NCBI RefSeq assembly: GCF_002205645.1
Contig: NZ_NIOF01000009.1
Coordinates: 62,001 to 126,000 of the forward strand
Length of the DNA: 64,000 nucleotides
Source of the DNA: Roseateles aquatilis
GTDB lineage: Bacteria; Pseudomonadota; Gammaproteobacteria; Burkholderiales; Burkholderiaceae_C
Direction of reading: 5' to 3'
Below the pieces are notes generated by a model. It saw only the letters and a list, made by a program, of their open reading frames with translations, did no database searches and was not told where the DNA came from. The translations under genes were made by a program, and so were the position numbers. This document shows, in pieces, positions 1 through 64,000 of the stretch. The stretch's first letter is position 1. The number at the start of each line of letters is the position of its first letter.

Positions 1-1
1 C

Positions 2-229
2 GGCGCGGCGCTGCTGGGCCTGCGCGGACTGGTGTTCAAGAGCCATGGCTCGGCGGACGCCTTCGCTTTCGAGCAGGCCTTGAACCGGGGGTATGATGCG
101 GCCCGCAACCGGCTCCTAGACCGGGTCCACGACCGCATCGTCGCGACGCTGCAGGCGCTTCCGGCGTCTGCCAATGAGGAGGGCGGCGATGCTGGAGACA
201 AGACGGCCACCGCTGTCCACGCTGCATGA
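2..229 (+). CDS. plsX: Phosphate acyltransferase PlsX, C-terminal fragment
   Basis: Only the last 75 residues are in the window; the 5' part lies off the left edge. The fragment reads [20 protein letters not shown] followed by an Ala/Arg-rich helix, which matches the conserved C-terminus of PlsX, the enzyme that makes acyl-phosphate from acyl-ACP for phospholipid synthesis. The position directly before fabH is the standard proteobacterial plsX-fabH-fabD-fabG-acpP order. The stop codon overlaps the fabH start as ATGA, so the two are probably translationally coupled. Confidence 0.9.
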
Positions 230-1215
230 CCACTGCTTTCCCTCGCTACGCCCGCATCCTCGGCACGGGCAGTCACCTTCCCGCCAATCGCGTCACCAAC
301 TCGGACCTCGCTGAACGCCTGGCGCGCGACGGCATCGAGACCTCGCATGATTGGATCGTCGAGAGGACTGGCATTCACGCCCGTCACTTCGCCGCTCCGG
401 ACGTCACTGCCAGCGACATGGCGTTGCCCGCGTCGCTCGCCGCGCTCGAGGCCGCCGGCGTCCGCCCGGACGAGATCGACCTGATCATCGTCGCCACGTC
501 CACGCCGGACATGATCTTCCCCTCGACCGCCTGCCTGCTGCAGCGCAAGCTCGGCATCCACGGTTGCGCCGCGTTCGACGTGCAGGCCGTGTGCTCCGGT
601 TTCGTCTACGCGCTGACCGTCGCCGACGCGATGATCAAGAGCGGCGCCGCGACCAAGGCGCTGGTGGTCGGCTCGGAAGTGTTCTCCCGCATCCTCGACT
701 TCAAGGATCGCACCACCTGCGTGCTGTTCGGTGACGGCGCCGGCGCGGTGGTGCTCGGCGCGAGCGAGACCCCCGGCATCCTGGCGAGCGAACTGCACGC
801 CGATGGCCGCCATGTCGACATCCTCTGCACGCCGGGCACCGTGTCCGGCGGCGAGGTGCTCGGTCACCCGCTGCTGAAGATGGACGGCCAGGCCGTGTTC
901 AAGCTGGCCGTGGGCGTGCTGGAGAAAGTCGCGCGCTCGGTGCTCGAGAAGGCCGGTCGCAGCGAGTCCGACATCGACTGGCTGATCCCGCACCAAGCCA
1001 ACATCCGCATCATGCAGGGCACGGCCAAGAAGCTGAAGATGCCGCTGGACAAGCTGATCGTCACCGTCGACGAACACGGCAACACGTCGGCCGCGTCGAT
1101 CCCGCTGGCGCTGGATGCCGCGGTGCGCGGCGGCAAGATCAAGGCCGGCGACACGGTGATGCTGGAAGGCGTCGGCGGTGGTTTCACCTGGGGCGCGGTG
1201 CTGCTGGACTTCTGA
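226..1215 (+). CDS. fabH: 3-oxoacyl-ACP synthase III (KAS III, FabH)
   Basis: This 329-residue protein has the normal family length. It starts fatty-acid synthesis by condensing acetyl-CoA with malonyl-ACP. The catalytic Cys lies in VQAVCSGF (C123), the His in IPHQANIRI (H256) and the Asn in EHGNTSAAS (N286), giving the complete Cys-His-Asn triad. The ATG overlaps the plsX stop by four bases. Expression is probably from the plsX-fab operon. Confidence 0.97.
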
Positions 1216-1312
1216 TCCGGCGGTCGGCGCCGGGGGGGCATGCGCTGTCGGACGCAGGTCGGCGGCGATGGATGACACCCGCGCGTCACCCTTTCTCTTT
1301 ATATAGACAGCC

Positions 1313-2257
1313 ATGAGCAAGAACTTCGCATTCGTCTTCCCCGGGCAGGGCTCGCAGTCGGTCGGCATGCTGGAAGCCTGGGGCGATCATCCCGAGGTCG
1401 TCCGCACGCTGGCCGAAGCCGCCGATGCGCTGGGCGAGGACATCGGCGCGCTGATCAAGAACGGTCCCAAGGAACAACTGGACCTGACGACCAACACGCA
1501 GCCGGTCATGCTGACCGCGGGGATCGCCTGCTACCGCGCCTGGATCGCGGAAACCGGCCTGGTGCCCGCCGCCGCCGCCGGCCACTCGCTGGGCGAGTAC
1601 ACCGCGCTGGTCGCCGCGGGCGCGCTGAGCCTGGCCGACGCGCTGCCGCTGGTGCGCTTCCGCGCCCAGGCGATGCAGGAAGCGGTGCCGGTCGGCACCG
1701 GCGCGATGTCGGCCATCCTGGGTCTGGACGCGGCCGTGGTCCGCGAGGTCTGCGCCCAGGTGGCCGCCGACTCCGGCGAGGTTGTCGAGGCGGTCAACTT
1801 CAACGATTCGAAGCAGACGGTGATTGCCGGCAGCAAGGCGGGTGTCGAAAAGGCCAACGAGGCGCTGAAGGCCGCCGGCGCCAAGCGCGCGCTGCCGCTG
1901 CCGGTGTCGGCGCCGTTCCATTCCAGCCTGATGAAGCCCGCTGCCGATCGCCTGCGCGAGAAGCTCGCCGCAGTGCAGTTCCAGCCGGCGAAATTCCCGG
2001 TGATCAACAACATCGATGTCGCCGTGACCGACGACGCGCAGGCGCTGCGCGACGCGCTGTACCGCCAGGCCTTCGGTCCGGTGCGCTGGGTCGAGGTGGT
2101 GCAGGCGTTGAAGGCCCGCGGACTGACGACGATCATCGAATGCGGCCCGGGCAAGGTCCTGGCGGGCATGGCCAAGCGCATCGACGGCGAGCTCGTCAGC
2201 ACGACGGTGCTCGACCCCGCCTCGCTGGCCGAGGCCCGCGCGCTGCTGCAGGCCTGA
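1313..2257 (+). CDS. fabD: Malonyl-CoA:ACP transacylase FabD
   Basis: This 314-residue protein moves malonyl groups from CoA to acyl carrier protein in the cytoplasm. The N-terminal FVFPGQGSQ, the nucleophile elbow GHSLGEY (S92) and the second active-site motif SAPFHSS (H204) are all present. A 97-base gap with the AT-rich patch tctttatatagac separates it from fabH, which may hold a weak internal promoter. fabG follows after 37 bases. Confidence 0.97.
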   Translation: MSKNFAFVFPGQGSQSVGMLEAWGDHPEVVRTLAEAADALGEDIGALIKNGPKEQLDLTTNTQPVMLTAGIACYRAWIAETGLVPAAAAGHSLGEYTALVAAGALSLADALPLVRFRAQAMQEAVPVGTGAMSAILGLDAAVVREVCAQVAADSGEVVEAVNFNDSKQTVIAGSKAGVEKANEALKAAGAKRALPLPVSAPFHSSLMKPAADRLREKLAAVQFQPAKFPVINNIDVAVTDDAQALRDALYRQAFGPVRWVEVVQALKARGLTTIIECGPGKVLAGMAKRIDGELVSTTVLDPASLAEARALLQA

Positions 2258-2294
2258 TCGTCGGCACCCAAGAACCCCGAGCCAAGGAATCCCC

Positions 2295-3032
2295 ATGAGT
2301 GACAACAAGCAAGTGGCGCTGGTGACCGGCGCCAGCCGCGGCATCGGCCGCGCGATCGCGCTGACGCTGGCCCAGAAGGGTTTCACCGTGATCGGCACCG
2401 CGACCAGCGAGTCCGGCGCCCAGGCCATCACCGAGGCGCTGCAGCCGCACGGCGGTCGCGGCGCGATGCTGAACGTCAACGACGGCGCGGCCGTCGAGGC
2501 GCTGGTCGATGCCATCCTCAAGCAGGACGGCGGCATCCAGGTGCTGGTGAACAACGCCGGCATCACGAAGGACATGCTCTCGATGCGCATGAAGGACGAG
2601 GACTGGGACGCCGTGCTGGACACCAACCTGAAAGCCGTCTTCCGCGCCAGCCGCGCGGTGATGCGTCCGATGATGAAGCAGCGTTACGGCCGCATCATCA
2701 ACATCACTTCGGTGGTGGGCGCGTCCGGCAATGCCGGCCAGGCCAACTACGCCGCCGCCAAGGCCGGTGTCGCGGGCATGACGCGCGCGCTGGCCCGTGA
2801 GTTGGGCAGCCGCTCGGTCACCGTCAACTGCGTGGCGCCCGGCTTCATCGCCACCGACATGACCGACGGGCTGCCGGAGGCCCAGAAGGCGGCGCTGCTG
2901 GCGCAGATCCCGGCGGGCCGCCTCGGCGATCCGGCGGAGATCGCGCATGCGGTGGCTTTCCTGGCCTCGCCGGAAGCGAGCTACGTCACCGGCGTCGAGC
3001 TGCACGTCAACGGCGGCATGTACATGAATTGA
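2295..3032 (+). CDS. fabG: 3-oxoacyl-ACP reductase FabG
   Basis: This 245-residue short-chain dehydrogenase reduces 3-oxoacyl-ACP with NADPH in the elongation cycle. Visible features are the nucleotide-binding TGASRGIGR at residues 11-19, VNNAG at 85-89, and the catalytic Ser139, Tyr152 and Lys156 (ITSVVGASG and NYAAAK). The start is preceded by AAGGAA. The fab neighbourhood makes FabG far more likely than another SDR. Confidence 0.97.
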   Translation: MSDNKQVALVTGASRGIGRAIALTLAQKGFTVIGTATSESGAQAITEALQPHGGRGAMLNVNDGAAVEALVDAILKQDGGIQVLVNNAGITKDMLSMRMKDEDWDAVLDTNLKAVFRASRAVMRPMMKQRYGRIINITSVVGASGNAGQANYAAAKAGVAGMTRALARELGSRSVTVNCVAPGFIATDMTDGLPEAQKAALLAQIPAGRLGDPAEIAHAVAFLASPEASYVTGVELHVNGGMYMN

Positions 3033-3060
3033 GGTGGACCCCGCCCTCGGGCGGACCACC
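3033..3060 (+). terminator. GC-rich hairpin after fabG, possible attenuator
   Basis: GGTGG at 3033-3037 pairs with CCACC at 3056-3060 around an inner CCGCC/GGCGG helix, directly after the fabG stop. There is no T-run, so it is not a clear intrinsic terminator. It may reduce read-through or stabilise the 3' end ahead of acpP. Confidence 0.4.
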
Positions 3061-3067
3061 CACCGGA

Positions 3068-3175
3068 TTCACCCGGCCGGTGTGGGGCTGATAGAGTGCG
3101 AGCGCGCGTCGACTCCCCTGCGGATGGCGCGCCTCGGGAGGTCCGACTAGGGGCGCCACTCTAAGGCCTTAGAAT
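3068..3175 (+). promoter_or_regulatory. Candidate promoter region for acpP with a 14-base palindrome
   Basis: TTCACC (3068-3073) and TAGAGT (3092-3097) are separated by 18 bases and resemble a sigma-70 promoter (4/6 matches each). A second -10-like TAGAAT lies at 3170-3175. A perfect 14-base palindrome, TCTAAGGCCTTAGA, occupies 3160-3173 and overlaps that hexamer, as an operator might. acpP is usually expressed more strongly than its neighbours from its own promoter. No regulator can be named. Confidence 0.4.
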
Positions 3176-3190
3176 CCCGGGTTGTTCTAG

Positions 3191-3454
<264 letters not shown>

Positions 3455-3455
3455 G

Positions 3456-3475
3456 AAGGGGCCTCGCGGCCTTTT
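3456..3475 (+). terminator. Probable intrinsic terminator of acpP
   Basis: AAGGGGCC at 3456-3463 can pair with GGCCTTTT at 3468-3475 across a TCGC loop (four GC pairs extended by G-T and A-T pairs). Further pyrimidines follow. It begins two bases after the acpP stop. It probably terminates partially, since fabF follows on the same strand. Confidence 0.5.
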
Positions 3476-3594
3476 CTCCTCCTCCTTTCGCTTCCGTTCG
3501 CCGTCGACCGCGTCGGGCCGCTGAGATGCAGCGCCGCTCGTCGCGGTCCACGGCGGATCCGCCGCAGGTCCGGCAGTAACCTCCCTTCAAAAGC

Positions 3595-4842
3595 ATGAGC
3601 CGTCGTCGCGTCGTCGTCACCGGTCTTGGCCTGATCTCTCCCGTGGGCAACACGGTCGAGCAGGGCTGGGCCAACATCGTGGCTGGTCAATCCGGCATCG
3701 ACACCATCTCCCGTTTCGATGCCAGCAACCTGTCCTGCCACTTCGCTGGCGAGGTCAAGGACTTCAAGGTCGATGAGTACATCGCCGCGAAGGAAGCCCG
3801 CCACATGGACACGTTCATCCATTACGGGCTGGCCGCCTCGCTGCAGGCGGTCCGCGACGCGGGCCTGCCGACCGGCGACGCGCTGAGCCCGGAACTGGCC
3901 GAACGCATCGGCGTGCTCGTCGGCTCGGGCATCGGCGGCCTGCCGATGATCGAAGAGACGCATGCGGAACTCGAGGCTCGCGGCCCCCGCCGCATCTCGC
4001 CGTTCTTCGTGCCGGCCTCGATCATCAACATGATCTCGGGTCACGTGTCGATCAAGTGCGGCTTCAAGGGGCCGAACCTGGCGATCGTGACGGCCTGCAC
4101 CACCGGCCTGCACAGCATCGGCACCGCCGGTCGCATGATCGAGGCGGGCGACGCCGACGTCATGATCGCCGGCGGCTCCGAGTCGACGGTGTCGCCGCTG
4201 GGCGTGGGCGGCTTCGCCGCGGCCCGCGCGCTCTCCACCCGCAACGACGACCCCAAGACCGCGTCCCGCCCCTGGGACAAGGATCGCGACGGTTTCGTGC
4301 TGGGCGAGGGGGCCGGCGTGCTGGTGCTCGAGGAGTACGAACACGCCAAGCAACGCGGCGCCAAGATCTACGCGGAGCTGGTCGGCTTCGGCATGAGCGC
4401 CGACGCGTACCACATGACCGCGCCCGATGTGGAAGGTCCGACCCGTTCGATGCGCAACGCGCTGCGCAACGCCGGTCTGAATGCCGACCAGATCCAGTAC
4501 ATGAATGCCCACGGCACGTCCACGCCGCTGGGCGACGTCAACGAGTCCAACGCGATCAAGGCGTCCTTCGGCGACCACGCCAAGAACGGCCTGGTCGTGT
4601 CGTCGACCAAGTCGATGACCGGACACCTGCTGGGCGGCGCGGGCGGCATCGAGTCCGTCTTCACCGTCCTGGCGATTCGCGATCAGGTCGCCCCGCCAAC
4701 GATCAACATCTTCAACCAGGACCCGCTGTGCGACCTGGACTACTGCGCCAACGAGGCGCGGAAGATGCCGATCGAGTACGCCGCGAAGAACAACTTCGGT
4801 TTCGGCGGCACGAACGGCACGCTGATCTTCAAGCGGATCTGA
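3595..4842 (+). CDS. fabF: 3-oxoacyl-ACP synthase II (FabF)
   Basis: This 415-residue elongating condensing enzyme has the usual length. The active-site Cys168 lies in IVTACTTG, with the His residues in [11 protein letters not shown] and [15 protein letters not shown], giving the Cys-His-His signature of KAS I/II. FabF rather than FabB is chosen from its position after acpP and from the N-terminal [17 protein letters not shown]. An intrinsic terminator follows at 4914-4939. Confidence 0.96.
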
Positions 4843-4890
4843 TCCGCGACGGCGCGCGGGCTGCTCCCTGTTCGACACGGGCGGCCGCAC

Positions 4891-5376
4891 ATGACGCCGA
4901 TCACCACGTCTCGACGCCGGGTCTCTGCCCGGCGTTTTTCATGCGCGCACGACACGGGCTGGGAGCGGCTGCAGCGGGCCGTCGTCGGCGCCGGCATCGC
5001 CGCGGTGGGCGCGGCGGTGCTGCCGCATATCGGCGTGCCGGCGGAGGTCCTCGGGGGCGGATGGGCGCTGCTGCCGGTGTTGGGCGGGGCGGCGCTCGGG
5101 GCGCTGACGCCGGTGCGCGCGCGGGCCGCCGAGGTGCTGCGCTGGGATGGTGCCCAGTGGTGGTGGGAGCGCCCGGGCGAGCCGCTTGCCAATGAGGCGC
5201 GACCGGTCGTGCCAGAGGTGTTCATCGACACCGAGCAATGGATGCTGCTGCGCTTGCGGCGCGCTGACGAGGGGCGCGCCAACGGTCGCGTGCTGCGTTG
5301 GCTCGCCGTGTCGCGGCGCGGGATCGGCGCGGCATGGACGCCGCTGCGTCTCCACCTGTTCCTCACGCCGGGCTGA
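4891..5376 (+). CDS. YgfX-like small membrane protein, start uncertain
   Basis: The conserved-looking part begins near TGWERLQRAV and has two hydrophobic stretches (about residues 30-45 and 53-75 of the longest reading). It is followed by RWDGAQWWW, MLLRLRR and a C-terminal LRLHLFLTPG. This layout resembles the short YgfX/CptA-like proteins found between fabF and rpoE in Burkholderiales; that assignment is from memory of the family. The first ATG (4891) lies upstream of the fabF terminator and no good in-frame ATG follows, so the true start may be a rare codon near 4950-4990. The function is unknown. Confidence 0.55.
   Translation: MTPITTSRRRVSARRFSCAHDTGWERLQRAVVGAGIAAVGAAVLPHIGVPAEVLGGGWALLPVLGGAALGALTPVRARAAEVLRWDGAQWWWERPGEPLANEARPVVPEVFIDTEQWMLLRLRRADEGRANGRVLRWLAVSRRGIGAAWTPLRLHLFLTPG
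4914..4939 (+). terminator. Intrinsic terminator after fabF
   Basis: ACGCCGGG (4914-4921) pairs perfectly with CCCGGCGT (4928-4935) over a TCTCTG loop and runs into TTTTT (4935-4939). This is a canonical Rho-independent terminator closing the fab operon. It lies inside the 5' end of the longest reading of the next gene, which casts doubt on that gene's first ATG. Confidence 0.8.
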
Positions 5377-5447
5377 CGACATGCAGGACATGGAAATCCG
5401 TGCATGATGTGAGCCTTGTTTTTCTGCGTCGCCTTCTGCGAGTGTTC

Positions 5448-6935
5448 ATGCCCAACTCCAATCGTCATCGCGCCTATCGACGCTTCGTCCTGGTTCTTGG
5501 CGGCGCCGCCGTGCTGGCCGGGCCGCTGATGGCCGTCGCGCAGAGCGGCGCCAGCGCGCCGGTCGCGCCGCCGCCGCTCGTGGCGCTGCCCGACTTCAGC
5601 GTGCTGGTGGAGCAGGCCGGCCCGGCGGTCGTCAATATCCGGACTTCGGAGAAGGTGCGCGTCGCCGGCGCTCAGGTCGACGAGCAGATGCGCGAACTGC
5701 TGCGCCGCTTCGGCATCCCGGTGCCGCCGCAGCGCCGAGGCAATCCGACGCCGAATCCCGCGCCGGACGATGACGACGATGACGATTCCCCACAGCGTCG
5801 CGGCCTGGGTTCGGGCTTCGTGATCGGCGCCGACGGCTATGTGATGACGAACGCGCATGTGGTCGACGAGGCCGACGAGGTCATGGTCACGCTGACCGAC
5901 AAGCGCGAGTTCAAGGCCAAGGTCGTTGGCCTGGATCGCCGCACCGACGTGGCGGTCCTCAAGATCGACGCCAAGGGCCTGCCGCTGCTGCGCATGGGCG
6001 ACGTCACCAAGCTGAAGGTGGGCGAGTGGGTGATGGCGATCGGCTCGCCGTTCGGTTTCGACAACACCGTCACCGCCGGCATCGTCAGCGCCAAGGCGCG
6101 CGACACCGGCGACCTGCTGCCGCTGATCCAGACCGACGTGGCGATCAATCCGGGCAACTCGGGCGGTCCGCTGCTGAACCTGCGCGGCGAGGTGGTGGGC
6201 ATCAACTCGCAGATCTACAGCCAGTCGGGCGGCTTCATGGGCATCTCGTTCGCGATCCCGATCGACGAGGCGATGCGCGTGGCCGACGAGCTGCGCGCCA
6301 GCGGTCGCGTGACGCGCGGCATGCTGGGCGTCTATCCGGACGACGTCAGCAAGGAAGTCGCCGAGGCCATCGGCCTGGGCAAGCCGCAAGGCGCGCTGAT
6401 CAGCCGCATCACGCCCGCGGGCCCTGGCGAGAAGGCCGGCGTGCAGCTCGGCGACGTGATCACCAAGTTCGACGGCAAGACGGTGGAGAAGGCGGTCGAC
6501 CTGCGTCGCCTGGCCGCGGCCACCAAGCCCGGCAGCAAGGTGCAGTTGCAGGTGTTCCGCCGCGGCGCCTACAAGGACCTCACCGCGACGCTCGAGGCGC
6601 TGCCCGACGACCGCGTGCCGACGACACCCGAAGCCGACACGCCCGCCGCCACCGGCGCGCAGGCCTGGGGCCTGACCGTCAGCGAGCTGAGCGACGCGCA
6701 GCGCAAGGAAATGAAGGTCGACGGTGGCCTGAAGATCGACACCGCCGACGGCCCGGCCGGGCGCGCGGGGCTCAAGGCCGGTGATGTGATCCTCTCCGCC
6801 AACAATGCCGAGGTGAAAACGATCAAGCAGTTCCAGGCCGCGCTGGCGAAGGTCGAGAAGGGCAAGTCGCTGCAGATGCTGGTGCGTCGCGGCGAGGTCG
6901 CGACCTACGTCGTGCTGAAGCCAGGCAAGGGCTGA
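5448..6935 (+). CDS. Do/DegP-type periplasmic serine protease (MucD-like)
   Basis: This 495-residue protein is an HtrA protease for misfolded envelope proteins. An N-terminal signal segment (about residues 12-33) precedes an acidic linker with a run of Asp. The trypsin-like domain has His137 (TNAHVV), Asp167 (RRTDVAV) and Ser238 (NPGNSGGP). Two PDZ domains follow (about 290-380 and 410-490). The ATG at 5448 is chosen because it starts directly before the signal peptide; an upstream in-frame start would add a poorly conserved stretch. In relatives this gene ends an rpoE-rseA-rseB-mucD operon, but here those three genes are missing. Confidence 0.92.
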   Translation: MPNSNRHRAYRRFVLVLGGAAVLAGPLMAVAQSGASAPVAPPPLVALPDFSVLVEQAGPAVVNIRTSEKVRVAGAQVDEQMRELLRRFGIPVPPQRRGNPTPNPAPDDDDDDDSPQRRGLGSGFVIGADGYVMTNAHVVDEADEVMVTLTDKREFKAKVVGLDRRTDVAVLKIDAKGLPLLRMGDVTKLKVGEWVMAIGSPFGFDNTVTAGIVSAKARDTGDLLPLIQTDVAINPGNSGGPLLNLRGEVVGINSQIYSQSGGFMGISFAIPIDEAMRVADELRASGRVTRGMLGVYPDDVSKEVAEAIGLGKPQGALISRITPAGPGEKAGVQLGDVITKFDGKTVEKAVDLRRLAAATKPGSKVQLQVFRRGAYKDLTATLEALPDDRVPTTPEADTPAATGAQAWGLTVSELSDAQRKEMKVDGGLKIDTADGPAGRAGLKAGDVILSANNAEVKTIKQFQAALAKVEKGKSLQMLVRRGEVATYVVLKPGKG

Positions 6936-7181
6936 TCAAGGAAGGGGGTCGGACTGCCTGCCCGGCCGCCTCAACCTAGCGCCGGCATGGGGCTTTCCGT
7001 AATGCGGGATGCTGACCTGATTTCTGGTGATTGGTTTCGCGTTTTGGCGTCGGTTGGTGCTTGCTAACGGTTGTGACCAAGGGCGGGGATTGGTGCCCCG
7101 CTCCGCTACAATCGCGGCGCGTTCGGCGGCCTTTGTCGCTGTTCCGACGGTGAATCGGAAGGCGTCTGCAACAGGGCTCAT

Positions 7182-7228
7182 TGATCCACAGGATGTCCTC
7201 AGCTTTTTGTGGATAACCTGTGCACAAA
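7182..7228. promoter_or_regulatory. Cluster of DnaA-box-like sequences
   Basis: TGTGGATAA at 7208-7216 is the exact complement of the consensus TTATCCACA. TGTGCACAA at 7220-7228 and TGATCCACA at 7182-7190 each differ from the box (on one strand) by one base. Three sites in 47 bases suggest DnaA binding, either to regulate transcription toward lepA or to titrate DnaA. No origin-type gene context (dnaA, rpmH, parAB) is visible. Confidence 0.45.
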
Positions 7229-7297
7229 ATTGCTGTTGGCGAAGGGCAACGCCCGCGAAGCTCGCATCCATGCGGTTTCCAGGGCAAGCCTTTTGGC

Positions 7298-7303
7298 TAC
7301 AAT
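7298..7303 (+). promoter_or_regulatory. Candidate promoter of a short RNA
   Basis: TACAAT (5/6 match to the sigma-70 -10 box) lies 16 bases after TTTCCA at 7276-7281 (4/6 match to -35). A start near 7310 would put transcription at the first base of the hairpin described next. Confidence 0.4.
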
Positions 7304-7309
7304 GAAAGC

Positions 7310-7373
7310 CCAACAAGCAGTTGCCATACGTTTTGTTGGAAGGCGCGTCACCGATTCGACGTGCCTTTTTTTT
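7310..7373 (+). ncRNA. Candidate small RNA of about 64 nt, two hairpins ending in a terminator
   Basis: CCAACAA (7310-7316) pairs with TTGTTGG (7333-7339), forming a first stem with a 16-base loop. One base later AGGCGCGTC (7341-7349) pairs with GACGTGCCT (7358-7366, one G-T pair) and runs into eight Ts (7366-7373). With the -10 box at 7298-7303 this is the architecture of a compact bacterial sRNA. An alternative is that it is only a leader terminator or attenuator for lepA. I do not recognise a known RNA family. Confidence 0.45.
7341..7373 (+). terminator. Intrinsic terminator upstream of lepA
   Basis: A nine-pair stem (7341-7349 with 7358-7366) with an eight-base loop is followed by a run of eight Ts. 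It would stop transcripts starting in the gap and separates the protease gene from lepA. Confidence 0.75.
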
Positions 7374-7500
7374 ATGTCCAGTTCAGGCTCTGAGAAGGGC
7401 CCTGCATCACCGCCTCGACCGGCCGTCCACAGCATGACTCCGCGTGAATCGCGCGAGCTCGGCTGTCGTGACGATGCGCTCGCGGTCCCCGACTGAGTCC

Positions 7501-9309
7501 ATGAATCACATCCGCAACTTCTCCATCATTGCCCACATCGATCACGGCAAGAGCACCTTGGCCGACCGGATCATCCAGCGTTGCGGAGGCCTGTCGGACC
7601 GTGAGATGGAGGCGCAGGTGCTGGACTCGATGGACATCGAGCGCGAGCGCGGCATCACCATCAAGGCGCAGACCGCCGCGCTGCAATACAAGGCCCGCGA
7701 CGGCCAGGTCTACAACCTCAACCTGATCGACACCCCGGGGCACGTCGACTTCTCGTACGAGGTCAGCCGCTCGCTGTCCGCCTGCGAGGGCGCACTGCTG
7801 GTGGTCGACGCCAGCCAGGGCGTGGAGGCGCAGACCGTCGCCAACTGCTACACCGCGCTGGAGCTCGGCGTGGAAGTCGTCCCGGTTCTGAACAAGATGG
7901 ACCTGCCGCAGGCCAATCCGGACGGCGCCAAGGAAGAGATCGAGGAAGTCATCGGCATCGACGCCACCGACGCGATTCCTTGCTCGGCCAAGACCGGCAT
8001 GGGCGTGGAGGACATCATCGAGGCCGTCATCGCCCGCATGCCGCCGCCCAAGGGCCTGGTCGACGCGCCGCTGCGCGCGATGATCATCGACTCCTGGTTC
8101 GACAACTACGTCGGCGTGGTGATGCTGGTGCGTGTCGTCGACGGCACGCTGCGCAAGAACGAGCGCATCCGCATGATGGCGACCAACGCCGTCTATCCGG
8201 CCGAGCACCTGGGCGTGTTCACGCCCAAGTCCGAGAACCGCGACCAACTGAACGCAGGCGAGGTCGGCTTCATCATCGCCGGCATCAAGGAACTGGCGGC
8301 GGCGAAGGTCGGCGACACGGTCACGCTGGAAAAGAAGCTGCCGAATAACCTCGGCCCCGCCGCCGAGGCGCTGCCGGGCTTCAAGGAAATCCAGCCGCAG
8401 GTCTTCGCCGGCCTGTATCCGACCGAGGCCAGCGAGTACGACCAGCTCCGCGACGCGCTGGAGAAGCTCAAGCTGAACGACGCCTCGCTGAGGTTCGAAC
8501 CCGAGGTGTCGCAGGCGCTGGGCTTCGGCTTCCGCTGCGGCTTCCTGGGCCTGCTGCACATGGAGATCGTGCAGGAACGCCTGGAGCGCGAGTTCGACCA
8601 GGATCTGATCACCACCGCCCCCAGCGTGATCTACGAGGTTCAGCTCGGCGACGGCGAGGTGATCGAGGTCGAGAACCCCTCCAAGATGCCGGAGCAAAGC
8701 AAGATCGCCGAGATCCGCGAGCCCATCGTCACGGTCCACCTGTACATGCCGCAGGAGTACGTCGGCGCGGTGATGACGCTGGCCAACCAGAAGCGCGGCG
8801 TGCAGCTCAACATGGCGTATCACGGCCGCCAGGTCATGCTGACCTACGAGATCCCGCTGGCGGAGATCGTGCTGGACTTCTTCGACAAGCTGAAGTCGGT
8901 CTCGCGCGGCTATGCGTCGATGGACTACGAGTTCAAGGAATACCGCGCGTCGGACGTCGTCAAGGTCGACATGCTGATCAACGGCGACCGCATCGACGCG
9001 CTGTCGCTGATCGTGCACCGCGCGCAGTCCCAGTACCGTGGCCGCCAGGTGGCGGCGAAGATGCGCGAGATCATCCCGCGCCAGATGTACGACGTGGCCA
9101 TCCAGGCCGCGATCGGCGCCAACATCATCTCGCGGGAGAACATCAAGGCGTTGCGCAAGAACGTGCTGGCAAAATGCTATGGCGGTGACATCAGCCGCAA
9201 GCGCAAGCTGCTCGAGAAGCAGAAGGCCGGCAAGAAACGCATGAAACAAATCGGTTCGGTGGAGGTGCCGCAAGAAGCCTTCCTGGCCATCCTACAAGTC
9301 GAAGAATGA
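7501..9309 (+). CDS. lepA: Elongation factor 4 (LepA)
   Basis: This 602-residue ribosome-associated GTPase acts in the back-translocation/late-initiation step of protein synthesis. The start [19 protein letters not shown] contains the G1 loop. DTPGHVDF (G3) and NKMDLP (G4) follow, and the EF4-specific C-terminal region ends with [16 protein letters not shown]. The ATG at 7501 fits the conserved N-terminus; upstream in-frame codons add nothing conserved. Its stop overlaps lepB as ATGA, the standard lepA-lepB coupling. Confidence 0.97.
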
Positions 9310-10286
9310 AAGCCATGAGCGCACTGACCGGGCTGCTGTATGCCGCCCTGATCGCCTACCTGGGCGGCTGGTACCAGGGCTACTGGAACGGCAACTTCTC
9401 TCTCCTGCTGCTGATCCTGACGACAGTGACGCTCGCCTACTGGCTGGCCGAACGCTTTCACTTCCAGCCCGCGCGGGAGCGCGCGGCGCAGCATCTGAGC
9501 ACCTCCGACACCCAGCGCCGCGCCGCGCTGGCCGCGCAGGGCATCCAGCGCGTCGATGGCGACGTCGAGGGCGCGCGCCAGGAGATCCTGCGCCAGCCCT
9601 GGTGGCTGGACTGGACAGCCGGCCTGTTCCCGGTGATCCTGATCGTCTTCCTGCTGCGCTCGTTCATGTTCGAGCCGTTCAAGATCCCGTCGGGCTCCAT
9701 GGTCCCGACGCTGCTGATCGGCGACCTGATCCTGGTCAACAAGTTCCACTACGGCATCCGCCTGCCGGTGATCAACAAAAAGATCATCGCCAACAACGAC
9801 GTGCAGCGCGGCGACGTGGTCGTGTTCCGCTATCCGCAGAACCCCAGTGTCGACTACATCAAGCGCGCCGTCGGCCTGCCCGGCGACGAGGTCGCCTACC
9901 TGAACCAGAAGTTGTACATCAACGGCAAGCAGATCGAGACCAAATCCGAAGGCGAGTTCTTCGACGAGGATCCCGGCTCGATGCGTTACCGTCCGCGCTT
10001 CACCGAAAAGCTGGGCGCGACCGAGCACCAGATCCTGGTCTACCCGGTGCCGCCCAATCCGATCGTGAAGCTGTATGACTTTCCGTACAACGAGAACTGC
10101 AAGTACACGCTGGAAGGCGTGACCTGCAAGGTGCCGGCCGGCCATTACTTCATGATGGGCGACAACCGCGACAACTCGCAGGATTCGCGCTTCTGGGGAT
10201 TCGTGCCGGATGAGAACATCGTGGGCCGCGCGGTCCTGGTCTGGATGAACTTCGGCAACCTGAAGCGCGTCGGCGGCATCAAATAA
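9306..10286 (+). CDS. lepB: Signal peptidase I
   Basis: This 326-residue inner-membrane protease removes Sec/Tat signal peptides. Two N-terminal membrane segments (about residues 5-42 and 103-122) precede the periplasmic domain. The catalytic Ser lies in [16 protein letters not shown] and the Lys general base in [13 protein letters not shown]. The C-terminal [15 protein letters not shown] box is complete. The ATG overlaps lepA by four bases; an alternative ATG lies three codons downstream. Confidence 0.96.
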
Positions 10287-10330
10287 GCCGCTGCCGCGCC
10301 ACGATCGACCGCCACAAGGAGCAACGCGCC

Positions 10331-10696
10331 ATGACGGCAATGAGGGCACGCATGAATCAACGAGGCATCAGCCTGCTGGGCCTGCTGTTCTGGGCGGTGA
10401 TCATCGGTGGCGGCTCGGTCATCGCGCTGCGCGTGGTGCCGACGGTGATGGAGTACTACACCATCCAGCGCGCCATCGACAAGATCGCCAAGGACAGTCC
10501 GCCGACCGTGCCCGCGGCGCGCGACGCGTTCGATCGCACGCGGCAGATCGAGTACTCGATCGTCAGCATCGAGCCCAAGGATCTGATCATCACCAAGAGC
10601 GAGGACAAGGTGAAGATCAGCTTCGCATACGACAAGGAAGTGCCCTTGTTCGGCCCGGTGTTCCTGGTGATCAAGTACAAAGGCGAGTCACACTGA
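10331..10696 (+). CDS. DUF4845 family membrane protein
   Basis: This 121-residue protein has one N-terminal membrane helix (GISLLGLLFWAVIIGGGSVI, about residues 13-32) and a soluble domain with TIQRAIDKIAKD. It matches DUF4845 proteins, which sit between lepB and rnc in many betaproteobacteria. The function is unknown. The GIS-hydrophobic start loosely resembles a type IV pilin-like N-terminus. AAGGAG at 10316-10321 supports the start, although ATGs lie at codons 4 and 8. Confidence 0.8.
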   Translation: MTAMRARMNQRGISLLGLLFWAVIIGGGSVIALRVVPTVMEYYTIQRAIDKIAKDSPPTVPAARDAFDRTRQIEYSIVSIEPKDLIITKSEDKVKISFAYDKEVPLFGPVFLVIKYKGESH

Positions 10697-10724
10697 CCGC
10701 GCCGCCATTTTTCGGTTCTCACGC

Positions 10725-11432
10725 ATGACTCCCCAAGCGCTCGACGCCCTCCAGCAACGCCTCGGCTACCGCTTCACGCAGGCCGGGCTGCTGCAACGCG
10801 CGCTGACGCATCGCAGCTTTGGCCAGACGCACAACGAGCGGCTGGAATTCCTGGGCGACGCGGTGCTGAACCTGACCGTGTCGGCGCTGCTGTTCGAGCG
10901 TTTCGCCGGCTCGGACGAAGGGGACCTGACCCGCATCCGCGCGCACCTGGTGCGCGAGGACAGCCTGCACCGCCTGGCGCTGCAACTGCAGATGCCCGAG
11001 GCGCTGCGCATGAGCGAGGGCGAGGCCCGCGGCGGCGGCGCGCAGCGGCCGTCGATCCTGGCCGATGCGCTGGAAGCCGTGATCGGTGCCGCCTTCCTGG
11101 ATGGCGGCTATGAAGCCGCGCGCGAGGTCGTGCGCCGCTTGCTCGGCGAGACCATCGGCGTCAGCGGCATCGACCAGTGGGCCAAGGATTCCAAGACGGC
11201 GCTGCAGGAATGGCTGCAGGCGCGCAAGCTGCCCGTGCCCTCGTACCGCATCGTCGAGACGCGCGGCCAGGCCCACGCGCAGACCTTCACCGTCGAGTGC
11301 CAGGTGCCCGCGCTCACCCTGGCTCGCAACGGCGAGGGCCGCTCGCGCCGCATCGCCGAGCAGGAAGCGGCCCGGCAGGTGCTGGACGAGCTGCTCGCCG
11401 GCGACAAGCCCGGCACCGGTCTGCGCGACTGA
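10725..11432 (+). CDS. rnc: Ribonuclease III
   Basis: This 235-residue double-strand RNA endonuclease processes rRNA precursors and structured mRNAs. The signature [14 protein letters not shown] and the second acidic cluster near [15 protein letters not shown] are present. The C-terminal dsRNA-binding domain covers roughly residues 155-225 (KTALQEWLQ ... [12 protein letters not shown]). era follows after 14 bases, the usual coupled rnc-era arrangement. Confidence 0.96.
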
Positions 11433-11446
11433 AGCGGAGGCGCCCC

Positions 11447-12592
11447 ATGACTTCATCCCCCCGCGGCGGCCCGGCATCGAGCGATGCGGCCGCCGGCGAT
11501 CCTCATTCTTCCCCCGACCCCACCCTTTCCCCCAAGGAACACGATCTGAACGCGCAGCACGACCCCGTCTCCCACGACCCGCAAGACCTCTCCGGCCAGC
11601 ATCCGGACCCGGAGGGGGACCGCGATGACAGTGAGGACGTCGAGGGCGGCGATGACGGCGATGACGGCGCGGTCGAGGTCCGCGGCGGCATCGGCGCGTT
11701 GCCCTTCGAAGGCAACACCCGCTGCGGCCTGATCGCGATCGTGGGCCGCCCGAACGTGGGCAAGTCGACGCTGCTGAACGCGCTGGTCGGCCAGAAGGTC
11801 TCGATCACGTCGCGCAAGGCGCAGACGACCCGTCATCGCATCACCGGCGTGCGCACCGTCGAGGAGTCGCAGTTCGTCTTCGTCGACACCCCCGGCTTCC
11901 AGATGCGCCACAGCTCCGCGCTGAACCGCAACCTGAACCGCACGGTGCAGGGCACGCTGGCCGACGTGGACATCGTCCTGTTCGTGGTCGAGGCCGGCAA
12001 GTTCGGGCTGGACGACGCCAAGGTGCTGTCGCTGCTGCCGCAAGACAAGCCGGTCGTGCTGATCGCCAACAAGCTGGACGCGGTGAATCGCCGCGCCGAG
12101 CTGATGCCCTGGCTCAAGAGCATGCAGGAGCGCCGCAACTTCACCGAGTTCGTGCCGCTCTCCGCCAAGAAGGACGCCGACGTGCAGCGCCTGTTCCAGA
12201 TCCTCAAGCCCTACCTGCCCGCGCAGGAGTGGTTCTACGAGGAAGACGCGCTGACCGACCGCAGCGAGAAGTTCCTCGCCAGCGAGATGATCCGCGAGAA
12301 GCTCTTCCGCCTGACCGGCGACGAGCTGCCCTACAGCGCCACCGTGGTCATCGACCGCTGGGAGGAAGAGGGCCAGCTGCGCCGCATCGCCGCCACCATC
12401 GTGGTCGAGCGCGAGGCGCAGAAGGGCATGATCATCGGCCAGGGCGGCGAGCGCCTCAAGCGCATCGGCTCCGAGGCGCGCCAGGAGCTGGAGACGCTGA
12501 TGGACGTGCGCGTGTTCCTGGAGCTGTGGGTCAAGGTCCGCTCGGGCTGGGCGGACTCCGAGGAGCATCTGCGCTCCTACGGCTACGAGTAA
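11447..12592 (+). CDS. era: GTPase Era with an acidic N-terminal extension
   Basis: Era binds the 3' end of 16S rRNA and helps assemble the 30S subunit. The GTPase domain shows [14 protein letters not shown] and NKLD, and the C-terminal KH domain shows [16 protein letters not shown]. The usual length is about 300 residues; this reading has 381. The first 80 or so are low-complexity and acidic ([17 protein letters not shown]). GGAGG at 11436-11440 precedes this ATG, which supports the long form. The extension is probably a disordered tail. Confidence 0.93.
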
Positions 12593-12620
12593 GCCACCCC
12601 CGTCGCCCCAGGTCGTCCGA

Positions 12621-13397
12621 GTGGCCACCCGCGCCCCGAAGCCGCCCGCCACGCAGGCGGCTTTTGTCCTGCACCACTACGACTGGAGCGAGACCAGCCT
12701 CGTGCTGGACCTGTTCAGCCGCGAGCAGGGCCGGCTGGCGGTGGTCGCCAAGGGCGCGAAGCGGCCTTACTCCCAATTGCGATCGGTGTTGCTGCCGTTC
12801 CTTCGGCTGCAGGTGACGCTGTCCAAGCCGTCGAAGATGAACGAGGACGGCGCGGCCGAGGTCCAGTCGCTGCGCGGCGCGGAATGGGTCGGCGGGCAGA
12901 CGCTGCCCAGCGGCGCGGCGCTGTTCAGCGGCTACTACGTCAACGAGCTGCTGCTGAAATTCCTGCCGCGGCAGGACTCGCAGCCCGAGCTGTTCGATGC
13001 CTACGCCACGTTGCTGCCGCTGCTGCAATCCGGCGAGGACGCGCAGGGCGCGCTGCGCGCCTTCGAGCTGCGCCTGCTCGCGACCTGCGGCTTGCTGCCC
13101 GATCTGAGCGTGCTGGCGACGACGCAGGCGCCGATCGATCCGGAGCGCCTCTACATGATCACGCCCGAAAGCGGCGTGACCGTCCCGACGCATGACGCGC
13201 CGCAACTGACCGGCCAGGCGCTGATCCAGTTGCAGGCCGCGCTGATGCACGGCAGCCTGCCCGCGCTGCGGCAGGCCTGCGAATCCGCCGGCCCCGCGCT
13301 CAAGCCGCTGCTCAGGGCGCTGCTTCACTATCATCTGGGCCATCGCCCTCTACGGACGCGGCAGGTGCTGCTCGACGTCCAGAAGCTGCTCACATGA
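12621..13397 (+). CDS. recO: DNA repair protein RecO
   Basis: This 258-residue RecF-pathway protein loads RecA onto SSB-coated DNA. The N-terminal OB-fold (QAAFVLHHYDWSETSLVLDLFSR) and the helical C-terminus (LKPLLRALLHYHLG) fit RecO. It starts with GTG. The zinc-finger cysteines seen in some RecO proteins are not evident. The stop overlaps the pdxJ ATG by four bases. Confidence 0.94.
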   Translation: MATRAPKPPATQAAFVLHHYDWSETSLVLDLFSREQGRLAVVAKGAKRPYSQLRSVLLPFLRLQVTLSKPSKMNEDGAAEVQSLRGAEWVGGQTLPSGAALFSGYYVNELLLKFLPRQDSQPELFDAYATLLPLLQSGEDAQGALRAFELRLLATCGLLPDLSVLATTQAPIDPERLYMITPESGVTVPTHDAPQLTGQALIQLQAALMHGSLPALRQACESAGPALKPLLRALLHYHLGHRPLRTRQVLLDVQKLLT

Positions 13398-14176
13398 ACC
13401 CGCTCATCGCCCCCGAATCCGGCCGCCACGACGCGCGTTGCGCGCTGTCCGTCAACGTCAACAAGGTCGCGCTGCTGCGCAACACGCGGCACCTGGGCAT
13501 CCCCAGCGTGACGCGCGCCGCGCAGCTGTGCCTGGAGGCCGGCGCGCAAGGCATCACCGTGCATCCACGGCCCGACGCGCGCCACGTCCGCGCCGACGAC
13601 GTGCGCGACCTGGCCGCGCTGCTGAAGGCCTGGCCGCAGGCGGAATACAACATCGAAGGCAACCCGACGCAGAACCTGCTCGAGTTCATCCGCGAGGTCC
13701 GCCCGCACCAGGCCACCTTCGTGCCGGACGGCGAGGATCAATTCACCTCCGATCACGGCTGGAACCTGCCCGCCGACGCCGCGCGGCTGCGCCCGTCGAT
13801 CGCCGAATGCAAGGGGCTGGGCGTGCGGGTGAGCCTGTTCATGGACCCGCTGCCGGAGGCGATGGCGCACGTCGCCGCGCTGGGCGCCGAGCGCATCGAG
13901 CTCTACACCGAGACCTGGGCGAGCGCCTTCGGCACGCCGCGCGAGGCCGAGGTGCTGGCCGGCTTCACCGCCGCCGCGCGTGCCGCGCTGGCGCAGGGGC
14001 TGGCGATCAACGCCGGCCACGACCTGAACCGGGACAACCTGACGCGATTCCTGCGCGAAGTGCCGGGCGTGGCCGAGGTGTCGATCGGCCACGCGCTGAT
14101 CGCGGACGCGCTGGAGCTCGGCTACGCCGAGACCGTGCGCGATTACCAGCGCTGCATCCAGCGCGCCTACGCCTGA
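13394..14176 (+). CDS. pdxJ: Pyridoxine 5'-phosphate synthase
   Basis: This 260-residue TIM-barrel enzyme joins 1-deoxyxylulose 5-phosphate and 3-amino-2-oxopropyl phosphate to make pyridoxine 5'-phosphate. Conserved stretches include [42 protein letters not shown] and [12 protein letters not shown]. The recO-pdxJ-acpS order with overlapping or 10-base junctions is typical of proteobacteria. Confidence 0.97.
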
Positions 14177-14186
14177 GGGGCCGGCG

Positions 14187-14582
14187 ATGATCTACGGCAT
14201 CGGCACCGACATCTGCGACATCCGCCGCATCCGCGAGACCTTCGAGCGCCGCGGCGAGCGCTTCGCCGAGAAGGTGCTGGGCCCGCACGAGATCGAGGTG
14301 TTCCGCGAGCGCCTGGCGAAGGTGCCCGCCCGCGGCATCGCCTACCTGGCCACGCGCTTCTCGGCCAAGGAGGCGTTTTCGAAGGCGATCGGCATGGGCA
14401 TGCGCATGCCCATGACCTGGCGCGCCTGCGAGATCGTCAAGGCGCCCAGCGGCAAGCCGGAGATCCGCCTGCACGACGGCCTCGCCGCCTGGTTCGACGC
14501 CAAGGGGCTGAAGGCCCACGTCACCGTCAGCGACGAGACCGACTACGCGACGGCGTTCGTCGTCGTCGAAACGCGCCCATAG
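14187..14582 (+). CDS. acpS: Holo-ACP synthase
   Basis: This 131-residue enzyme transfers phosphopantetheine from CoA to Ser37 of acyl carrier protein. The metal-binding [11 protein letters not shown] and the [12 protein letters not shown] motif are both present, and the length is normal. It lies 10 bases after pdxJ and supplies the activity needed by acpP in the same window. Confidence 0.96.
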
Positions 14583-14694
14583 ACCCGCGCATGGCGCCGG
14601 CCCGCGGGCGGCCCGAGGCCGCGCATGGCGACCGACCCACCGACGGACCGCCGATCCCGCGCGGCCCACAACGACCACGAGAGAGACACAGTTC

Positions 14695-15780
14695 ATGACC
14701 GACTCCCTGCACGCCCCGGTGATCCTCGATATCGCGGGCCCCGCGCTGAACGCCGACGACCGGCGCCGGCTGGCGCATCCGCTGACCGGCGGGATGATCC
14801 TGTTCGCCCGTCACTTCGAGAGCCGCGCCCAGCTGACCGCGCTATGCGCCGAGGCCAAGGCCATCCGTCCCGACCTGCTGATCGCCGTCGACCAGGAAGG
14901 CGGACGCGTGCAACGCTTCCGCACCGACGGCTTCACCGCGTTGCCGGCGATGCGCACGCTCGGCGAGTTGTGGATGGACGACGCGATGCGCGCCGTGCAG
15001 GCCGCCACGGCCACCGGCCTGGTGCTGGCGCTGGAGCTGCGCGCCTGCGGTGTCGACTTCGCCTTCACGCCGGTGCTGGACCTGGACCATCAGGACGAGC
15101 AGCGCCAATCGCTCAGCGCCGTGATCGGCTCGCGCAGCTTCCACCGCGATCCTCGCGTGGTCAGCCTGCTGGCGCAGAGCCTGATGCAGGGCCTGGCCCT
15201 GGCGGGCATGGGCAGCTGCGGCAAGCACTTCCCCGGTCATGGCGGCGTGGCGACCGACTCGCATGTGGGCGTGCCGGTGGACACGCGCTCGCTGAAGGCC
15301 ATCCTGGCCGAGGATGTGCGGCCGTTCGAGTGGCTCAGCCTGAGCCTGTCGGCGGTGATGCCGGCGCATGTGATCTACCGCAAGGTGGACGGGCGTCCGG
15401 CGGGCTTCAGCCGCCGTTGGCTGCAGGACATCCTGCGCGATCGCCTGGGCTTCGCCGGCGCGGTGTTCAGCGACGACCTCAGCATGGCCGGCGCGCGCGT
15501 GATCGAGGGTCGCGAGGTGGGCTACACCGAGGCGGCGCTGGCCGCGCTCGATGCCGGGTGCGACCTGGTGCTGCTGTGCAACCAGAGCCTGGAGGAGGGC
15601 GGCCGCGCGATCGACGAATTGCTCGACGGCCTGACCAGGGCGCAGGCGCACGGCCAATGGACCCCCGCGACCGACGGCGAGGCCCGCCGCGCGGCGCTGG
15701 TGCCGCAATCGGCACCGCTCACCTGGGACGAGCTGATGCTGGCGCCCCGTTATCTGGAGGCGCTGGCGCGTCTGCCCTGA
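14695..15780 (+). CDS. nagZ: Beta-N-acetylhexosaminidase NagZ (GH3)
   Basis: This 361-residue cytosolic enzyme removes GlcNAc from anhydro-muropeptides during peptidoglycan recycling. The substrate loop KHFPGHGGVATDSHVGVP and the nucleophile region VFSDDLSMAG are intact. A 112-base spacer separates it from acpS, with GAGAGA before the ATG. It ends 25 bases before an oppositely oriented gene, with a GC palindrome at 15782-15795 between them. Confidence 0.95.
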   Translation: MTDSLHAPVILDIAGPALNADDRRRLAHPLTGGMILFARHFESRAQLTALCAEAKAIRPDLLIAVDQEGGRVQRFRTDGFTALPAMRTLGELWMDDAMRAVQAATATGLVLALELRACGVDFAFTPVLDLDHQDEQRQSLSAVIGSRSFHRDPRVVSLLAQSLMQGLALAGMGSCGKHFPGHGGVATDSHVGVPVDTRSLKAILAEDVRPFEWLSLSLSAVMPAHVIYRKVDGRPAGFSRRWLQDILRDRLGFAGAVFSDDLSMAGARVIEGREVGYTEAALAALDAGCDLVLLCNQSLEEGGRAIDELLDGLTRAQAHGQWTPATDGEARRAALVPQSAPLTWDELMLAPRYLEALARLP

Positions 15781-15781
15781 C

Positions 15782-15795
15782 GGCGCGGCCGCGCC
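15782..15795. terminator. GC palindrome between convergent genes
   Basis: GGCGCGGCCGCGCC is a perfect 14-base palindrome between the nagZ stop and the stop of the opposing regulator gene. It may act as a short bidirectional terminator stem, but has no T-run on either strand. Confidence 0.3.
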
Positions 15796-15805
15796 GGGCC
15801 GACGA

Positions 15806-16510
15806 TCACGCGGCCATGGCGTGGACGGCGCCGCGCGTGGGCAGGAAGCCTTCGCTCGCGGGCGGCATCCACGAGGCGCGGCGGCTGCGGAACTCGGGCA
15901 CGTCGACCAGGCCTTTCTCCGCCGCGATGCTGGCCGCCTCGGTGCGGGAGCTCGCGTCCAGCTTGGACAGGATGGCCTTGACGTGGCTCTTGACGGTGCC
16001 CACGGCGATGCCCAGCTCGCGCGCGATGGTCTTGTTGCACAGGCCGCGCGCCAGCAGTCGCAGCACGTCGTCCTCTCGCGCGGTGAGCGGCTCGCCGGCG
16101 CAGTGCGCGGCCATGCGTCGGGCGACGTCGGCGCAGACATAGGGCCGGCCGTCGGCCAGGGCGCTGACCGCCTCCACCAGCTCCTGCACGGGGCAGGACG
16201 CGAGCACCAGTCCCAGCACGCCCTGCCGGAGCACCGCGTCGACGGCGTGTTCCCGCGCCTGGGAAGCGACGATGAGCACCCGCGTCCGCGGAGATGGCGC
16301 GCAGCTCCCCGCGCCGCCCCCCGAGGCGAGCCGCAGCCCGGTCCTCCAGTCCGTCACCAGCACGTCGATCGCGGCCAGGTCGACCCACCCGGCATCCTCG
16401 ATCAGCCCGAAGTCCGCATGAGCCCGGAGCGCCGCGACGATGCCCTTGGCCAGCAAGGGCTCGTCGTGCCGGACCAGCACGGTCACGCGCGATGGAATCT
16501 CCAGAGTCAT
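15806..16510 (-). CDS. LuxR/FixJ-family response regulator with an atypical receiver
   Basis: This 234-residue protein has a C-terminal LuxR HTH at about residues 135-200 (LTAREDDVLRLLARGLCNKTIARELGIAVGTVKSHVKAIL), which clearly binds DNA. The N-terminal half has a receiver-like layout: an Asp in LVTDWRTG may be the phospho-acceptor. The acidic pair after beta-1 is HDEP instead of DDHP, and the usual Lys in the GYLLK region is replaced (GLVLASC). Phosphorylation control may therefore be altered or lost. No sensor kinase is adjacent. GGAGAGG precedes the start. Confidence 0.8.
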   Translation of the reverse strand: MTLEIPSRVTVLVRHDEPLLAKGIVAALRAHADFGLIEDAGWVDLAAIDVLVTDWRTGLRLASGGGAGSCAPSPRTRVLIVASQAREHAVDAVLRQGVLGLVLASCPVQELVEAVSALADGRPYVCADVARRMAAHCAGEPLTAREDDVLRLLARGLCNKTIARELGIAVGTVKSHVKAILSKLDASSRTEAASIAAEKGLVDVPEFRSRRASWMPPASEGFLPTRGAVHAMAA

Positions 16511-16709
16511 GACCCTCTCCTTGGGCGGCGTCGCCGCTTTTGATCTGCGCGCATCGTCGCCGCGCCATCGACGGGGGTCCAGTTAGACGTTGTTGGGGGT
16601 CGTGATGAACCGCCTGGCGACGCTGGCGATGCCACGCGCGACGGCTTCATGCGGGTGACGCGCCTGGCGACCGACGGCCTTGCGAGCGCGCGCCGTCGAC
16701 CCGGAAACG

Positions 16710-16745
16710 CCGACGCCCGCGGCGCGAGGGCGCCGCGGGCGTCGG
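16710..16745 (-). terminator. Strong intrinsic hairpin after the alpha/beta hydrolase gene
   Basis: CCGACGCCCGCGGCGC (16710-16725) pairs over all 16 bases with 16730-16745 across a four-base loop. On the minus strand it is followed by CGTTT. It lies 15 bases past the stop of the hydrolase gene and probably terminates it. Confidence 0.7.
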
Positions 16746-16760
16746 CTGGATCCGGCGCGT

Positions 16761-17558
16761 TTACTTCTTCAGCTGCGACGCCTTCTCGATGATGTCCGCC
16801 ACCGCCTGGGGGTTGGACTCGTACACGGCATGGCTGCCGGCGGCCTCGACGACCTTGGCGCCGGCGCGCTGGGACATCTGGCGCTGGGCCGGCGGCGGGA
16901 TCATCCGGTCGTTGGTCGCCACCAGGTACCAGCTCGGCTTGGTGTGCCATGCCGCGGTGGAGACCTGCCCCATGTAGGCATCGACGCCCCACGGCACCTG
17001 CGCGTTCGCCAGGAACCTGGCGCGCTCCGGCGGGACGTCGGCCGCGAACGAGGCGGCGAACTTGGCCTTGTCCAGCATCAGGAAGCCGTTGACCGGCGGC
17101 AGGATCGGGGGCACCGGCGCGCCGGGCACCGGGTTGGAAGTCAGGGTCTTGACCGACTCGCCGTTGTCGGGCGCGAACGCGGCGATGTAGACCAGGGCCG
17201 CGACCTTCGCGTCGTTGCCGGCCTCGGTGATGACCGCGCCGCCATACGAGTGGCCGACCAGGATGACCGGCCCGTCCTGCGCGTCCAGCACCGCCTTCGT
17301 GACCGCGGTGTCGACGGCCAGCGAGGTGGTGGGGTTCTGCACGACGCTGACGTTGTAGCCCTTGGCGGTCAGCAGCTTGTGGACCGCCTCCCAGCCCGAG
17401 CCGTCGACGAAGCCGCCGTGCACCAGCACGACATTGTTGACGCGGGTGGCGGCCTCGGCGGACGGGCTCATGGACAGGATGCCCAGCGTCGTCGACGCGA
17501 TGCACAGCGAGGCGATCGCGGCGCGCCAGGTGGTCGTGGGCGAGGTGTTCAGAGTCAT
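16761..17558 (-). CDS. Secreted alpha/beta-hydrolase
   Basis: The 265-residue reading begins with a signal peptide (RAAIASLCIASTTLGILS ... AEAA, about residues 12-37). The hydrolase fold follows: oxyanion loop VLVHGGFVDGSGW, nucleophile elbow GHSYGG (S104), and a late His in AGSHAVYESNP. This is typical of small esterase-like hydrolases related to salicylate esterase or haloalkane-type folds; the substrate cannot be told. The ATG at 17558 has GGAG upstream and sits directly before the signal peptide. It is divergent from the next gene across 217 bases. Confidence 0.82.
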   Translation of the reverse strand: MTLNTSPTTTWRAAIASLCIASTTLGILSMSPSAEAATRVNNVVLVHGGFVDGSGWEAVHKLLTAKGYNVSVVQNPTTSLAVDTAVTKAVLDAQDGPVILVGHSYGGAVITEAGNDAKVAALVYIAAFAPDNGESVKTLTSNPVPGAPVPPILPPVNGFLMLDKAKFAASFAADVPPERARFLANAQVPWGVDAYMGQVSTAAWHTKPSWYLVATNDRMIPPPAQRQMSQRAGAKVVEAAGSHAVYESNPQAVADIIEKASQLKK

Positions 17559-17775
17559 GGTGGTCTCCAGGGATGACGTCGTTTCGGCCCGCGCCGACAT
17601 GGCTCAGGCTCGAATCAATCTTCGTCAGCGCCCCTGGAAACTTCGCCCCTCCGACAAGCTATCTCCGTGGAGGTAGGGCAGGCCGGGAAGCGCCGGCGGC
17701 GCGCTCTAACAAGGACTAACTTGTCCGCCGCGCGGGCCCGGCCCAGGATCTCGACAAGCGGTTTCGCGCTTCCCC

Positions 17776-18249
17776 ATGACGCATCCCCCTGTGCCGAGCC
17801 TCCCAGTGCCGCGCCCGACCGACATGACCCCCCACCAACTCCAGACGCTGTGCCCCGAGGTCTCCGACGACGAGGCGAACGTGCTCTCCCGGCTGCTCGG
17901 CCATCTGCATCGAGCGGCCTACGACGAGCTGCTCGGCATGTTCTCGCAGGACGCGCATGTCAATGACCAGCTCCGCAACTTCTGGGGCCTGGACCGCATC
18001 CGCGCCTGGCTGGAGGAGGAGATCTCCGACCAGCACCTGCAGGTCTCGATCTCGTCCATCCGCAAGCACCATGACCACGTGATCCTGAGCGCGCGCATGC
18101 GCGGGGATTTCGCCACGGGCGGGCTGTCGGACTCGGTGCTGGTGGACCTGCACGTCAAGATCGGCGGCTCCAAGATCGTCCGCTTGCTGATCCTGCTGGT
18201 GCTCACCGACGATGCGCCACCGGAGGTTCGGGTGCAAGTTCGGCTCTAG
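17776..18249 (+). CDS. NTF2/SnoaL-like protein
   Basis: This 157-residue protein has the alpha+beta pattern of NTF2-like folds. An N-terminal helical part (LQTLCPEVSDDEANVLSRLL) is followed by FWGLDRIRAWLEEE and by alternating strands (VSISSIRKHHDHVILSARMRGDF and KIVRLLILLVL). Proteins of this type are either small enzymes or ligand binders. The function here is unknown. An alternative ATG at codon 17 gives a shorter form. A regulator gene starts 34 bases downstream on the same strand. Confidence 0.6.
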   Translation: MTHPPVPSLPVPRPTDMTPHQLQTLCPEVSDDEANVLSRLLGHLHRAAYDELLGMFSQDAHVNDQLRNFWGLDRIRAWLEEEISDQHLQVSISSIRKHHDHVILSARMRGDFATGGLSDSVLVDLHVKIGGSKIVRLLILLVLTDDAPPEVRVQVRL

Positions 18250-18283
18250 AATCTTCGGACAATTCCCGCCGTGGATCGGTCTC

Positions 18284-21109
18284 GTGCCCACACCCGCTAC
18301 GCCCGTCTGGAAGGCCACGTTCGAACCCTTCACCCTGGTGCCGGCCGAACGGTTGCTGCTGCGCGACGGGTTGCCGGTGCGCCTCGGAGGGCGGGCGCTG
18401 GACCTGCTGATCGCGTTGGTCGCCCGGGCCGGCGAGGTGGTCGGCAAGCGCGAGCTGATGCAGGAGGTGTGGGGCGATCTCGTCGTCGACGAGGGCAGCC
18501 TGCGCTTCCACATGTATGCCGTGCGCAAGGCGCTGGGCGACGGCGTCGACGGTCGCCGCTTCGTCGTCAACACGGCCAGCAAGGGCTACAGCTTCGTCGC
18601 CGCGGTGCATCGCGCGGAGCCGACGACCTCCTCCACCGGCAGGACCGCCGCGGGCCCCGCACCGACGCCGCCGAAGGCGCTGCCCGCATCGGCCTCGGCG
18701 CTGGTGGGACGGGACGAGGACATCGCCGTGCTCGCGACGCTGCTGGTCGAGCACCGCTTCGTCTCGGTCGTCGGTGCCGGCGGCATCGGCAAGTCCAGCG
18801 TCGCCATCCACTGCATGCAGGCGACGCGGCACTTCTTCCCCGACGTCTACTTCGTCGACCTGTCGGAGCTGGGCGACGGTGCGCTGGTGCGCGCGGCGGT
18901 GGCCGCGGCGATCGGGCTCAACAGCGGCGACGTCGAGTTGCCGGCCATCGTCCACCACCTGTCGCAGAGGAAATTCCTGCTGCTGCTGGATTGCTGCGAG
19001 CACGTCGTCGACGAGGCCGCGCGGCTGGCCGAGCAGCTCTTCGCGCACTGCCCCTCGGCACACATCCTGACCACCAGCCGGGAGCCGCTGCGCGCCGAGG
19101 GTGAACACGTGAACCGCCTTCAGCCGCTGGCGTTCCCGGCCGAAGGGGAGGGCGACACGGCCGCGTCGGCGCTGGCCTTTCCCGCGGTGAAGCTCTTCGT
19201 CGACCGCGCGGCCTCGGGCGGCTCCGGCTTCCAGTTGAGCGACGCCGACGCGCCGCTGCTGTCGCAGCTCTGCCGTGAGCTCGACGGCATCGCGCTGGCG
19301 ATCGAGCTGGCGGCCGGGCGTGTCGAGGCGCTGGGCCTGCAGGCGATCTCGTCCCACCTGGACAAGGGCCTCAAGCTGCGTTGGCACGGTCGGCGCACGG
19401 CGGTGCCGCGCCAGCAGACGCTGCATGCGACGCTCGACTGGAGCTTCAATCTGCTCACCGAGGACGAGCGATCGCTGCTGTGCCGCCTGTCCGTCTTCGC
19501 CACGAGCTTCTCGCTGGAGTCGGCGTTCGCCATCTGCTGCTTCGATCTCGACGAAGCGACGGCGACCGAGACCATGGCGGGCCTGGTGTCGAAGTCGTTG
19601 ATCAGCGTCGACGCGGGCGGCGCGGTGCTGCGCTACGTGATGCTGGACACGACGCGGGCGTATGGCCGCAAGAAGCTCGCCGATGTCGGCGACGCGCCGG
19701 ATCTGATGGAGCGATTCGCGCGCCACTTCGCGAGCTGGGTCGCCGATCTGGCGCCCGCGCTGAAGCAGGCGGAAGGGCTGGAGCGCGCCGCGCTCGACGT
19801 GCCCAACGTCCGGGCGGCGCTCGAGCATCTGCTGGCCAGCCCCGACCGGGCGCGGCAGGCGCTGGACCTGGCGGCCGCCTTCTGCCCGTTGTTGTTGGGG
19901 CTATCCCGCCTGGCCGAGTGCTCGCGGTGGTCCCGGCTCGCGCTGGACGGACTTCCCGCGGAGCTTCGCGAGACGGCGCTGGAGATGCAGCTGCAAGGGG
20001 CGCTGGGGCAGTCGCTGGTCTTCACCGGCGGCGACGGCACGAGCGCCTTCCAGGCGTTTCGCCGCGCCATCGATATCGCGGAGCGCCTGGGCGACGTCCG
20101 CGCGCATCTGCATCTGCTCAACGGGTATGCGCTGCTCCTGCATCGGGACGGTCAGTTCACCGCGGCGCTGAACACGGCCCGACGCGCCCAGGCGCTGCTG
20201 GCGAAAGTCGACGACCCCGAGCTGAGCGCCATCGTGGATTCGCTGCTGGGCGTGGCCCTGCACCTGGTCGGCGAGATCGGGGAGGCCGAGCGGCACTGGG
20301 ACCTGGCGTTTTCCCATTTCAGCGGCCGGTCCACGGACACGACCTCGCGGCTGGGTTTCGACCATCAGATCCGCTCGCTCTGCGGCAAGGCGCGCAGCCT
20401 CTGGTACCGGGGACGCTTCATCGAGGCGATGAGCGTGGCCGACGACACCATGGAACGTGCGCGGCGCACCGGTCATGCCGCCACCTACTGCATCGCGCTG
20501 GTGTGGGCCGGCTCGGTGGCGGTGCTCAAGGGCGACGCCGTCGCGCTGACCCGCATCGTCGAGACGGTGGAGGTCATGGCCAGGCGCCATTCCTTTCTGC
20601 CCTACCTGCATCTGGCGGGGGCCACGCGCGGGCAGATCCTCATCGCCGCGGGCAATCCCGCGGCAGGCGTGGAGCTGATCCGCAAGAACATCGAGTTGCT
20701 CGGCGCCTGTCGCTACGAGATGGTGACCAGCGTCTTCCTCACGACGCTGGCCCGCGGCCTGTGCGACATGTCGTTGCACGACGCCAGCCTCGGGACTTGC
20801 GACAGGCTGGAAGCCCGCATCCGGACCGGCGGCGATTTCCTGCGGCTCCCCGAGGCGCTGCTGGCCCGCGGCCGGACCTTGTCCACGATGGGCCGCAGGG
20901 ACGAGGCGATCGCGGTCATCGAGCAATCGCTGGGCCTGGCGCGGACGCAAGGTTCCGTCCCCGGTCAACTGCGCGCGGCGACCGCGCTGGCGCGGGAGCG
21001 GCTGGCCGACGGCGATCGACGTCAGGCGGGCGCGCTGCTGGATCCGTTGCTGACGCTGTTGAGGGACGAGGACTCGCCGGATCTCGCCATCGCGCGCGGT
21101 CTGCTGTGA
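18284..21109 (+). CDS. Winged-helix/ATPase/repeat transcriptional regulator
   Basis: This reading has 941 residues. The first ~110 form an OmpR-type winged helix (GRALDLLIALVARAGEVVGKRELMQEVWGDL ... NTASKGYSFV). A P-loop ATPase follows, with Walker A VGAGGIGKSS, a Walker B-like FLLLLDCCEHV and sensor TTSREPL. The rest is helical, probably TPR-like (about residues 490-930). This is the architecture of signal-gated STAND/LAL-like activators. I chose the GTG at 18284 because upstream starts overlap the previous gene; the exact start is uncertain. The ligand and targets are unknown; the adjacent MFS gene is a plausible target. Confidence 0.8.
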   Translation: MPTPATPVWKATFEPFTLVPAERLLLRDGLPVRLGGRALDLLIALVARAGEVVGKRELMQEVWGDLVVDEGSLRFHMYAVRKALGDGVDGRRFVVNTASKGYSFVAAVHRAEPTTSSTGRTAAGPAPTPPKALPASASALVGRDEDIAVLATLLVEHRFVSVVGAGGIGKSSVAIHCMQATRHFFPDVYFVDLSELGDGALVRAAVAAAIGLNSGDVELPAIVHHLSQRKFLLLLDCCEHVVDEAARLAEQLFAHCPSAHILTTSREPLRAEGEHVNRLQPLAFPAEGEGDTAASALAFPAVKLFVDRAASGGSGFQLSDADAPLLSQLCRELDGIALAIELAAGRVEALGLQAISSHLDKGLKLRWHGRRTAVPRQQTLHATLDWSFNLLTEDERSLLCRLSVFATSFSLESAFAICCFDLDEATATETMAGLVSKSLISVDAGGAVLRYVMLDTTRAYGRKKLADVGDAPDLMERFARHFASWVADLAPALKQAEGLERAALDVPNVRAALEHLLASPDRARQALDLAAAFCPLLLGLSRLAECSRWSRLALDGLPAELRETALEMQLQGALGQSLVFTGGDGTSAFQAFRRAIDIAERLGDVRAHLHLLNGYALLLHRDGQFTAALNTARRAQALLAKVDDPELSAIVDSLLGVALHLVGEIGEAERHWDLAFSHFSGRSTDTTSRLGFDHQIRSLCGKARSLWYRGRFIEAMSVADDTMERARRTGHAATYCIALVWAGSVAVLKGDAVALTRIVETVEVMARRHSFLPYLHLAGATRGQILIAAGNPAAGVELIRKNIELLGACRYEMVTSVFLTTLARGLCDMSLHDASLGTCDRLEARIRTGGDFLRLPEALLARGRTLSTMGRRDEAIAVIEQSLGLARTQGSVPGQLRAATALARERLADGDRRQAGALLDPLLTLLRDEDSPDLAIARGLL

Positions 21110-21149
21110 TGACCATGCGATGGCTCGCCATCGAAGGGGAGGTGGGGCG

Positions 21150-22403
21150 ATGACCGTGCGCGGACCCGTGGTGCTCGCCGTGCTGGCGGGCAGTGCCCTG
21201 GAGTTCTATGACTTCGTGGCCTACGCGTTCTTCGCGCCCTTCATCGGCCGCGCCTTCTTTCCCAGCGCGGACCCCACGGCCAGCCTGCTGGGCGCCCTGG
21301 CCGTCTTCGCCGTCGGCTTCGTCGCCCGGCCGGTGGGGGGACTCTGGTTCGGTCGCTACGCTGACCGGGCGGGGCGGCGGCCCGCGATGCTGCTGAGCAT
21401 GGCGATCATCGGCGTGGCCACCGTGGCCATCGCCGTGCTGCCCACCCACGCGCAGATCGGCGTGGCGGCGCCGGTGCTGCTGGTGCTGCTGCGGCTGGTG
21501 CAGGGCCTGTGTTTCGGCGGCGAGGTGGGGCCGGCCAGTGCCTATTTGTGGGAAGCCGCCCCCGTTCATCGACGCGGCCTGTACTGCGCGAGCCTCTTCG
21601 CCAGCCAAGGCGCGGCGGTGGCGCTGGCGGGCGTGGTCGGCGCGCTCGTCGCGGCGTGGCTGTCGGACGCCGACATGCAGCGCTTCGGATGGCGCATTCC
21701 CTTCCTGATCGGTGCGCTGGCGGCGCCGCTGGTCCTGATGCTCAGAAGCAGGATGAGCGAGTCCATGCCCGCGGCCGGCGACAGTGCTCGCGGACGCGGC
21801 GCGCCGGTGCGCGCCGGGGTCGTGGTCTCGTTGACGCTCGTGGTGTTGGGCGGCACGGTGGCGAATTACATCTGCAGCTACCTGCCGACATTCGCCAGCG
21901 TGCAACTGAAGCTGAGTACGCTGAGCGCGATGACCGCCGCCATCCAGGTGGGCCTGTTGACGCTCGTGTTCGGCCTGCTGGGCGGATGGCTGAGCGACCG
22001 CGGTCATCGCCGGGCCGTGCTGCTCGGGTCGCGGCTGGCCTGCGGTGTCGCGGCCGTGCCGCTGTTCCTGTGGCTCGTGGACGAGCCGACGACCGGCAAG
22101 CTGATCGTGACCGCCGCGGTGCTGGCCGCGACGAACGCGCTCAATGGCGGGGCGATGTTCTCGCTGCTTCCTGCGGCGTTCGGGGCGGGCAACCGGGCGG
22201 TGTCGATCTCGCTGGTCTATGCCATGGGCGTCGCCCTGTTCGGCGGCTCGACCCAATACGTCGTTGCCTGGCTGGGCAAAGCGACGGCATCGCCGATGGC
22301 GCCGGCCGTCTATCTGCTGGCCACGAGTGCGATCGCGTTCGTGGCGTTGCTGCGGGTCGCGGGGAGCGGGCGGTCGGATGAAGTGCGGGGCGAGGCGGCG
22401 TGA
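21150..22403 (+). CDS. MFS transporter, metabolite:H+ symporter type
   Basis: This 417-residue protein has 12 predicted membrane segments. SALEFYDFVAYAFFAPFIGRAFFP and RPVGGLWFGRYADRAGRRPAML match the MHS branch (citrate, alpha-ketoglutarate, proline/betaine). The RLVQGLCFGGEVGPASAYLWE motif is also typical. The ATG at 21150 follows GGGGAGGTGG. It lies 40 bases after the large regulator and may be co-transcribed with it. The substrate cannot be assigned. Confidence 0.85.
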   Translation: MTVRGPVVLAVLAGSALEFYDFVAYAFFAPFIGRAFFPSADPTASLLGALAVFAVGFVARPVGGLWFGRYADRAGRRPAMLLSMAIIGVATVAIAVLPTHAQIGVAAPVLLVLLRLVQGLCFGGEVGPASAYLWEAAPVHRRGLYCASLFASQGAAVALAGVVGALVAAWLSDADMQRFGWRIPFLIGALAAPLVLMLRSRMSESMPAAGDSARGRGAPVRAGVVVSLTLVVLGGTVANYICSYLPTFASVQLKLSTLSAMTAAIQVGLLTLVFGLLGGWLSDRGHRRAVLLGSRLACGVAAVPLFLWLVDEPTTGKLIVTAAVLAATNALNGGAMFSLLPAAFGAGNRAVSISLVYAMGVALFGGSTQYVVAWLGKATASPMAPAVYLLATSAIAFVALLRVAGSGRSDEVRGEAA

Positions 22404-22556
22404 GGCGTCAGACGTGCCGTCTCCATCGCGGCGCGCGAGCATCACGACATCTTCACGGCGGCACCGCGCAGGACCGCGCCGCCCAGCCTCGGTAAGCCTC
22501 CCGACAGGCTTTCCATCGGCCTCATCCCTAGAATCCGCCGGCCTTTCCTGTTCCTC

Positions 22557-23402
22557 ATGGGTCCCTCCGCCTTGCTCCCTTTCACACGCACCGTACTGGG
22601 CACGCTGTCCACGGCCGTGGTGCTCTACATGGCGTCGTGCGTCATGTGCGCCGACGACAGCCGCGCCGCGGGCAGCCTGTTGCTGATGGATGCGCCCCCC
22701 GCCACCGCCAGCTGGTCGGGCGGGCTGACCGCCCGCAACTGGCCGTCCGCGCCCGGTGGCCGCGAGCAGAGCAACGGCCTGCTGCCGGCCTTCGAGTACC
22801 TCTCCCCCAATGGCGCCTTCGTGTCGACCGACCTGGGCGTCGGCTGGAACGTCGTGCCGCTGCTGGCGAGCCCGCAGACGGCCAAGGACTGGCAGATCGG
22901 TGCACGGCTCTGGCCACAGTTCGGCCGGCCGAAGCGGCTGACGCCGAACGGCGTCGACCGGCTCGGTTCGCGGGTGACGACGGAGGCCTTCGCCAACGTG
23001 CAGGCGCTGCCCTACCTGCTGCTGCAGTCGGGCGTGTCCTGGGGCAGCGGGCGTCATCACGACGGCGCGCAGCTGGAGATCGGCGCCACCTCCGGAATTC
23101 CCATCGGCGACGATGTCATCGGCATCAGCGTGGCCGCGACCGCCGCCAACGCGGCCCACCTGGGCAGCAGCTATGGCATCGGCCCGGGCGAGTCGCGCGC
23201 CAGCGGCCTGCCGGTGTGGCGGCCCCGGGCGGGGTGGATGGACTGGAGCATCGGCGTCAGCGGCGAGCACAAGTTCAACGAGCGCTGGTCGGTGAGCGGC
23301 CAGTGGCTCACTGCCCGCCTGATCGGCGACGCCGCCCATTCGCCGCTGACGAAATCCGCGACGCAGCAGAGCATCACCCTCAGCGTCTGGCGTCGTTTCT
23401 GA
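22557..23402 (+). CDS. MipA/OmpV-family outer-membrane protein
   Basis: This 281-residue protein has an N-terminal hydrophobic export segment and alternating amphipathic strands. It ends in the aromatic SVWRRF typical of beta-barrels. Patterns such as PAFEYLSPNGAFVSTDLGVGWNV and the closing KFNERWSVSGQWLTARLIGDAAHSPL fit the MipA/OmpV family (scaffold or porin-like). The next gene starts 24 bases later on the same strand. Confidence 0.72.
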   Translation: MGPSALLPFTRTVLGTLSTAVVLYMASCVMCADDSRAAGSLLLMDAPPATASWSGGLTARNWPSAPGGREQSNGLLPAFEYLSPNGAFVSTDLGVGWNVVPLLASPQTAKDWQIGARLWPQFGRPKRLTPNGVDRLGSRVTTEAFANVQALPYLLLQSGVSWGSGRHHDGAQLEIGATSGIPIGDDVIGISVAATAANAAHLGSSYGIGPGESRASGLPVWRPRAGWMDWSIGVSGEHKFNERWSVSGQWLTARLIGDAAHSPLTKSATQQSITLSVWRRF

Positions 23403-23425
23403 CGCGCTCCGAGCAGGCATTCCCC

Positions 23426-24484
23426 ATGCACCGCGCCCTCCTCATCGCCTTGCCCGTCTTCGCGCTCAGCATGGCTTTCGAATGGCTGTGGGGACGTTTC
23501 AAGAAGCGCGACAACTACAGCCTGGCCGACACGATCAGCAGCCTGAGCCAGGGCTTGCTGAGCCTGGCCGTGGCTGCCATCACGCCGCTGTTCCAGAACG
23601 GCATCTACGCGCTGGTCCAACCGCGCATCGGACTGATCCCCGAGTCCGCCTGGAGCGCCCCCTGGGGCTGGGTGGCGGCGATCGTGATCTACGACTTCTG
23701 CGATTACTGGCTGCATCGCGTCAGCCACGAAAGCGCGCTGTTCTGGGCCGCCCACACCGTCCATCATCAGAGCGAGCATTTCAACCTCAGCACCGCGCTG
23801 CGGCAGGAGAGCTTCTATGCGGTGATGGGCTGGCCGTTCTTCCTGCCGATGGCGCTGCTGGGCATTCCGCTCGAGCATTACGCGGTGGCCGGGCTGTTCG
23901 TGCTGCTGTACCAGTTCTGGATCCACACCGAGCACATCGGCCGGTTGGGCTGGCTGGACCGCATCTTCTCGACGCCGTCCAACCACCGCGTCCACCACGC
24001 GGTGAATCCGCGCTACCTCGACAAGAATTACGGCGCGGTGCTGGTGATCTGGGACCGCATGTTCGGCTCCTTCGAGGAGGAGTCCGAGCCCTGCGTCTAC
24101 GGCACCGTCACGCCGCTGCGGAGCTGGAATCCGATCTGGGCTGTCGGGCAGTTCTACGCCGAGCTGTTCCGGCGCATGCGGGCCACGCCACGCACCGTCG
24201 ACAAGCTGCGCGTGCTGTTCAAGGCGCCGGGGTGGTCGCCGCCGGGCGCGCCCGCGGCCCATGAGCCCGACGGCGATCGGCTGGCCCAGGCGCCGTTCGA
24301 TCCGCCAGTGGCGCGCGCCGATCGCTGGCGGGCCGTGGCGCTGTTCATCGTGACGGCGGCCGTATCGGGCGCGTGGCTCGCGGCGGACGATCTGCCATGG
24401 GGGCTCGACCTGCTGGCCGCGGGTGTCGTCGCGGCCGGTCTCTACGGCGTCGGCGCATTGCTGGCGCGAGGTCAGCGCGACTGA
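23426..24484 (+). CDS. Sterol desaturase/fatty-acid hydroxylase superfamily protein
   Basis: This 352-residue integral membrane protein carries the di-iron histidine boxes: H97RVSH101, H110TVHHQSEH118 and a later NHRVHH. Such enzymes hydroxylate or desaturate lipids using O2. Hydrophobic segments occupy about residues 5-20, 40-65, 80-95 and 135-165. A further C-terminal membrane region (about 308-345) is an addition to the core fold. It is possibly co-transcribed with the MipA-like gene, suggesting an envelope lipid role; the substrate is unknown. Confidence 0.85.
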   Translation: MHRALLIALPVFALSMAFEWLWGRFKKRDNYSLADTISSLSQGLLSLAVAAITPLFQNGIYALVQPRIGLIPESAWSAPWGWVAAIVIYDFCDYWLHRVSHESALFWAAHTVHHQSEHFNLSTALRQESFYAVMGWPFFLPMALLGIPLEHYAVAGLFVLLYQFWIHTEHIGRLGWLDRIFSTPSNHRVHHAVNPRYLDKNYGAVLVIWDRMFGSFEEESEPCVYGTVTPLRSWNPIWAVGQFYAELFRRMRATPRTVDKLRVLFKAPGWSPPGAPAAHEPDGDRLAQAPFDPPVARADRWRAVALFIVTAAVSGAWLAADDLPWGLDLLAAGVVAAGLYGVGALLARGQRD

Positions 24485-24675
24485 ATCGCCGCGACCGGCG
24501 TTCGAACCCTTGCGGCGAGTGGAGCCGGCTACGCGTCAGCGGCTCCAAGGGGGTGATTGTCGGGAGACAAATCAATGCCTGAACGCGAGGGACTCGGCCT
24601 ACTCATTCGCGTGGCATCGGGCGAAAGTCTCCGAGAACAAGTCAGTATCGCGGCGGACCGCCGAGGCGTAGATTC

Positions 24676-24700
24676 ATTGCCAGCACGTTCTCCTGGCAAT
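24676..24700 (+). promoter_or_regulatory. Inverted repeat upstream of the small membrane protein gene
   Basis: ATTGCCAG (24676-24683) and CTGGCAAT (24693-24700) form a perfect 8-base inverted repeat with a 9-base spacer, ending 15 bases before the ATG. It could be an operator or an RNA hairpin close to the ribosome-binding site. Confidence 0.35.
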
Positions 24701-24715
24701 GAAAGCGAGGTCGCC

Positions 24716-24979
24716 ATGCAGATGAAGATGTTCCTGGCCTTGACGGCAGTGGGTGTTTCCGATGACCGCGCGCGCCAAGCCGCGGAAGCGGTCCGCGACG
24801 ACATCCAGGAGCGCATCGAGGCGTCGAGAAAGAACTTCGTCACGCCGGCGGATCTTGAGGCGGTCAAGGCCAGCCTGATAAGCAAGCTCGATGCCCATTT
24901 GCGCTGGACGGTCAGCACCATCCTCAGCACCTTCGGGCTGTTGGCGGCTCTGATGGCGTTCATCACGTTCCTGGCTTGA
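24716..24979 (+). CDS. Small coiled-coil protein with a C-terminal membrane anchor
   Basis: This 87-residue protein has a charged, heptad-like helix (RARQAAEAVRDDIQERIEAS ... DLEAVKASLISKLDAHL, about residues 17-66) followed by one membrane segment (TILSTFGLLAALMAFITFLA). It resembles short DUF1640-like or phage-type accessory proteins, but I cannot name a family. GAGG before 24716 supports this start over upstream ATGs. A clear terminator follows. Confidence 0.6.
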   Translation: MQMKMFLALTAVGVSDDRARQAAEAVRDDIQERIEASRKNFVTPADLEAVKASLISKLDAHLRWTVSTILSTFGLLAALMAFITFLA

Positions 24980-24994
24980 CGGGTCGAAAGCAAA

Positions 24995-25017
24995 GGACCG
25001 CCCGAGGGCGGTCCTTT
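24995..25017. terminator. Bidirectional intrinsic terminator
   Basis: GGACCGCCC (24995-25003) and GGGCGGTCC (25006-25014) pair perfectly, flanked by AAA on the left and TTT on the right. It lies between convergent genes (24979 and 25067), so it can serve both strands. Confidence 0.8.
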
Positions 25018-25066
25018 CATGAAGCGGTGTCGCGAACTGCGGCGAGCAGCGAACAGCGAGCCGCCG

Positions 25067-26155
25067 TCAGCCCTTCGTCGCCGGCTTCGCGGTGGGCTTG
25101 GCCGGGGTGGCCGCCTTCTTCATGGGCAGCGTCTTGCCGGCGCCTTCCATGTCCATCTGCATGTCCATGCGGATCGCCGATCCATCGGGGCCGGCCATGT
25201 CCATGCCCATGTTCATCGTGACCTTGCTGCGCAGTTGCAGGCGGTCGGCCAGGCGGATGTCCATCGTGCCCTGGCCCGTGCCCTTCATCGTGGCCTGCGC
25301 CTGCGGCGGGGCGGCGGGCGGCGTCACCGCGCCGTCGGACGCGGGCGCCGAGGCCGCCGAGGCCGCGTCGGCCTTGACCGGCACCGCCAGGTTCATGTCC
25401 ATGCGGATGTCGACGTCGAACGATGCCACGCCCTGCTTGAGTTGCGTCAGCGTGTAGCGGCCCATCACCTTGCCGGCCGAGTTGGACGGTGCCATCGGCA
25501 ACGCCAGCTCCAGCGGGAACTCGACCGATTCACCAACCTTCAGCGTCGTACCGTTGAACTTGCGGACCCAGTCGAAGACCTGGTTGAAGACCTTCTCCAT
25601 CGCGTCCTGCCGCATCTGCGGCTGCTGGCCGTTGACGGCGGGCATGTCCAGGTGGATCGCCTCGAACTGGTCGTTCCTGATCGTGGCGGTGAACTTCATC
25701 GGCGGCTGCTTGGGCAGCGCCTGCACCTGCCCTTGCGCGTTGCGCATCTCCTGCTTCAGCGACTCCATGTCGGCCTGCAGCGAGTAGCTGCCGTCCGCGC
25801 GTTTCGGGCCGGTCGTCAGACGCTGGCGCATGACGCTCTGCAGCGTCAGCGGCATCGTTGCCTGCGCCTGCTCCGCCTTGGCGCGCACCTCCTCGGTGGC
25901 GTTGGGCGGCGGCGTCAGCTTCATGGACATGCGCATGTCCATCTTGAGCTGCTGCTCCTGGCTCATGGACGGCAGCGGCGTCAGGTTGAGCGTGACGGTG
26001 TCGAGGTTCGCCGCGGCGAAACCGGCCGCCGGCAGGGCGCCCAGCGCGGCCAGCGACAGGCCCGCCAGCCGCGGGCGAAGCGCCGGCGCGACGCGGGTCA
26101 GCACGGAGACGGCGAGCATGGGGCTCAGCAGATTCGGCGAAGTGAAACGGCTCAT
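25067..26155 (-). CDS. Exported Met-rich protein of unknown function
   Basis: This 362-residue protein has a signal peptide (LAGLSLAALGALPAAGFAAA, about residues 30-49). Its mature part contains repeated alternating Met segments: LKMDMRMSMKL, DVDIRMDMNLAV, VTMNMGMDMAG and IRMDMQMDMEG. The alternation suggests beta strands with Met on one face. The C-terminus is Ala/Pro/Lys-rich (KKAATPAKPTAKPATKG). It resembles DUF6263-like periplasmic proteins, but I am not sure. It could bind a ligand or metal, or be a structural beta protein. GGAGG lies upstream of the start. Confidence 0.65.
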   Translation of the reverse strand: MSRFTSPNLLSPMLAVSVLTRVAPALRPRLAGLSLAALGALPAAGFAAANLDTVTLNLTPLPSMSQEQQLKMDMRMSMKLTPPPNATEEVRAKAEQAQATMPLTLQSVMRQRLTTGPKRADGSYSLQADMESLKQEMRNAQGQVQALPKQPPMKFTATIRNDQFEAIHLDMPAVNGQQPQMRQDAMEKVFNQVFDWVRKFNGTTLKVGESVEFPLELALPMAPSNSAGKVMGRYTLTQLKQGVASFDVDIRMDMNLAVPVKADAASAASAPASDGAVTPPAAPPQAQATMKGTGQGTMDIRLADRLQLRSKVTMNMGMDMAGPDGSAIRMDMQMDMEGAGKTLPMKKAATPAKPTAKPATKG

Positions 26156-26290
26156 TCGGGAGTCCTCCGGGGGATCGTGTGCTTGAGGTCCGGCGGCAGG
26201 CGCGAAGCTCGCGCGCCGGTGACGATGGCCGAGATCATAGGCATGTCGACCCCCTTCCGGGGGCGAGCGCCGGGCCCTCCGACGGGGGAT

Positions 26291-27847
26291 TCACCCGCGG
26301 TAGTTGTCCTGCATCCGGTACCCCCGCGCGTACAGCGCGAAGAGCAGCGCCGCCAGTAGCGCGAAGCCGGCGAAGAAGAACATCTGGAAGGCCGTCACGC
26401 TGGTGCCCGTCGACTGGATGTAGGCGGTGGCCGCTTCGCCCTTGACGCTCGAATTGGCCAGCAGCACCCACAGGTTGCCGATGGTCACCGACAGGTTCCA
26501 GAAGCTGGTGATGACGCCCTTCATGGCCAGCGGCGCCTGGCTGTAGGCGAACTCCAGGCCGGTCGCCGACACCAGCACCTCGCCCAGCGTCAGCAGCGCG
26601 TAGGGCAGCACCTGCCAGACGATGGACACCTGATGGCCACCGTCGATCCACAACTGCACGCCGCCGACGACGATCCACGCCAGGCCCGCGAACGCGATGC
26701 CTGCACCCATGCGGCGCAGCGCCGTCAGCTTCAGGCCCATGCGCTCCAGCATTGGGTACAGCACCAGGTTGTTGAACGGGATCAGGAGCATCACCAGCGC
26801 CGGGTTGAGCGCCTGCATCATCGAGGACTTGAACCAGTCCGGCTTGACCATCTGGTCGGCCTGCAACACCCAGGTCGAAGCCTTCTGGTCGAACAGAGAC
26901 CAGAACGGCGTGACCAGCGCGAACAGCACCAGCAAACGCAGCACCGTGCGCACGCCTTCGACGGCCTCGTCCGGATGGACGGAGCGCGCGCGCTCCAGCT
27001 GCATCCAGGCGCCGGCGCCGCCGAAGCCCAGCACGAACACCAGTGCCGAGCAGAACGCGATCACGAAGCCGAGCTGGGGCGTCAGCGCGAACGCGCCGAT
27101 GGCCAGCAACACGCCCAGCAGCGCGACCATCAGGCCGGGGCGGCCCTGGCCGGCGGCCTGCGCGGTCAGCGCCGTGCGCACCACCTTCAGGAAGCTGTGC
27201 GGATCCTGTTTGGACGCGGCCGGCGGCAGGTGCGTGTACTTGCGGCGGCCGCTCCAGAAGATCGCGGTGGCGATGAACATCAGCACGCCCGGGATGCCGA
27301 AGGCGACGCTGGCGCCGAAGCGCTCCAGGAAGATCGGCATCAGCAGCGACGCGAAGAACGAGCCGAAGTTGATGATCCAGTAGAAGCCGTCGAAGACCTT
27401 CTGCGCCAGCGAGCGGTTGCTCTTGTCGAACTGGTCGCCGACGAACGAGCTCACCAGCGGCTTGATGCCGCCCGAGCCCAGCGCGATCAGGAACAGGCCG
27501 AAGTAGAAGCCGCGCAGGTTGTTCTCGAAGATCGCCAGGCACGCGTGGCCGGCGCAATAGACCAGGCTCAGCCACAGGATGGTGCGGTACTTGCCGAAGA
27601 AGCGGTCCGACAGCCAGCCGCCCAGCAGCGGGAAGAAATAGACGCCGATCACGAAGGTGTGGAACACCTCCTTGGCCTCGCCCTTGCGCAGCGGCTCCGG
27701 GATCGCCAGCAGCAGGCTGGTCATCAGGAACACGGTCAGGATGTTGCGCATCCCGTAGAAGCTGAAACGCTCGCAGCCTTCGTTGGCGATGATGAAGGGA
27801 ATCTGCGGCGGCATCTTCGGCGCTGCAGCGGTCGTGGCGGTGGTCAA
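26291..27847 (-). CDS. POT-family proton-dependent oligopeptide transporter
   Basis: This 518-residue membrane protein has about 14 hydrophobic segments. The proton-coupling motif appears as NEGCERFSFYGMR (ExxER). Other POT features are GGWLSDRFFGKYRTI, GSGGIKPLVSSFVGDQF and FYWIINFGSFFASL. It imports di- and tripeptides with protons. It lies 135 bases upstream of the Met-rich protein gene on the same strand, so co-transcription is possible but not required. Confidence 0.93.
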   Translation of the reverse strand: MTTATTAAAPKMPPQIPFIIANEGCERFSFYGMRNILTVFLMTSLLLAIPEPLRKGEAKEVFHTFVIGVYFFPLLGGWLSDRFFGKYRTILWLSLVYCAGHACLAIFENNLRGFYFGLFLIALGSGGIKPLVSSFVGDQFDKSNRSLAQKVFDGFYWIINFGSFFASLLMPIFLERFGASVAFGIPGVLMFIATAIFWSGRRKYTHLPPAASKQDPHSFLKVVRTALTAQAAGQGRPGLMVALLGVLLAIGAFALTPQLGFVIAFCSALVFVLGFGGAGAWMQLERARSVHPDEAVEGVRTVLRLLVLFALVTPFWSLFDQKASTWVLQADQMVKPDWFKSSMMQALNPALVMLLIPFNNLVLYPMLERMGLKLTALRRMGAGIAFAGLAWIVVGGVQLWIDGGHQVSIVWQVLPYALLTLGEVLVSATGLEFAYSQAPLAMKGVITSFWNLSVTIGNLWVLLANSSVKGEAATAYIQSTGTSVTAFQMFFFAGFALLAALLFALYARGYRMQDNYRG

Positions 27848-27983
27848 GACGTTGTCTCCGTCCGTGATTGGAATAAGGAAAGCCGCCGGGCGGTTGCCAC
27901 GGCGGCTGTGGGCGATTGGCGCCTGATGGGCGCCTTTCGCGGTGGGGCCGGATCAGCCTGCCATCGGGCGGGCCAGGATCCGT

Positions 27984-30900
27984 TTAAGCCTCGAAGGGCA
28001 GCTTGAACTGGCTGAGATCCTTGCGGGTCTCGACCAGCACCAGCGGGCCCTCGTCGACCACCACCACCGGGGCGGGCTCGCGGCCCAGCGGCGCGGGGGC
28101 CGGCTCGGCGGCGATCGCGGCACGGACGGCGGCGATCTTGTCGGCGTCGCTGTTGACCCAGACCAGACCGGCGCCTTCGGCGACGGCGTTCAGGTCGGTC
28201 AGCGGCAGCTCGAAGCGCGGCGCCGACGGCGCGGCGGCGACGGCAGCCGCCACCGGCGCGGCGACGGGAGCCGGCGCTGCCACTGGCGCCGGAGCGGCCA
28301 CGGCCACCGGCGTCTCGGTCACGGGCTCGGCGCCCAACTCCAGCTGACGCGGCGCGGCGCCGGCATCCAGCACCAGGCCGTCGATCGCGGCGGCAGCGGT
28401 GCCGTCGCTTTGCGCGGCTTCGCCTTCACCTTCGCGGCGGTCGCGACGATAGCGGTCGCGACCCCGGCGACGGCGGCCGTCGCGGCCTTCCTCGCCGGCT
28501 TCGCCAGCAGGTGCCTCGCCGGACACGACCGGCGCTTCGGCCGATCCCGCGCCTTCGGCGAACGAAGCCTCGGCACCGGCCGGGGTTTGACCCTCGACCA
28601 GCGCGCCTTCGACCTGCTCGCTGCCTTCGCTGCCTTCGGCGCCACGCTCGCCGCGGTTGCCACGACGGCGACGGCGACGGCCGCCACGCTCATCGCCGGC
28701 TTCCGCGTTCAACGCCAGGCCATCGGGCTGCGTGTCGGCGAATGCGTTCGGCGCTTCGGTGTTGGCGGCTTCGGTGCCGGCCAACGGCAGCAGTTGCTCC
28801 TGCGTCGCCTCGGCTTGGGCGCCATCGCGCGGCGCGCGTTCCTCGCGGCGGCGACGGCCTTCACCGCGTTCACCACGCTCGGCCCGCTCAGGACGCTCCG
28901 CGCGATCGCCACGTTCCTGGCGCGGCGCGCCGTCGACGGCCTGTTCCGGCTTGTCGGCGCGGGGCTCGTTGCGGCGGCCACGATCACCGCGCTCGCCACG
29001 TTCGGTGCGCTCGGTGCGTTCACCACGCTCGGGACGCTCGCCGCGCTCCGGACGATCGCCGCGGCCTTCCGGCTTGCCTTCGGTGCGGGGCTTGCCGTCG
29101 CGGGACTTCTGCTCCGGACGATCGCCGCGCTCGCCACGTTCGGAGCGTTCGCCACGGCGATTGCGGTCGCCGCGACCGTTGCGGTCACGTTCGCCACGCT
29201 CGGTGCGCTCGCCACGTTCCTTCTTGGCGGGCTCGGCCTTGACTTCCGGCGCCGGCGCGGGTGCCGGGGCGCCGCCAAACAGCGTCTTGATCCAGCCGAA
29301 GAATCCACCGCCGGCGGCCACCGGCGCGGCCGGCGCCGAAGCCACGGGCGCGGCGGCCACGGGCTCGACGGCCTTGGGCGCGGCCGGGGTCGGCATCGGC
29401 GCGGGCTGCTCGGGCAGGATGCCCTTGATGACCGGCTCCTGCTTGTTCTTCTTCTCGGCGCCGCGGCGGGTGATGCTTTCCTCTTCCTGCTGCTCCTCGA
29501 TCATCGTGTAGCTCGCCTGCAGGTTCTCCAGGCGGGGATCGTCGTGGCGCAGGCGCTCGAGCTTGTAGTTCGGCGTGTCGAGGTGACGGTTGGGCACCAG
29601 CAGCACGGTCACGCGCTGCTTCAGCTCGATCTTGGTGATCTCGGTGCGCTTCTCGTTGAGCAGGAAGCTGGTGACTTCCACCGGGACCTGCACGTGCACG
29701 GCCGCGGTGTTGTCCTTCATGGACTCTTCCTGGACCATGCGCAGGATCTGCAGCGCCGACGATTCGGTGTCGCGGATGTGGCCGGTGCCGTTGCAGCGCG
29801 GGCAGGTGATGTGGCTGCCCTCGCTCAGCGCCGGGCGCAGGCGTTGGCGGCTCAGCTCCAGCAGGCCGAACTTGCTGATCGAGCTGAACTGCACGCGGGC
29901 GCGGTCCTGGCGCAGCGCGTCGCGCAGGCGTTGCTCGACCTCGCGGCGGTTCTTGGACTCCTCCATGTCGATGAAGTCCACGACGATCAGGCCGCCCAGG
30001 TCGCGCAGACGCATCTGGCGGGCGATCTCGTCGGCCGCTTCCAGGTTGGTCCGCGTGGCGGTTTCCTCGATGTCGCCGCCGCGGGTGGCGCGCGCCGAGT
30101 TCACGTCCACCGAAACCAGCGCCTCGGTGTGGTCGATCACGATCGCGCCGCCGGAGGGCAGGTTGACCGTGCGGCTGAAGGCCGTCTCGATCTGGTGTTC
30201 GATCTGGAAGCGGCTGAACAGCGGCGCGTCATCCCGGTAGCGCTTGACCTTGTGCGCCGTCTCCGGCATCACATGGCTCATGAACTGATGCGCCTGCTCG
30301 AAGATGTCGTCCGTGTCGATCAGGATCTCGCCGATGTCGGCGGTGAAGTAGTCGCGGATCGCGCGGATCACCAGCGACGACTCCTGATAGATCAGGAACG
30401 CGCCCTTGCCGCCGGAGCTCGCCTCGTCGATGGCGGTCCACAGCTTGAGCATGTAGTTCAGGTCCCACTGCAGCTCGGCGGCGGAACGGCCGATGCCCGC
30501 GGTGCGCGCGATCAGCGACATGCCCTTCGGGTACTCGAGCTGATCCAGCGCTTCCTTCAACTCCTCGCGGTCCTCGCCCTCGATGCGGCGCGACACGCCA
30601 CCGCCGCGCGGGTTGTTGGGCATCAGCACCAGGTAGCGGCCGGCCAGCGACACGAAGGTCGTCAGGGCGGCGCCCTTGTTGCCGCGCTCTTCCTTCTCGA
30701 CCTGGACCAGCAGCTCCTGGCCTTCCCGGATCGCGTCCTGGATCTTGGCCGAGCGGACGTCGGCGCCCTCGCGGAAGTACTGGCGGGAGATTTCCTTGAA
30801 CGGCAGGAAGCCGTGGCGGTCCTCGCCGTAATCCACGAAGCAGGCTTCCAGCGACGGCTCGACGCGCGTCACGACCGCCTTGTAGATGTTGCCCTTGCGC

Positions 30901-31007
30901 TGTTCGCGGCCCTCGATCTCGGTCTCGAAGTCCAGCAGTTTCTGGCCATCGACGATCGCCAGGCGACGCTCTTCTTGCTGCGTCGCATTGATCAGCATGC
31001 GTTTCAT
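27984..31007 (-). CDS. rne: Ribonuclease E
   Basis: This 1007-residue endonuclease is the core of the RNA degradosome and processes rRNA and tRNA. The S1 domain covers about residues 35-125 and the catalytic domain follows, with metal ligands D301 (LVSVDVNS) and D344 (VVDFIDM). The Zn-link is CPRCNGTG (C402, C405). After residue ~530 comes a very long disordered tail rich in RGER/RTER units and then Ala/Pro/Glu, a likely RNA-binding and protein scaffold. A C-terminal [10 protein letters not shown] could be a partner-binding motif. The leader is long (see the gap entry). Confidence 0.95.
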
Positions 31008-31658
31008 CAGTTCTCCTCCACGCCGGCGGCTGTGCCACGGCGTGCAACCATCAGAACCGCCGCCGGGGGTAAGCCGGCGGGCGATTCGACCGATGCACGA
31101 GAAACGCGAGAGAACCGGGAAAGGAATCGCCCTGGACTGGCATCGACCGGATCTGGGATCCGGTCAGCGCGGCAGCGTTGGCGCGTGCGCCGCAGGTCCT
31201 CGGCCGGATGTTCCTGTCCACATGCGCGCCTTCTCGGGCGCGACCCGGCCACGGCCGGAGCCTGGCGTCCGGACGAATCCGGGACGCGCTCGCAGGCGGC
31301 GGGGGGTGAGGGGGACTGAAGAGAACATCCGGAATCGGAGCCTGGGTGCTGACGTCAGCGCGCGGACTTGCGTCCCCTCTCTGACGTCGTGAAACCTTGT
31401 TGTGCTGCCCCCGCCGCTTGCCGGAATCCTCGATTCCATCGGCCGCGTGGACATGGTTCTGACGACATTGCTCTGCCATCTCGCCGTCGCGCCTGCCCGC
31501 TCGCTTCGGGAAGCGGGCCCGACGTCAACGACATGACGTTGCATCACCAAATGTGAAGGGTAGCCTAATCACAAGGGCTACCCACCGCCACGTCCTTGTC
31601 GCGCTCGAACTCAGTCGTCCGAGTAAAATGAGAAAAATCAAATACTTACAACGAAAAC
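31008..31658. other. 651-base divergent region, probable long rne leader
   Basis: No gene is supported here. On the minus strand a perfect TATAAT lies at 31671-31676, just inside the 5' end of the divergent rluC reading. Transcription from there would give rne a 5' leader of about 650 bases, comparable in kind to the autoregulatory leader of E. coli rne. An 8-base inverted repeat (31558-31565 with 31576-31583) lies near its start. The region is otherwise featureless to me. Confidence 0.5.
31558..31583 (-). promoter_or_regulatory. Hairpin near the start of the rne leader
   Basis: GGGTAGCC (31558-31565) pairs with GGCTACCC (31576-31583) over a ten-base loop. If the rne promoter is at 31676-31671 this hairpin is about 85 bases into the transcript. 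It could be the stem that stabilises or targets the leader. No T-run follows, so it is not a terminator. Confidence 0.4.
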
Positions 31659-32861
31659 GTGGCAAGCAGCATTATAGGGGCTAAAGCCCGCAAGGCCGCC
31701 CCAGGGACTGCCCGCAGTGCCACGAGGGCTCCGGCCCCCTCTCAAAAGAAGGGGGCGGCGTCCGCGCCCGCCTCCCGCGCGAAGCCGGCTTCGGCGTCTC
31801 GGCCGGCACACCCGGCGCCCGCCCGGGCGCGGGCCGAGGCCGCACCCGTGGCGACGCTGGCACCGGCCCCGGTGACCCCGGCGTCCGCGGCCGATACGCC
31901 GGCGGCGCCTCAAGTCCGCCAGCTCACCGTCGACGACGGCTCGGCCGGTCAGCGGCTGGACAACTTCCTGATCCGCGAGCTCAAGGGCGCGCCCAAGACG
32001 CTGGTCTACCGGATCATCCGGTCCGGCGAGGTGCGCATCAACAAAGGCCGCTGCAGCGCCGACTCGCGGCTGCAAGCGGGCGACATCGTGCGCGTCCCGC
32101 CGGTCCGACTGGCGGAGAAGGCCGACACGCAGGCCGTGCCGGCGCGCGAGTTCCCCGTCGTCTTCGAGGACGAGCACCTGATCGTCGTCAACAAGCCTGC
32201 CGGCGTGGCGGTGCACGGCGGCTCCGGCGTCAGCTTCGGTGTCATCGAACAGCTGCGGCGCGCGCGTCCGCAGGCGAAGTTCCTCGAACTGGTCCATCGC
32301 CTGGACAAGGAAACCTCCGGCCTGCTGATGATCGCCAAGAAGCGCAGCGCGCTGACGCATCTGCAGGACCAGTTGCGCGATCGCGAGACGGGCAAGACCT
32401 ACGCCGCGCTGGTGCCCGGCGCCTGGGCCGCCAACAAGAAGGTCATCGACGTGCCGCTGCTGAAGTTCGTCGGCGGCGACGGCGAACGCTGGGTGCGGGC
32501 GGTGACCAGCTCGCACGATCCGCAGGCGGAGCAGGCCAAGCGCTCGATCAGCCTGGTCCGGGTGGTGGAGGCGCTGCCCGGCTACAGCCTGCTGGACGTC
32601 ACGATCAAGACCGGCCGCACGCATCAGATCCGCGTCCACCTGGCCCACGAGGGCCATGCGATCGTCGGCGACCCGAAGTACGGCGACTTCGAGGCCAACC
32701 GCGCGCTGGCGCGCGGGTCGCTGCGCTTCGACCGGATGTTCCTGCATGCGCGCCAGCTGCGCGTCGCGCACCCGGCCACCGGCGAGACCATCACCCTGGA
32801 CGCGCCTCTGCCGCCCGAGTGCGAGACACTGCTGGCCGCCCTGCGCCGTCCGGCGCGCTGA
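31659..32861 (+). CDS. rluC: 23S rRNA pseudouridine synthase RluC
   Basis: This enzyme makes pseudouridines in 23S rRNA. The S4 domain is at about residues 88-150 (AGQRLDNFLIRELKGAPKTLVYRIIRSGEVRINKGR). The catalytic Asp is in ELVHRLDKETSGLL, and IKTGRTHQIRVHLAHEGHAIVGDPKYG is also present. Family members are about 310-330 residues; this one has 400 because of an Ala/Pro-rich N-terminal stretch of about 85. The GTG at 31659 is the first in-frame start but lies over a likely minus-strand promoter, so a downstream GTG (e.g. 31848) is possible. It is divergent from rne. Confidence 0.92.
   Translation: MASSIIGAKARKAAPGTARSATRAPAPSQKKGAASAPASRAKPASASRPAHPAPARARAEAAPVATLAPAPVTPASAADTPAAPQVRQLTVDDGSAGQRLDNFLIRELKGAPKTLVYRIIRSGEVRINKGRCSADSRLQAGDIVRVPPVRLAEKADTQAVPAREFPVVFEDEHLIVVNKPAGVAVHGGSGVSFGVIEQLRRARPQAKFLELVHRLDKETSGLLMIAKKRSALTHLQDQLRDRETGKTYAALVPGAWAANKKVIDVPLLKFVGGDGERWVRAVTSSHDPQAEQAKRSISLVRVVEALPGYSLLDVTIKTGRTHQIRVHLAHEGHAIVGDPKYGDFEANRALARGSLRFDRMFLHARQLRVAHPATGETITLDAPLPPECETLLAALRRPAR
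31671..31676 (-). promoter_or_regulatory. Candidate -10 box of the rne promoter
   Basis: The minus strand reads TATAAT here, a perfect sigma-70 -10 box in otherwise GC-rich DNA. A matching -35 is not obvious. It lies 12 bases into the annotated rluC reading, so the rluC start and rne promoter overlap. Confidence 0.45.
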
Positions 32862-32905
32862 ACGGCCCTGAAGAACCGCCCCTGAACCGCATTCGAACGC
32901 CCGTC

Positions 32906-33562
32906 ATGCCTCAACGCTTCGATCTGATCGTCTTCGACTGGGACGGCACCCTCTACGACTCCACCGCGCTGATCGTGCGCTGCATGCAGGCGGCCGCGGC
33001 CGACCTCGGCCTGGAGCCGCCCTCGCGCGAGCGCGCCAGCTACGTCATCGGCATGGGCCTGATCGACGCGCTGGCCCATGCGCTGCCGGGCCTGGACCCG
33101 TCGCGTTATCCGGCGCTGGGGCAGCGCTACCGCCATCACTACTTCGCGTCGGCGCACGAGGTCACGCTGTTCGACGGCGTGCCGGAGCTGCTGCGCGAGC
33201 TGAAGGCGCGCCACCACTGGCTGGCCGTGGCGACCGGCAAGAGCCGCCGCGGCCTGGACGAGGCGCTGAGGGCGGTCGACATGACGACGCTCTTCGACGG
33301 CACCCGCACCGCCGACGAGACCGCCGGCAAGCCCGATCCGCGCATGCTGCTGGAGCTGATGCGCGAGTTCGGCGCCGAGCCCGAGCGCACGCTGATGATC
33401 GGCGACACGACCCACGACCTGCAGCTCGCGCGCAATGCCGGCTGCCCGGCGGTGGCCGTCACCTACGGCGCGCACGAGCACGAATCGCTGCGCGACTTCG
33501 CGCCACTGCTGGTCGCCCACGACGTGCCGACGCTGCGCGAGTGGCTGGCGACCCACGCCTGA
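32906..33562 (+). CDS. HAD-family phosphatase, Gph/YjjG-like
   Basis: This 218-residue protein has the phosphoglycolate-phosphatase-like HAD layout. The nucleophile motif is FDWDGTLYDS (D11, D13), the second motif VATGKSRRGL, the Lys motif AGKPDPRML, and the last GDTTHDLQLA. The ATG at 32906 starts directly before the conserved motif. The substrate is not determined; HADs are often next to rluC in proteobacteria. Confidence 0.85.
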   Translation: MPQRFDLIVFDWDGTLYDSTALIVRCMQAAAADLGLEPPSRERASYVIGMGLIDALAHALPGLDPSRYPALGQRYRHHYFASAHEVTLFDGVPELLRELKARHHWLAVATGKSRRGLDEALRAVDMTTLFDGTRTADETAGKPDPRMLLELMREFGAEPERTLMIGDTTHDLQLARNAGCPAVAVTYGAHEHESLRDFAPLLVAHDVPTLREWLATHA

Positions 33563-33593
33563 ACCTTTCGACCTCCGCCCGCCGCCCCCGCCC

Positions 33594-33980
33594 ATGACCC
33601 CTGAGATCGACCTGCCGCCGGTGCCGCTGTGCGCCTCCTCCGACCTGGAGGAGCGTGGCCGCGCCCATACCTTCGACGTGATGCACTTCCGCCAGCCGGC
33701 GACGGCCTTCGCGCTGCGCTTCGACGACCAGGTGGTCGGCTACCTGAATCGATGCGCGCATGTGCCGACCGAGATGGACTGGCAGGAGGGCGAGTTCCTG
33801 GACGGCGACAAGCGATACATCATCTGCAGCATCCATGGCGCCGTGTACCACCCGCTGGACGGCCGCTGTGTGACCGGCATGTGCGGCCGGATGGGCCTGA
33901 CCAAGCTCGACGTGAGAGAGCGCGACGGACAGGTCACTTGGTATCCTTCCCGCGACACGCGTCCCGTCTTCGAGGACTGA
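33594..33980 (+). CDS. Rieske [2Fe-2S] domain protein
   Basis: This 128-residue protein is a single Rieske domain. The cluster ligands are C54-A-H56 and C78-S-I-H81. Extra cysteines at 92 and 97 are not part of the standard motif. It is likely an electron-transfer component or a small nitrite-reductase-like subunit; the partner is not visible. The sppA-like gene starts directly after its stop, so the two are probably co-translated. Confidence 0.85.
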   Translation: MTPEIDLPPVPLCASSDLEERGRAHTFDVMHFRQPATAFALRFDDQVVGYLNRCAHVPTEMDWQEGEFLDGDKRYIICSIHGAVYHPLDGRCVTGMCGRMGLTKLDVRERDGQVTWYPSRDTRPVFED

Positions 33981-35054
33981 ATGAGCAACGACAACAACTC
34001 CGATCTGCCGCCTCCCATCCCCGACGCGACGCCGCGTCCCGAGGACATGCTCAAGCAGGTGGCGTCGCCCGACCCGGCCGCGCCGCGCGCGGCGTCCGCC
34101 GCTTCTGGCGTGCCCGCGGCATCGGCGACCCCGCCCCGCTACGAGCACGTGCTGGAGCAATTCGCCCACGACTACCTGCGCGACCGGCGCAGCGACCGGC
34201 GCTGGAAAACCTTCTTCCGCTTGATCTGGGTGACGCTGTTCCTGCTGCTGCTCTGGGCCGTGTTCTCGCCCAAGCACCATGCGGGCGCGGCGGTGGGTCC
34301 GCACACGGCGCTGGTCGAGGTGCGCGGCGAGATCGCGTCCGATACCGAGGCGAGCGCCGAGCTCATCGTCTCCGCGCTGAAGTCCGCCTTCGAGGACCCC
34401 AACTCGGCGGCGGTGGTGCTGCGCATCAACTCGCCGGGCGGCAGCCCGGTGCAGTCGGGCATCGTCAACGACGAGATCAAGCGGCTGAAGGCGCTGCACA
34501 ACAAGAAGCTCTACGTCGTGGTCGAAGAGATCTGCGCGTCGGGCGCCTATTACATCGCCGCCGGCGCCGACGAGATCTACGTCGACAAGGCCTCGGTGGT
34601 CGGCTCGATCGGCGTGCTGATGGACGGCTTCGGCTTCACCGAGCTGATGAAGAAGGTCGGCGTCGAGCGCCGGCTCATGACGGCGGGTGAGAACAAGGGC
34701 ATGCTCGACCCGTTCTCGCCTGTCAGCCCGCGGCAGCAAGCCTATGCGCAGGCGATGCTGGACCAGATCCACCAGCAATTCATCCGCGTCGTGCGCGAGG
34801 GCCGCGGCGCGCGCCTGAAGGAAACGCCGGAGACGTTCTCGGGTCTGTTCTGGAACGGCGAGCAGGCCGTGCAGATGGGCCTGGCCGACGGCACGGGCAA
34901 CCTGGACTACGTCGCGCGCGAGATCGTCAAGGCCGAGGACGTCGTCGACTACACCCCGCGCGACAACGTCGCCGAGCGCATCGCCAAGCGCTTCGGCGCG
35001 GCGATGGGCGAAAGTGCGGTGAAGGCGATGCGGTCGGTGGCGACGATCCGCTGA
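33981..35054 (+). CDS. sppA: S49-family signal peptide peptidase (SppA-like)
   Basis: This 357-residue inner-membrane protease degrades released signal peptides. One membrane segment is at about residues 80-95 (LIWVTLFLLLLWAVF) after a Pro/Ala-rich cytoplasmic tail. The catalytic dyad fits Ser187 (EICASGAYYIA) and Lys239 (GENKGML), with the 52-residue spacing of short SppA forms. INSPGGSP (149-156) forms the oxyanion region. It abuts the Rieske gene and is followed by a strong terminator. Confidence 0.93.
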   Translation: MSNDNNSDLPPPIPDATPRPEDMLKQVASPDPAAPRAASAASGVPAASATPPRYEHVLEQFAHDYLRDRRSDRRWKTFFRLIWVTLFLLLLWAVFSPKHHAGAAVGPHTALVEVRGEIASDTEASAELIVSALKSAFEDPNSAAVVLRINSPGGSPVQSGIVNDEIKRLKALHNKKLYVVVEEICASGAYYIAAGADEIYVDKASVVGSIGVLMDGFGFTELMKKVGVERRLMTAGENKGMLDPFSPVSPRQQAYAQAMLDQIHQQFIRVVREGRGARLKETPETFSGLFWNGEQAVQMGLADGTGNLDYVAREIVKAEDVVDYTPRDNVAERIAKRFGAAMGESAVKAMRSVATIR

Positions 35055-35091
35055 GCGCCACTTGAGCACCGCGCTTTCGCGGTCATGAGGA

Positions 35092-35122
35092 AAGAAGAGT
35101 CCCGCGGGGCTCTTCTTTTTTT
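35092..35122 (+). terminator. Intrinsic terminator after the sppA-like gene
   Basis: AAGAAGAGTCCC (35092-35103) pairs with GGGGCTCTTCTT (35106-35117), with one T-G pair, and continues into a T-run to 35122. It closes the rluC-HAD-Rieske-sppA set. Confidence 0.85.
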
Positions 35123-35229
35123 GTGGACGGCCACCGCGCGGCTGGCCGCCCGAGGCGACGACAATGCCCGATCGACCCAGCCATCGTTCGCCAGGCCTGT
35201 TCCGTTTCCCTGACCTCAGGACCGACACC

Positions 35230-36144
35230 ATGAACACTGCCTCCCGCGGCGTCGCGCTGGCGCTGACCGCGCTGCTCGCCGCCTGCGCCTCGTCGACGAC
35301 TGCTTCTTCCGGCACTTCTTCCAGCGCGACTCCGAGCGCCAACACCAGTGCTTCCGGAGCCTTGCCGTCCGCCGCCTCCGCGGCATCGACCGCGAAGCCG
35401 GAGCCCGAATTCGTGCTGCTGGGCGAGCTCCACGACAACCCCGACCATCACCGCGCCCGCGCCGAGCAACTGCGCCGATTGATCGCGCAGGAGCCGCGCA
35501 CGGTGATCGTCTTCGAGCAGTTCTCGCGCACGCAGGACGGTGCCGTGGCGCAGGCCCGGCGCGAGCATCCCGGCGACACGGCCGCCGTCATCGACGCCGC
35601 CCAGTTCGATCGCAAGGCGTGGCGTTGGCCGCTGCATCAACCCCTGTTCGACGCCGTCCTGCAGACCGGCGCCGAGGCCCGCGGCGGCAACATCGATCGC
35701 GATCAGGTCCGCAAGATCGTCCGCGAGGGCGACGCGGCCTGGCCGGCCGACCTGCTCGCCTTGCGCGACCGCACGGCATGGAGCGGCGCGCAGCAGGACA
35801 CGCTGCGCAAGGACATCCAGGATGGCCACTGCGGCGCGATGCCCGAGGCGATGCTGCCCGGCATGGTGCAGGCCCAGCGCGCGCGCGACGCGGCCATGGC
35901 ACAGGCCATGCTCGATGCCAAGAAGGCCGGCGCGAAGCGGGTGGTGCTGATCGCCGGCAACGGCCACGTGCGACGGGATGTGGCCGTGCCCGTGTACCTG
36001 CAGGCGGCGGGCGTGCCCGCGTCGGACATCGATGCCATCGGGTATCTGGAGCCGACGAGTAGCGCGCCGAACGGAGGCTACGACCGCGTCGAACGCGCGC
36101 CCGCGCCGACACGCGAGGATCCTTGCGCCGCGTTCAAGCGCTGA
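35230..36144 (+). CDS. ChaN-family lipoprotein
   Basis: This 304-residue protein has a lipoprotein signal with lipobox LAAC (Cys19), a Ser/Ala/Thr-rich linker, and a ChaN/DUF399 domain. Typical motifs are FVLLGELHDNPDHHRAQ-type (here GELHDNPDHH), VIVFEQF, and VVLIAGNGHVRRD. ChaN proteins are heme- or iron-binding lipoproteins of uncertain role. The ATG at 35230 starts the signal peptide. The gene is convergent with agaR across 115 bases holding a palindromic element. Confidence 0.85.
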   Translation: MNTASRGVALALTALLAACASSTTASSGTSSSATPSANTSASGALPSAASAASTAKPEPEFVLLGELHDNPDHHRARAEQLRRLIAQEPRTVIVFEQFSRTQDGAVAQARREHPGDTAAVIDAAQFDRKAWRWPLHQPLFDAVLQTGAEARGGNIDRDQVRKIVREGDAAWPADLLALRDRTAWSGAQQDTLRKDIQDGHCGAMPEAMLPGMVQAQRARDAAMAQAMLDAKKAGAKRVVLIAGNGHVRRDVAVPVYLQAAGVPASDIDAIGYLEPTSSAPNGGYDRVERAPAPTREDPCAAFKR

Positions 36145-36169
36145 GCTTGGCTCGTACGGTCTGGAGGCG

Positions 36170-36231
36170 GCGAAAGCCGGGGACCCCGGGGCGATTTTGG
36201 GACTGATGAGCCCCGGGCCCCCGACTTCCGC
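36170..36231. repeat. Palindromic intergenic repeat, copy 1
   Basis: Arms GCGAAAGCCGGGG (36170-36182) and CCCCGACTTCCGC (36219-36231) are inverted repeats, 11 of 13 matching. Between them lies the core GCGATTTTGGGAC-NN-ATGAGCC (36191-36212). The same core, with longer arms, occurs in opposite orientation at 59676-59697. Both copies lie 3' of genes, as REP-like or small mobile palindromes do. Confidence 0.6.
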
Positions 36232-36259
36232 CGACGGGCGATGCGGTCCCCAAAGGCCC

Positions 36260-37069
36260 TCAAGCCAGGATCACATCGACGCCACGCCGCCGCAGCTCCC
36301 CGACGATCGCGGCATCCGCCTCGTTGTCGGTGATCAGGATGTCCAGTTGCTCGACGGGCGCGATCACCGACAGGTTGCGCTTCATCAGCTTGGACGCATC
36401 CGCCACCGCCACGATCTGGCGCGCGATCTTCATCATCTGCGCGTTCAGCTGGGCTTCGAGCAGATGGGGCGTCATCAACCCGATCTCGGGATCGAGGCTG
36501 TCGACGCCCAGGAAGAGCCGGTCCGCGTACAGGCTCTGCAACGCGGTCACCGCCTGCGGTCCCGACAACGAGTACGAGTTCTGCCGCAGCAACCCGCCCG
36601 GCATGATGATGTTGACGCCCGGCACCGTCGCCAGCAGCACCGCGATGTTGAGCGCGTTGGTGATGACGTTGAGCGACTGCAGCCGCAGGCCGCGGATCTG
36701 CTTGGCGATCTCTTCGGTCGTCGAGCCGGAGTCGAGCAGGATGGTCTCGCCGTCGCGGATCAGCCGGGCCGCTTCGGTGGCGATGCGGACCTTCTGCTCG
36801 TGGCGCAGCTTCTGCTTGACGCTGATCGGTACTTCTTCCGTGTCGCGATGCGCGAGCGCGCCGCCGTGCGTGCGCAGCAGCGCGCCGGTGGAAGCGAGCG
36901 CGTTGAGATCGCTGCGGATCGTGACCACGGAGATGCCGAAGCGCTCCGCCAGTTCCTCGACCGTGACGCGGCCCTGTGTCTGCACCTGCTCGCGGATCAG
37001 CCGGCGCCGCTCGTCGATGAGCAGCGAAGCTTCTTGCCTGTCGGCGGTCGGAGTGCTCGAGGATGACAT
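36260..37069 (-). CDS. agaR: DeoR-family regulator, AgaR-like
   Basis: This 269-residue repressor has an N-terminal DeoR HTH (TVEELAERFGISVVTIRSDLNAL, about residues 34-57) and a sugar-phosphate-sensing domain (ILLDSGSTTEEIAKQI, DRLFLGVDSLDPEIGLMTP, VADASKLMKR). The neighbourhood of agaS, kbaZ-like and a sugar kinase makes AgaR, the N-acetylgalactosamine regulator, more likely than GlpR or FruR. A 16-base site at 37090-37105 upstream of its start is almost identical to one in front of the TonB receptor gene, suggesting autoregulation and control of the whole locus. Confidence 0.8.
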   Translation of the reverse strand: MSSSSTPTADRQEASLLIDERRRLIREQVQTQGRVTVEELAERFGISVVTIRSDLNALASTGALLRTHGGALAHRDTEEVPISVKQKLRHEQKVRIATEAARLIRDGETILLDSGSTTEEIAKQIRGLRLQSLNVITNALNIAVLLATVPGVNIIMPGGLLRQNSYSLSGPQAVTALQSLYADRLFLGVDSLDPEIGLMTPHLLEAQLNAQMMKIARQIVAVADASKLMKRNLSVIAPVEQLDILITDNEADAAIVGELRRRGVDVILA

Positions 37070-37089
37070 GACGGTCCGGAAGACGTGAA

Positions 37090-37105
37090 CTTTCGAATGA
37101 TATCG
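37090..37105 (-). promoter_or_regulatory. Candidate AgaR operator upstream of agaR
   Basis: The plus strand reads CTTTCGAATGATATCG, 21 bases before the agaR start. It matches, at 14 of 16 positions, the complement of 41932-41947. The CTTTCG half-site also recurs at 41721, 41738 and 41882. Confidence 0.5.
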
Positions 37106-37175
37106 AGGCGGCAGCGTTCGGAAGCGGTCGATCGCGAGCCGTCGCGGTCGATCACCGCGACGGCTGCTCCGGGCC

Positions 37176-38135
37176 TCAGGCGAATGCCGCCGCCGGCTTC
37201 AGCCGCGCGCCCACCAGGCGCGCCGCGTACATCGCGGCGCCCAGCTCCGGTCCGAAGCGCGGCGCGGTCAGCGCCGCGCCCGGCAGCACGCGGGCCAGCG
37301 CGGCGCGCAACGCGTCGGTGACGGACTCGCCGGCCTCGAAGACACCGCCGGTGTAGGAGACCTCGACCCGCGCGTCCCGCGGCAGCGCGAGCTGTCGCGC
37401 CACGCCCAGCGCCAGCGCGGCCAGCTCGTCGCCGGCTCGCGTCAGCAGCGCCGCGGCTTGCGTGTCCCCATCGGCAGCGGCGGTCGAGACCAGCCGCGCC
37501 AGTTGCGCCAGCCGGCTGCGCGCCGCGGTGCCGTTGATCGCCGCGCAGACATCGAGGTCGTGCGTCACGCCGAAGTGCTGGCGCATGCGGCCGAGCAGCG
37601 GTCCCGGTTCCGCGCGGCCGTCGGCCATGCGGGAGAACAGCGCCAGCCCTTCGCGCGCCAGCCAGTAGGCGGAGCCCTCGTCGCCGAAGACCTCGCCCCA
37701 GCCGCCGCTGCGCGCGCCGCGCCCTTGCCACTCGCCGTAGGCGATGGAGCCGGTGCCCGCCACCAGGCTGATGCCGTCCTGGCCGCCGAGCGAGCCCGCC
37801 CAGCTGCAGATCATGTCGTTGCCGACCCGGCCGCGCGGCAGCACGTCCGCCAGCAACGCGTCGAACGCGGGCAGCAGGCTGCTGTCCTCGCCGTGCGCTG
37901 GCAGTCCGGCGAAGGCGGAGGTGACGGCAGGCGGCGTCAGCCCCGCCTGTCGCAGCGCCTCGGCCACGCCGTCGCGCAGCAGCGCGCGCAGCGCGTCGAA
38001 GCCGATCTCCAGGTAGTAGCTGGTCGTCGAGACATGGCGCGCGAGCAGCGCGCCGTCGCCGTCCAGCAGCAGGAAGGACGTCTTCGTGCCGCCGCCGTCG
38101 ATGCCGAGGTACACGGCGTGGTTGCCAGAGCTCAT
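37176..38135 (-). CDS. BadF/BadG-type sugar kinase (GlcNAc/GalNAc kinase-like)
   Basis: This 319-residue ASKHA ATPase has the phosphate-1 loop GIDGGGTKTSFLLLD and the metal/phosphate region GTGSIAYGEW. GGVFEAGESV lies near the adenosine site. Related proteins phosphorylate N-acetylglucosamine; in Aga pathways of proteobacteria a kinase of this fold is thought to make GalNAc-6-phosphate. This assignment rests on the agaS/agaR context. It would supply cytosolic phosphorylated sugar, in place of a PTS. Confidence 0.8.
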   Translation of the reverse strand: MSSGNHAVYLGIDGGGTKTSFLLLDGDGALLARHVSTTSYYLEIGFDALRALLRDGVAEALRQAGLTPPAVTSAFAGLPAHGEDSSLLPAFDALLADVLPRGRVGNDMICSWAGSLGGQDGISLVAGTGSIAYGEWQGRGARSGGWGEVFGDEGSAYWLAREGLALFSRMADGRAEPGPLLGRMRQHFGVTHDLDVCAAINGTAARSRLAQLARLVSTAAADGDTQAAALLTRAGDELAALALGVARQLALPRDARVEVSYTGGVFEAGESVTDALRAALARVLPGAALTAPRFGPELGAAMYAARLVGARLKPAAAFA

Positions 38136-38151
38136 GGGGTGATCCGGGGCT

Positions 38152-39327
38152 TCAGGCCGAGGGCTGTTCGAGCGGATGGATGATGACGCCGCTGACCACG
38201 CGGGTCACGGTGCCGGACGCGCTCGGATTGTCCGGCGTGATGCCGAGCTTGAGCGACGCCAGCAGCGCCAGGCACTGGCCGAAAACCAGCGCCACCGGCG
38301 CCAGCCCCAGGTCCGGCGCGTCGGCGGGCAGGTCCAGCAGCACGTCGTCCTGGGCCAGCGCCTCCTCGCCGTCGAGCGCGGCGGCGCTCAGCGCGACGAT
38401 GCGGCCGCGGCCCTGGCGGCGCAGCTCGCGCAGCAGGTCCAGGTCGTAGCGGCGCGTGTAGCGGTCATTGGAGAGCAGGATCAGCACCAGCGTGCGATCG
38501 TTCAGCACCGTCTTCGGACCATGCCGGAAGCCCAGCGGCGAATCGGCCAGCGCGACCAGCCGGCCGTCGGTCAGCTCCAGGATCTTCAGCGCCGCCTCGC
38601 GCGCCAGTCCCTGCAGGCCGTTGCTGCCGAGCACGACGACGCGCTCGAACGGCTGCTCGCTGAGCGCGGTCAGGCGCCCGGCCTCGGACGCCAGCAGGTG
38701 GCGCGTCGCGGCGCCCAGCGCCGCCACCGGCGGCAGCGCCAGGCCGAAGGCCCAGGCCGCGGCCAGCAGCATGCCGGTGAAGCTGGACGTCATCGCGAAG
38801 GCGCGGTCGTGCGTCTCGTCGGGCAGCAGCAGCACGTGGGCGCGCTCGCGCTCGCCCAGGCGGCGCGCCAGCGTGCCCTCGGCGGCGCAGGTCACCGCCA
38901 GGTGATGGCAGTCCTGGACGATCGCGTCCGCCAGCTCGACGGCGGCCAGGCTCTCCGGGCTGTTGCCCGAGCGGGCGAAGGACACCAGCAGCGTCGGCAC
39001 GCCGGGCTGCAGGCATTGCGCGGGGTTGGAGACGATGTCCGTCGTGGCCACCGCCTCGACGCGGATGCCCGGCCGCGCGCCGAGTTGCTGCAGCAGTGCG
39101 GGGGTCAGGCATTGCCCGATGAAGGCGGAGCTGCCCGCGCCGGTCAGCACGATGCGCAGGTCCGGCCGTGCCAGCAGCGGCTGCAGGAAGGCGTCCAGCG
39201 CCGGGCGTCGCGCCTGGACGAGCGCGTGCACCGCCTGCCAGACGGCGGGTTGCTGGGCGATCTCGTGCGCGGTGTGCGGCGCGCCGCGGCGGTCGAGGTC
39301 GGCGGGATCGAGGTTGAGCAGGGTCAT
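38152..39327 (-). CDS. agaS: SIS-domain protein AgaS (galactosamine-6-phosphate deaminase-isomerase)
   Basis: This 391-residue protein carries two SIS domains. The first includes IVLTGAGSSAFIGQCL and VSFARSGNSPES; the second includes VVVLGSNGLQGLAREAALKILELTDG and ADSPLGFRHGPK. Length and motifs fit AgaS, which converts galactosamine-6-phosphate to tagatose-6-phosphate. It lies 16 bases from the kinase gene and upstream of it, between the kinase and a tagatose-bisphosphate aldolase subunit, so the pathway fits. Confidence 0.86.
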   Translation of the reverse strand: MTLLNLDPADLDRRGAPHTAHEIAQQPAVWQAVHALVQARRPALDAFLQPLLARPDLRIVLTGAGSSAFIGQCLTPALLQQLGARPGIRVEAVATTDIVSNPAQCLQPGVPTLLVSFARSGNSPESLAAVELADAIVQDCHHLAVTCAAEGTLARRLGERERAHVLLLPDETHDRAFAMTSSFTGMLLAAAWAFGLALPPVAALGAATRHLLASEAGRLTALSEQPFERVVVLGSNGLQGLAREAALKILELTDGRLVALADSPLGFRHGPKTVLNDRTLVLILLSNDRYTRRYDLDLLRELRRQGRGRIVALSAAALDGEEALAQDDVLLDLPADAPDLGLAPVALVFGQCLALLASLKLGITPDNPSASGTVTRVVSGVIIHPLEQPSA

Positions 39328-39372
39328 CGTCTTGTTGTGTCGGTGGGAAGGGACGCGCGCGGGTGGCCCGGT

Positions 39373-40674
39373 TCAGGCGGCGCAGGCGTGCAGGTAGGGG
39401 CGCAGCGACTGCGCGGTGCCGTAGCGCAGCAGCTCGGCCGGGCGATTGCGCAGCCGGCCGTCGCGGACCGCGTCGTACTGGCGCGGCAGGAACTGGCTCA
39501 GCAGCGTCAGCGGTGGTGGCGAATGTTCCAGCCGGTCCAGCAGGCCGGCGCAGGCGCGTTGCACCGCCGGATGCGTCCAGTAGTAGCGGATGCGGTCGCT
39601 CAGGCTGTAGGCCAGGTCGACCGTCAGCCGCGCCGGGTCCTGGTAGTAGGGCTGCCAGTGGCCCGGCTCGGCGCGCATCACGCCGAGCACCGTCTCGATC
39701 AGGTCGTCGCCGCCGGCCTGGCGGCCCAGCCATTCGCGCTCGATCGCGGCGAGGCCCCACAGCGTCTCGCGCAGCGCGAAGGTCGCGCCGGGACCGACCT
39801 TGAGGATCGCGAAGTGATCGCGGGCCAGTTGCGCCAGGCGCTGCGGGGTCTGGTAATCGGTGGAGTGAGCCTCGAAGACCAGGCCCGGCTGCGTCTCGAT
39901 GAAGGCGCTCAACGCGCGCGCCTTCTCGGGGCGGTAATCGATGACCTTGTGGTGGTCGAACTCCACGCCCGGCTGCACGACCATCGCGATCACGCGCTCG
40001 AAGGCGGCGTCGAGCCCCGCGCCGGCGAAGGCCTCGCGGTGCAGCGCCAGCGTCGCGCCGGCCGCCTGCGGCGAGGTGACGGCGAGGTCGTCCAGGTCCT
40101 CGTGTGCGCCGCCCGGCACCGGCACCTCGGTGCCGATGACGTAGACCGGCGGCTCGCCGCGGTCGGGCGTGTCGCGCCAGGCGTGCTCGGCGGCCAAGCA
40201 CAGGCGGACCGCGCGGGCGGCGATCTCGGGCTCGGGCAGCGGCACCGGATCGTCGGCGCAGGACATCGAGCAATCCAGGTGGATCTTGCGAAAGCCGGCG
40301 GCGACGTACCGCGCCACCATCACCTCGGCCTTGGCCATCGCCTGTGCCGCGGGCAGCTTGCGCCAGGCGTTGGGGCCGAGGTGGTCGCCGCCCAGGATCA
40401 GCAGGCCCGGGTCGACGCCTTCGGCCGCGGCCAGCGCCAGCACGAAGCGGCGGAAGTCCACCGGCGTCATGCCGGTGTAGCCGCCGTCCTGGTTGACCTG
40501 GTTGGAGGTGGCCTCGATCAGCGCGGGGCGGCCCAGCGCCGCGCATTCGCGCAGCGTCGCGGCGATGACGACCGGGTGCGCCGAGCACACCGACGGGATG
40601 CCGACGGCCGGCGAGTGATCGTTGAGCGGCGCGGCCTGCTTGTGGCGGCGCACGATGTCGAGCATGAGTTTCAA
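39373..40674 (-). CDS. kbaZ: Tagatose-bisphosphate aldolase KbaZ/GatZ-like subunit
   Basis: This 433-residue protein matches the KbaZ/GatZ/AgaZ family: MLDIVRRHKQ, GIPSVCSAHP, ATSNQVNQDGGYTGM, LGGDHLGPNAWR, HLDCSMSCADDP and EAHSTDYQ. Family members are described as a non-catalytic aldolase subunit, or alternatively as a tagatose-6-phosphate kinase in Aga pathways. The start is probably TTG at 40674, since GGAAGGA lies six bases upstream; the ATG at 40665 is the alternative. No catalytic KbaY is present in the window. Confidence 0.85.
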   Translation of the reverse strand: MKLMLDIVRRHKQAAPLNDHSPAVGIPSVCSAHPVVIAATLRECAALGRPALIEATSNQVNQDGGYTGMTPVDFRRFVLALAAAEGVDPGLLILGGDHLGPNAWRKLPAAQAMAKAEVMVARYVAAGFRKIHLDCSMSCADDPVPLPEPEIAARAVRLCLAAEHAWRDTPDRGEPPVYVIGTEVPVPGGAHEDLDDLAVTSPQAAGATLALHREAFAGAGLDAAFERVIAMVVQPGVEFDHHKVIDYRPEKARALSAFIETQPGLVFEAHSTDYQTPQRLAQLARDHFAILKVGPGATFALRETLWGLAAIEREWLGRQAGGDDLIETVLGVMRAEPGHWQPYYQDPARLTVDLAYSLSDRIRYYWTHPAVQRACAGLLDRLEHSPPPLTLLSQFLPRQYDAVRDGRLRNRPAELLRYGTAQSLRPYLHACAA

Positions 40675-40781
40675 GCGGGTTCCTTCCGGTCGGAGGGCAG
40701 CGGCCGGGACGGCGGCTGCGATGAATAGGGCGCGCGGGGCGGCGGAATCAGTCCATGCGTGGTGGGGGAGGGCCGGCGGGG

Positions 40782-41714
40782 TCAGGCCTTGCCATCCCGG
40801 GCGGGGTCGAGGTTCGGATCGGTCGCGGCGGCCTTGACCGGGCCGCCGCCTTCGGGTTGCAGCGCCAGCAGCAGCGCGGCCAGCAACGCCAGCGCCACGC
40901 CGACCAGCTTGGCGCCGCTGGGCGAGGCACCGCTCAACGCCATCGACAGCAGCGCGGTCAGCAGCGGCGCGCCGGCGTTGACCAGCGGCGACACCACCAG
41001 CGCCTTGCCGTGGCGGAAGGCATGCACCAGCGTCAGCGCGCCGATCGCGTTCAGCACCTGGATCACCGCGGCCAGGCCGGGGCCGTCCCACCCCCAGGGG
41101 ATCGGGCGGGAGAAGTCCGTCATCCACAGCGCCGCCGGGATGCACAGCAAGGCGCTGACGGTCATGTAGAAGAAGATGCTCTCGGCGCTGGCGGCCGCGT
41201 TGGCGGTCTTCAGGAAGTAAGCCTGCAGGCCCCAGGACGCCATCACGATCAGCGCCAGCCCGAACCACAGCCCCAGCGCCTGGCCCTGCTGCCCGAACTG
41301 GAAGTCGAACAGCGGCAGTGCGCACAGCGCCAGCACGATGCCAGCGACGCCCAGCCGCCCGGTACGCTCGCCCAGCAGGCCGAAGGACAGCGCGATCGTC
41401 ACCGCCGGCGACAGCGACACGATGGGGAAGATCAGGTAAGCGGGCCCGGACTCGACCGCGCGGAACAGCAGCATCTGCCCGCCCGCGCCGAGCAGGCCCA
41501 CCGTCAGCCCCTGCGCGACCGCGCGCCGGTCGCGCTGCAGCCGCCAGCCGGCACGCGCCAGCACGATCAAGGCCGGCGGAATCATCGTCAGCGCCCACAC
41601 GACGTACACGAGCGTGTCGGGGAAGCCGCGCTCGGCGGAGAGTCCGGTCAACGCGCCCCACGCGCCCCAGAACAGGGTGGTGATGAGGGCGTAGGTCAGC
41701 CAATGTCGTTGCAT
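40782..41714 (-). CDS. DMT/EamA-family permease
   Basis: This 310-residue protein has ten hydrophobic segments, two EamA repeats (residues ~5-140 and ~150-290) and a polar C-terminus. The first gene on the minus strand of the Aga locus, it has a perfect CTTTCGTACGAAAG palindrome 24 bases upstream of its start. It could be the inner-membrane importer for the amino sugar, since no other importer is in the locus. That is an inference from position; EamA proteins also export small metabolites. Confidence 0.8.
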   Translation of the reverse strand: MQRHWLTYALITTLFWGAWGALTGLSAERGFPDTLVYVVWALTMIPPALIVLARAGWRLQRDRRAVAQGLTVGLLGAGGQMLLFRAVESGPAYLIFPIVSLSPAVTIALSFGLLGERTGRLGVAGIVLALCALPLFDFQFGQQGQALGLWFGLALIVMASWGLQAYFLKTANAAASAESIFFYMTVSALLCIPAALWMTDFSRPIPWGWDGPGLAAVIQVLNAIGALTLVHAFRHGKALVVSPLVNAGAPLLTALLSMALSGASPSGAKLVGVALALLAALLLALQPEGGGPVKAAATDPNLDPARDGKA

Positions 41715-41737
41715 CGAGGGCTTTCGGGTTTTGATAA

Positions 41738-41751
41738 CTTTCGTACGAAAG
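41738..41751. promoter_or_regulatory. Palindromic operator candidate
   Basis: CTTTCGTACGAAAG is a perfect 14-base palindrome, 24 bases before the ATG of the DMT permease gene. Its half-site CTTTCG recurs 17 bases away at 41721. The likely binder is AgaR. Confidence 0.5.
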
Positions 41752-41931
41752 AATAAGGCAGGAAAATCGGAAACACAACGGAAGTTTCCGTGAGAGCCCG
41801 CCGGAGCAGGTGTTTCGAGGGAAAACCCGAACGATTGAGCGAGCTGCTCCAGGCCGAGTGCGTCGCTTTGGTATCCGAATGCTTTCGGCGATAGGCATAT
41901 CGAAAGAAAGAACGTCGGTAAAAACGATATA

Positions 41932-41947
41932 CGAAATCAATCGAAAG
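41932..41947. promoter_or_regulatory. Candidate AgaR operator near the TonB receptor gene
   Basis: CGAAATCAATCGAAAG lies about 150 bases before the receptor ATG. Its complement, CTTTCGATTGATTTCG, agrees with the site at 37090-37105 at 14 of 16 bases. Confidence 0.5.
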
Positions 41948-42098
41948 GATGCGTAGACTTGCGGCAAGCCGGTCAGAGGTCCAGGGACCGGCGCTCCGCG
42001 CCAGCCTGAGAGAGAGACCCGGCGCGCCTTCAGCGGAATCCCTCCGCCGCTCCCGACAGCCCGGGAAGCGACGGACCAAGACAACAAGGAACCATGTG

Positions 42099-44975
42099 AT
42101 GCGAGCTCCCCTGCATTCCCTCCTGCAAGCCAGATTCGCGCGGCGACCGGTGTCGGCCGCCGCGACGCTGGCGGCGCTGAGCTGCCTGGCCGTGGGCCAG
42201 GTCCAGGCGCAGGTTCAGCCGCCGGCCGCGGCCGCTTCGGCGCCCCCGACCCAACCCGCCGCCAAGGACGCCACCGCCGACCAGACGCTGGAACGGGTCG
42301 AGATCACCGGTACCCGCGCCAGCCTGCAGCGCTCGCTGAACCTGAAGCGCAATGCCGCCGGCGTGCAGGACAGCATCAGCGCGACCGAACTCGGTCGCTT
42401 TCCCGATGACAACGTCGCCGATTCGCTGAGCCACATCACCGGCGTGTCGATCTCCCGCACGGCGGGCGGCGAGGGCCAGAAGGTCAGCGTGCGCGGGCTG
42501 GGACCGGAATACACGCTCACGACCTTCAACAACCGCATCCTGGCCACCGACGGCGCGGGCCGCGACTTCGCCTTCGACGTGCTGCCGTCGGACATCATCA
42601 ACGGCGCGGACGTCGTGAAGTCGGCGCAGGCCTCGGTCATGGAAGGCGCCATCGGCGGCCTGATCAACCTGCGCTCGGCCAGCCCGTTCGACCAGCCGGG
42701 CCAGCACGGGATCATGCGCGTCGAGGGTGACCGCAACTTCATGTCCAGGCTCAACGGCGGCAAGGTCTCGGCCACCTACAGCAACACCTTCGGCAAGGAG
42801 CTGGGCGTGCTGCTGGGCGTGGTCTACGCCGACCGCAAGGTCCGCACCGACACCGCCGGCAACGACGGCGGCTGGACGCGCAATCCGATCTCCGACCCCG
42901 CCGCCAACTGGACCGGCAATGCCTGGGGCGGCAACATCGACCCGAACGGCAACGGCGTGCTCGATCCCAACGAGGAAGGCCTGATCGGACCGGGCCAGTT
43001 CCGCGTCGGCTCGATCATGGAACAGAAGAAGCGCACGGCGCTGTCGGGCAAGGTCGAGTGGCGGCCCAGCGACGACGTGAAGGTCACCGTCGACGGCATC
43101 AAGACGCGGTTGAACTCGCCGCAGGTCGGCTACCAGCAGTCGTTCTACACGCTGTTCGCGCCGGGCCGCTGGTCCAACATGCAGGTCCAGAACGGCGTCG
43201 TCACCAGCTTCACGATGAACAGCGCCAACCCGGACAACCAGCTGAATCCCGAGCTGCTGAACGTCACCGAGCACCGCGTCGTCGACAGCGCCGTCTACGG
43301 CGCCAACGTCGAGTGGAAGGCCACCAGCACGCTGAAGTTCGACGGCGACATCTACCAGTCCACCTCCAAGCGCCACTCCGGCGGCCAGGACACCTACACG
43401 GTCCTGCGCATGAACCAGCCCAACGTGACCACGGTGCAGCTGACCGGGTCCGCGGTGCCGGACATCGAAACCACCTTCAACGACGGCCGGGACCTGGTGA
43501 GCGGGCTGGCCTCGGGCAAGTTCGGCCCCAGCGACTTCAACACCCACTACCTCGGCCTGTCCGGCGACAACATCGACGACAAGATCCGCGGCCTCACGCT
43601 GAATGGCGCGTGGACCGTCGACCGCTTCAACGTCGACACGATCCGCTTCGGCATCAGCAACACGCGGCGCGACAAGAACCGCGATCTGGTGGACAACGCC
43701 ATCAACGGCGGCGAGAACTACTACTCCGGCACCAACGCGATCAACGTCGCCACGCTGGGCGGCAACGTGCTGGACCAGCACCTGAGCCTGCCCAACTTCA
43801 TGAACGGCGTCAGCGGCAATTTCCCGCGCAGCTTCCTGGGCTTCGACGTGCCCAATTACCTGGCGGCGCTGCAGGCCTACAACGGCAAGCCGCGTCCCGA
43901 CGGCGGCGTCTACGACTTCAGCAAGGCCGGCCCGGTCTGGAACCCGCTGCAGAGCTACCGCGTGCGGGAGAAGACCACCTCCGCCTTCATCCAGGCCGAC
44001 CTGTCCGGCGACAAGTGGAACGCGGACGTGGGCGTGCGCCTCGTGAAGACCAAGACCTCGTCCAAGGCCTGGGACGCCAAGATCCAGAGCCTGACCGAGA
44101 ACGGCCCCTTCAACTACACCGCCGTCTACGCCGCGCCGACCGAGATCGGCCAGGACGCCAGCTACACCTACGGCCTGCCGTCGGCCAACTTCGTCTGGCA
44201 CTTCGACGACAAGCTGCAGCTGCGCCTGGGCGCGGCCAAGACGATGGCGCGTCCGTCGGTGGAGCAACTGGCCCCGACCAGCACCACCGCGAGCGTCGCC
44301 TGGGGCGACTTCACGCAGGTCTACGGCGGCAACGCGGAGCTCAAGCCCTACAGCGCCAAGCAGTACGACGCGTCGCTGGAGTGGTACTACGCGCGCAACT
44401 CGGCGCTGACCTTCGCGGTGTTCCAGAAGAACATCAAGAACCAGATCACCACCAGCTGGCAGACCGGCGTGGACATCGGCGTGCCCGGCCATCTGTTCAA
44501 CGTGATGAAGCCGATCAACGGCGACACGGCGCGGGTGCGCGGCATGGAGATCGGCTTCCAGCACCTGTGGGACAACGGCTTCGGCGTGCGGGCGCAGCAC
44601 ACGCGCAACAACTCCAAGAGCGTGGTGGCGGGCGTGGAGGGGCCGCTGGCCGGCATCGCGCCGGCGACGTCCTCGATCGGCGTGCTGTATGAGAAGGGCC
44701 CGTGGAGCCTGAGCACGACGGCCGACCACACGGACGAGTTCGTCTCCGCGATCAACGTGCTGGGCCCCGGTTTCCACGAGCGCGCCAAGGCCATCACCTG
44801 GCTGACCGCGCAGGCCTCGTACGAGGTCAACCAGTGGCTGAAGATCAGCATCGAAGGCCGCAACCTGACCGACGCCAAGCAGGAGTACACGCTGGGCAAC
44901 GGCCAGATCACGCTGCCGCAGGGCTACAACCGCTGGGGCCGCGCGATCACCATCGGCGCCAGCCTGAAGTTCTGA
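42099..44975 (+). CDS. TonB-dependent receptor, carbohydrate-use type
   Basis: This 958-residue outer-membrane barrel begins with a signal peptide (about residues 1-37, ending AQAQ). The plug carries ERVEITGTRASLQRSLNLKRNAAGVQDSI..., ELGRFPDDNVADSL and the C-terminal barrel ends in LKF. This N-terminal pattern is that of receptors found next to glycosidase genes in glycan-utilisation loci of proteobacteria. AAGGA precedes the ATG. It is the first gene of the glycosidase operon and would import an oligosaccharide across the outer membrane with TonB energy. Confidence 0.9.
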   Translation: MRAPLHSLLQARFARRPVSAAATLAALSCLAVGQVQAQVQPPAAAASAPPTQPAAKDATADQTLERVEITGTRASLQRSLNLKRNAAGVQDSISATELGRFPDDNVADSLSHITGVSISRTAGGEGQKVSVRGLGPEYTLTTFNNRILATDGAGRDFAFDVLPSDIINGADVVKSAQASVMEGAIGGLINLRSASPFDQPGQHGIMRVEGDRNFMSRLNGGKVSATYSNTFGKELGVLLGVVYADRKVRTDTAGNDGGWTRNPISDPAANWTGNAWGGNIDPNGNGVLDPNEEGLIGPGQFRVGSIMEQKKRTALSGKVEWRPSDDVKVTVDGIKTRLNSPQVGYQQSFYTLFAPGRWSNMQVQNGVVTSFTMNSANPDNQLNPELLNVTEHRVVDSAVYGANVEWKATSTLKFDGDIYQSTSKRHSGGQDTYTVLRMNQPNVTTVQLTGSAVPDIETTFNDGRDLVSGLASGKFGPSDFNTHYLGLSGDNIDDKIRGLTLNGAWTVDRFNVDTIRFGISNTRRDKNRDLVDNAINGGENYYSGTNAINVATLGGNVLDQHLSLPNFMNGVSGNFPRSFLGFDVPNYLAALQAYNGKPRPDGGVYDFSKAGPVWNPLQSYRVREKTTSAFIQADLSGDKWNADVGVRLVKTKTSSKAWDAKIQSLTENGPFNYTAVYAAPTEIGQDASYTYGLPSANFVWHFDDKLQLRLGAAKTMARPSVEQLAPTSTTASVAWGDFTQVYGGNAELKPYSAKQYDASLEWYYARNSALTFAVFQKNIKNQITTSWQTGVDIGVPGHLFNVMKPINGDTARVRGMEIGFQHLWDNGFGVRAQHTRNNSKSVVAGVEGPLAGIAPATSSIGVLYEKGPWSLSTTADHTDEFVSAINVLGPGFHERAKAITWLTAQASYEVNQWLKISIEGRNLTDAKQEYTLGNGQITLPQGYNRWGRAITIGASLKF

Positions 44976-45102
44976 CCTTCGCGCCACCCGGCGCCGCGGC
45001 GGACGCGCTCCGCCCGGCCCGGGTTTCTCGCGTGCCATGCTCGGCCCCTCGCGCCGAGTCCCTCATCCGTCTCAGAGCCTGTCTCAGACCCGCAAGCCCA
45101 CG

Positions 45103-46251
45103 ATGATGAACCTCCTCCCCCGCGCCGCCGTGCTGGCGACCGTCCTCGCCGCCGCCTGCGCGGCGACGCCGGCCCAGGCGGCCGACGCTTCCGCCGGCAA
45201 GGCCGCCCCGAAGTCCGCCAACTCGGCCAAACCCTACGCGATGGCCGACTTCGCGCGCGTGCCCAAGATCGATGCGCACGTGCACCTGCACAACCCCGAT
45301 CCGGCCTTCGTCGAGGCGGCCAAGCGGCTCAACTTCAAGCTGCTGACGATCAACGTCGACTACCCGGACTTCCCGCCGCTGGACGACCAGCAGCGCGTCG
45401 CGCTGGCGCTCAAGCAGGCGCATCCGGACGACATCGCCTGGGCGGTCAGCTTCTCCAGCGACACCTCGGACCAGCCCGGCTGGCTCGCGGCGACGCAGGC
45501 GCGCGTGGACGCCGGCCTGGCGCAGGGCGCCGTCGGCGTGAAGGTGTGGAAGAACATCGGCATGAGCCTGCGCGGCGCCGACGGCAAGCTGGTGATGATC
45601 GACGACGCGCGCTTCAAGCCGCTGTTCGACTACTTCACGCGGCAGGGCATCGCGGTGCTGGGCCATCAAGGCGAGCCGCACAACTGCTGGCTGCCGCTGG
45701 AGAAGATGTCGGTCAACAACGACCGCGAGTACTTCGCCCATCACCCGCAGTACCACATGGCCCTGCATCCGGAGATGCCCAGCTGGGAGGACCAGATGGC
45801 TGCGCGCGACCGCATGGTGGCGGCGCATCCGGGCATGCGTTTCGTGGGCATGCACATGGCCTCGCTGGAGCGCGACGTGGATGAGCTGGCCGCCTTCCTG
45901 GACCGCTTTCCGACGGCCGTCGTGGACGTGGCCGCGCGCATCGGCCAGTTGCAGGCGCAGAGCCAGCACGACCGCGAGAAGGTGCGCCGCTTCCTGATCA
46001 AGTACCAGGACCGGCTGCTGTACGGCACCGACATCGCGCAGGCGCCCGACCAGTCCGGCGCGGCGCTGCTCCGGGAAGTCGAGCCCGTGTGGCGCATGCA
46101 CTGGCGTTACTTCAACACCGCGGAGCGCTTCAAGGTGTCCGACCTGGACCGGCCGGTGCGCGGGCTCGCGCTGCCGCGCGAGGTCGTGGACAAGCTCTAT
46201 CACCTGAACGCCGAGCGGGCCTTCCCCGGCGGCTGGAGGGCGCAGCGATGA
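45103..46251 (+). CDS. Exported amidohydrolase (amidohydrolase_2 type)
   Basis: This 382-residue protein begins with an Ala-rich signal peptide (about residues 1-25). The metal-dependent TIM-barrel shows IDAHVHLH (first metal His pair), GVKVWKNIG, LGHQGEPHN, FVGMHMASL and the final YGTDIA Asp. This family includes decarboxylases, sugar lactonases and other hydrolases. Its position between the receptor and glycosidase genes suggests action on the same glycan. The reaction is not known. Confidence 0.72.
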   Translation: MMNLLPRAAVLATVLAAACAATPAQAADASAGKAAPKSANSAKPYAMADFARVPKIDAHVHLHNPDPAFVEAAKRLNFKLLTINVDYPDFPPLDDQQRVALALKQAHPDDIAWAVSFSSDTSDQPGWLAATQARVDAGLAQGAVGVKVWKNIGMSLRGADGKLVMIDDARFKPLFDYFTRQGIAVLGHQGEPHNCWLPLEKMSVNNDREYFAHHPQYHMALHPEMPSWEDQMAARDRMVAAHPGMRFVGMHMASLERDVDELAAFLDRFPTAVVDVAARIGQLQAQSQHDREKVRRFLIKYQDRLLYGTDIAQAPDQSGAALLREVEPVWRMHWRYFNTAERFKVSDLDRPVRGLALPREVVDKLYHLNAERAFPGGWRAQR

Positions 46252-48986
46252 CCGCGCGCCGTGCGTTCCTCCAGTGGCTGGGCGCCGCCCCGGTCGCGAC
46301 GATGACGCCGCGCCTGGCGCTGGCGGTGACGGCCGGCGCGGCTGCGTCGGCCCGCGCCGCGGACGTCGGCCGCGGCCATGTGCGATTACAGGATGAGCGG
46401 CTGTCGCTGCAGTTCGACGGCCAGATGCGCAGCCGGCTCGTGCGGCTGGGCGGAGCGCGTCCGCTGACGCTGACCGGCTTCGATGCCGGCGAGCAACTGA
46501 TCGTCGCCGGCAAGCCCGTGCGCTTCACGCTGTCCGGCGCGATGCCCAGCAGCGGCGCCACGCCGTTCGGCGCGGGCCAGCGGCTGATGCTGACGGGCCG
46601 CGCCGCCGACGGCGTCGGCATCGAGCAGACGATCACCGCTACCTTGCTCGACGAGCATCCTGGCGTGGCGCTGCTGGAGGTGGCCTATCTGAACCGCTCC
46701 GACCGCCCGGTGGAAGTGCAAGGCTGGACCGTGGGCGCGCACCGCCTGCTGGCCGCGCCGCGGCACGCGGGCGGGTGGTGGACCTACTCGGGCGCGACGC
46801 ACCAGGACCGTCGCGACTGGATGCAGCCGGTCAAGCGCGGTTTCGAGCAGCGCAACTTCCTGGGCATGAACGCCTCCGACTACGGCGGCGGCACGCCGCT
46901 GGTGGATGTCTGGCGCCGCGACCTGGGCGTGGCGGTGGGCCATCTGGACAAGGTGCCGCGGCTGGTCTCGTTGCCGGTCAAGGCGGTCGGCGATGAGGTC
47001 GAGGTCGCGATGCGCGGCGACGAGCCCACGGTGCTCGCCGCCGGCGCGACGCTGGCGCTGCCGCTGGCCTTCATCGCGGTGCACGACGGCGACTGCTTCG
47101 TGCCGCTGGACCGCTACCGCCGCCTGATGGGCGCGCAGGGCCTGGCGGCGCCGGAGCCGCCGCGCAGCGCGCACGATTCGATCTGGTGCGCCTGGGGCTA
47201 CGAGCGCGACTTCTCGCTGCAGCGCGTGCGCGACACGCTGCCCAAGGCGCAGGAGCTGGGCCTGAAGTGGGCGGTGCTGGACGACGGCTGGCAGCGCCAG
47301 ACCGGCGACTGGTTCAACATCGATCTGAAGAAATTCCCGCGCGGCGAGGAGGACATGAAGGCGCTGGTGGCCGACATCCACGCGCGCGGCATGAAGGCGC
47401 GGTTGTGGATCGCGCCGCTGGCGGTCGCCCCCGGCAGCGACGAGCTGCACCAGCACGCCGACCTGTTGCTGCTGGACCGGGACGGCGCGCCGCAACTGGT
47501 GTCGTGGTGGAACTGCTTCTACCTGTGCCCGGCGGCTCCGGAGACCCAGCAGCGCATCGCGGCGGTGTTCCGCAAGATCATCGGCGACTGGGGTTTCGAC
47601 GGCCTGAAGATCGACGGCCAGCACCTGAACGGCGTCGCGCCGTGCTTCAACCCGAAGCACAAGCACGGCCGGCCGGAGGACTCCGTCGAGCACATGGTCG
47701 ACTTCTACCGGACGATGTTCGAGTCCGCCCACGCGGTCAATCCGGAAGCGGTGGTCGAGGTCTGCCCGTGCGGCACCAGCTACGCGTTCCACAACATGCC
47801 GTGGATCGACCAGGCGCCGTCGTCGGACCCGCTGTCGAGCTGGCAGGTGCGGCACAAGGGCAAGGCGCTGAAGGCGCAGATGGGGCGCTGGTCGGCCTAT
47901 GCCGGCGACCACGTGGAGCTCTCGACCGGCGGGCAGGACTTCGCGTCCAGCGTCGGGGTCGGGGCGGTGGTCTCGACCAAGTTCACCTGGCCCGAGGATC
48001 CCAAGCCCAAGGACTCCTTCCTGCTCACGCCGGAGCGCGAGCGTCACTGGCGGCGCTGGATCTCCGCGCACAACGCGAAGGTCCTGTCCGACGGCAGCTA
48101 CCGCGGCGAGCTCTACGACATCGCCTTCGACAAGCCGGAGACGCACGTCGTCGAGAAGAACGGCGTCCTGCATTACGCGTTCTACGCGCCGAGCTGGGAC
48201 GGCCCGGTCACGCTGCGCGGCCTGACGCCCGGCGTCTGGCGCATCCGCGACTACGTCAATGGTGTGGACCTGGGCCGCGTCGACGCGGCCCGGCCGACGC
48301 TGCCGGTGCGCTTCAAGGAGCACCTGTTGATCGAAGCGGTGCTGGAGAGCGCGTCGGGCCTGCCGCTGGCCCGCGCGACACGCCTGCCGCCGCGGCTGCT
48401 GGGACGCGACGGTTTCCCGCTGGCCTCGGCCTGGGAGGACGCGCCGTCCAGCTTCTTCGCGCATGACTGGCGCGGCCAGCCGCTGGCCGGGACGCAATCG
48501 ACCCGCGTGCAGCTGATGCATGGCGACGGCGCGTTGTTCCTGCGCTTCAACAGTCGCTACAACGCGATCACGACCTACGAGCGCGAGGTGTCCTCGACGG
48601 CGATCTGGCCGCTGTGGGAGCGCGACGTGGTGGAAGTCTTCCTGCAGGCGCCGCAGGATGCGGGCACCGACCGTTATCGCGAGGTCGAGGTGTCGCCGAA
48701 CGGCCTGGTCATGGACCTGGAGGTGCGAGGGCAGGGCCGCAAGCGCTTCGTCGGAGAAAGCAAGGCGCGCACGGCGATCGACGCGACCCATCGGATGTGG
48801 ACGGCGGAGCTGGTGGTGCCGATGGCGCGTCAGGCGCAGGCGCTCGATGGGTGGCGGATCAATCTGTTCCGCATCGAGGGGGAGCAGGCGTCGCGGCAGT
48901 TCTCGGCGTGGAGTCCGACGAACAGCGCGGTGGCCAACTTCCATGTGCCGGCCGCCTTCGGCCACCTGCGGCTGGAACGCGGCTGA
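46248..48986 (+). CDS. Tat-exported GH36-like glycosidase with C-terminal CBM9-like domain
   Basis: This 912-residue protein begins with a Tat-like signal (MTARRAFLQWLGA...). A beta domain (about 40-300) precedes a clan GH-D barrel (about 305-640). The motif CAWGYER...DDGWQ is typical, the nucleophile is probably D456 (FDGLKIDGQ), and the acid/base is probably D527 (APSSDPLSSW). A small beta domain and a CBM9-like module follow (about 715-905). GH36 enzymes act on alpha-galactose or alpha-GalNAc; the locus suggests alpha-N-acetylgalactosaminidase. Its stop abuts the stop of the opposing gene (TGA|TCA). Confidence 0.78.
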   Translation: MTARRAFLQWLGAAPVATMTPRLALAVTAGAAASARAADVGRGHVRLQDERLSLQFDGQMRSRLVRLGGARPLTLTGFDAGEQLIVAGKPVRFTLSGAMPSSGATPFGAGQRLMLTGRAADGVGIEQTITATLLDEHPGVALLEVAYLNRSDRPVEVQGWTVGAHRLLAAPRHAGGWWTYSGATHQDRRDWMQPVKRGFEQRNFLGMNASDYGGGTPLVDVWRRDLGVAVGHLDKVPRLVSLPVKAVGDEVEVAMRGDEPTVLAAGATLALPLAFIAVHDGDCFVPLDRYRRLMGAQGLAAPEPPRSAHDSIWCAWGYERDFSLQRVRDTLPKAQELGLKWAVLDDGWQRQTGDWFNIDLKKFPRGEEDMKALVADIHARGMKARLWIAPLAVAPGSDELHQHADLLLLDRDGAPQLVSWWNCFYLCPAAPETQQRIAAVFRKIIGDWGFDGLKIDGQHLNGVAPCFNPKHKHGRPEDSVEHMVDFYRTMFESAHAVNPEAVVEVCPCGTSYAFHNMPWIDQAPSSDPLSSWQVRHKGKALKAQMGRWSAYAGDHVELSTGGQDFASSVGVGAVVSTKFTWPEDPKPKDSFLLTPERERHWRRWISAHNAKVLSDGSYRGELYDIAFDKPETHVVEKNGVLHYAFYAPSWDGPVTLRGLTPGVWRIRDYVNGVDLGRVDAARPTLPVRFKEHLLIEAVLESASGLPLARATRLPPRLLGRDGFPLASAWEDAPSSFFAHDWRGQPLAGTQSTRVQLMHGDGALFLRFNSRYNAITTYEREVSSTAIWPLWERDVVEVFLQAPQDAGTDRYREVEVSPNGLVMDLEVRGQGRKRFVGESKARTAIDATHRMWTAELVVPMARQAQALDGWRINLFRIEGEQASRQFSAWSPTNSAVANFHVPAAFGHLRLERG

Positions 48987-49856
48987 TCAGGCGCCGGCGC
49001 CCTTCTTGGCGCCGGTGTCTCCGGCCTTCTTCATCGGCACCGGCTCCGGCAGTTCCTTCGCCGCGAGCATCCGCGCCTGCACGACCAACTGGTTGTGCGC
49101 GTCGAGGAACGCGGCGGCGATGACCTTGCCCTCGTTGCTGTTGGACCAGCCGGCGCCCGCCGCGCCGCCGAGCTTGCCCAGCACCAGCCCGCCCATGCCC
49201 AGGTCGGTGACGCGCACCGAGCCGGTGGCGGCGGCGACCTGCTCGGTGGTCTCGTTGTCGGTGAGCAGCAGCGCGACCTGCGCTTCCTTGAGCTTGATCT
49301 GCTCGGCCGCGCCGACGAACTTGTTGAGCACCGGGATCATGCCCAGGATGCCGCCGACCTGGCGGCCGGCGTCCTGCTCGCTGAAGGTCAGGCTGGGCAC
49401 CAGCGTGTACTGGGCCTCGTAACCCTTGCCCTTGTGCACCGTGCTGCCTTCCTTGCGCAGCACGCCGGCATCCTTCAGCTCCTGCTCCTTGATCGTCGCC
49501 TTCAGCCCGGAATTGCGGTCGACGACGCGGAAGCAGCCGCTTTGCTGCGCCAGCAGGCGCACCAGCGGCAGCGGCGTGTTGGGCAGGCCGTTGGCGCCGG
49601 TCACCGCGTAGCCGTTGGGGTTCTCGACGAGCGCCAGCGTCGCCACCGGCGCGTCGCACTTCATCAGTTCGCGGTTGGCCTTGCTGGCGCCCGCGGGACC
49701 GGCGGAGCCGGTGATCTCCGAGCTGCCGTCGCCGAGCGTCGCGCCCTGCTTGCCGCAGCCGGCCAGACCCGCGGCGAGCGCGGCGCAGGCGATGAGCGCC
49801 GCGCCGCGCAGCGCGAGGTGCTTGCCGATGAATGCGTGGGTGCCCGAGTGCGCCAT
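48987..49856 (-). CDS. CsgG-like outer-membrane lipoprotein
   Basis: This 289-residue protein has a lipoprotein signal (ALRGAALIACAALAAGLAGC). Middle motifs include SGCFRVVDRNSGLKATIKEQELK, YTLVPSLTFSEQDAG and VALLLTDNETTEQVAAATGSVRVTDLGMGG, resembling CsgG/HfaB-type proteins that form secretion channels or regulate envelope assembly. AAGGAG precedes the ATG at 49856. Its 3' end abuts the glycosidase gene. Function is not established; a possible adhesin-export partner is not visible. Confidence 0.6.
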   Translation of the reverse strand: MAHSGTHAFIGKHLALRGAALIACAALAAGLAGCGKQGATLGDGSSEITGSAGPAGASKANRELMKCDAPVATLALVENPNGYAVTGANGLPNTPLPLVRLLAQQSGCFRVVDRNSGLKATIKEQELKDAGVLRKEGSTVHKGKGYEAQYTLVPSLTFSEQDAGRQVGGILGMIPVLNKFVGAAEQIKLKEAQVALLLTDNETTEQVAAATGSVRVTDLGMGGLVLGKLGGAAGAGWSNSNEGKVIAAAFLDAHNQLVVQARMLAAKELPEPVPMKKAGDTGAKKGAGA

Positions 49857-50236
49857 GCCGATCTCCTTCGCCGATGTGCCAGAAACGGCCGCGACCATAG
49901 CGCAGATGCGTGTCGGTGTGCTCCCCACCGATGGGTGGCGCGCCGCCGAATGTCGCGTCCGCGCGGCGCCGCTTACGCATGGTTACCGCAAGACGCACGG
50001 CGGGCCCCTCACGCCTCCCCGCTGCCCCGGCCCCAACCTCGGCCCCGACCTCGGCCTCGGCCTCGACCTCGACCTCGACCTCGACCTCGACCTCGACCTC
50101 AGCCTCAGCCTCAGCCTCAGCCTCAGCCTCAGCCTCAGCCTCAGCCTCAGCCTCAGCCTCAGCCTCAACCTCAACCTCAACCTCGGCCGCGACCTCGGCA
50201 GCCATCGCGGCCGCGGGGAGCCGCACCGAGACCTTT
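49857..50236. other. 380-base gap holding a hexanucleotide array
   Basis: The gap lies between the TonB receptor gene (upstream on the minus strand) and the CsgG-like gene. It contains a 138-base array of CCTCNN hexamers at 50049-50186. No gene is credible: the apparent Arg/Ser, Ala/Glu or Pro/Gln readings across it only reflect the repeat. It could carry the promoter of the CsgG-like gene near 49870-49960, but I see no clear boxes. Confidence 0.6.
50049..50186. repeat. Hexanucleotide tandem array, 23 units
   Basis: In the frame CCTCNN the units are CCTCGG x2, CCTCGA x6, CCTCAG x11, CCTCAA x3 and CCTCGG x1. The runs of identical units imply repeat expansion by slippage. It ends 50 bases beyond the 3' end of the TonB receptor gene. 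Copy number is likely variable. Confidence 0.85.
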
Positions 50237-52684
50237 CTAGTAGTCCCAGCGCAACTCCGCATGGAACGTCCGTTGCGGATACGGATGGAAGTTCCAGTAC
50301 TGGTAGTTGTTGAGGTTGTCGATGCCGGCGGCGAGGGTCCAGCGACGGTCGATCTTCCATTGCGCGCGCGCGTCGACGGTGAAGTACTTGCTGGCGCCCA
50401 TGTAGGCGAAGCCGTTCGGGTCGCTGTTGTCCAGCGTGCTGTACTGGCGCCCGCTGTAGCGCGCGCCAAGCGTCAGGCTCACGTCCTCGGTCGCCTGCCA
50501 TTGCGCCAGCAGCGAGGCGCGCCAGCGCGGCACGCGCGGCTGCCACTTGCCGAGGGTGTCGCCGGGCACGGTCGCATACCCGGTGTTGGCCAGGATGACC
50601 GAATCGGCGAAGGTCACGCTGCCCGTCAGCGTCAGGCGCGGGCGCACCGTCGCCGTGCCGCTGAGCTCGATGCCGCGCGTGCGGATGTGATCGATGTTCT
50701 GCACGGTGTTGGCGTTGGTCGCGACGTTGAGCTGCGAATACAGCGCATCCCGGCTGTCCTCATGGAACACCGTGACCCGCAGGCTGTCGCGCCCGGCGCC
50801 GGTCCATTCGGCGCTGAGCTCGCTCGTCCAGCTGCGCTCGGCCTTCAGGTCGGGGTTGTTGTTGATGGCCTGACCGGCCGCGTTGAATCCGCCCTGGAAC
50901 AGCTCGCTGACCGTCGGGAAACGCACCGCGCGTCCGGTGCTGGCCTTGAGCACCCAGTGATCGCTCAGGCCGTACGACAGGGCCGCCTTGGGGGACCAGG
51001 CGGTCTCCGCGCGCCGCGGGTGGGACAGGGTGTTGGCCCCTGACTGGGTCAGGCCGTCGAAGGCTGACCAGCGCTCGCCCCGCAGGCCGAGCACCGCCGT
51101 CCAGTCCGGCGCGAAGGCCCAGGCGTCCTGCGCGAACAGGGCCTGGATCCGCGTGTCGCCGTCGAAGCGCGACGTCTGCATGCCCGCGGCGCCGCCGCGC
51201 CAGTCGTCGAGGCCGTAGACGCGGGTGCGCAGCTGATACCGCTCCTGCGATACGCCGGCGTCGACCGCATGGGTGCTGTCGGCCGGGGCCCAGGTCGCCT
51301 TGGCCGCGACGGTCGTCCAGCCGGTGCCGCCTTGATCGGTGAGGCGTCCGGCCTGCGTCCGGCCCGTCGTCGGCGCATAGGCGCGCGAGCGGTCGGCGAC
51401 GTAGTCGTAGACGCTGCCCGACAGCTCCCAGCCGAGGCCGTCGCGCAGGCGCTGCTTCAGCGAGACGGCGTGCATGCGGTGCTCCAGCTCGTCGCGCGTC
51501 TGCGGGAAGTCGGCGGCGGCCAGCGTGTAGCCCTTGCCGCCGATGATGACCGGCTGGCTGACACCGCCACCGGATCGGTGGTCGACGCTGGCGCCGCCGG
51601 CATCCGTCAGGAAGCTCTGCGAGCGACCGTCGGATCGATTGCTCCAGAGTCCGAAGACATACATGGCCCGCAAGCCTGGGTCGAAGTCGTAGGCGAGCTT
51701 CACCTTGGCCTGGTCCTGCACCGTGTCGTACTGCGTGCCGCTGCCGAGGATCAACCAATCCTGGTTGGCGCGATTGAGGGCCTGGACCGCGCCGGTCACG
51801 GGGATCGCCGGCACGCCGCCGACGGTGCCGCCGACCACGGGCATGCCGGCGCCGAGCAGCCGCGTCGCGAAGGTCTGCGGCTGGCCCTCGCTGTCGGTGC
51901 GGCCGGCGTGCAGCCACCATGAGAAGGCCCCGTCGGCACTGCCGACCGAGGCGCTGGCCTGCGTCGCGTCGTGGCTGCGATCGCGGCCGTAGAGCGCGTT
52001 GGGCTGATGGCTGAAGCCGACCCGCGCATGGGCCTCGAAACGCGTCGGCATGCGCGTCTGGTAGTCGACGACGGCGCCGACCGCGTTGCCCGAGTAGGCG
52101 GCGGAGAACGGCCCGTACATCACGTCGACGCGGCTGATCTCCTCCGGCGAGACCAACCCCCAGCGGGGCGCGAAGGTGGCGCCGTTGCCCAGCAGGTTGG
52201 ACAGCAGGATGCCGTCTGCGTAGACCAGCGAGCGGGCGCTGTTGCCGGTGCCCGAGGCACGCGTCGACAGCACCGCGTGGTTGTAGTCGCCGATGTAGCG
52301 CTTGCGCACCAGCAGGCTGGGCAGGTACTTCAGCGCGTCCTCGGCGTCGGTGGCGTTGATGTCGCGCGCGATGGCGTCGCCGGTCAGGCCCTCCATCGTC
52401 GTGGGAATGCGGCTGGGCAGCGAGGTCGGCGACGTGCCGTCGACGCGGACGATGCCCAGCGTGCGGGCCGGTGTCGAGGACGTGGTCTGGGTCGCGGTGG
52501 AAAGGGGCTCGGGCGGCGTGTTGATGCCGGTGCCGGTGCCGGAGCTGGAGCTGGCTGTGGAGGCCGGGGTCGAGGTCGATCCGGCGGTATCGGTCGTGCC
52601 GGCCTTGTCGGCCGCGTGGGCGGCGGCGACGAGCGACGCCATGACCGTCAGCGCGCTCAGGCGCGCACGGGGAAAGCTGTGCAT
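50237..52684 (-). CDS. TonB-dependent receptor, possibly metal/copper-type
   Basis: This 815-residue receptor has an N-terminal signal peptide (about residues 1-24) and a Thr/Ser-rich linker. The plug region includes LKYLPSLLVRKRYIGDYNHAVLSTRASGTGNSARSLVYADGILLSN and ISRVDVMYGPFSAAYSGNAVGAVVDY. The barrel ends in HAELRWDY, a terminal aromatic signal. A DUF2946 gene lies upstream on the same strand (52802-53203), a pairing often seen with copper receptors; this is inference. The hexamer array lies just after the stop. Confidence 0.85.
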   Translation of the reverse strand: MHSFPRARLSALTVMASLVAAAHAADKAGTTDTAGSTSTPASTASSSSGTGTGINTPPEPLSTATQTTSSTPARTLGIVRVDGTSPTSLPSRIPTTMEGLTGDAIARDINATDAEDALKYLPSLLVRKRYIGDYNHAVLSTRASGTGNSARSLVYADGILLSNLLGNGATFAPRWGLVSPEEISRVDVMYGPFSAAYSGNAVGAVVDYQTRMPTRFEAHARVGFSHQPNALYGRDRSHDATQASASVGSADGAFSWWLHAGRTDSEGQPQTFATRLLGAGMPVVGGTVGGVPAIPVTGAVQALNRANQDWLILGSGTQYDTVQDQAKVKLAYDFDPGLRAMYVFGLWSNRSDGRSQSFLTDAGGASVDHRSGGGVSQPVIIGGKGYTLAAADFPQTRDELEHRMHAVSLKQRLRDGLGWELSGSVYDYVADRSRAYAPTTGRTQAGRLTDQGGTGWTTVAAKATWAPADSTHAVDAGVSQERYQLRTRVYGLDDWRGGAAGMQTSRFDGDTRIQALFAQDAWAFAPDWTAVLGLRGERWSAFDGLTQSGANTLSHPRRAETAWSPKAALSYGLSDHWVLKASTGRAVRFPTVSELFQGGFNAAGQAINNNPDLKAERSWTSELSAEWTGAGRDSLRVTVFHEDSRDALYSQLNVATNANTVQNIDHIRTRGIELSGTATVRPRLTLTGSVTFADSVILANTGYATVPGDTLGKWQPRVPRWRASLLAQWQATEDVSLTLGARYSGRQYSTLDNSDPNGFAYMGASKYFTVDARAQWKIDRRWTLAAGIDNLNNYQYWNFHPYPQRTFHAELRWDY

Positions 52685-52801
52685 GAAAGGAAACTCCGAC
52701 GATCCGGGGCGCGTCGCGCGAAGGCGACCGGGCCCCGGAGACAGGTCAATGAGCCGGGCCGGACCGGGCAGGTCGAGGCCGGGCAGGAAGCGGACGGGGC
52801 T

Positions 52802-53203
52802 TCAGACCTTCGGAGGCGGCGCGCGGGCGAGCGCGATGCGCCACGCGTGAGCCGTGACAGGCGCGCTGTAGAAGCGTTCGGGAAGCCCGAAACGCAGCTC
52901 CGGGCGCAGTGGCGCCACGGCGGGCACCGGCGGCAGCGGCATCGCGTCCTGATGCAGGTGGCAGAACGCGCAGTGCTGGAAGAGCGCGTGGTCCTGGTCC
53001 GTGTTGCCGCTGTTGGCGAGGCTGTCGCTCAACTCGGCGGCGCGCGGGCCCACGACGCTGGACCGGCAGATCTGCGTCCAGGGCGCCAGCTCGCCGCCCA
53101 ATGCCTGCGCCGCCATCGACGCCGCGGGCAGCAGCGCCGCCAGCCAGAAGGTCAGGGCGACCATCCAGCGGGCAAGGGCGGTGGGGGACTTCAGGCGCGG
53201 CAC
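52802..53203 (-). CDS. DUF2946 family protein
   Basis: This 133-residue protein has one N-terminal hydrophobic segment (LARWMVALTFWLAALLPAASM) and a Cys/His motif QHCAFCHLHQDAMPLPP. These fit DUF2946, a group often encoded with TonB-dependent copper receptors and thought to handle metal ions in the periplasm. It is 117 bases upstream of the receptor gene and probably in the same operon. No metal-binding data can be derived from sequence alone. Confidence 0.75.
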   Translation of the reverse strand: MPRLKSPTALARWMVALTFWLAALLPAASMAAQALGGELAPWTQICRSSVVGPRAAELSDSLANSGNTDQDHALFQHCAFCHLHQDAMPLPPVPAVAPLRPELRFGLPERFYSAPVTAHAWRIALARAPPPKV

Positions 53204-53343
53204 GGCGCGGATTCTAGGCGCGCCGTCGCGGCGGCGCGGCGACTCGCGCCCGTCGTCGGCCGACGCCGGTAGCGCCGATGGTGGTCGGGCAAGGCGACGT
53301 CGCGCCCGGCTCGATCCACGCTCAGCCGGCGTTCAGCCGGCGT

Positions 53344-54642
53344 TCAATCGGCGCTCAGAAGATCGAACAGCGTCCGCGCGACGACCTTCGTCGCCCGTCG
53401 CAGGTCCTGGAGCTCGACGCGCTCGTCGGCGCGCTTGGCGTGGGACTCCAGCACGGTGCGCGGCCCCGCGCCGTAGATGGCGGCGGGAATGCCATGCTCG
53501 CCGTACAGGCGCACGTCGGTGTACAGCGGCGTGCCGGAGGTCGGGATCGGCTCGCCGAAGACCGCCTCGCCGTGACGCTGCAAGGCGTCCACCAGCGGCC
53601 CGTTGGTCGGCAGCGGCTGCAGGGACCGTGCCAGCAGCAGGCGCTTGATGTCCACCGTGATGCCGGGGAACGAGGCCGCCGCGTCGGCGATGACCGCGCG
53701 GATCTCGGCCTCGACGACGACGGGATCTTCTTCCGGGATCATGCGCCGGTCCAGCTTCAGGGTGACCTTGCCCGGCACGACGTTGGTGTTGGTGCCGCCC
53801 TCGATGCGGCCGACGTTCAGGTAGGGATGCTTGATGCCTTCGACCTTCGACGTCACCTTGCGGTACTCGATGTTGCGCGCGTACAGCGCGTTCAGGATGG
53901 TGACCGCGCCGTGCAGCGCGTCGACGCCGGTGTCCGGAATCGCGGCGTGCGCCATCTTGCCGTGCACGGTGACCTCCATCTGCAGGCAGCCGTTGTGCGC
54001 CGTCACGACCTGATAACTGAAGCCCGCGGCGAGCAGGTAGTCGGGCTTGGTCAGCCCTTGCCTCAGCAGCCAGCCGGGGCCGAGCTCGCCCCCGAATTCC
54101 TCGTCGTAGGTGAAGTGCAGCTCGACGCCACCCTTCAGCGGCGCGCCCAGCGCTTCCAGCGCGCGCAGCGCGAAGGTGTAGGTCGAGAAGTCGCTCTTGC
54201 TGACGGCCGAGGCGCGCCCGTACAGGCGGCCGTCGACGACTTCGCCACCGTACGGGTCGTGCGTCCAGCCGTCGCCGGGCGGGACGACGTCGCCATGCGC
54301 GTTCAGCGCGATCACCGGTCCGCCCTCGGCGAAGCGGCGGCGGACGATCAGGTTGGTCAGCGACTCCAGGCCGTACCCGCGCACCTCGGCGGGTGGCACC
54401 GGGTGCTGCTCGGCGGTCAGGCCCATCGCGGCCAGCAGCTCGGCCGTGCGCTCGGCATGCGGCGCGTTGTTGCCGGGCGGCGTGTCCGTCGGCACGCGCA
54501 CCAGCGCCTGCAGATAACGCACCTGCTCGTCGAAGTGGGCGTCGATCCAGGCGTCCAGCGCGGCGTGACGGGCCGCCGGCGCGGTCGAGGACACGTCGGA
54601 GGCCGACGCGCCGGTGGGCGGGGAAGAAGCGGAAGCGGTCAT
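53344..54642 (-). CDS. M20-family metallohydrolase
   Basis: This 432-residue ArgE/DapE/ACY1-type enzyme has the metal-binding NAHGDVVPPGDGW, the bridging region around HFTYDEEFGGELG (Glu-Glu), and ESHAKRADERV near the end. The dimerisation lid is present (GRIEGGTNTNVVPGKVTLKLDRR). It lies 103 bases downstream of the ureide gene on the same strand and may belong to the nitrogen-scavenging cluster. The substrate is not determined; the closest idea is a peptide or N-acyl amino acid. Confidence 0.85.
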   Translation of the reverse strand: MTASASSPPTGASASDVSSTAPAARHAALDAWIDAHFDEQVRYLQALVRVPTDTPPGNNAPHAERTAELLAAMGLTAEQHPVPPAEVRGYGLESLTNLIVRRRFAEGGPVIALNAHGDVVPPGDGWTHDPYGGEVVDGRLYGRASAVSKSDFSTYTFALRALEALGAPLKGGVELHFTYDEEFGGELGPGWLLRQGLTKPDYLLAAGFSYQVVTAHNGCLQMEVTVHGKMAHAAIPDTGVDALHGAVTILNALYARNIEYRKVTSKVEGIKHPYLNVGRIEGGTNTNVVPGKVTLKLDRRMIPEEDPVVVEAEIRAVIADAAASFPGITVDIKRLLLARSLQPLPTNGPLVDALQRHGEAVFGEPIPTSGTPLYTDVRLYGEHGIPAAIYGAGPRTVLESHAKRADERVELQDLRRATKVVARTLFDLLSAD

Positions 54643-54745
54643 GGAAGGTCCGGGTCGGAGGATGGTCGGCGCGCGATCAGAAAGCGGTCACGTCGCGAGC
54701 AGGGTGCGGTCGGAAGCAAGGTCGGAAGCGAGGACGAACGCGCGG

Positions 54746-56554
54746 TCAAAGCGCGTTCAGCAGCGCCTGGAAGGCCCACACGCAGAGCTCGGTGTCGTCG
54801 TTGCTGATCGACTCCAGCGGGTTGTGGCTGATGCCCAGGTTCAGGCCGCGCTGGAACAGCATCGCCTGGGGCATGGCCTGGTGCAGCTTCATCGCGTCGT
54901 GGCCGGCGCCGGAGGGCAACCGGTGCACGGGCAGGCCCAGCGAGGTCACGGCGGCCTCCCAGCGCTGTTGCCACGCCGGGTCGCTGGGCGCGGCGGCGGC
55001 GGTCTCGGTGCGTTCGAGTGTGAAGCTCAGGCCGCGGCGTTCGCAGATCACGGCCAGCCGTTGCCGCACGTCGGCATCGAGCGCGTCGCGCGCCGCGTCG
55101 GTGGTGGCGCGCAGGTCGAGGCTGAAGCGGCAGCGGCCCGGGATGACGTTGATCGAGCCGGCCGGCACCTGCAACTGGCCGACGGTGCCGACGACCTCGG
55201 GTACCGCGCTGGCGCGCTCCTCGACGTACAGGATCAGCTCGGCGACCGCCGCGGCGGCGTCGCGGCGCCGGCCCATCGGCGTCGTGCCAGCATGGGAGGC
55301 CAGGCCGCGGACCTCGCCGAGGTAGCGGATGCTGCCGTTGATCGAGGTCACCACGCCCAGCGGCAGGTCGAGCTCGTTGAGCACCGGTCCCTGCTCGATG
55401 TGGACCTCGACGAATCCCAGGTAGCGTGCGGGATCGCGCGCCAGGCCGCGGATGGCGTCCAGCGTCGCGGCCAGCCCCGCCTGCGCCATCAGGTCGCGCA
55501 TCACGACGCCGTCGGCGTCGGCCTGGTCCAGCCAGGCCGCGTCGAAGCGCCCCACCAACGCGCTGGAGCCGAGGAAGGTGGCCTTGTAGCGCTGGCCTTC
55601 CTCTTCGGCGAAACCGATCACCTCGATGCCATGCTTGAGGCGCCGACCTTGCTGATGCAGCTCCCGCACGCAGATCAGCGGCACCAGGATGCCGAGGCGG
55701 CCGTCGTACTTGCCGCCGTTGCGGACCGTGTCGTAGTGACTGCCGGTGAGCAGCCGCGGCGCCTCGCGATCCGTCGAGCGATCGGCCTCGCGACCCTCGC
55801 CGTGATAGACGCCGACGACGTTGCCCACCGCGTCGATGCCGATCTCGTCGAAGCCGGCCTCACGCATCCACGCCGCGAGCTGGTCCGCGGCGGCGCGGTG
55901 CGCCTCGGTGAGGTAGGTGACGGTCAGTTGCCCTTGCTCGGCGAAGCCCGGATCGGAGAAACGCGCCAGCGATTCCGCCCAGTCCCACACCTGGTTGCCC
56001 AGCGTCGGCGTGACGCAGAACTTGTCGTTCAGGCGGATCTCGGCGATGCGGTGGATGCTGCGCAGGCACTCGGCGCGCTCGATGTCCGGATGGGCGTTCA
56101 GACGCCGCGCGAAGGTGTCGATGATCTGCTGGCGGCTCAGGCCGTCGCCGCGGGGGCCGCGCACCGCCAGGATGAAGGGCCAGCCGAAGCGGGCGTTGTA
56201 CTCGGCGTTCAGTTGCTGCAGGCGGGAGAACTCCTCCGGCGTGCAGTCGGTGAGGCCGGCCTTGTTCTGCTCGTGGGTGGATTCGGCCGTCAGCGACCGG
56301 CTGACCATCGCCTTGCCGGCGAGCTCCGGGTGCGCGCGGATCAGGCCGAGCTGCTCGCCGGTCGTGGCATCGCGCACGGCGGTGGCCAGGGCCAGCTTGA
56401 GCGCCGGCAGGCTGGCGAAGCCGCCCGCGGGTCTTGCCGCGAAGGCCCGCCGGGCGATCCAGGGCGAGTGTTCGTAGATGCCTTCGAGCAGCGCGACGAA
56501 GTCGGTTTCGTCGGCGGCGTTCAGGGCGTCGAGGGTGAGGAGGGATGCGGTCAT
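54746..56554 (-). CDS. Fused OHCU decarboxylase (UraD) and allantoate amidohydrolase
   Basis: The 602-residue protein joins two ureide enzymes. Residues ~1-170 match UraD: FVALLEGIYEHSPWIARRA, IRAHPELAGKA, LNAEYNARFGWPFILAVRG. Residues ~185-600 match M20-type allantoate/carbamoyl hydrolase: GSHYDTVRNGGKYDGRLG, FAEEEGQRY, VEVHIEQGPVL. UraD makes allantoin and the second domain hydrolyses allantoate. The ATG at 56554 precedes the conserved UraD start. The puuE stop is only six bases away, so they form one operon. Confidence 0.9.
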   Translation of the reverse strand: MTASLLTLDALNAADETDFVALLEGIYEHSPWIARRAFAARPAGGFASLPALKLALATAVRDATTGEQLGLIRAHPELAGKAMVSRSLTAESTHEQNKAGLTDCTPEEFSRLQQLNAEYNARFGWPFILAVRGPRGDGLSRQQIIDTFARRLNAHPDIERAECLRSIHRIAEIRLNDKFCVTPTLGNQVWDWAESLARFSDPGFAEQGQLTVTYLTEAHRAAADQLAAWMREAGFDEIGIDAVGNVVGVYHGEGREADRSTDREAPRLLTGSHYDTVRNGGKYDGRLGILVPLICVRELHQQGRRLKHGIEVIGFAEEEGQRYKATFLGSSALVGRFDAAWLDQADADGVVMRDLMAQAGLAATLDAIRGLARDPARYLGFVEVHIEQGPVLNELDLPLGVVTSINGSIRYLGEVRGLASHAGTTPMGRRRDAAAAVAELILYVEERASAVPEVVGTVGQLQVPAGSINVIPGRCRFSLDLRATTDAARDALDADVRQRLAVICERRGLSFTLERTETAAAAPSDPAWQQRWEAAVTSLGLPVHRLPSGAGHDAMKLHQAMPQAMLFQRGLNLGISHNPLESISNDDTELCVWAFQALLNAL

Positions 56555-56559
56555 GGTGG

Positions 56560-57516
56560 TCAGCCCCAGACGAAGGCCTGGTCCGCATCGAACGGATGCG
56601 TGGCCCGCCAGTGGCGGGCGATGTCGACGCGGCGGGCGACCCAGACGCGGTCGTGTTTCTCGACGTGGTCCAGGAAGCGCTGCAGCGCGCGCATGCGGCC
56701 CGGACGGCCCAGCAGCCGGCAGTGCATGCCGATGCTCATCATCCGGGGCGATTCGGCGCCCTCGGCGTAGAGCACGTCGAAGCTGTCCCGCAGGTACTCG
56801 AAGAACTCGTCGCCATGGCTGAAGCCCTGCGGCAGCGCGAAGCGCATGTCGTTGCAGTCCAGCGTGTAGGGCACGACCAGGTGCGGCGCCAACGCGCCGT
56901 CGGTCTTGCGGACGTTCATCCAGAAGGGCAGGTCGTCGCCGTAGTAGTCGCTGTCGTATTCGAAGCCGCCGAAGTCGGCGACCAGGCGGCGCGTGTGGGG
57001 GCTGTCGCGGCCGGTGTACCAACCCGACGGCCGCTCCCCGGTCATGCGCTGAATGATGTCCATGCCGATGTCCATGTGCTGGCGCTCGGTGGCCTCGTCC
57101 ATGCCCTGGTAGTGGATCCAGCGCCAGCCGTGGCAGGCGATCTCGTGGTTGAGCTCGACGAAGGCGCGGGTCAACTCCGGATGCCGCTCCAGCGCCATCG
57201 AGACGCCGAAGACGGTCAGCGGCAGCGCGCGTTTCTCGAATTCCCGCAGCAGGCGCCACACGCCGGCGCGGGAGCCGTATTCGTAGATGCCCTCCATGCT
57301 CAGATGGCGCGCCGGATACGAGGCGGGGTTGAACATCTCCGACAGGAACTGCTCGCTGCCCGCGTCGCCGTGCAGCACCGAGTTCTCGCCGCCCTCTTCG
57401 TAGTTGAGGACGAATTGCACGGCGATGCGCGCCTGGCCGGGCCACTGGGCGTGCGGCGGGTGCTCGCCGTAGCCGATCAGGTCGCGGGGGTAGCCGGGGG
57501 AGACGACAGGCTTCAT
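56560..57516 (-). CDS. puuE: Allantoinase PuuE (polysaccharide-deacetylase type)
   Basis: This 318-residue enzyme opens allantoin to allantoate. It has the NodB-like fold: LNYEEGGENSVLHGD, LSMEGIYEYGSRAGVWRLL, EIACHGWRWIHYQGM, YTGRDSPHTR, EYDSDYYGDDLPFW. These motifs are those of the metal-independent PuuE branch. It lies between the GntR regulator gene (16 bases) and the UraD fusion gene, so one transcript is probable. Confidence 0.94.
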   Translation of the reverse strand: MKPVVSPGYPRDLIGYGEHPPHAQWPGQARIAVQFVLNYEEGGENSVLHGDAGSEQFLSEMFNPASYPARHLSMEGIYEYGSRAGVWRLLREFEKRALPLTVFGVSMALERHPELTRAFVELNHEIACHGWRWIHYQGMDEATERQHMDIGMDIIQRMTGERPSGWYTGRDSPHTRRLVADFGGFEYDSDYYGDDLPFWMNVRKTDGALAPHLVVPYTLDCNDMRFALPQGFSHGDEFFEYLRDSFDVLYAEGAESPRMMSIGMHCRLLGRPGRMRALQRFLDHVEKHDRVWVARRVDIARHWRATHPFDADQAFVWG

Positions 57517-57532
57517 GGGACGGTGATGAAGG

Positions 57533-58252
57533 TCAGGTCCGCAGCATGGACTTGAGGTCCTGCACGCGCGGGTTGAGACGGAGGTTGGCCTCGACGTTGC
57601 CCAGGTGCGCGTCGAGCAGCTTCAGCACGGCCCGCTTGTCGCGGGCTTCGAGCGCGTCGACGATCGCTTCATGCTCGGCCTGCGATTCGGCGGCCGAATG
57701 GGAACTCTGGTACATCAGCGCGATCAACGAGCTGCGGGACAGCAGGTCGGTCAGCAGTTGCGCCAGCACCTCGTTGCCCTGCATGCGGGCCAGCACGACG
57801 TGGAAGTCGGCCAGCAGGCGCGTGCGGCCGGTGACGTCGGTGCGGGAGACCGCCTCGCGCTCCTGCTTCAGGTGGGCGCGCAACTGCCGGATCTGCGCGG
57901 TGGTGATGTGCTGGCAGAGGTCGGCGAGCATCGCCGCCTCCAGCATCTTGCGCACTTCGAAGACCTGCCGCGCTTCCTCCACGCTGGGCTGCGCGACGAA
58001 GGCGCCGCGGGCGGGCTCCAGGCGCACCAGGCGATCGCGGCTGAGCTGGTTCAGCGCCTGGCGCACCAGCGTGCGCGAGCACTCGAAGATGTCCGCCAGT
58101 TGCTGCTCGACGAGCTTGGTGCCGGGCATCAGACGCCGCTCGACGATCGCCTGCGTGATGGCGGCGGTGATGCGCTCGGTGACCGACGCCCCGGCATCGC
58201 CGCGGGCATCGTCACGGACATCGGACTCGCGGACGTGGTCGCGGGCGTTCAT
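57533..58252 (-). CDS. GntR-family regulator of purine catabolism
   Basis: This 239-residue regulator has an N-terminal winged helix (TERITAAITQAIVERRLMPGTKLVEQQLADIFECSRTLVRQALNQLSRDRLVRL) and a FadR/FCD-type C-terminal ligand domain (EVRKMLEAAMLADLC, ADFHVVLARMQGN, QAEHEAIVDALEARD). The ATG at 58252 is the first that begins near the domain. A perfect palindrome AGTGTATACACT at 58350-58361 is upstream. It is divergent from uraH, so it probably controls both directions. Confidence 0.85.
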   Translation of the reverse strand: MNARDHVRESDVRDDARGDAGASVTERITAAITQAIVERRLMPGTKLVEQQLADIFECSRTLVRQALNQLSRDRLVRLEPARGAFVAQPSVEEARQVFEVRKMLEAAMLADLCQHITTAQIRQLRAHLKQEREAVSRTDVTGRTRLLADFHVVLARMQGNEVLAQLLTDLLSRSSLIALMYQSSHSAAESQAEHEAIVDALEARDKRAVLKLLDAHLGNVEANLRLNPRVQDLKSMLRT

Positions 58253-58349
58253 CGGGTTTCCGGAAAGATGGAGGCAAGAGGTTCTTGGGACGGTCTGCAT
58301 GACTGGCCACAGCCGCCGCGAGCCATGCGGACCTTCCTTTGTGTTCGCG

Positions 58350-58361
58350 AGTGTATACACT
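58350..58361. promoter_or_regulatory. Palindromic operator between GntR gene and uraH
   Basis: AGTGTATACACT is a perfect 12-base palindrome about 100 bases upstream of the regulator start and 45 upstream of uraH. It resembles the short TNGTATACNA-like sites bound by FadR-branch GntR proteins. The adjacent GntR protein is the likely binder. Confidence 0.55.
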
Positions 58362-58405
58362 TTGCCCTTTCAATCCACCGCGGCGCGGTCCGCGCCGGTC
58401 ACCCG

Positions 58406-58759
58406 ATGGGCAAGCTCACGACCCACGTCCTGGACACGATGCACGGCAGCCCGGCCGGCGGCATGGCGGTGCGGCTGTATCGCCTGGAGGCCGGCGAGCC
58501 GCGCCTGCTGCAGATGCTGACGCTCAACGCCGACGGGCGCGCCGACGCGCCGCTGCTCGAAGGCGCGATGCTGCTGGTGGGCCGCTACCGGCTGGTCTTC
58601 GAGGTGGCGGACTACTTCCGCCACCGTCGGGTGTCGTTGCCCGAGCCCGCCTTCCTGGACGAGGTGCCGATCGACTTCGGCATCGCCGATCCCGCCGCGC
58701 ACTACCACGTGCCGCTGCTGGCGAGCCCGTGGTCCTACGCCACCTACCGCGGCAGCTGA
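58406..58759 (+). CDS. uraH: 5-hydroxyisourate hydrolase (UraH)
   Basis: This 117-residue transthyretin-like enzyme converts 5-hydroxyisourate to OHCU. The start GKLTTHVLDTMHGSPAGGMAV and the closing HYHVPLLASPWSYATYRGS are the family signatures. The last tetrapeptide is YRGS. It works in sequence with UraD. xdhC follows after 36 bases on the same strand. Confidence 0.96.
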   Translation: MGKLTTHVLDTMHGSPAGGMAVRLYRLEAGEPRLLQMLTLNADGRADAPLLEGAMLLVGRYRLVFEVADYFRHRRVSLPEPAFLDEVPIDFGIADPAAHYHVPLLASPWSYATYRGS

Positions 58760-58795
58760 GCGCGCGCTCGGCCGGCCGATAGCAGCCCCCACGTC

Positions 58796-59614
58796 ATGCG
58801 CCCCTGGCAGACCCTCGCCCTGCGACTGGCCCGAGAGCCGGCGGTGCTGGTGCGCGTGGACGAGGTGCAGGGCAGCGGGCCGCGTGAGGTGGGCGCCTGG
58901 ATGGCGGTCACGGCGTCGGATGCGGTGGGCACGATCGGCGGCGGGCAACTGGAGTTCGACGCGATGGCGCGCGCCCGCGCGGCGTTGGCGGCCGGTCGCG
59001 TCCTCGATCCGCGCCAGCGCTTCGCGCTGGGCCCGTCGCTGGGCCAATGCTGCGGCGGGGTGGTGTGGTTGAGCTTCGACTGGCTGGACGCGACGGCGAT
59101 CGCCGGGCTCGCCGATCGGCTCGGGGATCAGCGGGACTGGCGGCGCGTCGCGCTGTTCGGCGGCGGCCATGTGGGCCGCGCGATCGTGGACCTGCTGGGC
59201 AGGCTGCCGGCGCGGGTGCACTGGATCGACAGCCGCGATGGCATGTTCCCCGAGCCGCTGCCGGACAACGTCCGCGCCGAGCAGTCGGAGCCCGTGCAGG
59301 GCGCGGTGATGACGCTGGCGCCCGGCTCGCATGTGCTCATCATGAGCTTCAGCCACGCCGAGGATCTGGATGTCCTGGCCGCTTGCCTGAAGCGGCAAAG
59401 GGAGGCCCGCGATCTGCCGTACATCGGGCTCATCGGCAGCAAGAGCAAGTGGGCGACGTTTCGCCATCGGCTGGAGGCGCGCGGTTTCTCCGCGGACGAA
59501 CTGGCCCATGTGACTTGCCCGATCGGAGTGCCGGGGATTCCCGGCAAGCAGCCGGAGATGGTAGCGCTGGCGGTGGTGGCGCAGGTGATGCAGGAGGTGG
59601 CATCGCCTCGCTAG
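58796..59614 (+). CDS. xdhC: Xanthine dehydrogenase accessory protein XdhC
   Basis: This 272-residue protein inserts the sulfurated molybdenum cofactor into xanthine dehydrogenase. Both halves are present: VGTIGGGQLEFDAM with SLGQCCGGVVWL, and the NAD-binding-like ALFGGGHVGRAIVDLL. The ending includes YIGLIGSKSKWATFRHRL and TCPIGVPGIPGKQPEMVAL. No xdhA/xdhB is in the window, so the enzyme itself must be encoded elsewhere. Confidence 0.93.
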   Translation: MRPWQTLALRLAREPAVLVRVDEVQGSGPREVGAWMAVTASDAVGTIGGGQLEFDAMARARAALAAGRVLDPRQRFALGPSLGQCCGGVVWLSFDWLDATAIAGLADRLGDQRDWRRVALFGGGHVGRAIVDLLGRLPARVHWIDSRDGMFPEPLPDNVRAEQSEPVQGAVMTLAPGSHVLIMSFSHAEDLDVLAACLKRQREARDLPYIGLIGSKSKWATFRHRLEARGFSADELAHVTCPIGVPGIPGKQPEMVALAVVAQVMQEVASPR

Positions 59615-59651
59615 GGCCTTGCTCGTGCGCTGCCCCGGGTGCCCCTCGCCC

Positions 59652-59722
59652 GGCCTCGAAATCCGGGGTGCCGTCGGCTCATACGTCCCAAAATCGCCGC
59701 CGGCCCCCCGGATTCCGAGGCC
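59652..59722. repeat. Palindromic intergenic repeat, copy 2
   Basis: GGCCTCGAAATCCGGGG (59652-59668) and CCCCGGATTCCGAGGCC (59706-59722) are inverted repeats, 16 of 17 matching. The core, read as complement, is GCGATTTTGGGAC-NN-ATGAGCC (59697-59676), identical to the core at 36191-36212 except for the two spacer bases. Confidence 0.7.
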
Positions 59723-59853
59723 TCCCGCATGGCTGACTTCGTCGAGGGACTGCCTCGTTCTGACTGGTTGGCGCCGCCCCCCTAGGATTCCGAGGCCTCC
59801 TGCATCGCTGACGTCGTCGAGGGACTGCGCCGTTCTGACTGATTGGCGTGGCC
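59710..59853. repeat. 75-base tandem repeat, two copies
   Basis: Copy one starts GGATTCCGAGGCCTCC at 59710 and copy two at 59785. The first 69 bases agree at about 88 percent by eye. Each copy starts with the right arm of the palindromic element. The rest includes TCGTCGAGGGACTGC and GTTCTGACTG. Confidence 0.75.
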
Positions 59854-60028
59854 GTGGGGTCTCGGCATGGGAGTGTCGGTGGCAACCCTGAGTCGCTTTC
59901 GCGATCCGTGAAAGCTGGCGCCGCGCCTCGGGCATTCCGCTTCTCGTCCGATCTTTTCAGAATCCGCTCCATCGCACTCACCGTGCTCGCGTTCATCGCG
60001 AGGCGCGGGAAGACAGGAGACACGGATC

Positions 60029-61225
60029 ATGGAAGGACTGCAAGCCCTGCAGGGGCTGCGCGTCGTGGAGATGGGCCAGTTGATCGCGGGCCCCTTCGCG
60101 GGCAAGACGCTCGGCGATTTCGGCGCCGACGTGATCAAGATCGAGGCCCCCGGCAGCGGTGACCCGCTGCGCAACTGGCGCATGCTGCAGGACGGCACGT
60201 CGGTGTGGTGGCAGGTGCAGTCCCGCAACAAGCGCTCGATCGCGCTGGACCTGCGTCAGCACGAGGGCCAGGACATCGCCCGACGTCTGATCGGCGAAGC
60301 GGACGTGCTGATCGAAAACTTCCGCCCCGGCACGCTCGAAGGCTGGGGCATGTCGTATGAGGAGCTCGCCGCCGCGAACCCCGGCCTGATCATGCTGCGC
60401 ATCAGCGGCTACGGCCAGACCGGCCCGTACCGCGACCTGCCCGGTTTCGGCGTCATCGGCGAGGCGATGGGCGGGTTGCGTCACCTGACCGGCGAGGCGG
60501 ACCGCGTGCCGGTGCGATGCGGCATCTCCATCGGCGACACGCTGGCGGCGTTGCACGGCACGATCGGCGTGTTGACCGCGCTGTATCACCGCAAGGTCAA
60601 CGGCGGTCGCGGCCAGGTCATCGACGTGGCGCTCAGCGAGGCGGTGCTCAACGTGATGGAGAGCCTGATCCCCGAGTACAGCGCCTTCGGGGCGGTGCGC
60701 GGCCCGGCGGGCTCGGCGCTGCCGGGCATCGCGCCGTCCAACGCCTATCGGTGCACCGACGGCGTGGTGCTGGTGGCCGGCAACGGCGATTCGATCTTCA
60801 AGCGGCTGATGCAGGTGATCGGCCGTGACGATCTCGGCGCCGACGAGGCGCTGGGCAACAACGCGGGCCGCGTCGCGCGTGTCGAGGAGATCGACGCCGC
60901 CGTCGGCGCCTGGACCGCCACGCGTTCCGTCGACGAGGCGCTGGCGCGCTTGGCCGAGGCCAGCGTGCCGGCCGGTCGGGTCTACACCGCCAAGGACATC
61001 GTCGAGGACCCGCACTTCCGCGCCCGCGACATGATCCTGCGGCAGGAGACGCGCGACGGGCATGCGCTGCAGGTGCCGGGCATCGTGCCCAAGCTGCTGG
61101 GCACGCCGGGCGCGGTGCGCCGCAGCGCGCCGCGGCTGGGCGACGACACCGACGAGGTGTTGCGTGAACTGGGCCTGGACGCGGACGCCGTCGCCGCGCT
61201 GCGCGCCCGCAAGATCGTTTCCTGA
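60029..61225 (+). CDS. CaiB/BaiF family CoA-transferase
   Basis: This 398-residue type III CoA-transferase has the starting GLRVVEMGQLIAGPFAGKTLGDFGADVIKIE, followed by RNKRSIALDLRQ, LIENFRPGTLEGWG, ISGYGQTGPY and GGRGQVIDVALSE with the expected Asp. It moves CoA onto a carboxylic acid. The following gene is a lyase of the HMG-CoA type (11 bases away), so the pair may activate and cleave a C5/C6 branched acid. The acid is not known. Confidence 0.88.
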   Translation: MEGLQALQGLRVVEMGQLIAGPFAGKTLGDFGADVIKIEAPGSGDPLRNWRMLQDGTSVWWQVQSRNKRSIALDLRQHEGQDIARRLIGEADVLIENFRPGTLEGWGMSYEELAAANPGLIMLRISGYGQTGPYRDLPGFGVIGEAMGGLRHLTGEADRVPVRCGISIGDTLAALHGTIGVLTALYHRKVNGGRGQVIDVALSEAVLNVMESLIPEYSAFGAVRGPAGSALPGIAPSNAYRCTDGVVLVAGNGDSIFKRLMQVIGRDDLGADEALGNNAGRVARVEEIDAAVGAWTATRSVDEALARLAEASVPAGRVYTAKDIVEDPHFRARDMILRQETRDGHALQVPGIVPKLLGTPGAVRRSAPRLGDDTDEVLRELGLDADAVAALRARKIVS

Positions 61226-61236
61226 GCGGAGCCGCG

Positions 61237-62310
61237 ATGACTTCTCCTACCCCCCACGCATCGCGCGTCCCCTCGGACGTGTGGACCGGCGCCGGCCGCC
61301 GTGTCTTCATGCAGGACGTCGGCACCCGCGACGGCCTGCAGGCCGAGACCGTCTTCGTGCCCACCGCCGACAAGATCGCGCTGGTCGACGCGCTGTCCGA
61401 GGCCGGGCTCGCCAAGATCGAGGTGACGGCCTTCGTCTCCCCCCAGGCGATCCCGGTGCTGGCCGACGCGTCCGAGGTGATGCTGGGCATACGCCGCCAG
61501 CCCGGCGTGATCTACACGGTGCTGGTGCCCAACGTGCGCGGCGCCGAGCGTGCCATCGAGGCCCGGGCCGACGAATTGAACCTCGTCATGTCCGCCAGCG
61601 AGACCCACAACCTGGCCAACCTGCGGATGACGCGCGCGCAGTCCTTCGCCGGGCTGGCCGAGGTGGCGGCGATGGCGCGCCAGGCCGACGGCGTCGGCGA
61701 TGCCGATGACGCCGGCGAGGGCGAGGGCGGAGTTGCACGGGGCGCCGGAGTGCCGCTGAACGTGTCGCTGTCCTGCTCGTTCGGCTGCCCGATGGAGGGC
61801 GACGTTCCAGTGGCGACGGTGCTGGGTTGGTGCGAGCGGTTCCTGGAGGAACTCGGCGCGCGTGGCGTGACGCTGTGCGACACGACCGGCATGGCCTATC
61901 CGACGCAGGTCGTGGCCCTGGTGCGCGCCTTCCGCGAGCGCTGGCCCGACGCGGAACTCACGCTGCACTTCCACAACACGCGCGGCATGGGCCTGGCCAA
62001 CGTGATCGCGGCGCTCGACGCGGGCGCGGACCGATTCGACGCCTCGCTCGGCGGGCTGGGAGGCTGTCCCTATGCGCCCGGCGCGACCGGCAATGTCTGC
62101 ACCGAGGAGATCGTGCACGCGCTGCAGTGCATGGGCCTGGACACCGGCGTGGACCTGGCGCGGTTGATCGCCGCCGCGAAGCGCCTGCCCGGCCTGATCG
62201 GCCATCCGGTGCCGAGCCAGATCGTCAGCGCCGGCCGTCGCCTCGACCTGCATCCGAGGCCGCGCGACTTCGACGCGATCCGCGATCGCGCGCTGGCCCG
62301 GAACGCCTGA
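61237..62310 (+). CDS. Hydroxymethylglutaryl-CoA lyase-like protein
   Basis: This 357-residue TIM-barrel lyase has DVGTRDGLQAE, SETHNLANLRM, SLSCSFGCPMEGDV, DTTGMA and GGLGGCPYAPGATGNVCTEEIVH; the last is the family cysteine signature. HMG-CoA lyase makes acetoacetate and acetyl-CoA, but related aldolases act on other 3-hydroxy-acyl-CoAs. The N-terminal part has an Arg/Ser-rich extension and a Gly/Asp-rich insertion near residue 155. It forms an operon with the CoA-transferase. Confidence 0.85.
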   Translation: MTSPTPHASRVPSDVWTGAGRRVFMQDVGTRDGLQAETVFVPTADKIALVDALSEAGLAKIEVTAFVSPQAIPVLADASEVMLGIRRQPGVIYTVLVPNVRGAERAIEARADELNLVMSASETHNLANLRMTRAQSFAGLAEVAAMARQADGVGDADDAGEGEGGVARGAGVPLNVSLSCSFGCPMEGDVPVATVLGWCERFLEELGARGVTLCDTTGMAYPTQVVALVRAFRERWPDAELTLHFHNTRGMGLANVIAALDAGADRFDASLGGLGGCPYAPGATGNVCTEEIVHALQCMGLDTGVDLARLIAAAKRLPGLIGHPVPSQIVSAGRRLDLHPRPRDFDAIRDRALARNA

Positions 62311-62325
62311 TTCGCCGACCCCGAT

Positions 62326-62361
62326 CTCGACATCGACATCGACATCGACATCGACATCGAC
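62326..62361. repeat. Short hexanucleotide array
   Basis: One CTCGAC and five ATCGAC units occupy 62326-62361, 16 bases after the lyase stop. It resembles, on a smaller scale, the array at 50049-50186. Confidence 0.7.
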
Positions 62362-62454
62362 CCCCGGTTTCGTTCCCCGTTCCTGCTTTCCGCTTCCTGC
62401 TTCCCCGACAGACACAACAACGCCGCCCCGAGCGGCTCATCCTGGAGACAAGCC

Positions 62455-63453
62455 ATGCATCAGACCCGCCGCCGACTTCTGGCGCGCACCGCGCAAGCCG
62501 CCGCGACCGTTGCCGTCGCGGTCGTCGGCCTCGGCACGACGATCGCCGCCCACGCGCAGGCGTATCCGAACAAGCCCATCACGATGATCGTCGGGGCCGC
62601 GCCCGGCGGCACGACCGACATCGCCGCGCGCCTGCTGGCCGAGCCGCTGGGCAAGGCGCTGGGGCAGACCGTGGTGGTGGACAACCGCTCCGGCGCCAGC
62701 GGCGCGCTGGCCGCGGTGGCGGTCAAGCGGGCGGAGCCGGACGGCTACACGATCCTGATGCAGTACTCCGGCTATCACGTGATCACGCCGCACATCCAGA
62801 AGGCGGCGTGGGACCTGAAGGACCTGCGCCCCGTGGCCAACGTGCTGACCGCGCCGCAGTTGATCGTGGTGCGCGAGGGCCTGCCGGTGAAGACGACCGC
62901 CGAGCTGATCGCCTATGCCAAGAAGCATCCGGGCAAGCTGTCCTTCGCGTCCTCGGGCAACGGCTCGCTGCAGCACGTCACCGGCGTGATGCTGGAGCAG
63001 CAGGCCGGCATCGAGATGATCCACGTGCCCTACAAGGGCACCGGCCCGGCGCTGCAGGATCTGCTGGGCGGTCAGGTCGACCTGACCTTCGGCACGCCGC
63101 CGCCGTTCATGCCCTTCATCGCGTCGGGCAAGCTGCGCGCGGTCGCGGTGACCGGCAAGGAGCGCCTGCCGTCGCTGCCCAACGTGCCGACGGCCGCGCA
63201 GGCGGGGCTGCCGGATCTGGACGCGGGCTCGTGGTTCGCCGTCTTCGCGCCGGTGAAGACGCCGCAGGCGGTGGTGGATCGGCTGACGGCCGAGATCGCC
63301 AAGATCATGGCCACGCCGGAATTCAAGAAGAAAGCGTCGGAGCTCGGCGCCGTCGCCGACTACATGACCCCGCAGCAGCTCGAGGCCCACAGTGCCGCCG
63401 AGTTCCTGCGCTGGGGCAAGGTGATCACGGCGGCGAAGATCCAGGCGGACTGA
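62455..63453 (+). CDS. Bug/TctC-type periplasmic solute-binding protein
   Basis: This 332-residue protein has an Arg-rich signal peptide (RRRLLARTAQAAATVAVAVVGLG, ending near AHAQA). The mature part has YPNKPITMIVGAAPGGTTDIAARLLAEPLGKALGQTVVVDNRSGASG and GLPVKTTAEL, typical of Bug proteins. These bind carboxylates for tripartite (TctAB) uptake. No TctAB is present here. The position after the CoA-transferase and lyase suggests the acid that they degrade is its ligand. Confidence 0.88.
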   Translation: MHQTRRRLLARTAQAAATVAVAVVGLGTTIAAHAQAYPNKPITMIVGAAPGGTTDIAARLLAEPLGKALGQTVVVDNRSGASGALAAVAVKRAEPDGYTILMQYSGYHVITPHIQKAAWDLKDLRPVANVLTAPQLIVVREGLPVKTTAELIAYAKKHPGKLSFASSGNGSLQHVTGVMLEQQAGIEMIHVPYKGTGPALQDLLGGQVDLTFGTPPPFMPFIASGKLRAVAVTGKERLPSLPNVPTAAQAGLPDLDAGSWFAVFAPVKTPQAVVDRLTAEIAKIMATPEFKKKASELGAVADYMTPQQLEAHSAAEFLRWGKVITAAKIQAD

Positions 63454-63604
63454 GCGCCTGCCTCCGATGGACCATGACTGAAGCCATCCCCCCGAGGGGT
63501 GGGTCGGTCATGCGCCTCGGCACACCATAATTCGCGCCACGCCGCGCGACCCTTTTCCTCTTCCCTTCGAATCCGACGCGCGGCCCGTTCAGGGAGTGAA
63601 TCGC

Positions 63605-64000
63605 ATGCGTGTTGTCGCCGCCGCCGTGCTGGCATTGGGAGGCCTGGCCTCGATCACGATGAGCGGGGCGCTGGCCGCCACCGCGGCCGCCGCCACCTCG
63701 ACCGGCGCGTCCGCCACGACACCGGGCGAGCGTCCGCCGGTGATCGCGCTGATGGCCGCCGTCGGCGACCGCATCACGGTGGTGCGCCAGAAGCCCTCGG
63801 TGGGCACGCTGCTGGAGCCGTACACGCGCCGCACCTTGAAGGTGGCGGGCCAGGCGCTCAACGACGCCGCGCTGCGCGGCCTGGCGCTGGGCGTCTCGCA
63901 GGAATCGCCCGAGGCCGAGCAGGTGCTGCTGCGCTGGACGGCGAACGACGAGCTGATGCAGCGCCTGGAGGAGGCCCGCGGCAACGAGCGCGACACGATG
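63605..64000 (+). CDS. Exported protein of unknown function, cut by the right edge
   Basis: The frame is open from ATG at 63605 to the end of the window (132 codons). It starts with a signal peptide (VVAAAVLALGGLASITMSGALAA). A polar Thr/Ser-rich stretch and DRITVVRQKPSVGTLLEPYTRRTLKVAGQALND follow. GGGAGTG is upstream of the ATG. A -10-like CATAAT lies at 63526-63531. I do not recognise the family. Confidence 0.6.
   Translation, partial: MRVVAAAVLALGGLASITMSGALAATAAAATSTGASATTPGERPPVIALMAAVGDRITVVRQKPSVGTLLEPYTRRTLKVAGQALNDAALRGLALGVSQESPEAEQVLLRWTANDELMQRLEEARGNERDTM

Follow-up and report, generated by a model that had tools for sequence, protein, structure and literature searches.

The locus considered here raises the question of whether a sugar pathway that appears to lack several of its enzymes may nevertheless be whole. 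It lies in a 64-kb window (64,000 nucleotides, the whole stretch of DNA that was analysed) from a bacterium of the Roseateles group, and the first-pass annotation had read it as an amino-galactose glycan locus whose pathway, for want of a deacetylase, a tagatose-6-phosphate kinase and KbaY, was either incomplete or ran by unfamiliar steps. Profile scans of the open reading frames confirmed the eight genes in the order described, with the receptor arm divergent from the permease arm (start sites are our own reading). The minus strand carries an AgaR-like regulator, a BadF-type kinase, AgaS, a KbaZ-like protein and an EamA/DMT permease, a putative inner-membrane galactosamine importer (40782..41714; EamA E 7.7e-23). 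The plus strand carries a TonB-dependent receptor of the TonB-Xanth-Caul type, putatively for oligosaccharide uptake (41949..44975; TIGR01782, 559 bits, cut-off 310), an exported amidohydrolase and an exported GH36 enzyme.

The eight genes belong together, beyond chance. In 40 related loci fetched with the GH36 protein, all eight lay within reach of one another in 13 and at least seven in 16, gene order differing in some. Mitsuaria chitosanitabida is one carrier of the locus (L027). Linkage to the GH36 gene was observed for the permease in 26 of these loci, agaS in 24, the AgaR-like regulator in 23, kbaZ in 21, the amidohydrolase in 21 (one merely 26% identical), the kinase in 20 and a TonB receptor relative in 20. 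The GH36 gene stood alone, or with a TonB receptor relative only, in 12 of the 40, mostly distant or cut short. Across 299 family genomes, the GH36 enzyme and the amidohydrolase were each detected in the same four. Seventeen kbaZ copies were present in the family genomes; four were at least 82% identical, all in the four GH36 carriers, and the remaining 13 were 53-56% identical. Three of the four carrier genomes belong to one genus; as the carriers are related, they do not represent four independent events. The genome scan for GH36 relatives used six peptide patterns taken from the query, so that distant relatives are under-sampled. Order-wide searches each gave matches in one of 399 genomes, the window's own, and thus no relatives for comparison.

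Homologues of the three apparently missing enzymes were sought elsewhere in the genome. No KbaY was found in its 6.4 Mb. The sole class II aldolase found exceeded the cut-off of TIGR01521 (FBA; 577 bits), fell short of that of the tagatose-bisphosphate aldolase model TIGR01858 (220 bits against 443.55), and fits a housekeeping FBA. Five PfkB-family genes were detected outside the locus and none within it. The KbaZ-like protein (AgaZ; 39373..40665, minus strand) is a putative tagatose-6-phosphate 4-epimerase; its open reading frame opens at 42087, with the gene start near 40665. Scanned inside this longer frame, it matched PF08013 with 580 bits (cut-off 26.7, E 2.9e-174). The protein also passed the cut-off of TIGR02810 agaZ_gatZ (576.2 bits against 568.8). 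In the alignment, its C27, D94, H95, E180 and H267 correspond to GatZ C20, D87, H88, E171 and H257, all five of the named active-site residues. Against an epimerase role, GatZ is classically a subunit supporting tagatose-bisphosphate aldolase, the activity of which it raises (PMC11907403). The same source reports that GatZ and KbaZ of E. coli are C4 epimerases: cells that had lost gatZ no longer made tagatose, and production was restored by gatZ or kbaZ and not rescued by fbaA, gatY or kbaY. Tagatose-6-phosphate could therefore reach glycolysis as fructose-6-phosphate without a kinase or KbaY. On an 8.2-kb Bacteroidetes contig (L048), AgaS occurs with PfkB and a class II aldolase and without kbaZ, as expected if KbaZ replaces the PfkB-aldolase pair.

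The Tat-type exported GH36 enzyme (46248..48986, plus strand) is a putative exo-alpha-galactosaminidase of the FpGalNase kind. We place its start at ATG 46248, giving a 4-bp overlap with the amidohydrolase stop, and not at GTG 46089 of the long open reading frame; an RR-x-FL motif lies at the N-terminus. It has an extra C-terminal beta domain. The CBM9-like module named in the first-pass annotation is weak: CBM9_2 scored 15.1 bits (E=0.02), where the cut-off is 25 bits. Among PDB entries, FpGalNase alone was related over nearly the full length (E 8e-71 to 1e-72); all further matches were partial, at E 3e-12 or weaker. In Foldseek, the model of the enzyme matched 9awt with an E of 5.2e-56 and a TM(target) of 0.91, against 2.3e-29 and a TM of about 0.60 for ordinary GH36 alpha-galactosidases among the matches listed. 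In homology and in fold the enzyme is thus closer to FpGalNase than to the alpha-galactosidases. FpGalNase is reported to be an alpha-galactosaminidase that works after a partner deacetylase, FpGalNAcDeAc, with W317, D346, D347, W387, K461, D463, Y464, C513 and D532 in its active site (PMC11762096). Compared by eye, eight of the nine have identical counterparts (W316, D345, D346, W387, K454, D456, C508 and D527), the K-x-D correspondence being assigned by eye beside a gap that the phmmer alignment places next to the nucleophile. The ninth, Y464, the mutation of which lowers FpGalNase activity in the same report, is a glycine here. Since the GH36 enzyme is a relative of FpGalNase, a cytosolic AgaA may be unneeded. 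Galactosamine is a more probable product of the enzyme than GalNAc.

GH36 is chiefly a family of alpha-galactosidases, and Melibiase is the top Pfam match of the enzyme. Both facts would suit a locus for plain galactosides or galactitol-like sugars, with the GH36 enzyme serving as an alpha-galactosidase while AgaS and KbaZ handle tagatose-6-phosphate of non-amino origin. So would the KbaZ relatives of about 55% identity found in 13 family genomes that do not encode the GH36 enzyme, and the GH27 enzymes near relatives of the GH36 gene in six of 43 loci. We consider this very improbable, because in both fold and sequence the enzyme resembles FpGalNase far more than any alpha-galactosidase listed, and because AgaS belongs to an amino-sugar deaminase/isomerase family. 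The AgaS of the locus (38152..39327, minus strand), a putative galactosamine-6-phosphate deaminase/isomerase, matched TIGR02815 agaS_fam over its full length (464.3 bits, below the cut-off of 529.2; E 2.7e-139), and its PDB relatives are named 'putative tagatose-6-phosphate ketose/aldose isomerase' (best E 3.6e-94).

The BadF-type sugar kinase (37176..38135, minus strand; BcrAD_BadFG E 4.8e-40) is a putative galactosamine kinase. Its PDB relatives are mostly N-acetylglucosamine and N-acetylmuramic acid kinases, plus a hexokinase, so that most of them act on acetylated sugars. This would agree with a route in which the GH36 enzyme frees GalNAc, the permease and the kinase handle GalNAc, a chromosomal NagA deacetylates GalNAc-6-phosphate before AgaS, as in E. 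coli without agaA, and the amidohydrolase does something else. For parts of such a route there are reported precedents: NagA can replace AgaA in E. coli (PMC12118421), and the GalNAc pathway of Shewanella comprises AgaP, AgaK, AgaA-II, AgaS and an outer-membrane protein, the AgaP permease and AgaK kinase standing in place of a PTS (PMC2996990, PMC12118421). No PTS gene was found among the genes of the locus. A deacetylase, NagA, is indeed encoded elsewhere in the genome (contig C20), but it sits in a GlcNAc cluster with a NagK-like kinase, NagB-II, a GH3-type hexosaminidase and an AmpG-like transporter. No AgaA/NagA-type deacetylase was detected among the locus proteins scanned, and a search with this NagA as query gave no relative in any of the 43 loci (E 1e-8). 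As the clear relative of the GH36 enzyme is, moreover, a galactosaminidase that acts with a deacetylase, release and uptake of GalNAc appear unlikely.

The protein that could supply the deacetylase step outside the cytosol is the exported PF04909 amidohydrolase (45103..46251, plus strand; 49.4 bits, cut-off 26.4), a candidate extracellular de-N-acetylase. Its open reading frame opens at 45037, with a probable start at 45103, and its relatives show, by eye, signal-peptide-like or lipoprotein-like N-termini. The model (pLDDT 87.8) has an amidohydrolase fold, with 3irs as top match (Z 21.4, rmsd 2.9, 241 residues aligned). A PDB sequence search gave no credible relative, and a profile search none at E up to 0.1. 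Its candidate role as deacetylase is inferred from the pairing with the GH36 enzyme only, which is exact in the 299 family genomes and also holds in two Arenibacter loci without the cytosolic enzymes in the fetched range. The superfamily includes hexosamine-phosphate deacetylases (NagA), which agrees with such a role. Among the fold matches listed (50 per search), however, the relatives of known function were mostly decarboxylases, lactonases and hydratases, with ochratoxin amide hydrolases lower and no sugar de-N-acetylase, and the amidohydrolase was absent from four Burkholderia loci (L034, L035, L036 and L044) and, within 10 kb, from L032. Pel, furthermore, is reported to be already partly deacetylated, largely as a GalN-GalNAc repeat (PMC9135694). 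It is thus quite possible, if not the reading we prefer, that the glycosidase and the cytosolic arm act as proposed on a polymer that arrives deacetylated, and that the amidohydrolase takes off a different group, perhaps attacking an acidic decoration as a lactonase or decarboxylase would, or acts on a by-product.

The regulator (36260..37069, minus strand; DeoRC E 2.7e-45, plus HTH_DeoR) is an AgaR-like member of the DeoR family. NF040755 AgaR was the top scorer among the 11 models that it matched, at 247.1 bits (E 1.5e-73), below the cut-off of 260. In the 234-bp gap between permease and receptor, TTTCG/CGAAA occurs eight times, against 64 across the window. The palindrome CTTTCGTACGAAAG (41738..41751, no strand assigned), a putative operator facing the permease arm, is kept in the corresponding gap of related loci, and CTTTCGNNCGAAAG has exactly one exact match in the whole genome, in this gap. 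Comparison of loci by script revealed a putative second operator, CTTTCG-N13-CGAAAG (41882..41906, no strand assigned), facing the receptor arm, with an equivalent in L017, L024, L026 and L028 and none in the ten remaining loci of the comparison. Elsewhere in the genome, sites that differ from the palindrome by one mismatch occur at four places, giving five per strand in all against six for the reversed control; as this is the level of chance, no wider regulon is claimed. The E. coli AgaR consensus matched at best 17-20 of 24 positions at scattered places, and was dropped in favour of the conserved palindrome. Synteny and the conserved divergent operator-like site support the earlier view that both arms are under one regulator, AgaR presumably binding at the palindromic site.

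On balance, we favour the view that this is an AgaR-controlled locus for the use of alpha-galactosamine-containing glycans, with an epimerase shortcut. Oligosaccharides would cross the outer membrane through the TonB receptor. Terminal alpha-GalNAc would lose its acetyl group in the periplasm or extracellularly, most probably through the exported amidohydrolase, which is the most tentative assignment of the scheme, and the GH36 enzyme would then free galactosamine, in the manner of the FpGalNAcDeAc/FpGalNase pair. Galactosamine may enter the cytosol through the EamA permease and be phosphorylated by the BadF-type kinase to galactosamine-6-phosphate, which AgaS would deaminate and isomerise to tagatose-6-phosphate. 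The KbaZ-like protein alone would epimerise the latter at C4 to fructose-6-phosphate, which enters glycolysis. AgaR would repress both divergent arms through the palindromic CTTTCG/CGAAAG sites. With KbaZ as an epimerase and a galactosaminidase paired with a deacetylase, separate deacetylase, kinase and KbaY steps need not exist, and the apparently incomplete pathway is probably whole after all. Homology of AgaS, AgaZ and AgaR, together with synteny and the divergent operator-like site, supports the assignment to amino-galactose glycans, while the supposed gaps in the pathway lose weight in view of the reported C4-epimerase activity of GatZ/KbaZ and of the FpGalNase-type GH36 enzyme.

In our view, the locus is a novel variation on the known Aga pathway; no earlier account of it was recognised in the openly licensed literature searched. 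An AgaR-type repressor, AgaS and KbaZ homologues are common to the locus and to the E. coli Aga/Gam system, as is the amino-galactose substrate proposed here. Unlike that system, the locus has no PTS, AgaA or PfkB, and its genome no KbaY that we could find; uptake by phosphorylation is replaced by a kinase and an EamA permease, and an extracellular glycosidase, a receptor and an amidohydrolase are added. The locus resembles the Shewanella GalNAc pathway in its kinase, permease, AgaS and outer-membrane receptor and in having no PTS. It differs in lacking AgaA, in its EamA-type permease, AgaP belonging to another type, and in that the unit includes a putative galactosaminidase of GH36 along with the exported amidohydrolase. 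The Flavonifractor plautii FpGalNAcDeAc/FpGalNase pair likewise joins a second hydrolase to a GH36 enzyme; the GH36 enzymes of pair and locus fall in one subgroup and share, by eye, eight of the nine active-site residues. The second hydrolase of the locus is a PF04909 amidohydrolase, probably unrelated to FpGalNAcDeAc as judged from the empty PDB searches, and its GH36 enzyme differs from FpGalNase by the glycine at Y464 and by the extra C-terminal domain. Finally, the KbaZ-like protein, with its family score and active-site residues, matches E. coli GatZ and KbaZ, but no GatY or KbaY partner for it was found in the genome.

Profile searches of the window's genome revealed neither a GH114 (PF03537) endo-hydrolase nor DUF4832, though the DUF4832 model matches 20 of the 299 family genomes; the polymer therefore cannot be named from this genome. 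Two of the four GH36 carriers have DUF4832, near the locus in G030 and on a contig other than that of the locus in G218; with 20 of 299 genomes carrying it, DUF4832 is ruled out as a partner specific to GH36 carriers. A weak DUF4832 match in L056 (28% identity) was left off the neighbour list. That the food resembles Pel or galactosaminogalactan is suggested by relatives only. More speculatively, the amidohydrolase might be the first member of a novel type of extracellular alpha-GalNAc de-N-acetylase that has no relation to FpGalNAcDeAc. Together with the GH36 enzyme, it would let Burkholderiales, along with a few gamma- and Bacteroidetes lineages, degrade alpha-1,4-(GalN/GalNAc) polymers such as Pel and fungal galactosaminogalactan end-first and use them through the kinase-free, aldolase-free tagatose-6-phosphate 4-epimerase shortcut; we put this forward as a doubtful, tentative proposal. 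The favoured reading of the locus, if true, would carry the deacetylase-galactosaminidase logic of blood-group A conversion to environmental bacteria, possibly with a new deacetylase family, and would point to bacteria that feed on galactosamine-rich biofilm or fungal polymers. The epimerase shortcut, if it operates, would be a case from nature of a GatZ/KbaZ protein carrying out a complete metabolic task on its own, and would bear directly on whether the 'aldolase chaperones' are themselves enzymes.

All eight genes assigned to the locus (36260-48986) by the first-pass annotation were present, in two divergent arms. The minus strand encodes an AgaR-like regulator, a BadF-type kinase, AgaS, a GatZ/KbaZ-like protein and an EamA permease, and the plus strand a TonB receptor, an exported PF04909 amidohydrolase and a GH36-like enzyme with a twin-arginine motif. 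The starts of the kbaZ, amidohydrolase and GH36 genes were corrected to near 40665, probably 45103, and 46248, respectively. The left flank carries pseudouridine synthase, S49 protease and ChaN genes and the right flank a CsgG-like gene, beside which about 170 bases (50028-50199) consist of CCTCAG/CGGCCT-type hexamer and dodecamer repeats, translated as Pro-Arg/Pro-Gln or Glu-Ala repeats depending on the frame. A tRNA-Pro(ggg) called by ARAGORN within the TonB receptor gene (42924-43004, minus strand) is likely to be a spurious call in coding sequence rich in G+C.

A genome scan with the GH36 protein yielded 40 loci (L-numbers below), from Roseateles/Mitsuaria, Massilia, Pseudoduganella, Burkholderia, gammaproteobacteria, Ignavibacteria, Bacteroidetes and others. 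Within range of the GH36 gene we found kbaZ in 21 loci, agaS in 24, the kinase in 20, the permease in 26, and relatives of AgaR and of the TonB receptor in 23 and 20; the amidohydrolase was near it in 21, the L055 copy being just 26% identical. The complete set occurred in 13 of the 40 loci and at least seven genes in 16. L030, L031 and L033 have the cytosolic arm downstream of the GH36 gene. The regulator and amidohydrolase change position in L038-L040, as they do in the truncated L037. Since gene order varies, this togetherness does not merely reflect recent descent of one block, and the eight genes are one unit. The four Burkholderia loci (L034, L035, L036, L044) retain the five minus-strand genes and GH36, with neither amidohydrolase nor related TonB receptor in range; L034 has a porin gene nearby. 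L032, with receptor and GH36 and no amidohydrolase, is among 12 loci, many of them distant or cut short, where GH36 stands without any other set member or with a receptor relative alone. Among 299 genomes of the family, the same four carry the GH36 protein and the amidohydrolase, three of them from one genus. KbaZ relatives occurred in 17: four copies at least 82% identical, in those same four genomes, and 13 at 53-56%. The window's genome is congeneric with G218 and G288 of this set.

The 234-bp gap between permease and receptor genes contains CTTTCGTACGAAAG at 41738 and CTTTCG-N13-CGAAAG at 41882, and eight copies of TTTCG or CGAAA, versus 64 across the full 64 kb. When this gap was compared with those of 14 loci (two being duplicates of others), CTTTCGNNCGAAA was present in 14 of the 15, with a single-base difference in L017. 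For the second type of site, the same script gave matches in the window and in L017, L024, L026 and L028, but in no other locus compared. Twelve of the 40 loci contain one copy each of the exact 14-base pattern, which across the window's own genome is unique to this gap. We infer that AgaR binds these operator-like sites.

FpGalNase, the Flavonifractor plautii galactosaminidase, for which a deacetylated substrate is reportedly a strict requirement, was the sole near-full-length PDB relative of the GH36-like enzyme. The predicted structure of the latter (pLDDT 86.8) matched it far better than other enzymes among the matches listed, and eight of the nine listed active-site residues have a counterpart, Y464 being replaced by glycine. 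The proposed CBM9-like module corresponds to an extra beta domain (the C-terminal 200 residues, present in 9 of 26 aligned proteins); its CBM9 match fell under the cut-off.

In the exported amidohydrolase, H59, H61, K150, H188 and H251 do not vary among 19 sequences, and D310 hardly does, a pattern compatible with a metal site. The relatives inspected begin with a segment that by eye resembles a signal peptide or lipoprotein signal. The model (pLDDT 87.8) groups with PF04909-type proteins; its listed fold matches include COG3618 proteins, decarboxylases, lactonases and a Bordetella protein that is uncharacterised, while ochratoxin amide hydrolases rank lower. As a de-N-acetylase it would make the locus whole without AgaA, and would fit the pairing with a galactosaminidase. 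PMC11762096 describes FpGalNase and the deacetylase FpGalNAcDeAc jointly converting the A antigen. We rate the amidohydrolase a candidate deacetylase at somewhat below even odds. The main rival route would borrow NagA from outside the locus: the annotation's view that no deacetylase is visible holds for an AgaA/NagA-type enzyme within the locus, but the genome does encode NagA elsewhere. That gene, however, sits in a GlcNAc cluster (NagK-like kinase, NagB-II, GH3-type hexosaminidase, AmpG-like transporter), and no NagA relative was found in the 43 loci searched at E 1e-8.

GatZ and KbaZ, traditionally "aldolase chaperones", are reported in PMC11907403 to convert fructose-6-P to tagatose-6-P; tagatose production was lost on gatZ deletion and regained with gatZ or kbaZ, not with fbaA, gatY or kbaY. 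All five active-site residues named there are conserved in the window's protein. No KbaY was found elsewhere in the genome either, the sole class II aldolase found fitting housekeeping FBA rather than a tagatose-bisphosphate model. Alongside AgaS, the similar gene set of L048, a Bacteroidetes contig, includes a class II aldolase and a PfkB kinase; kbaZ had no match there, although it could lie past the end of this 8.2-kb contig. Neither the L048 aldolase nor its kinase turned up a relative among the 42 remaining loci searched. Taken together, this is what one would expect were KbaZ by itself to replace the kinase and aldolase. The review PMC12118421 repeats an earlier proposal that AgaZ is a tagatose-6-P kinase; here this too would leave tagatose-1,6-bisphosphate without KbaY, unless FBA takes it.

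Neighbours in relatives offer leads to the substrate. A DUF4832 protein lies near the GH36 gene in L017, L030, L031, L032, L033, L041, L045 and L046 (DUF4832/DUF4874 in the five scanned). In L017, L029, L030, L031, L032 and L033 the neighbours of the GH36 gene include an NPCBM-bearing GH27 enzyme. Published work describes a streptococcal DUF4832 protein disrupting Pel-dependent aggregates (PMC12345266), DUF4832 genes in Gram-positive pel clusters (PMC7112168) and Pel as largely an alpha-1,4 repeat of GalN-GalNAc (PMC9135694). This suggests a Pel- or galactosaminogalactan-like food. Because 18 of the 295 family genomes that lack the GH36 enzyme have DUF4832 as well, and neither DUF4832 nor GH114 proteins were found in the window's own genome, this reading is a lead from relatives only.

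In Ignavibacteria/Bacteroidetes, exported proteins of about 860-880 aa with similar N-termini lie near the GH36 enzyme (L041:13840-16419, L042:16325-18958, L043:12721-15354, L046:16168-18804); they may represent a further enzyme acting on this glycan. No Pfam family matched the L041 member. Some kb after GH36, a galactokinase-like GHMP kinase (L041:18328-20282, L042:20788-21875, L046:20644-21744; family-scanned in L041 alone), accompanied in L041 by nucleotidyltransferase, ROK and SIS proteins, hints that these lineages process the released amino sugar by another route. The Arenibacter loci L051 and L052 combine amidohydrolase, GH36 and an AgaR relative, the cytosolic enzymes being absent in range; the L051 scan showed a GH20-like protein and, under the cut-off, a polysaccharide-lyase-14-like protein.

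Of the initial alternatives, an incomplete locus or unfamiliar steps, incompleteness probably gives way to an altered route, with a lone KbaZ-type step and a GH36 relative of FpGalNase. Taken as a whole, the locus more likely than not encodes a variant Aga pathway that looks complete, in which galactosamine would be released extracellularly or in the periplasm, the kinase and then AgaS would act on it, and a lone KbaZ-type epimerase would close the route without the kinase and aldolase pair.
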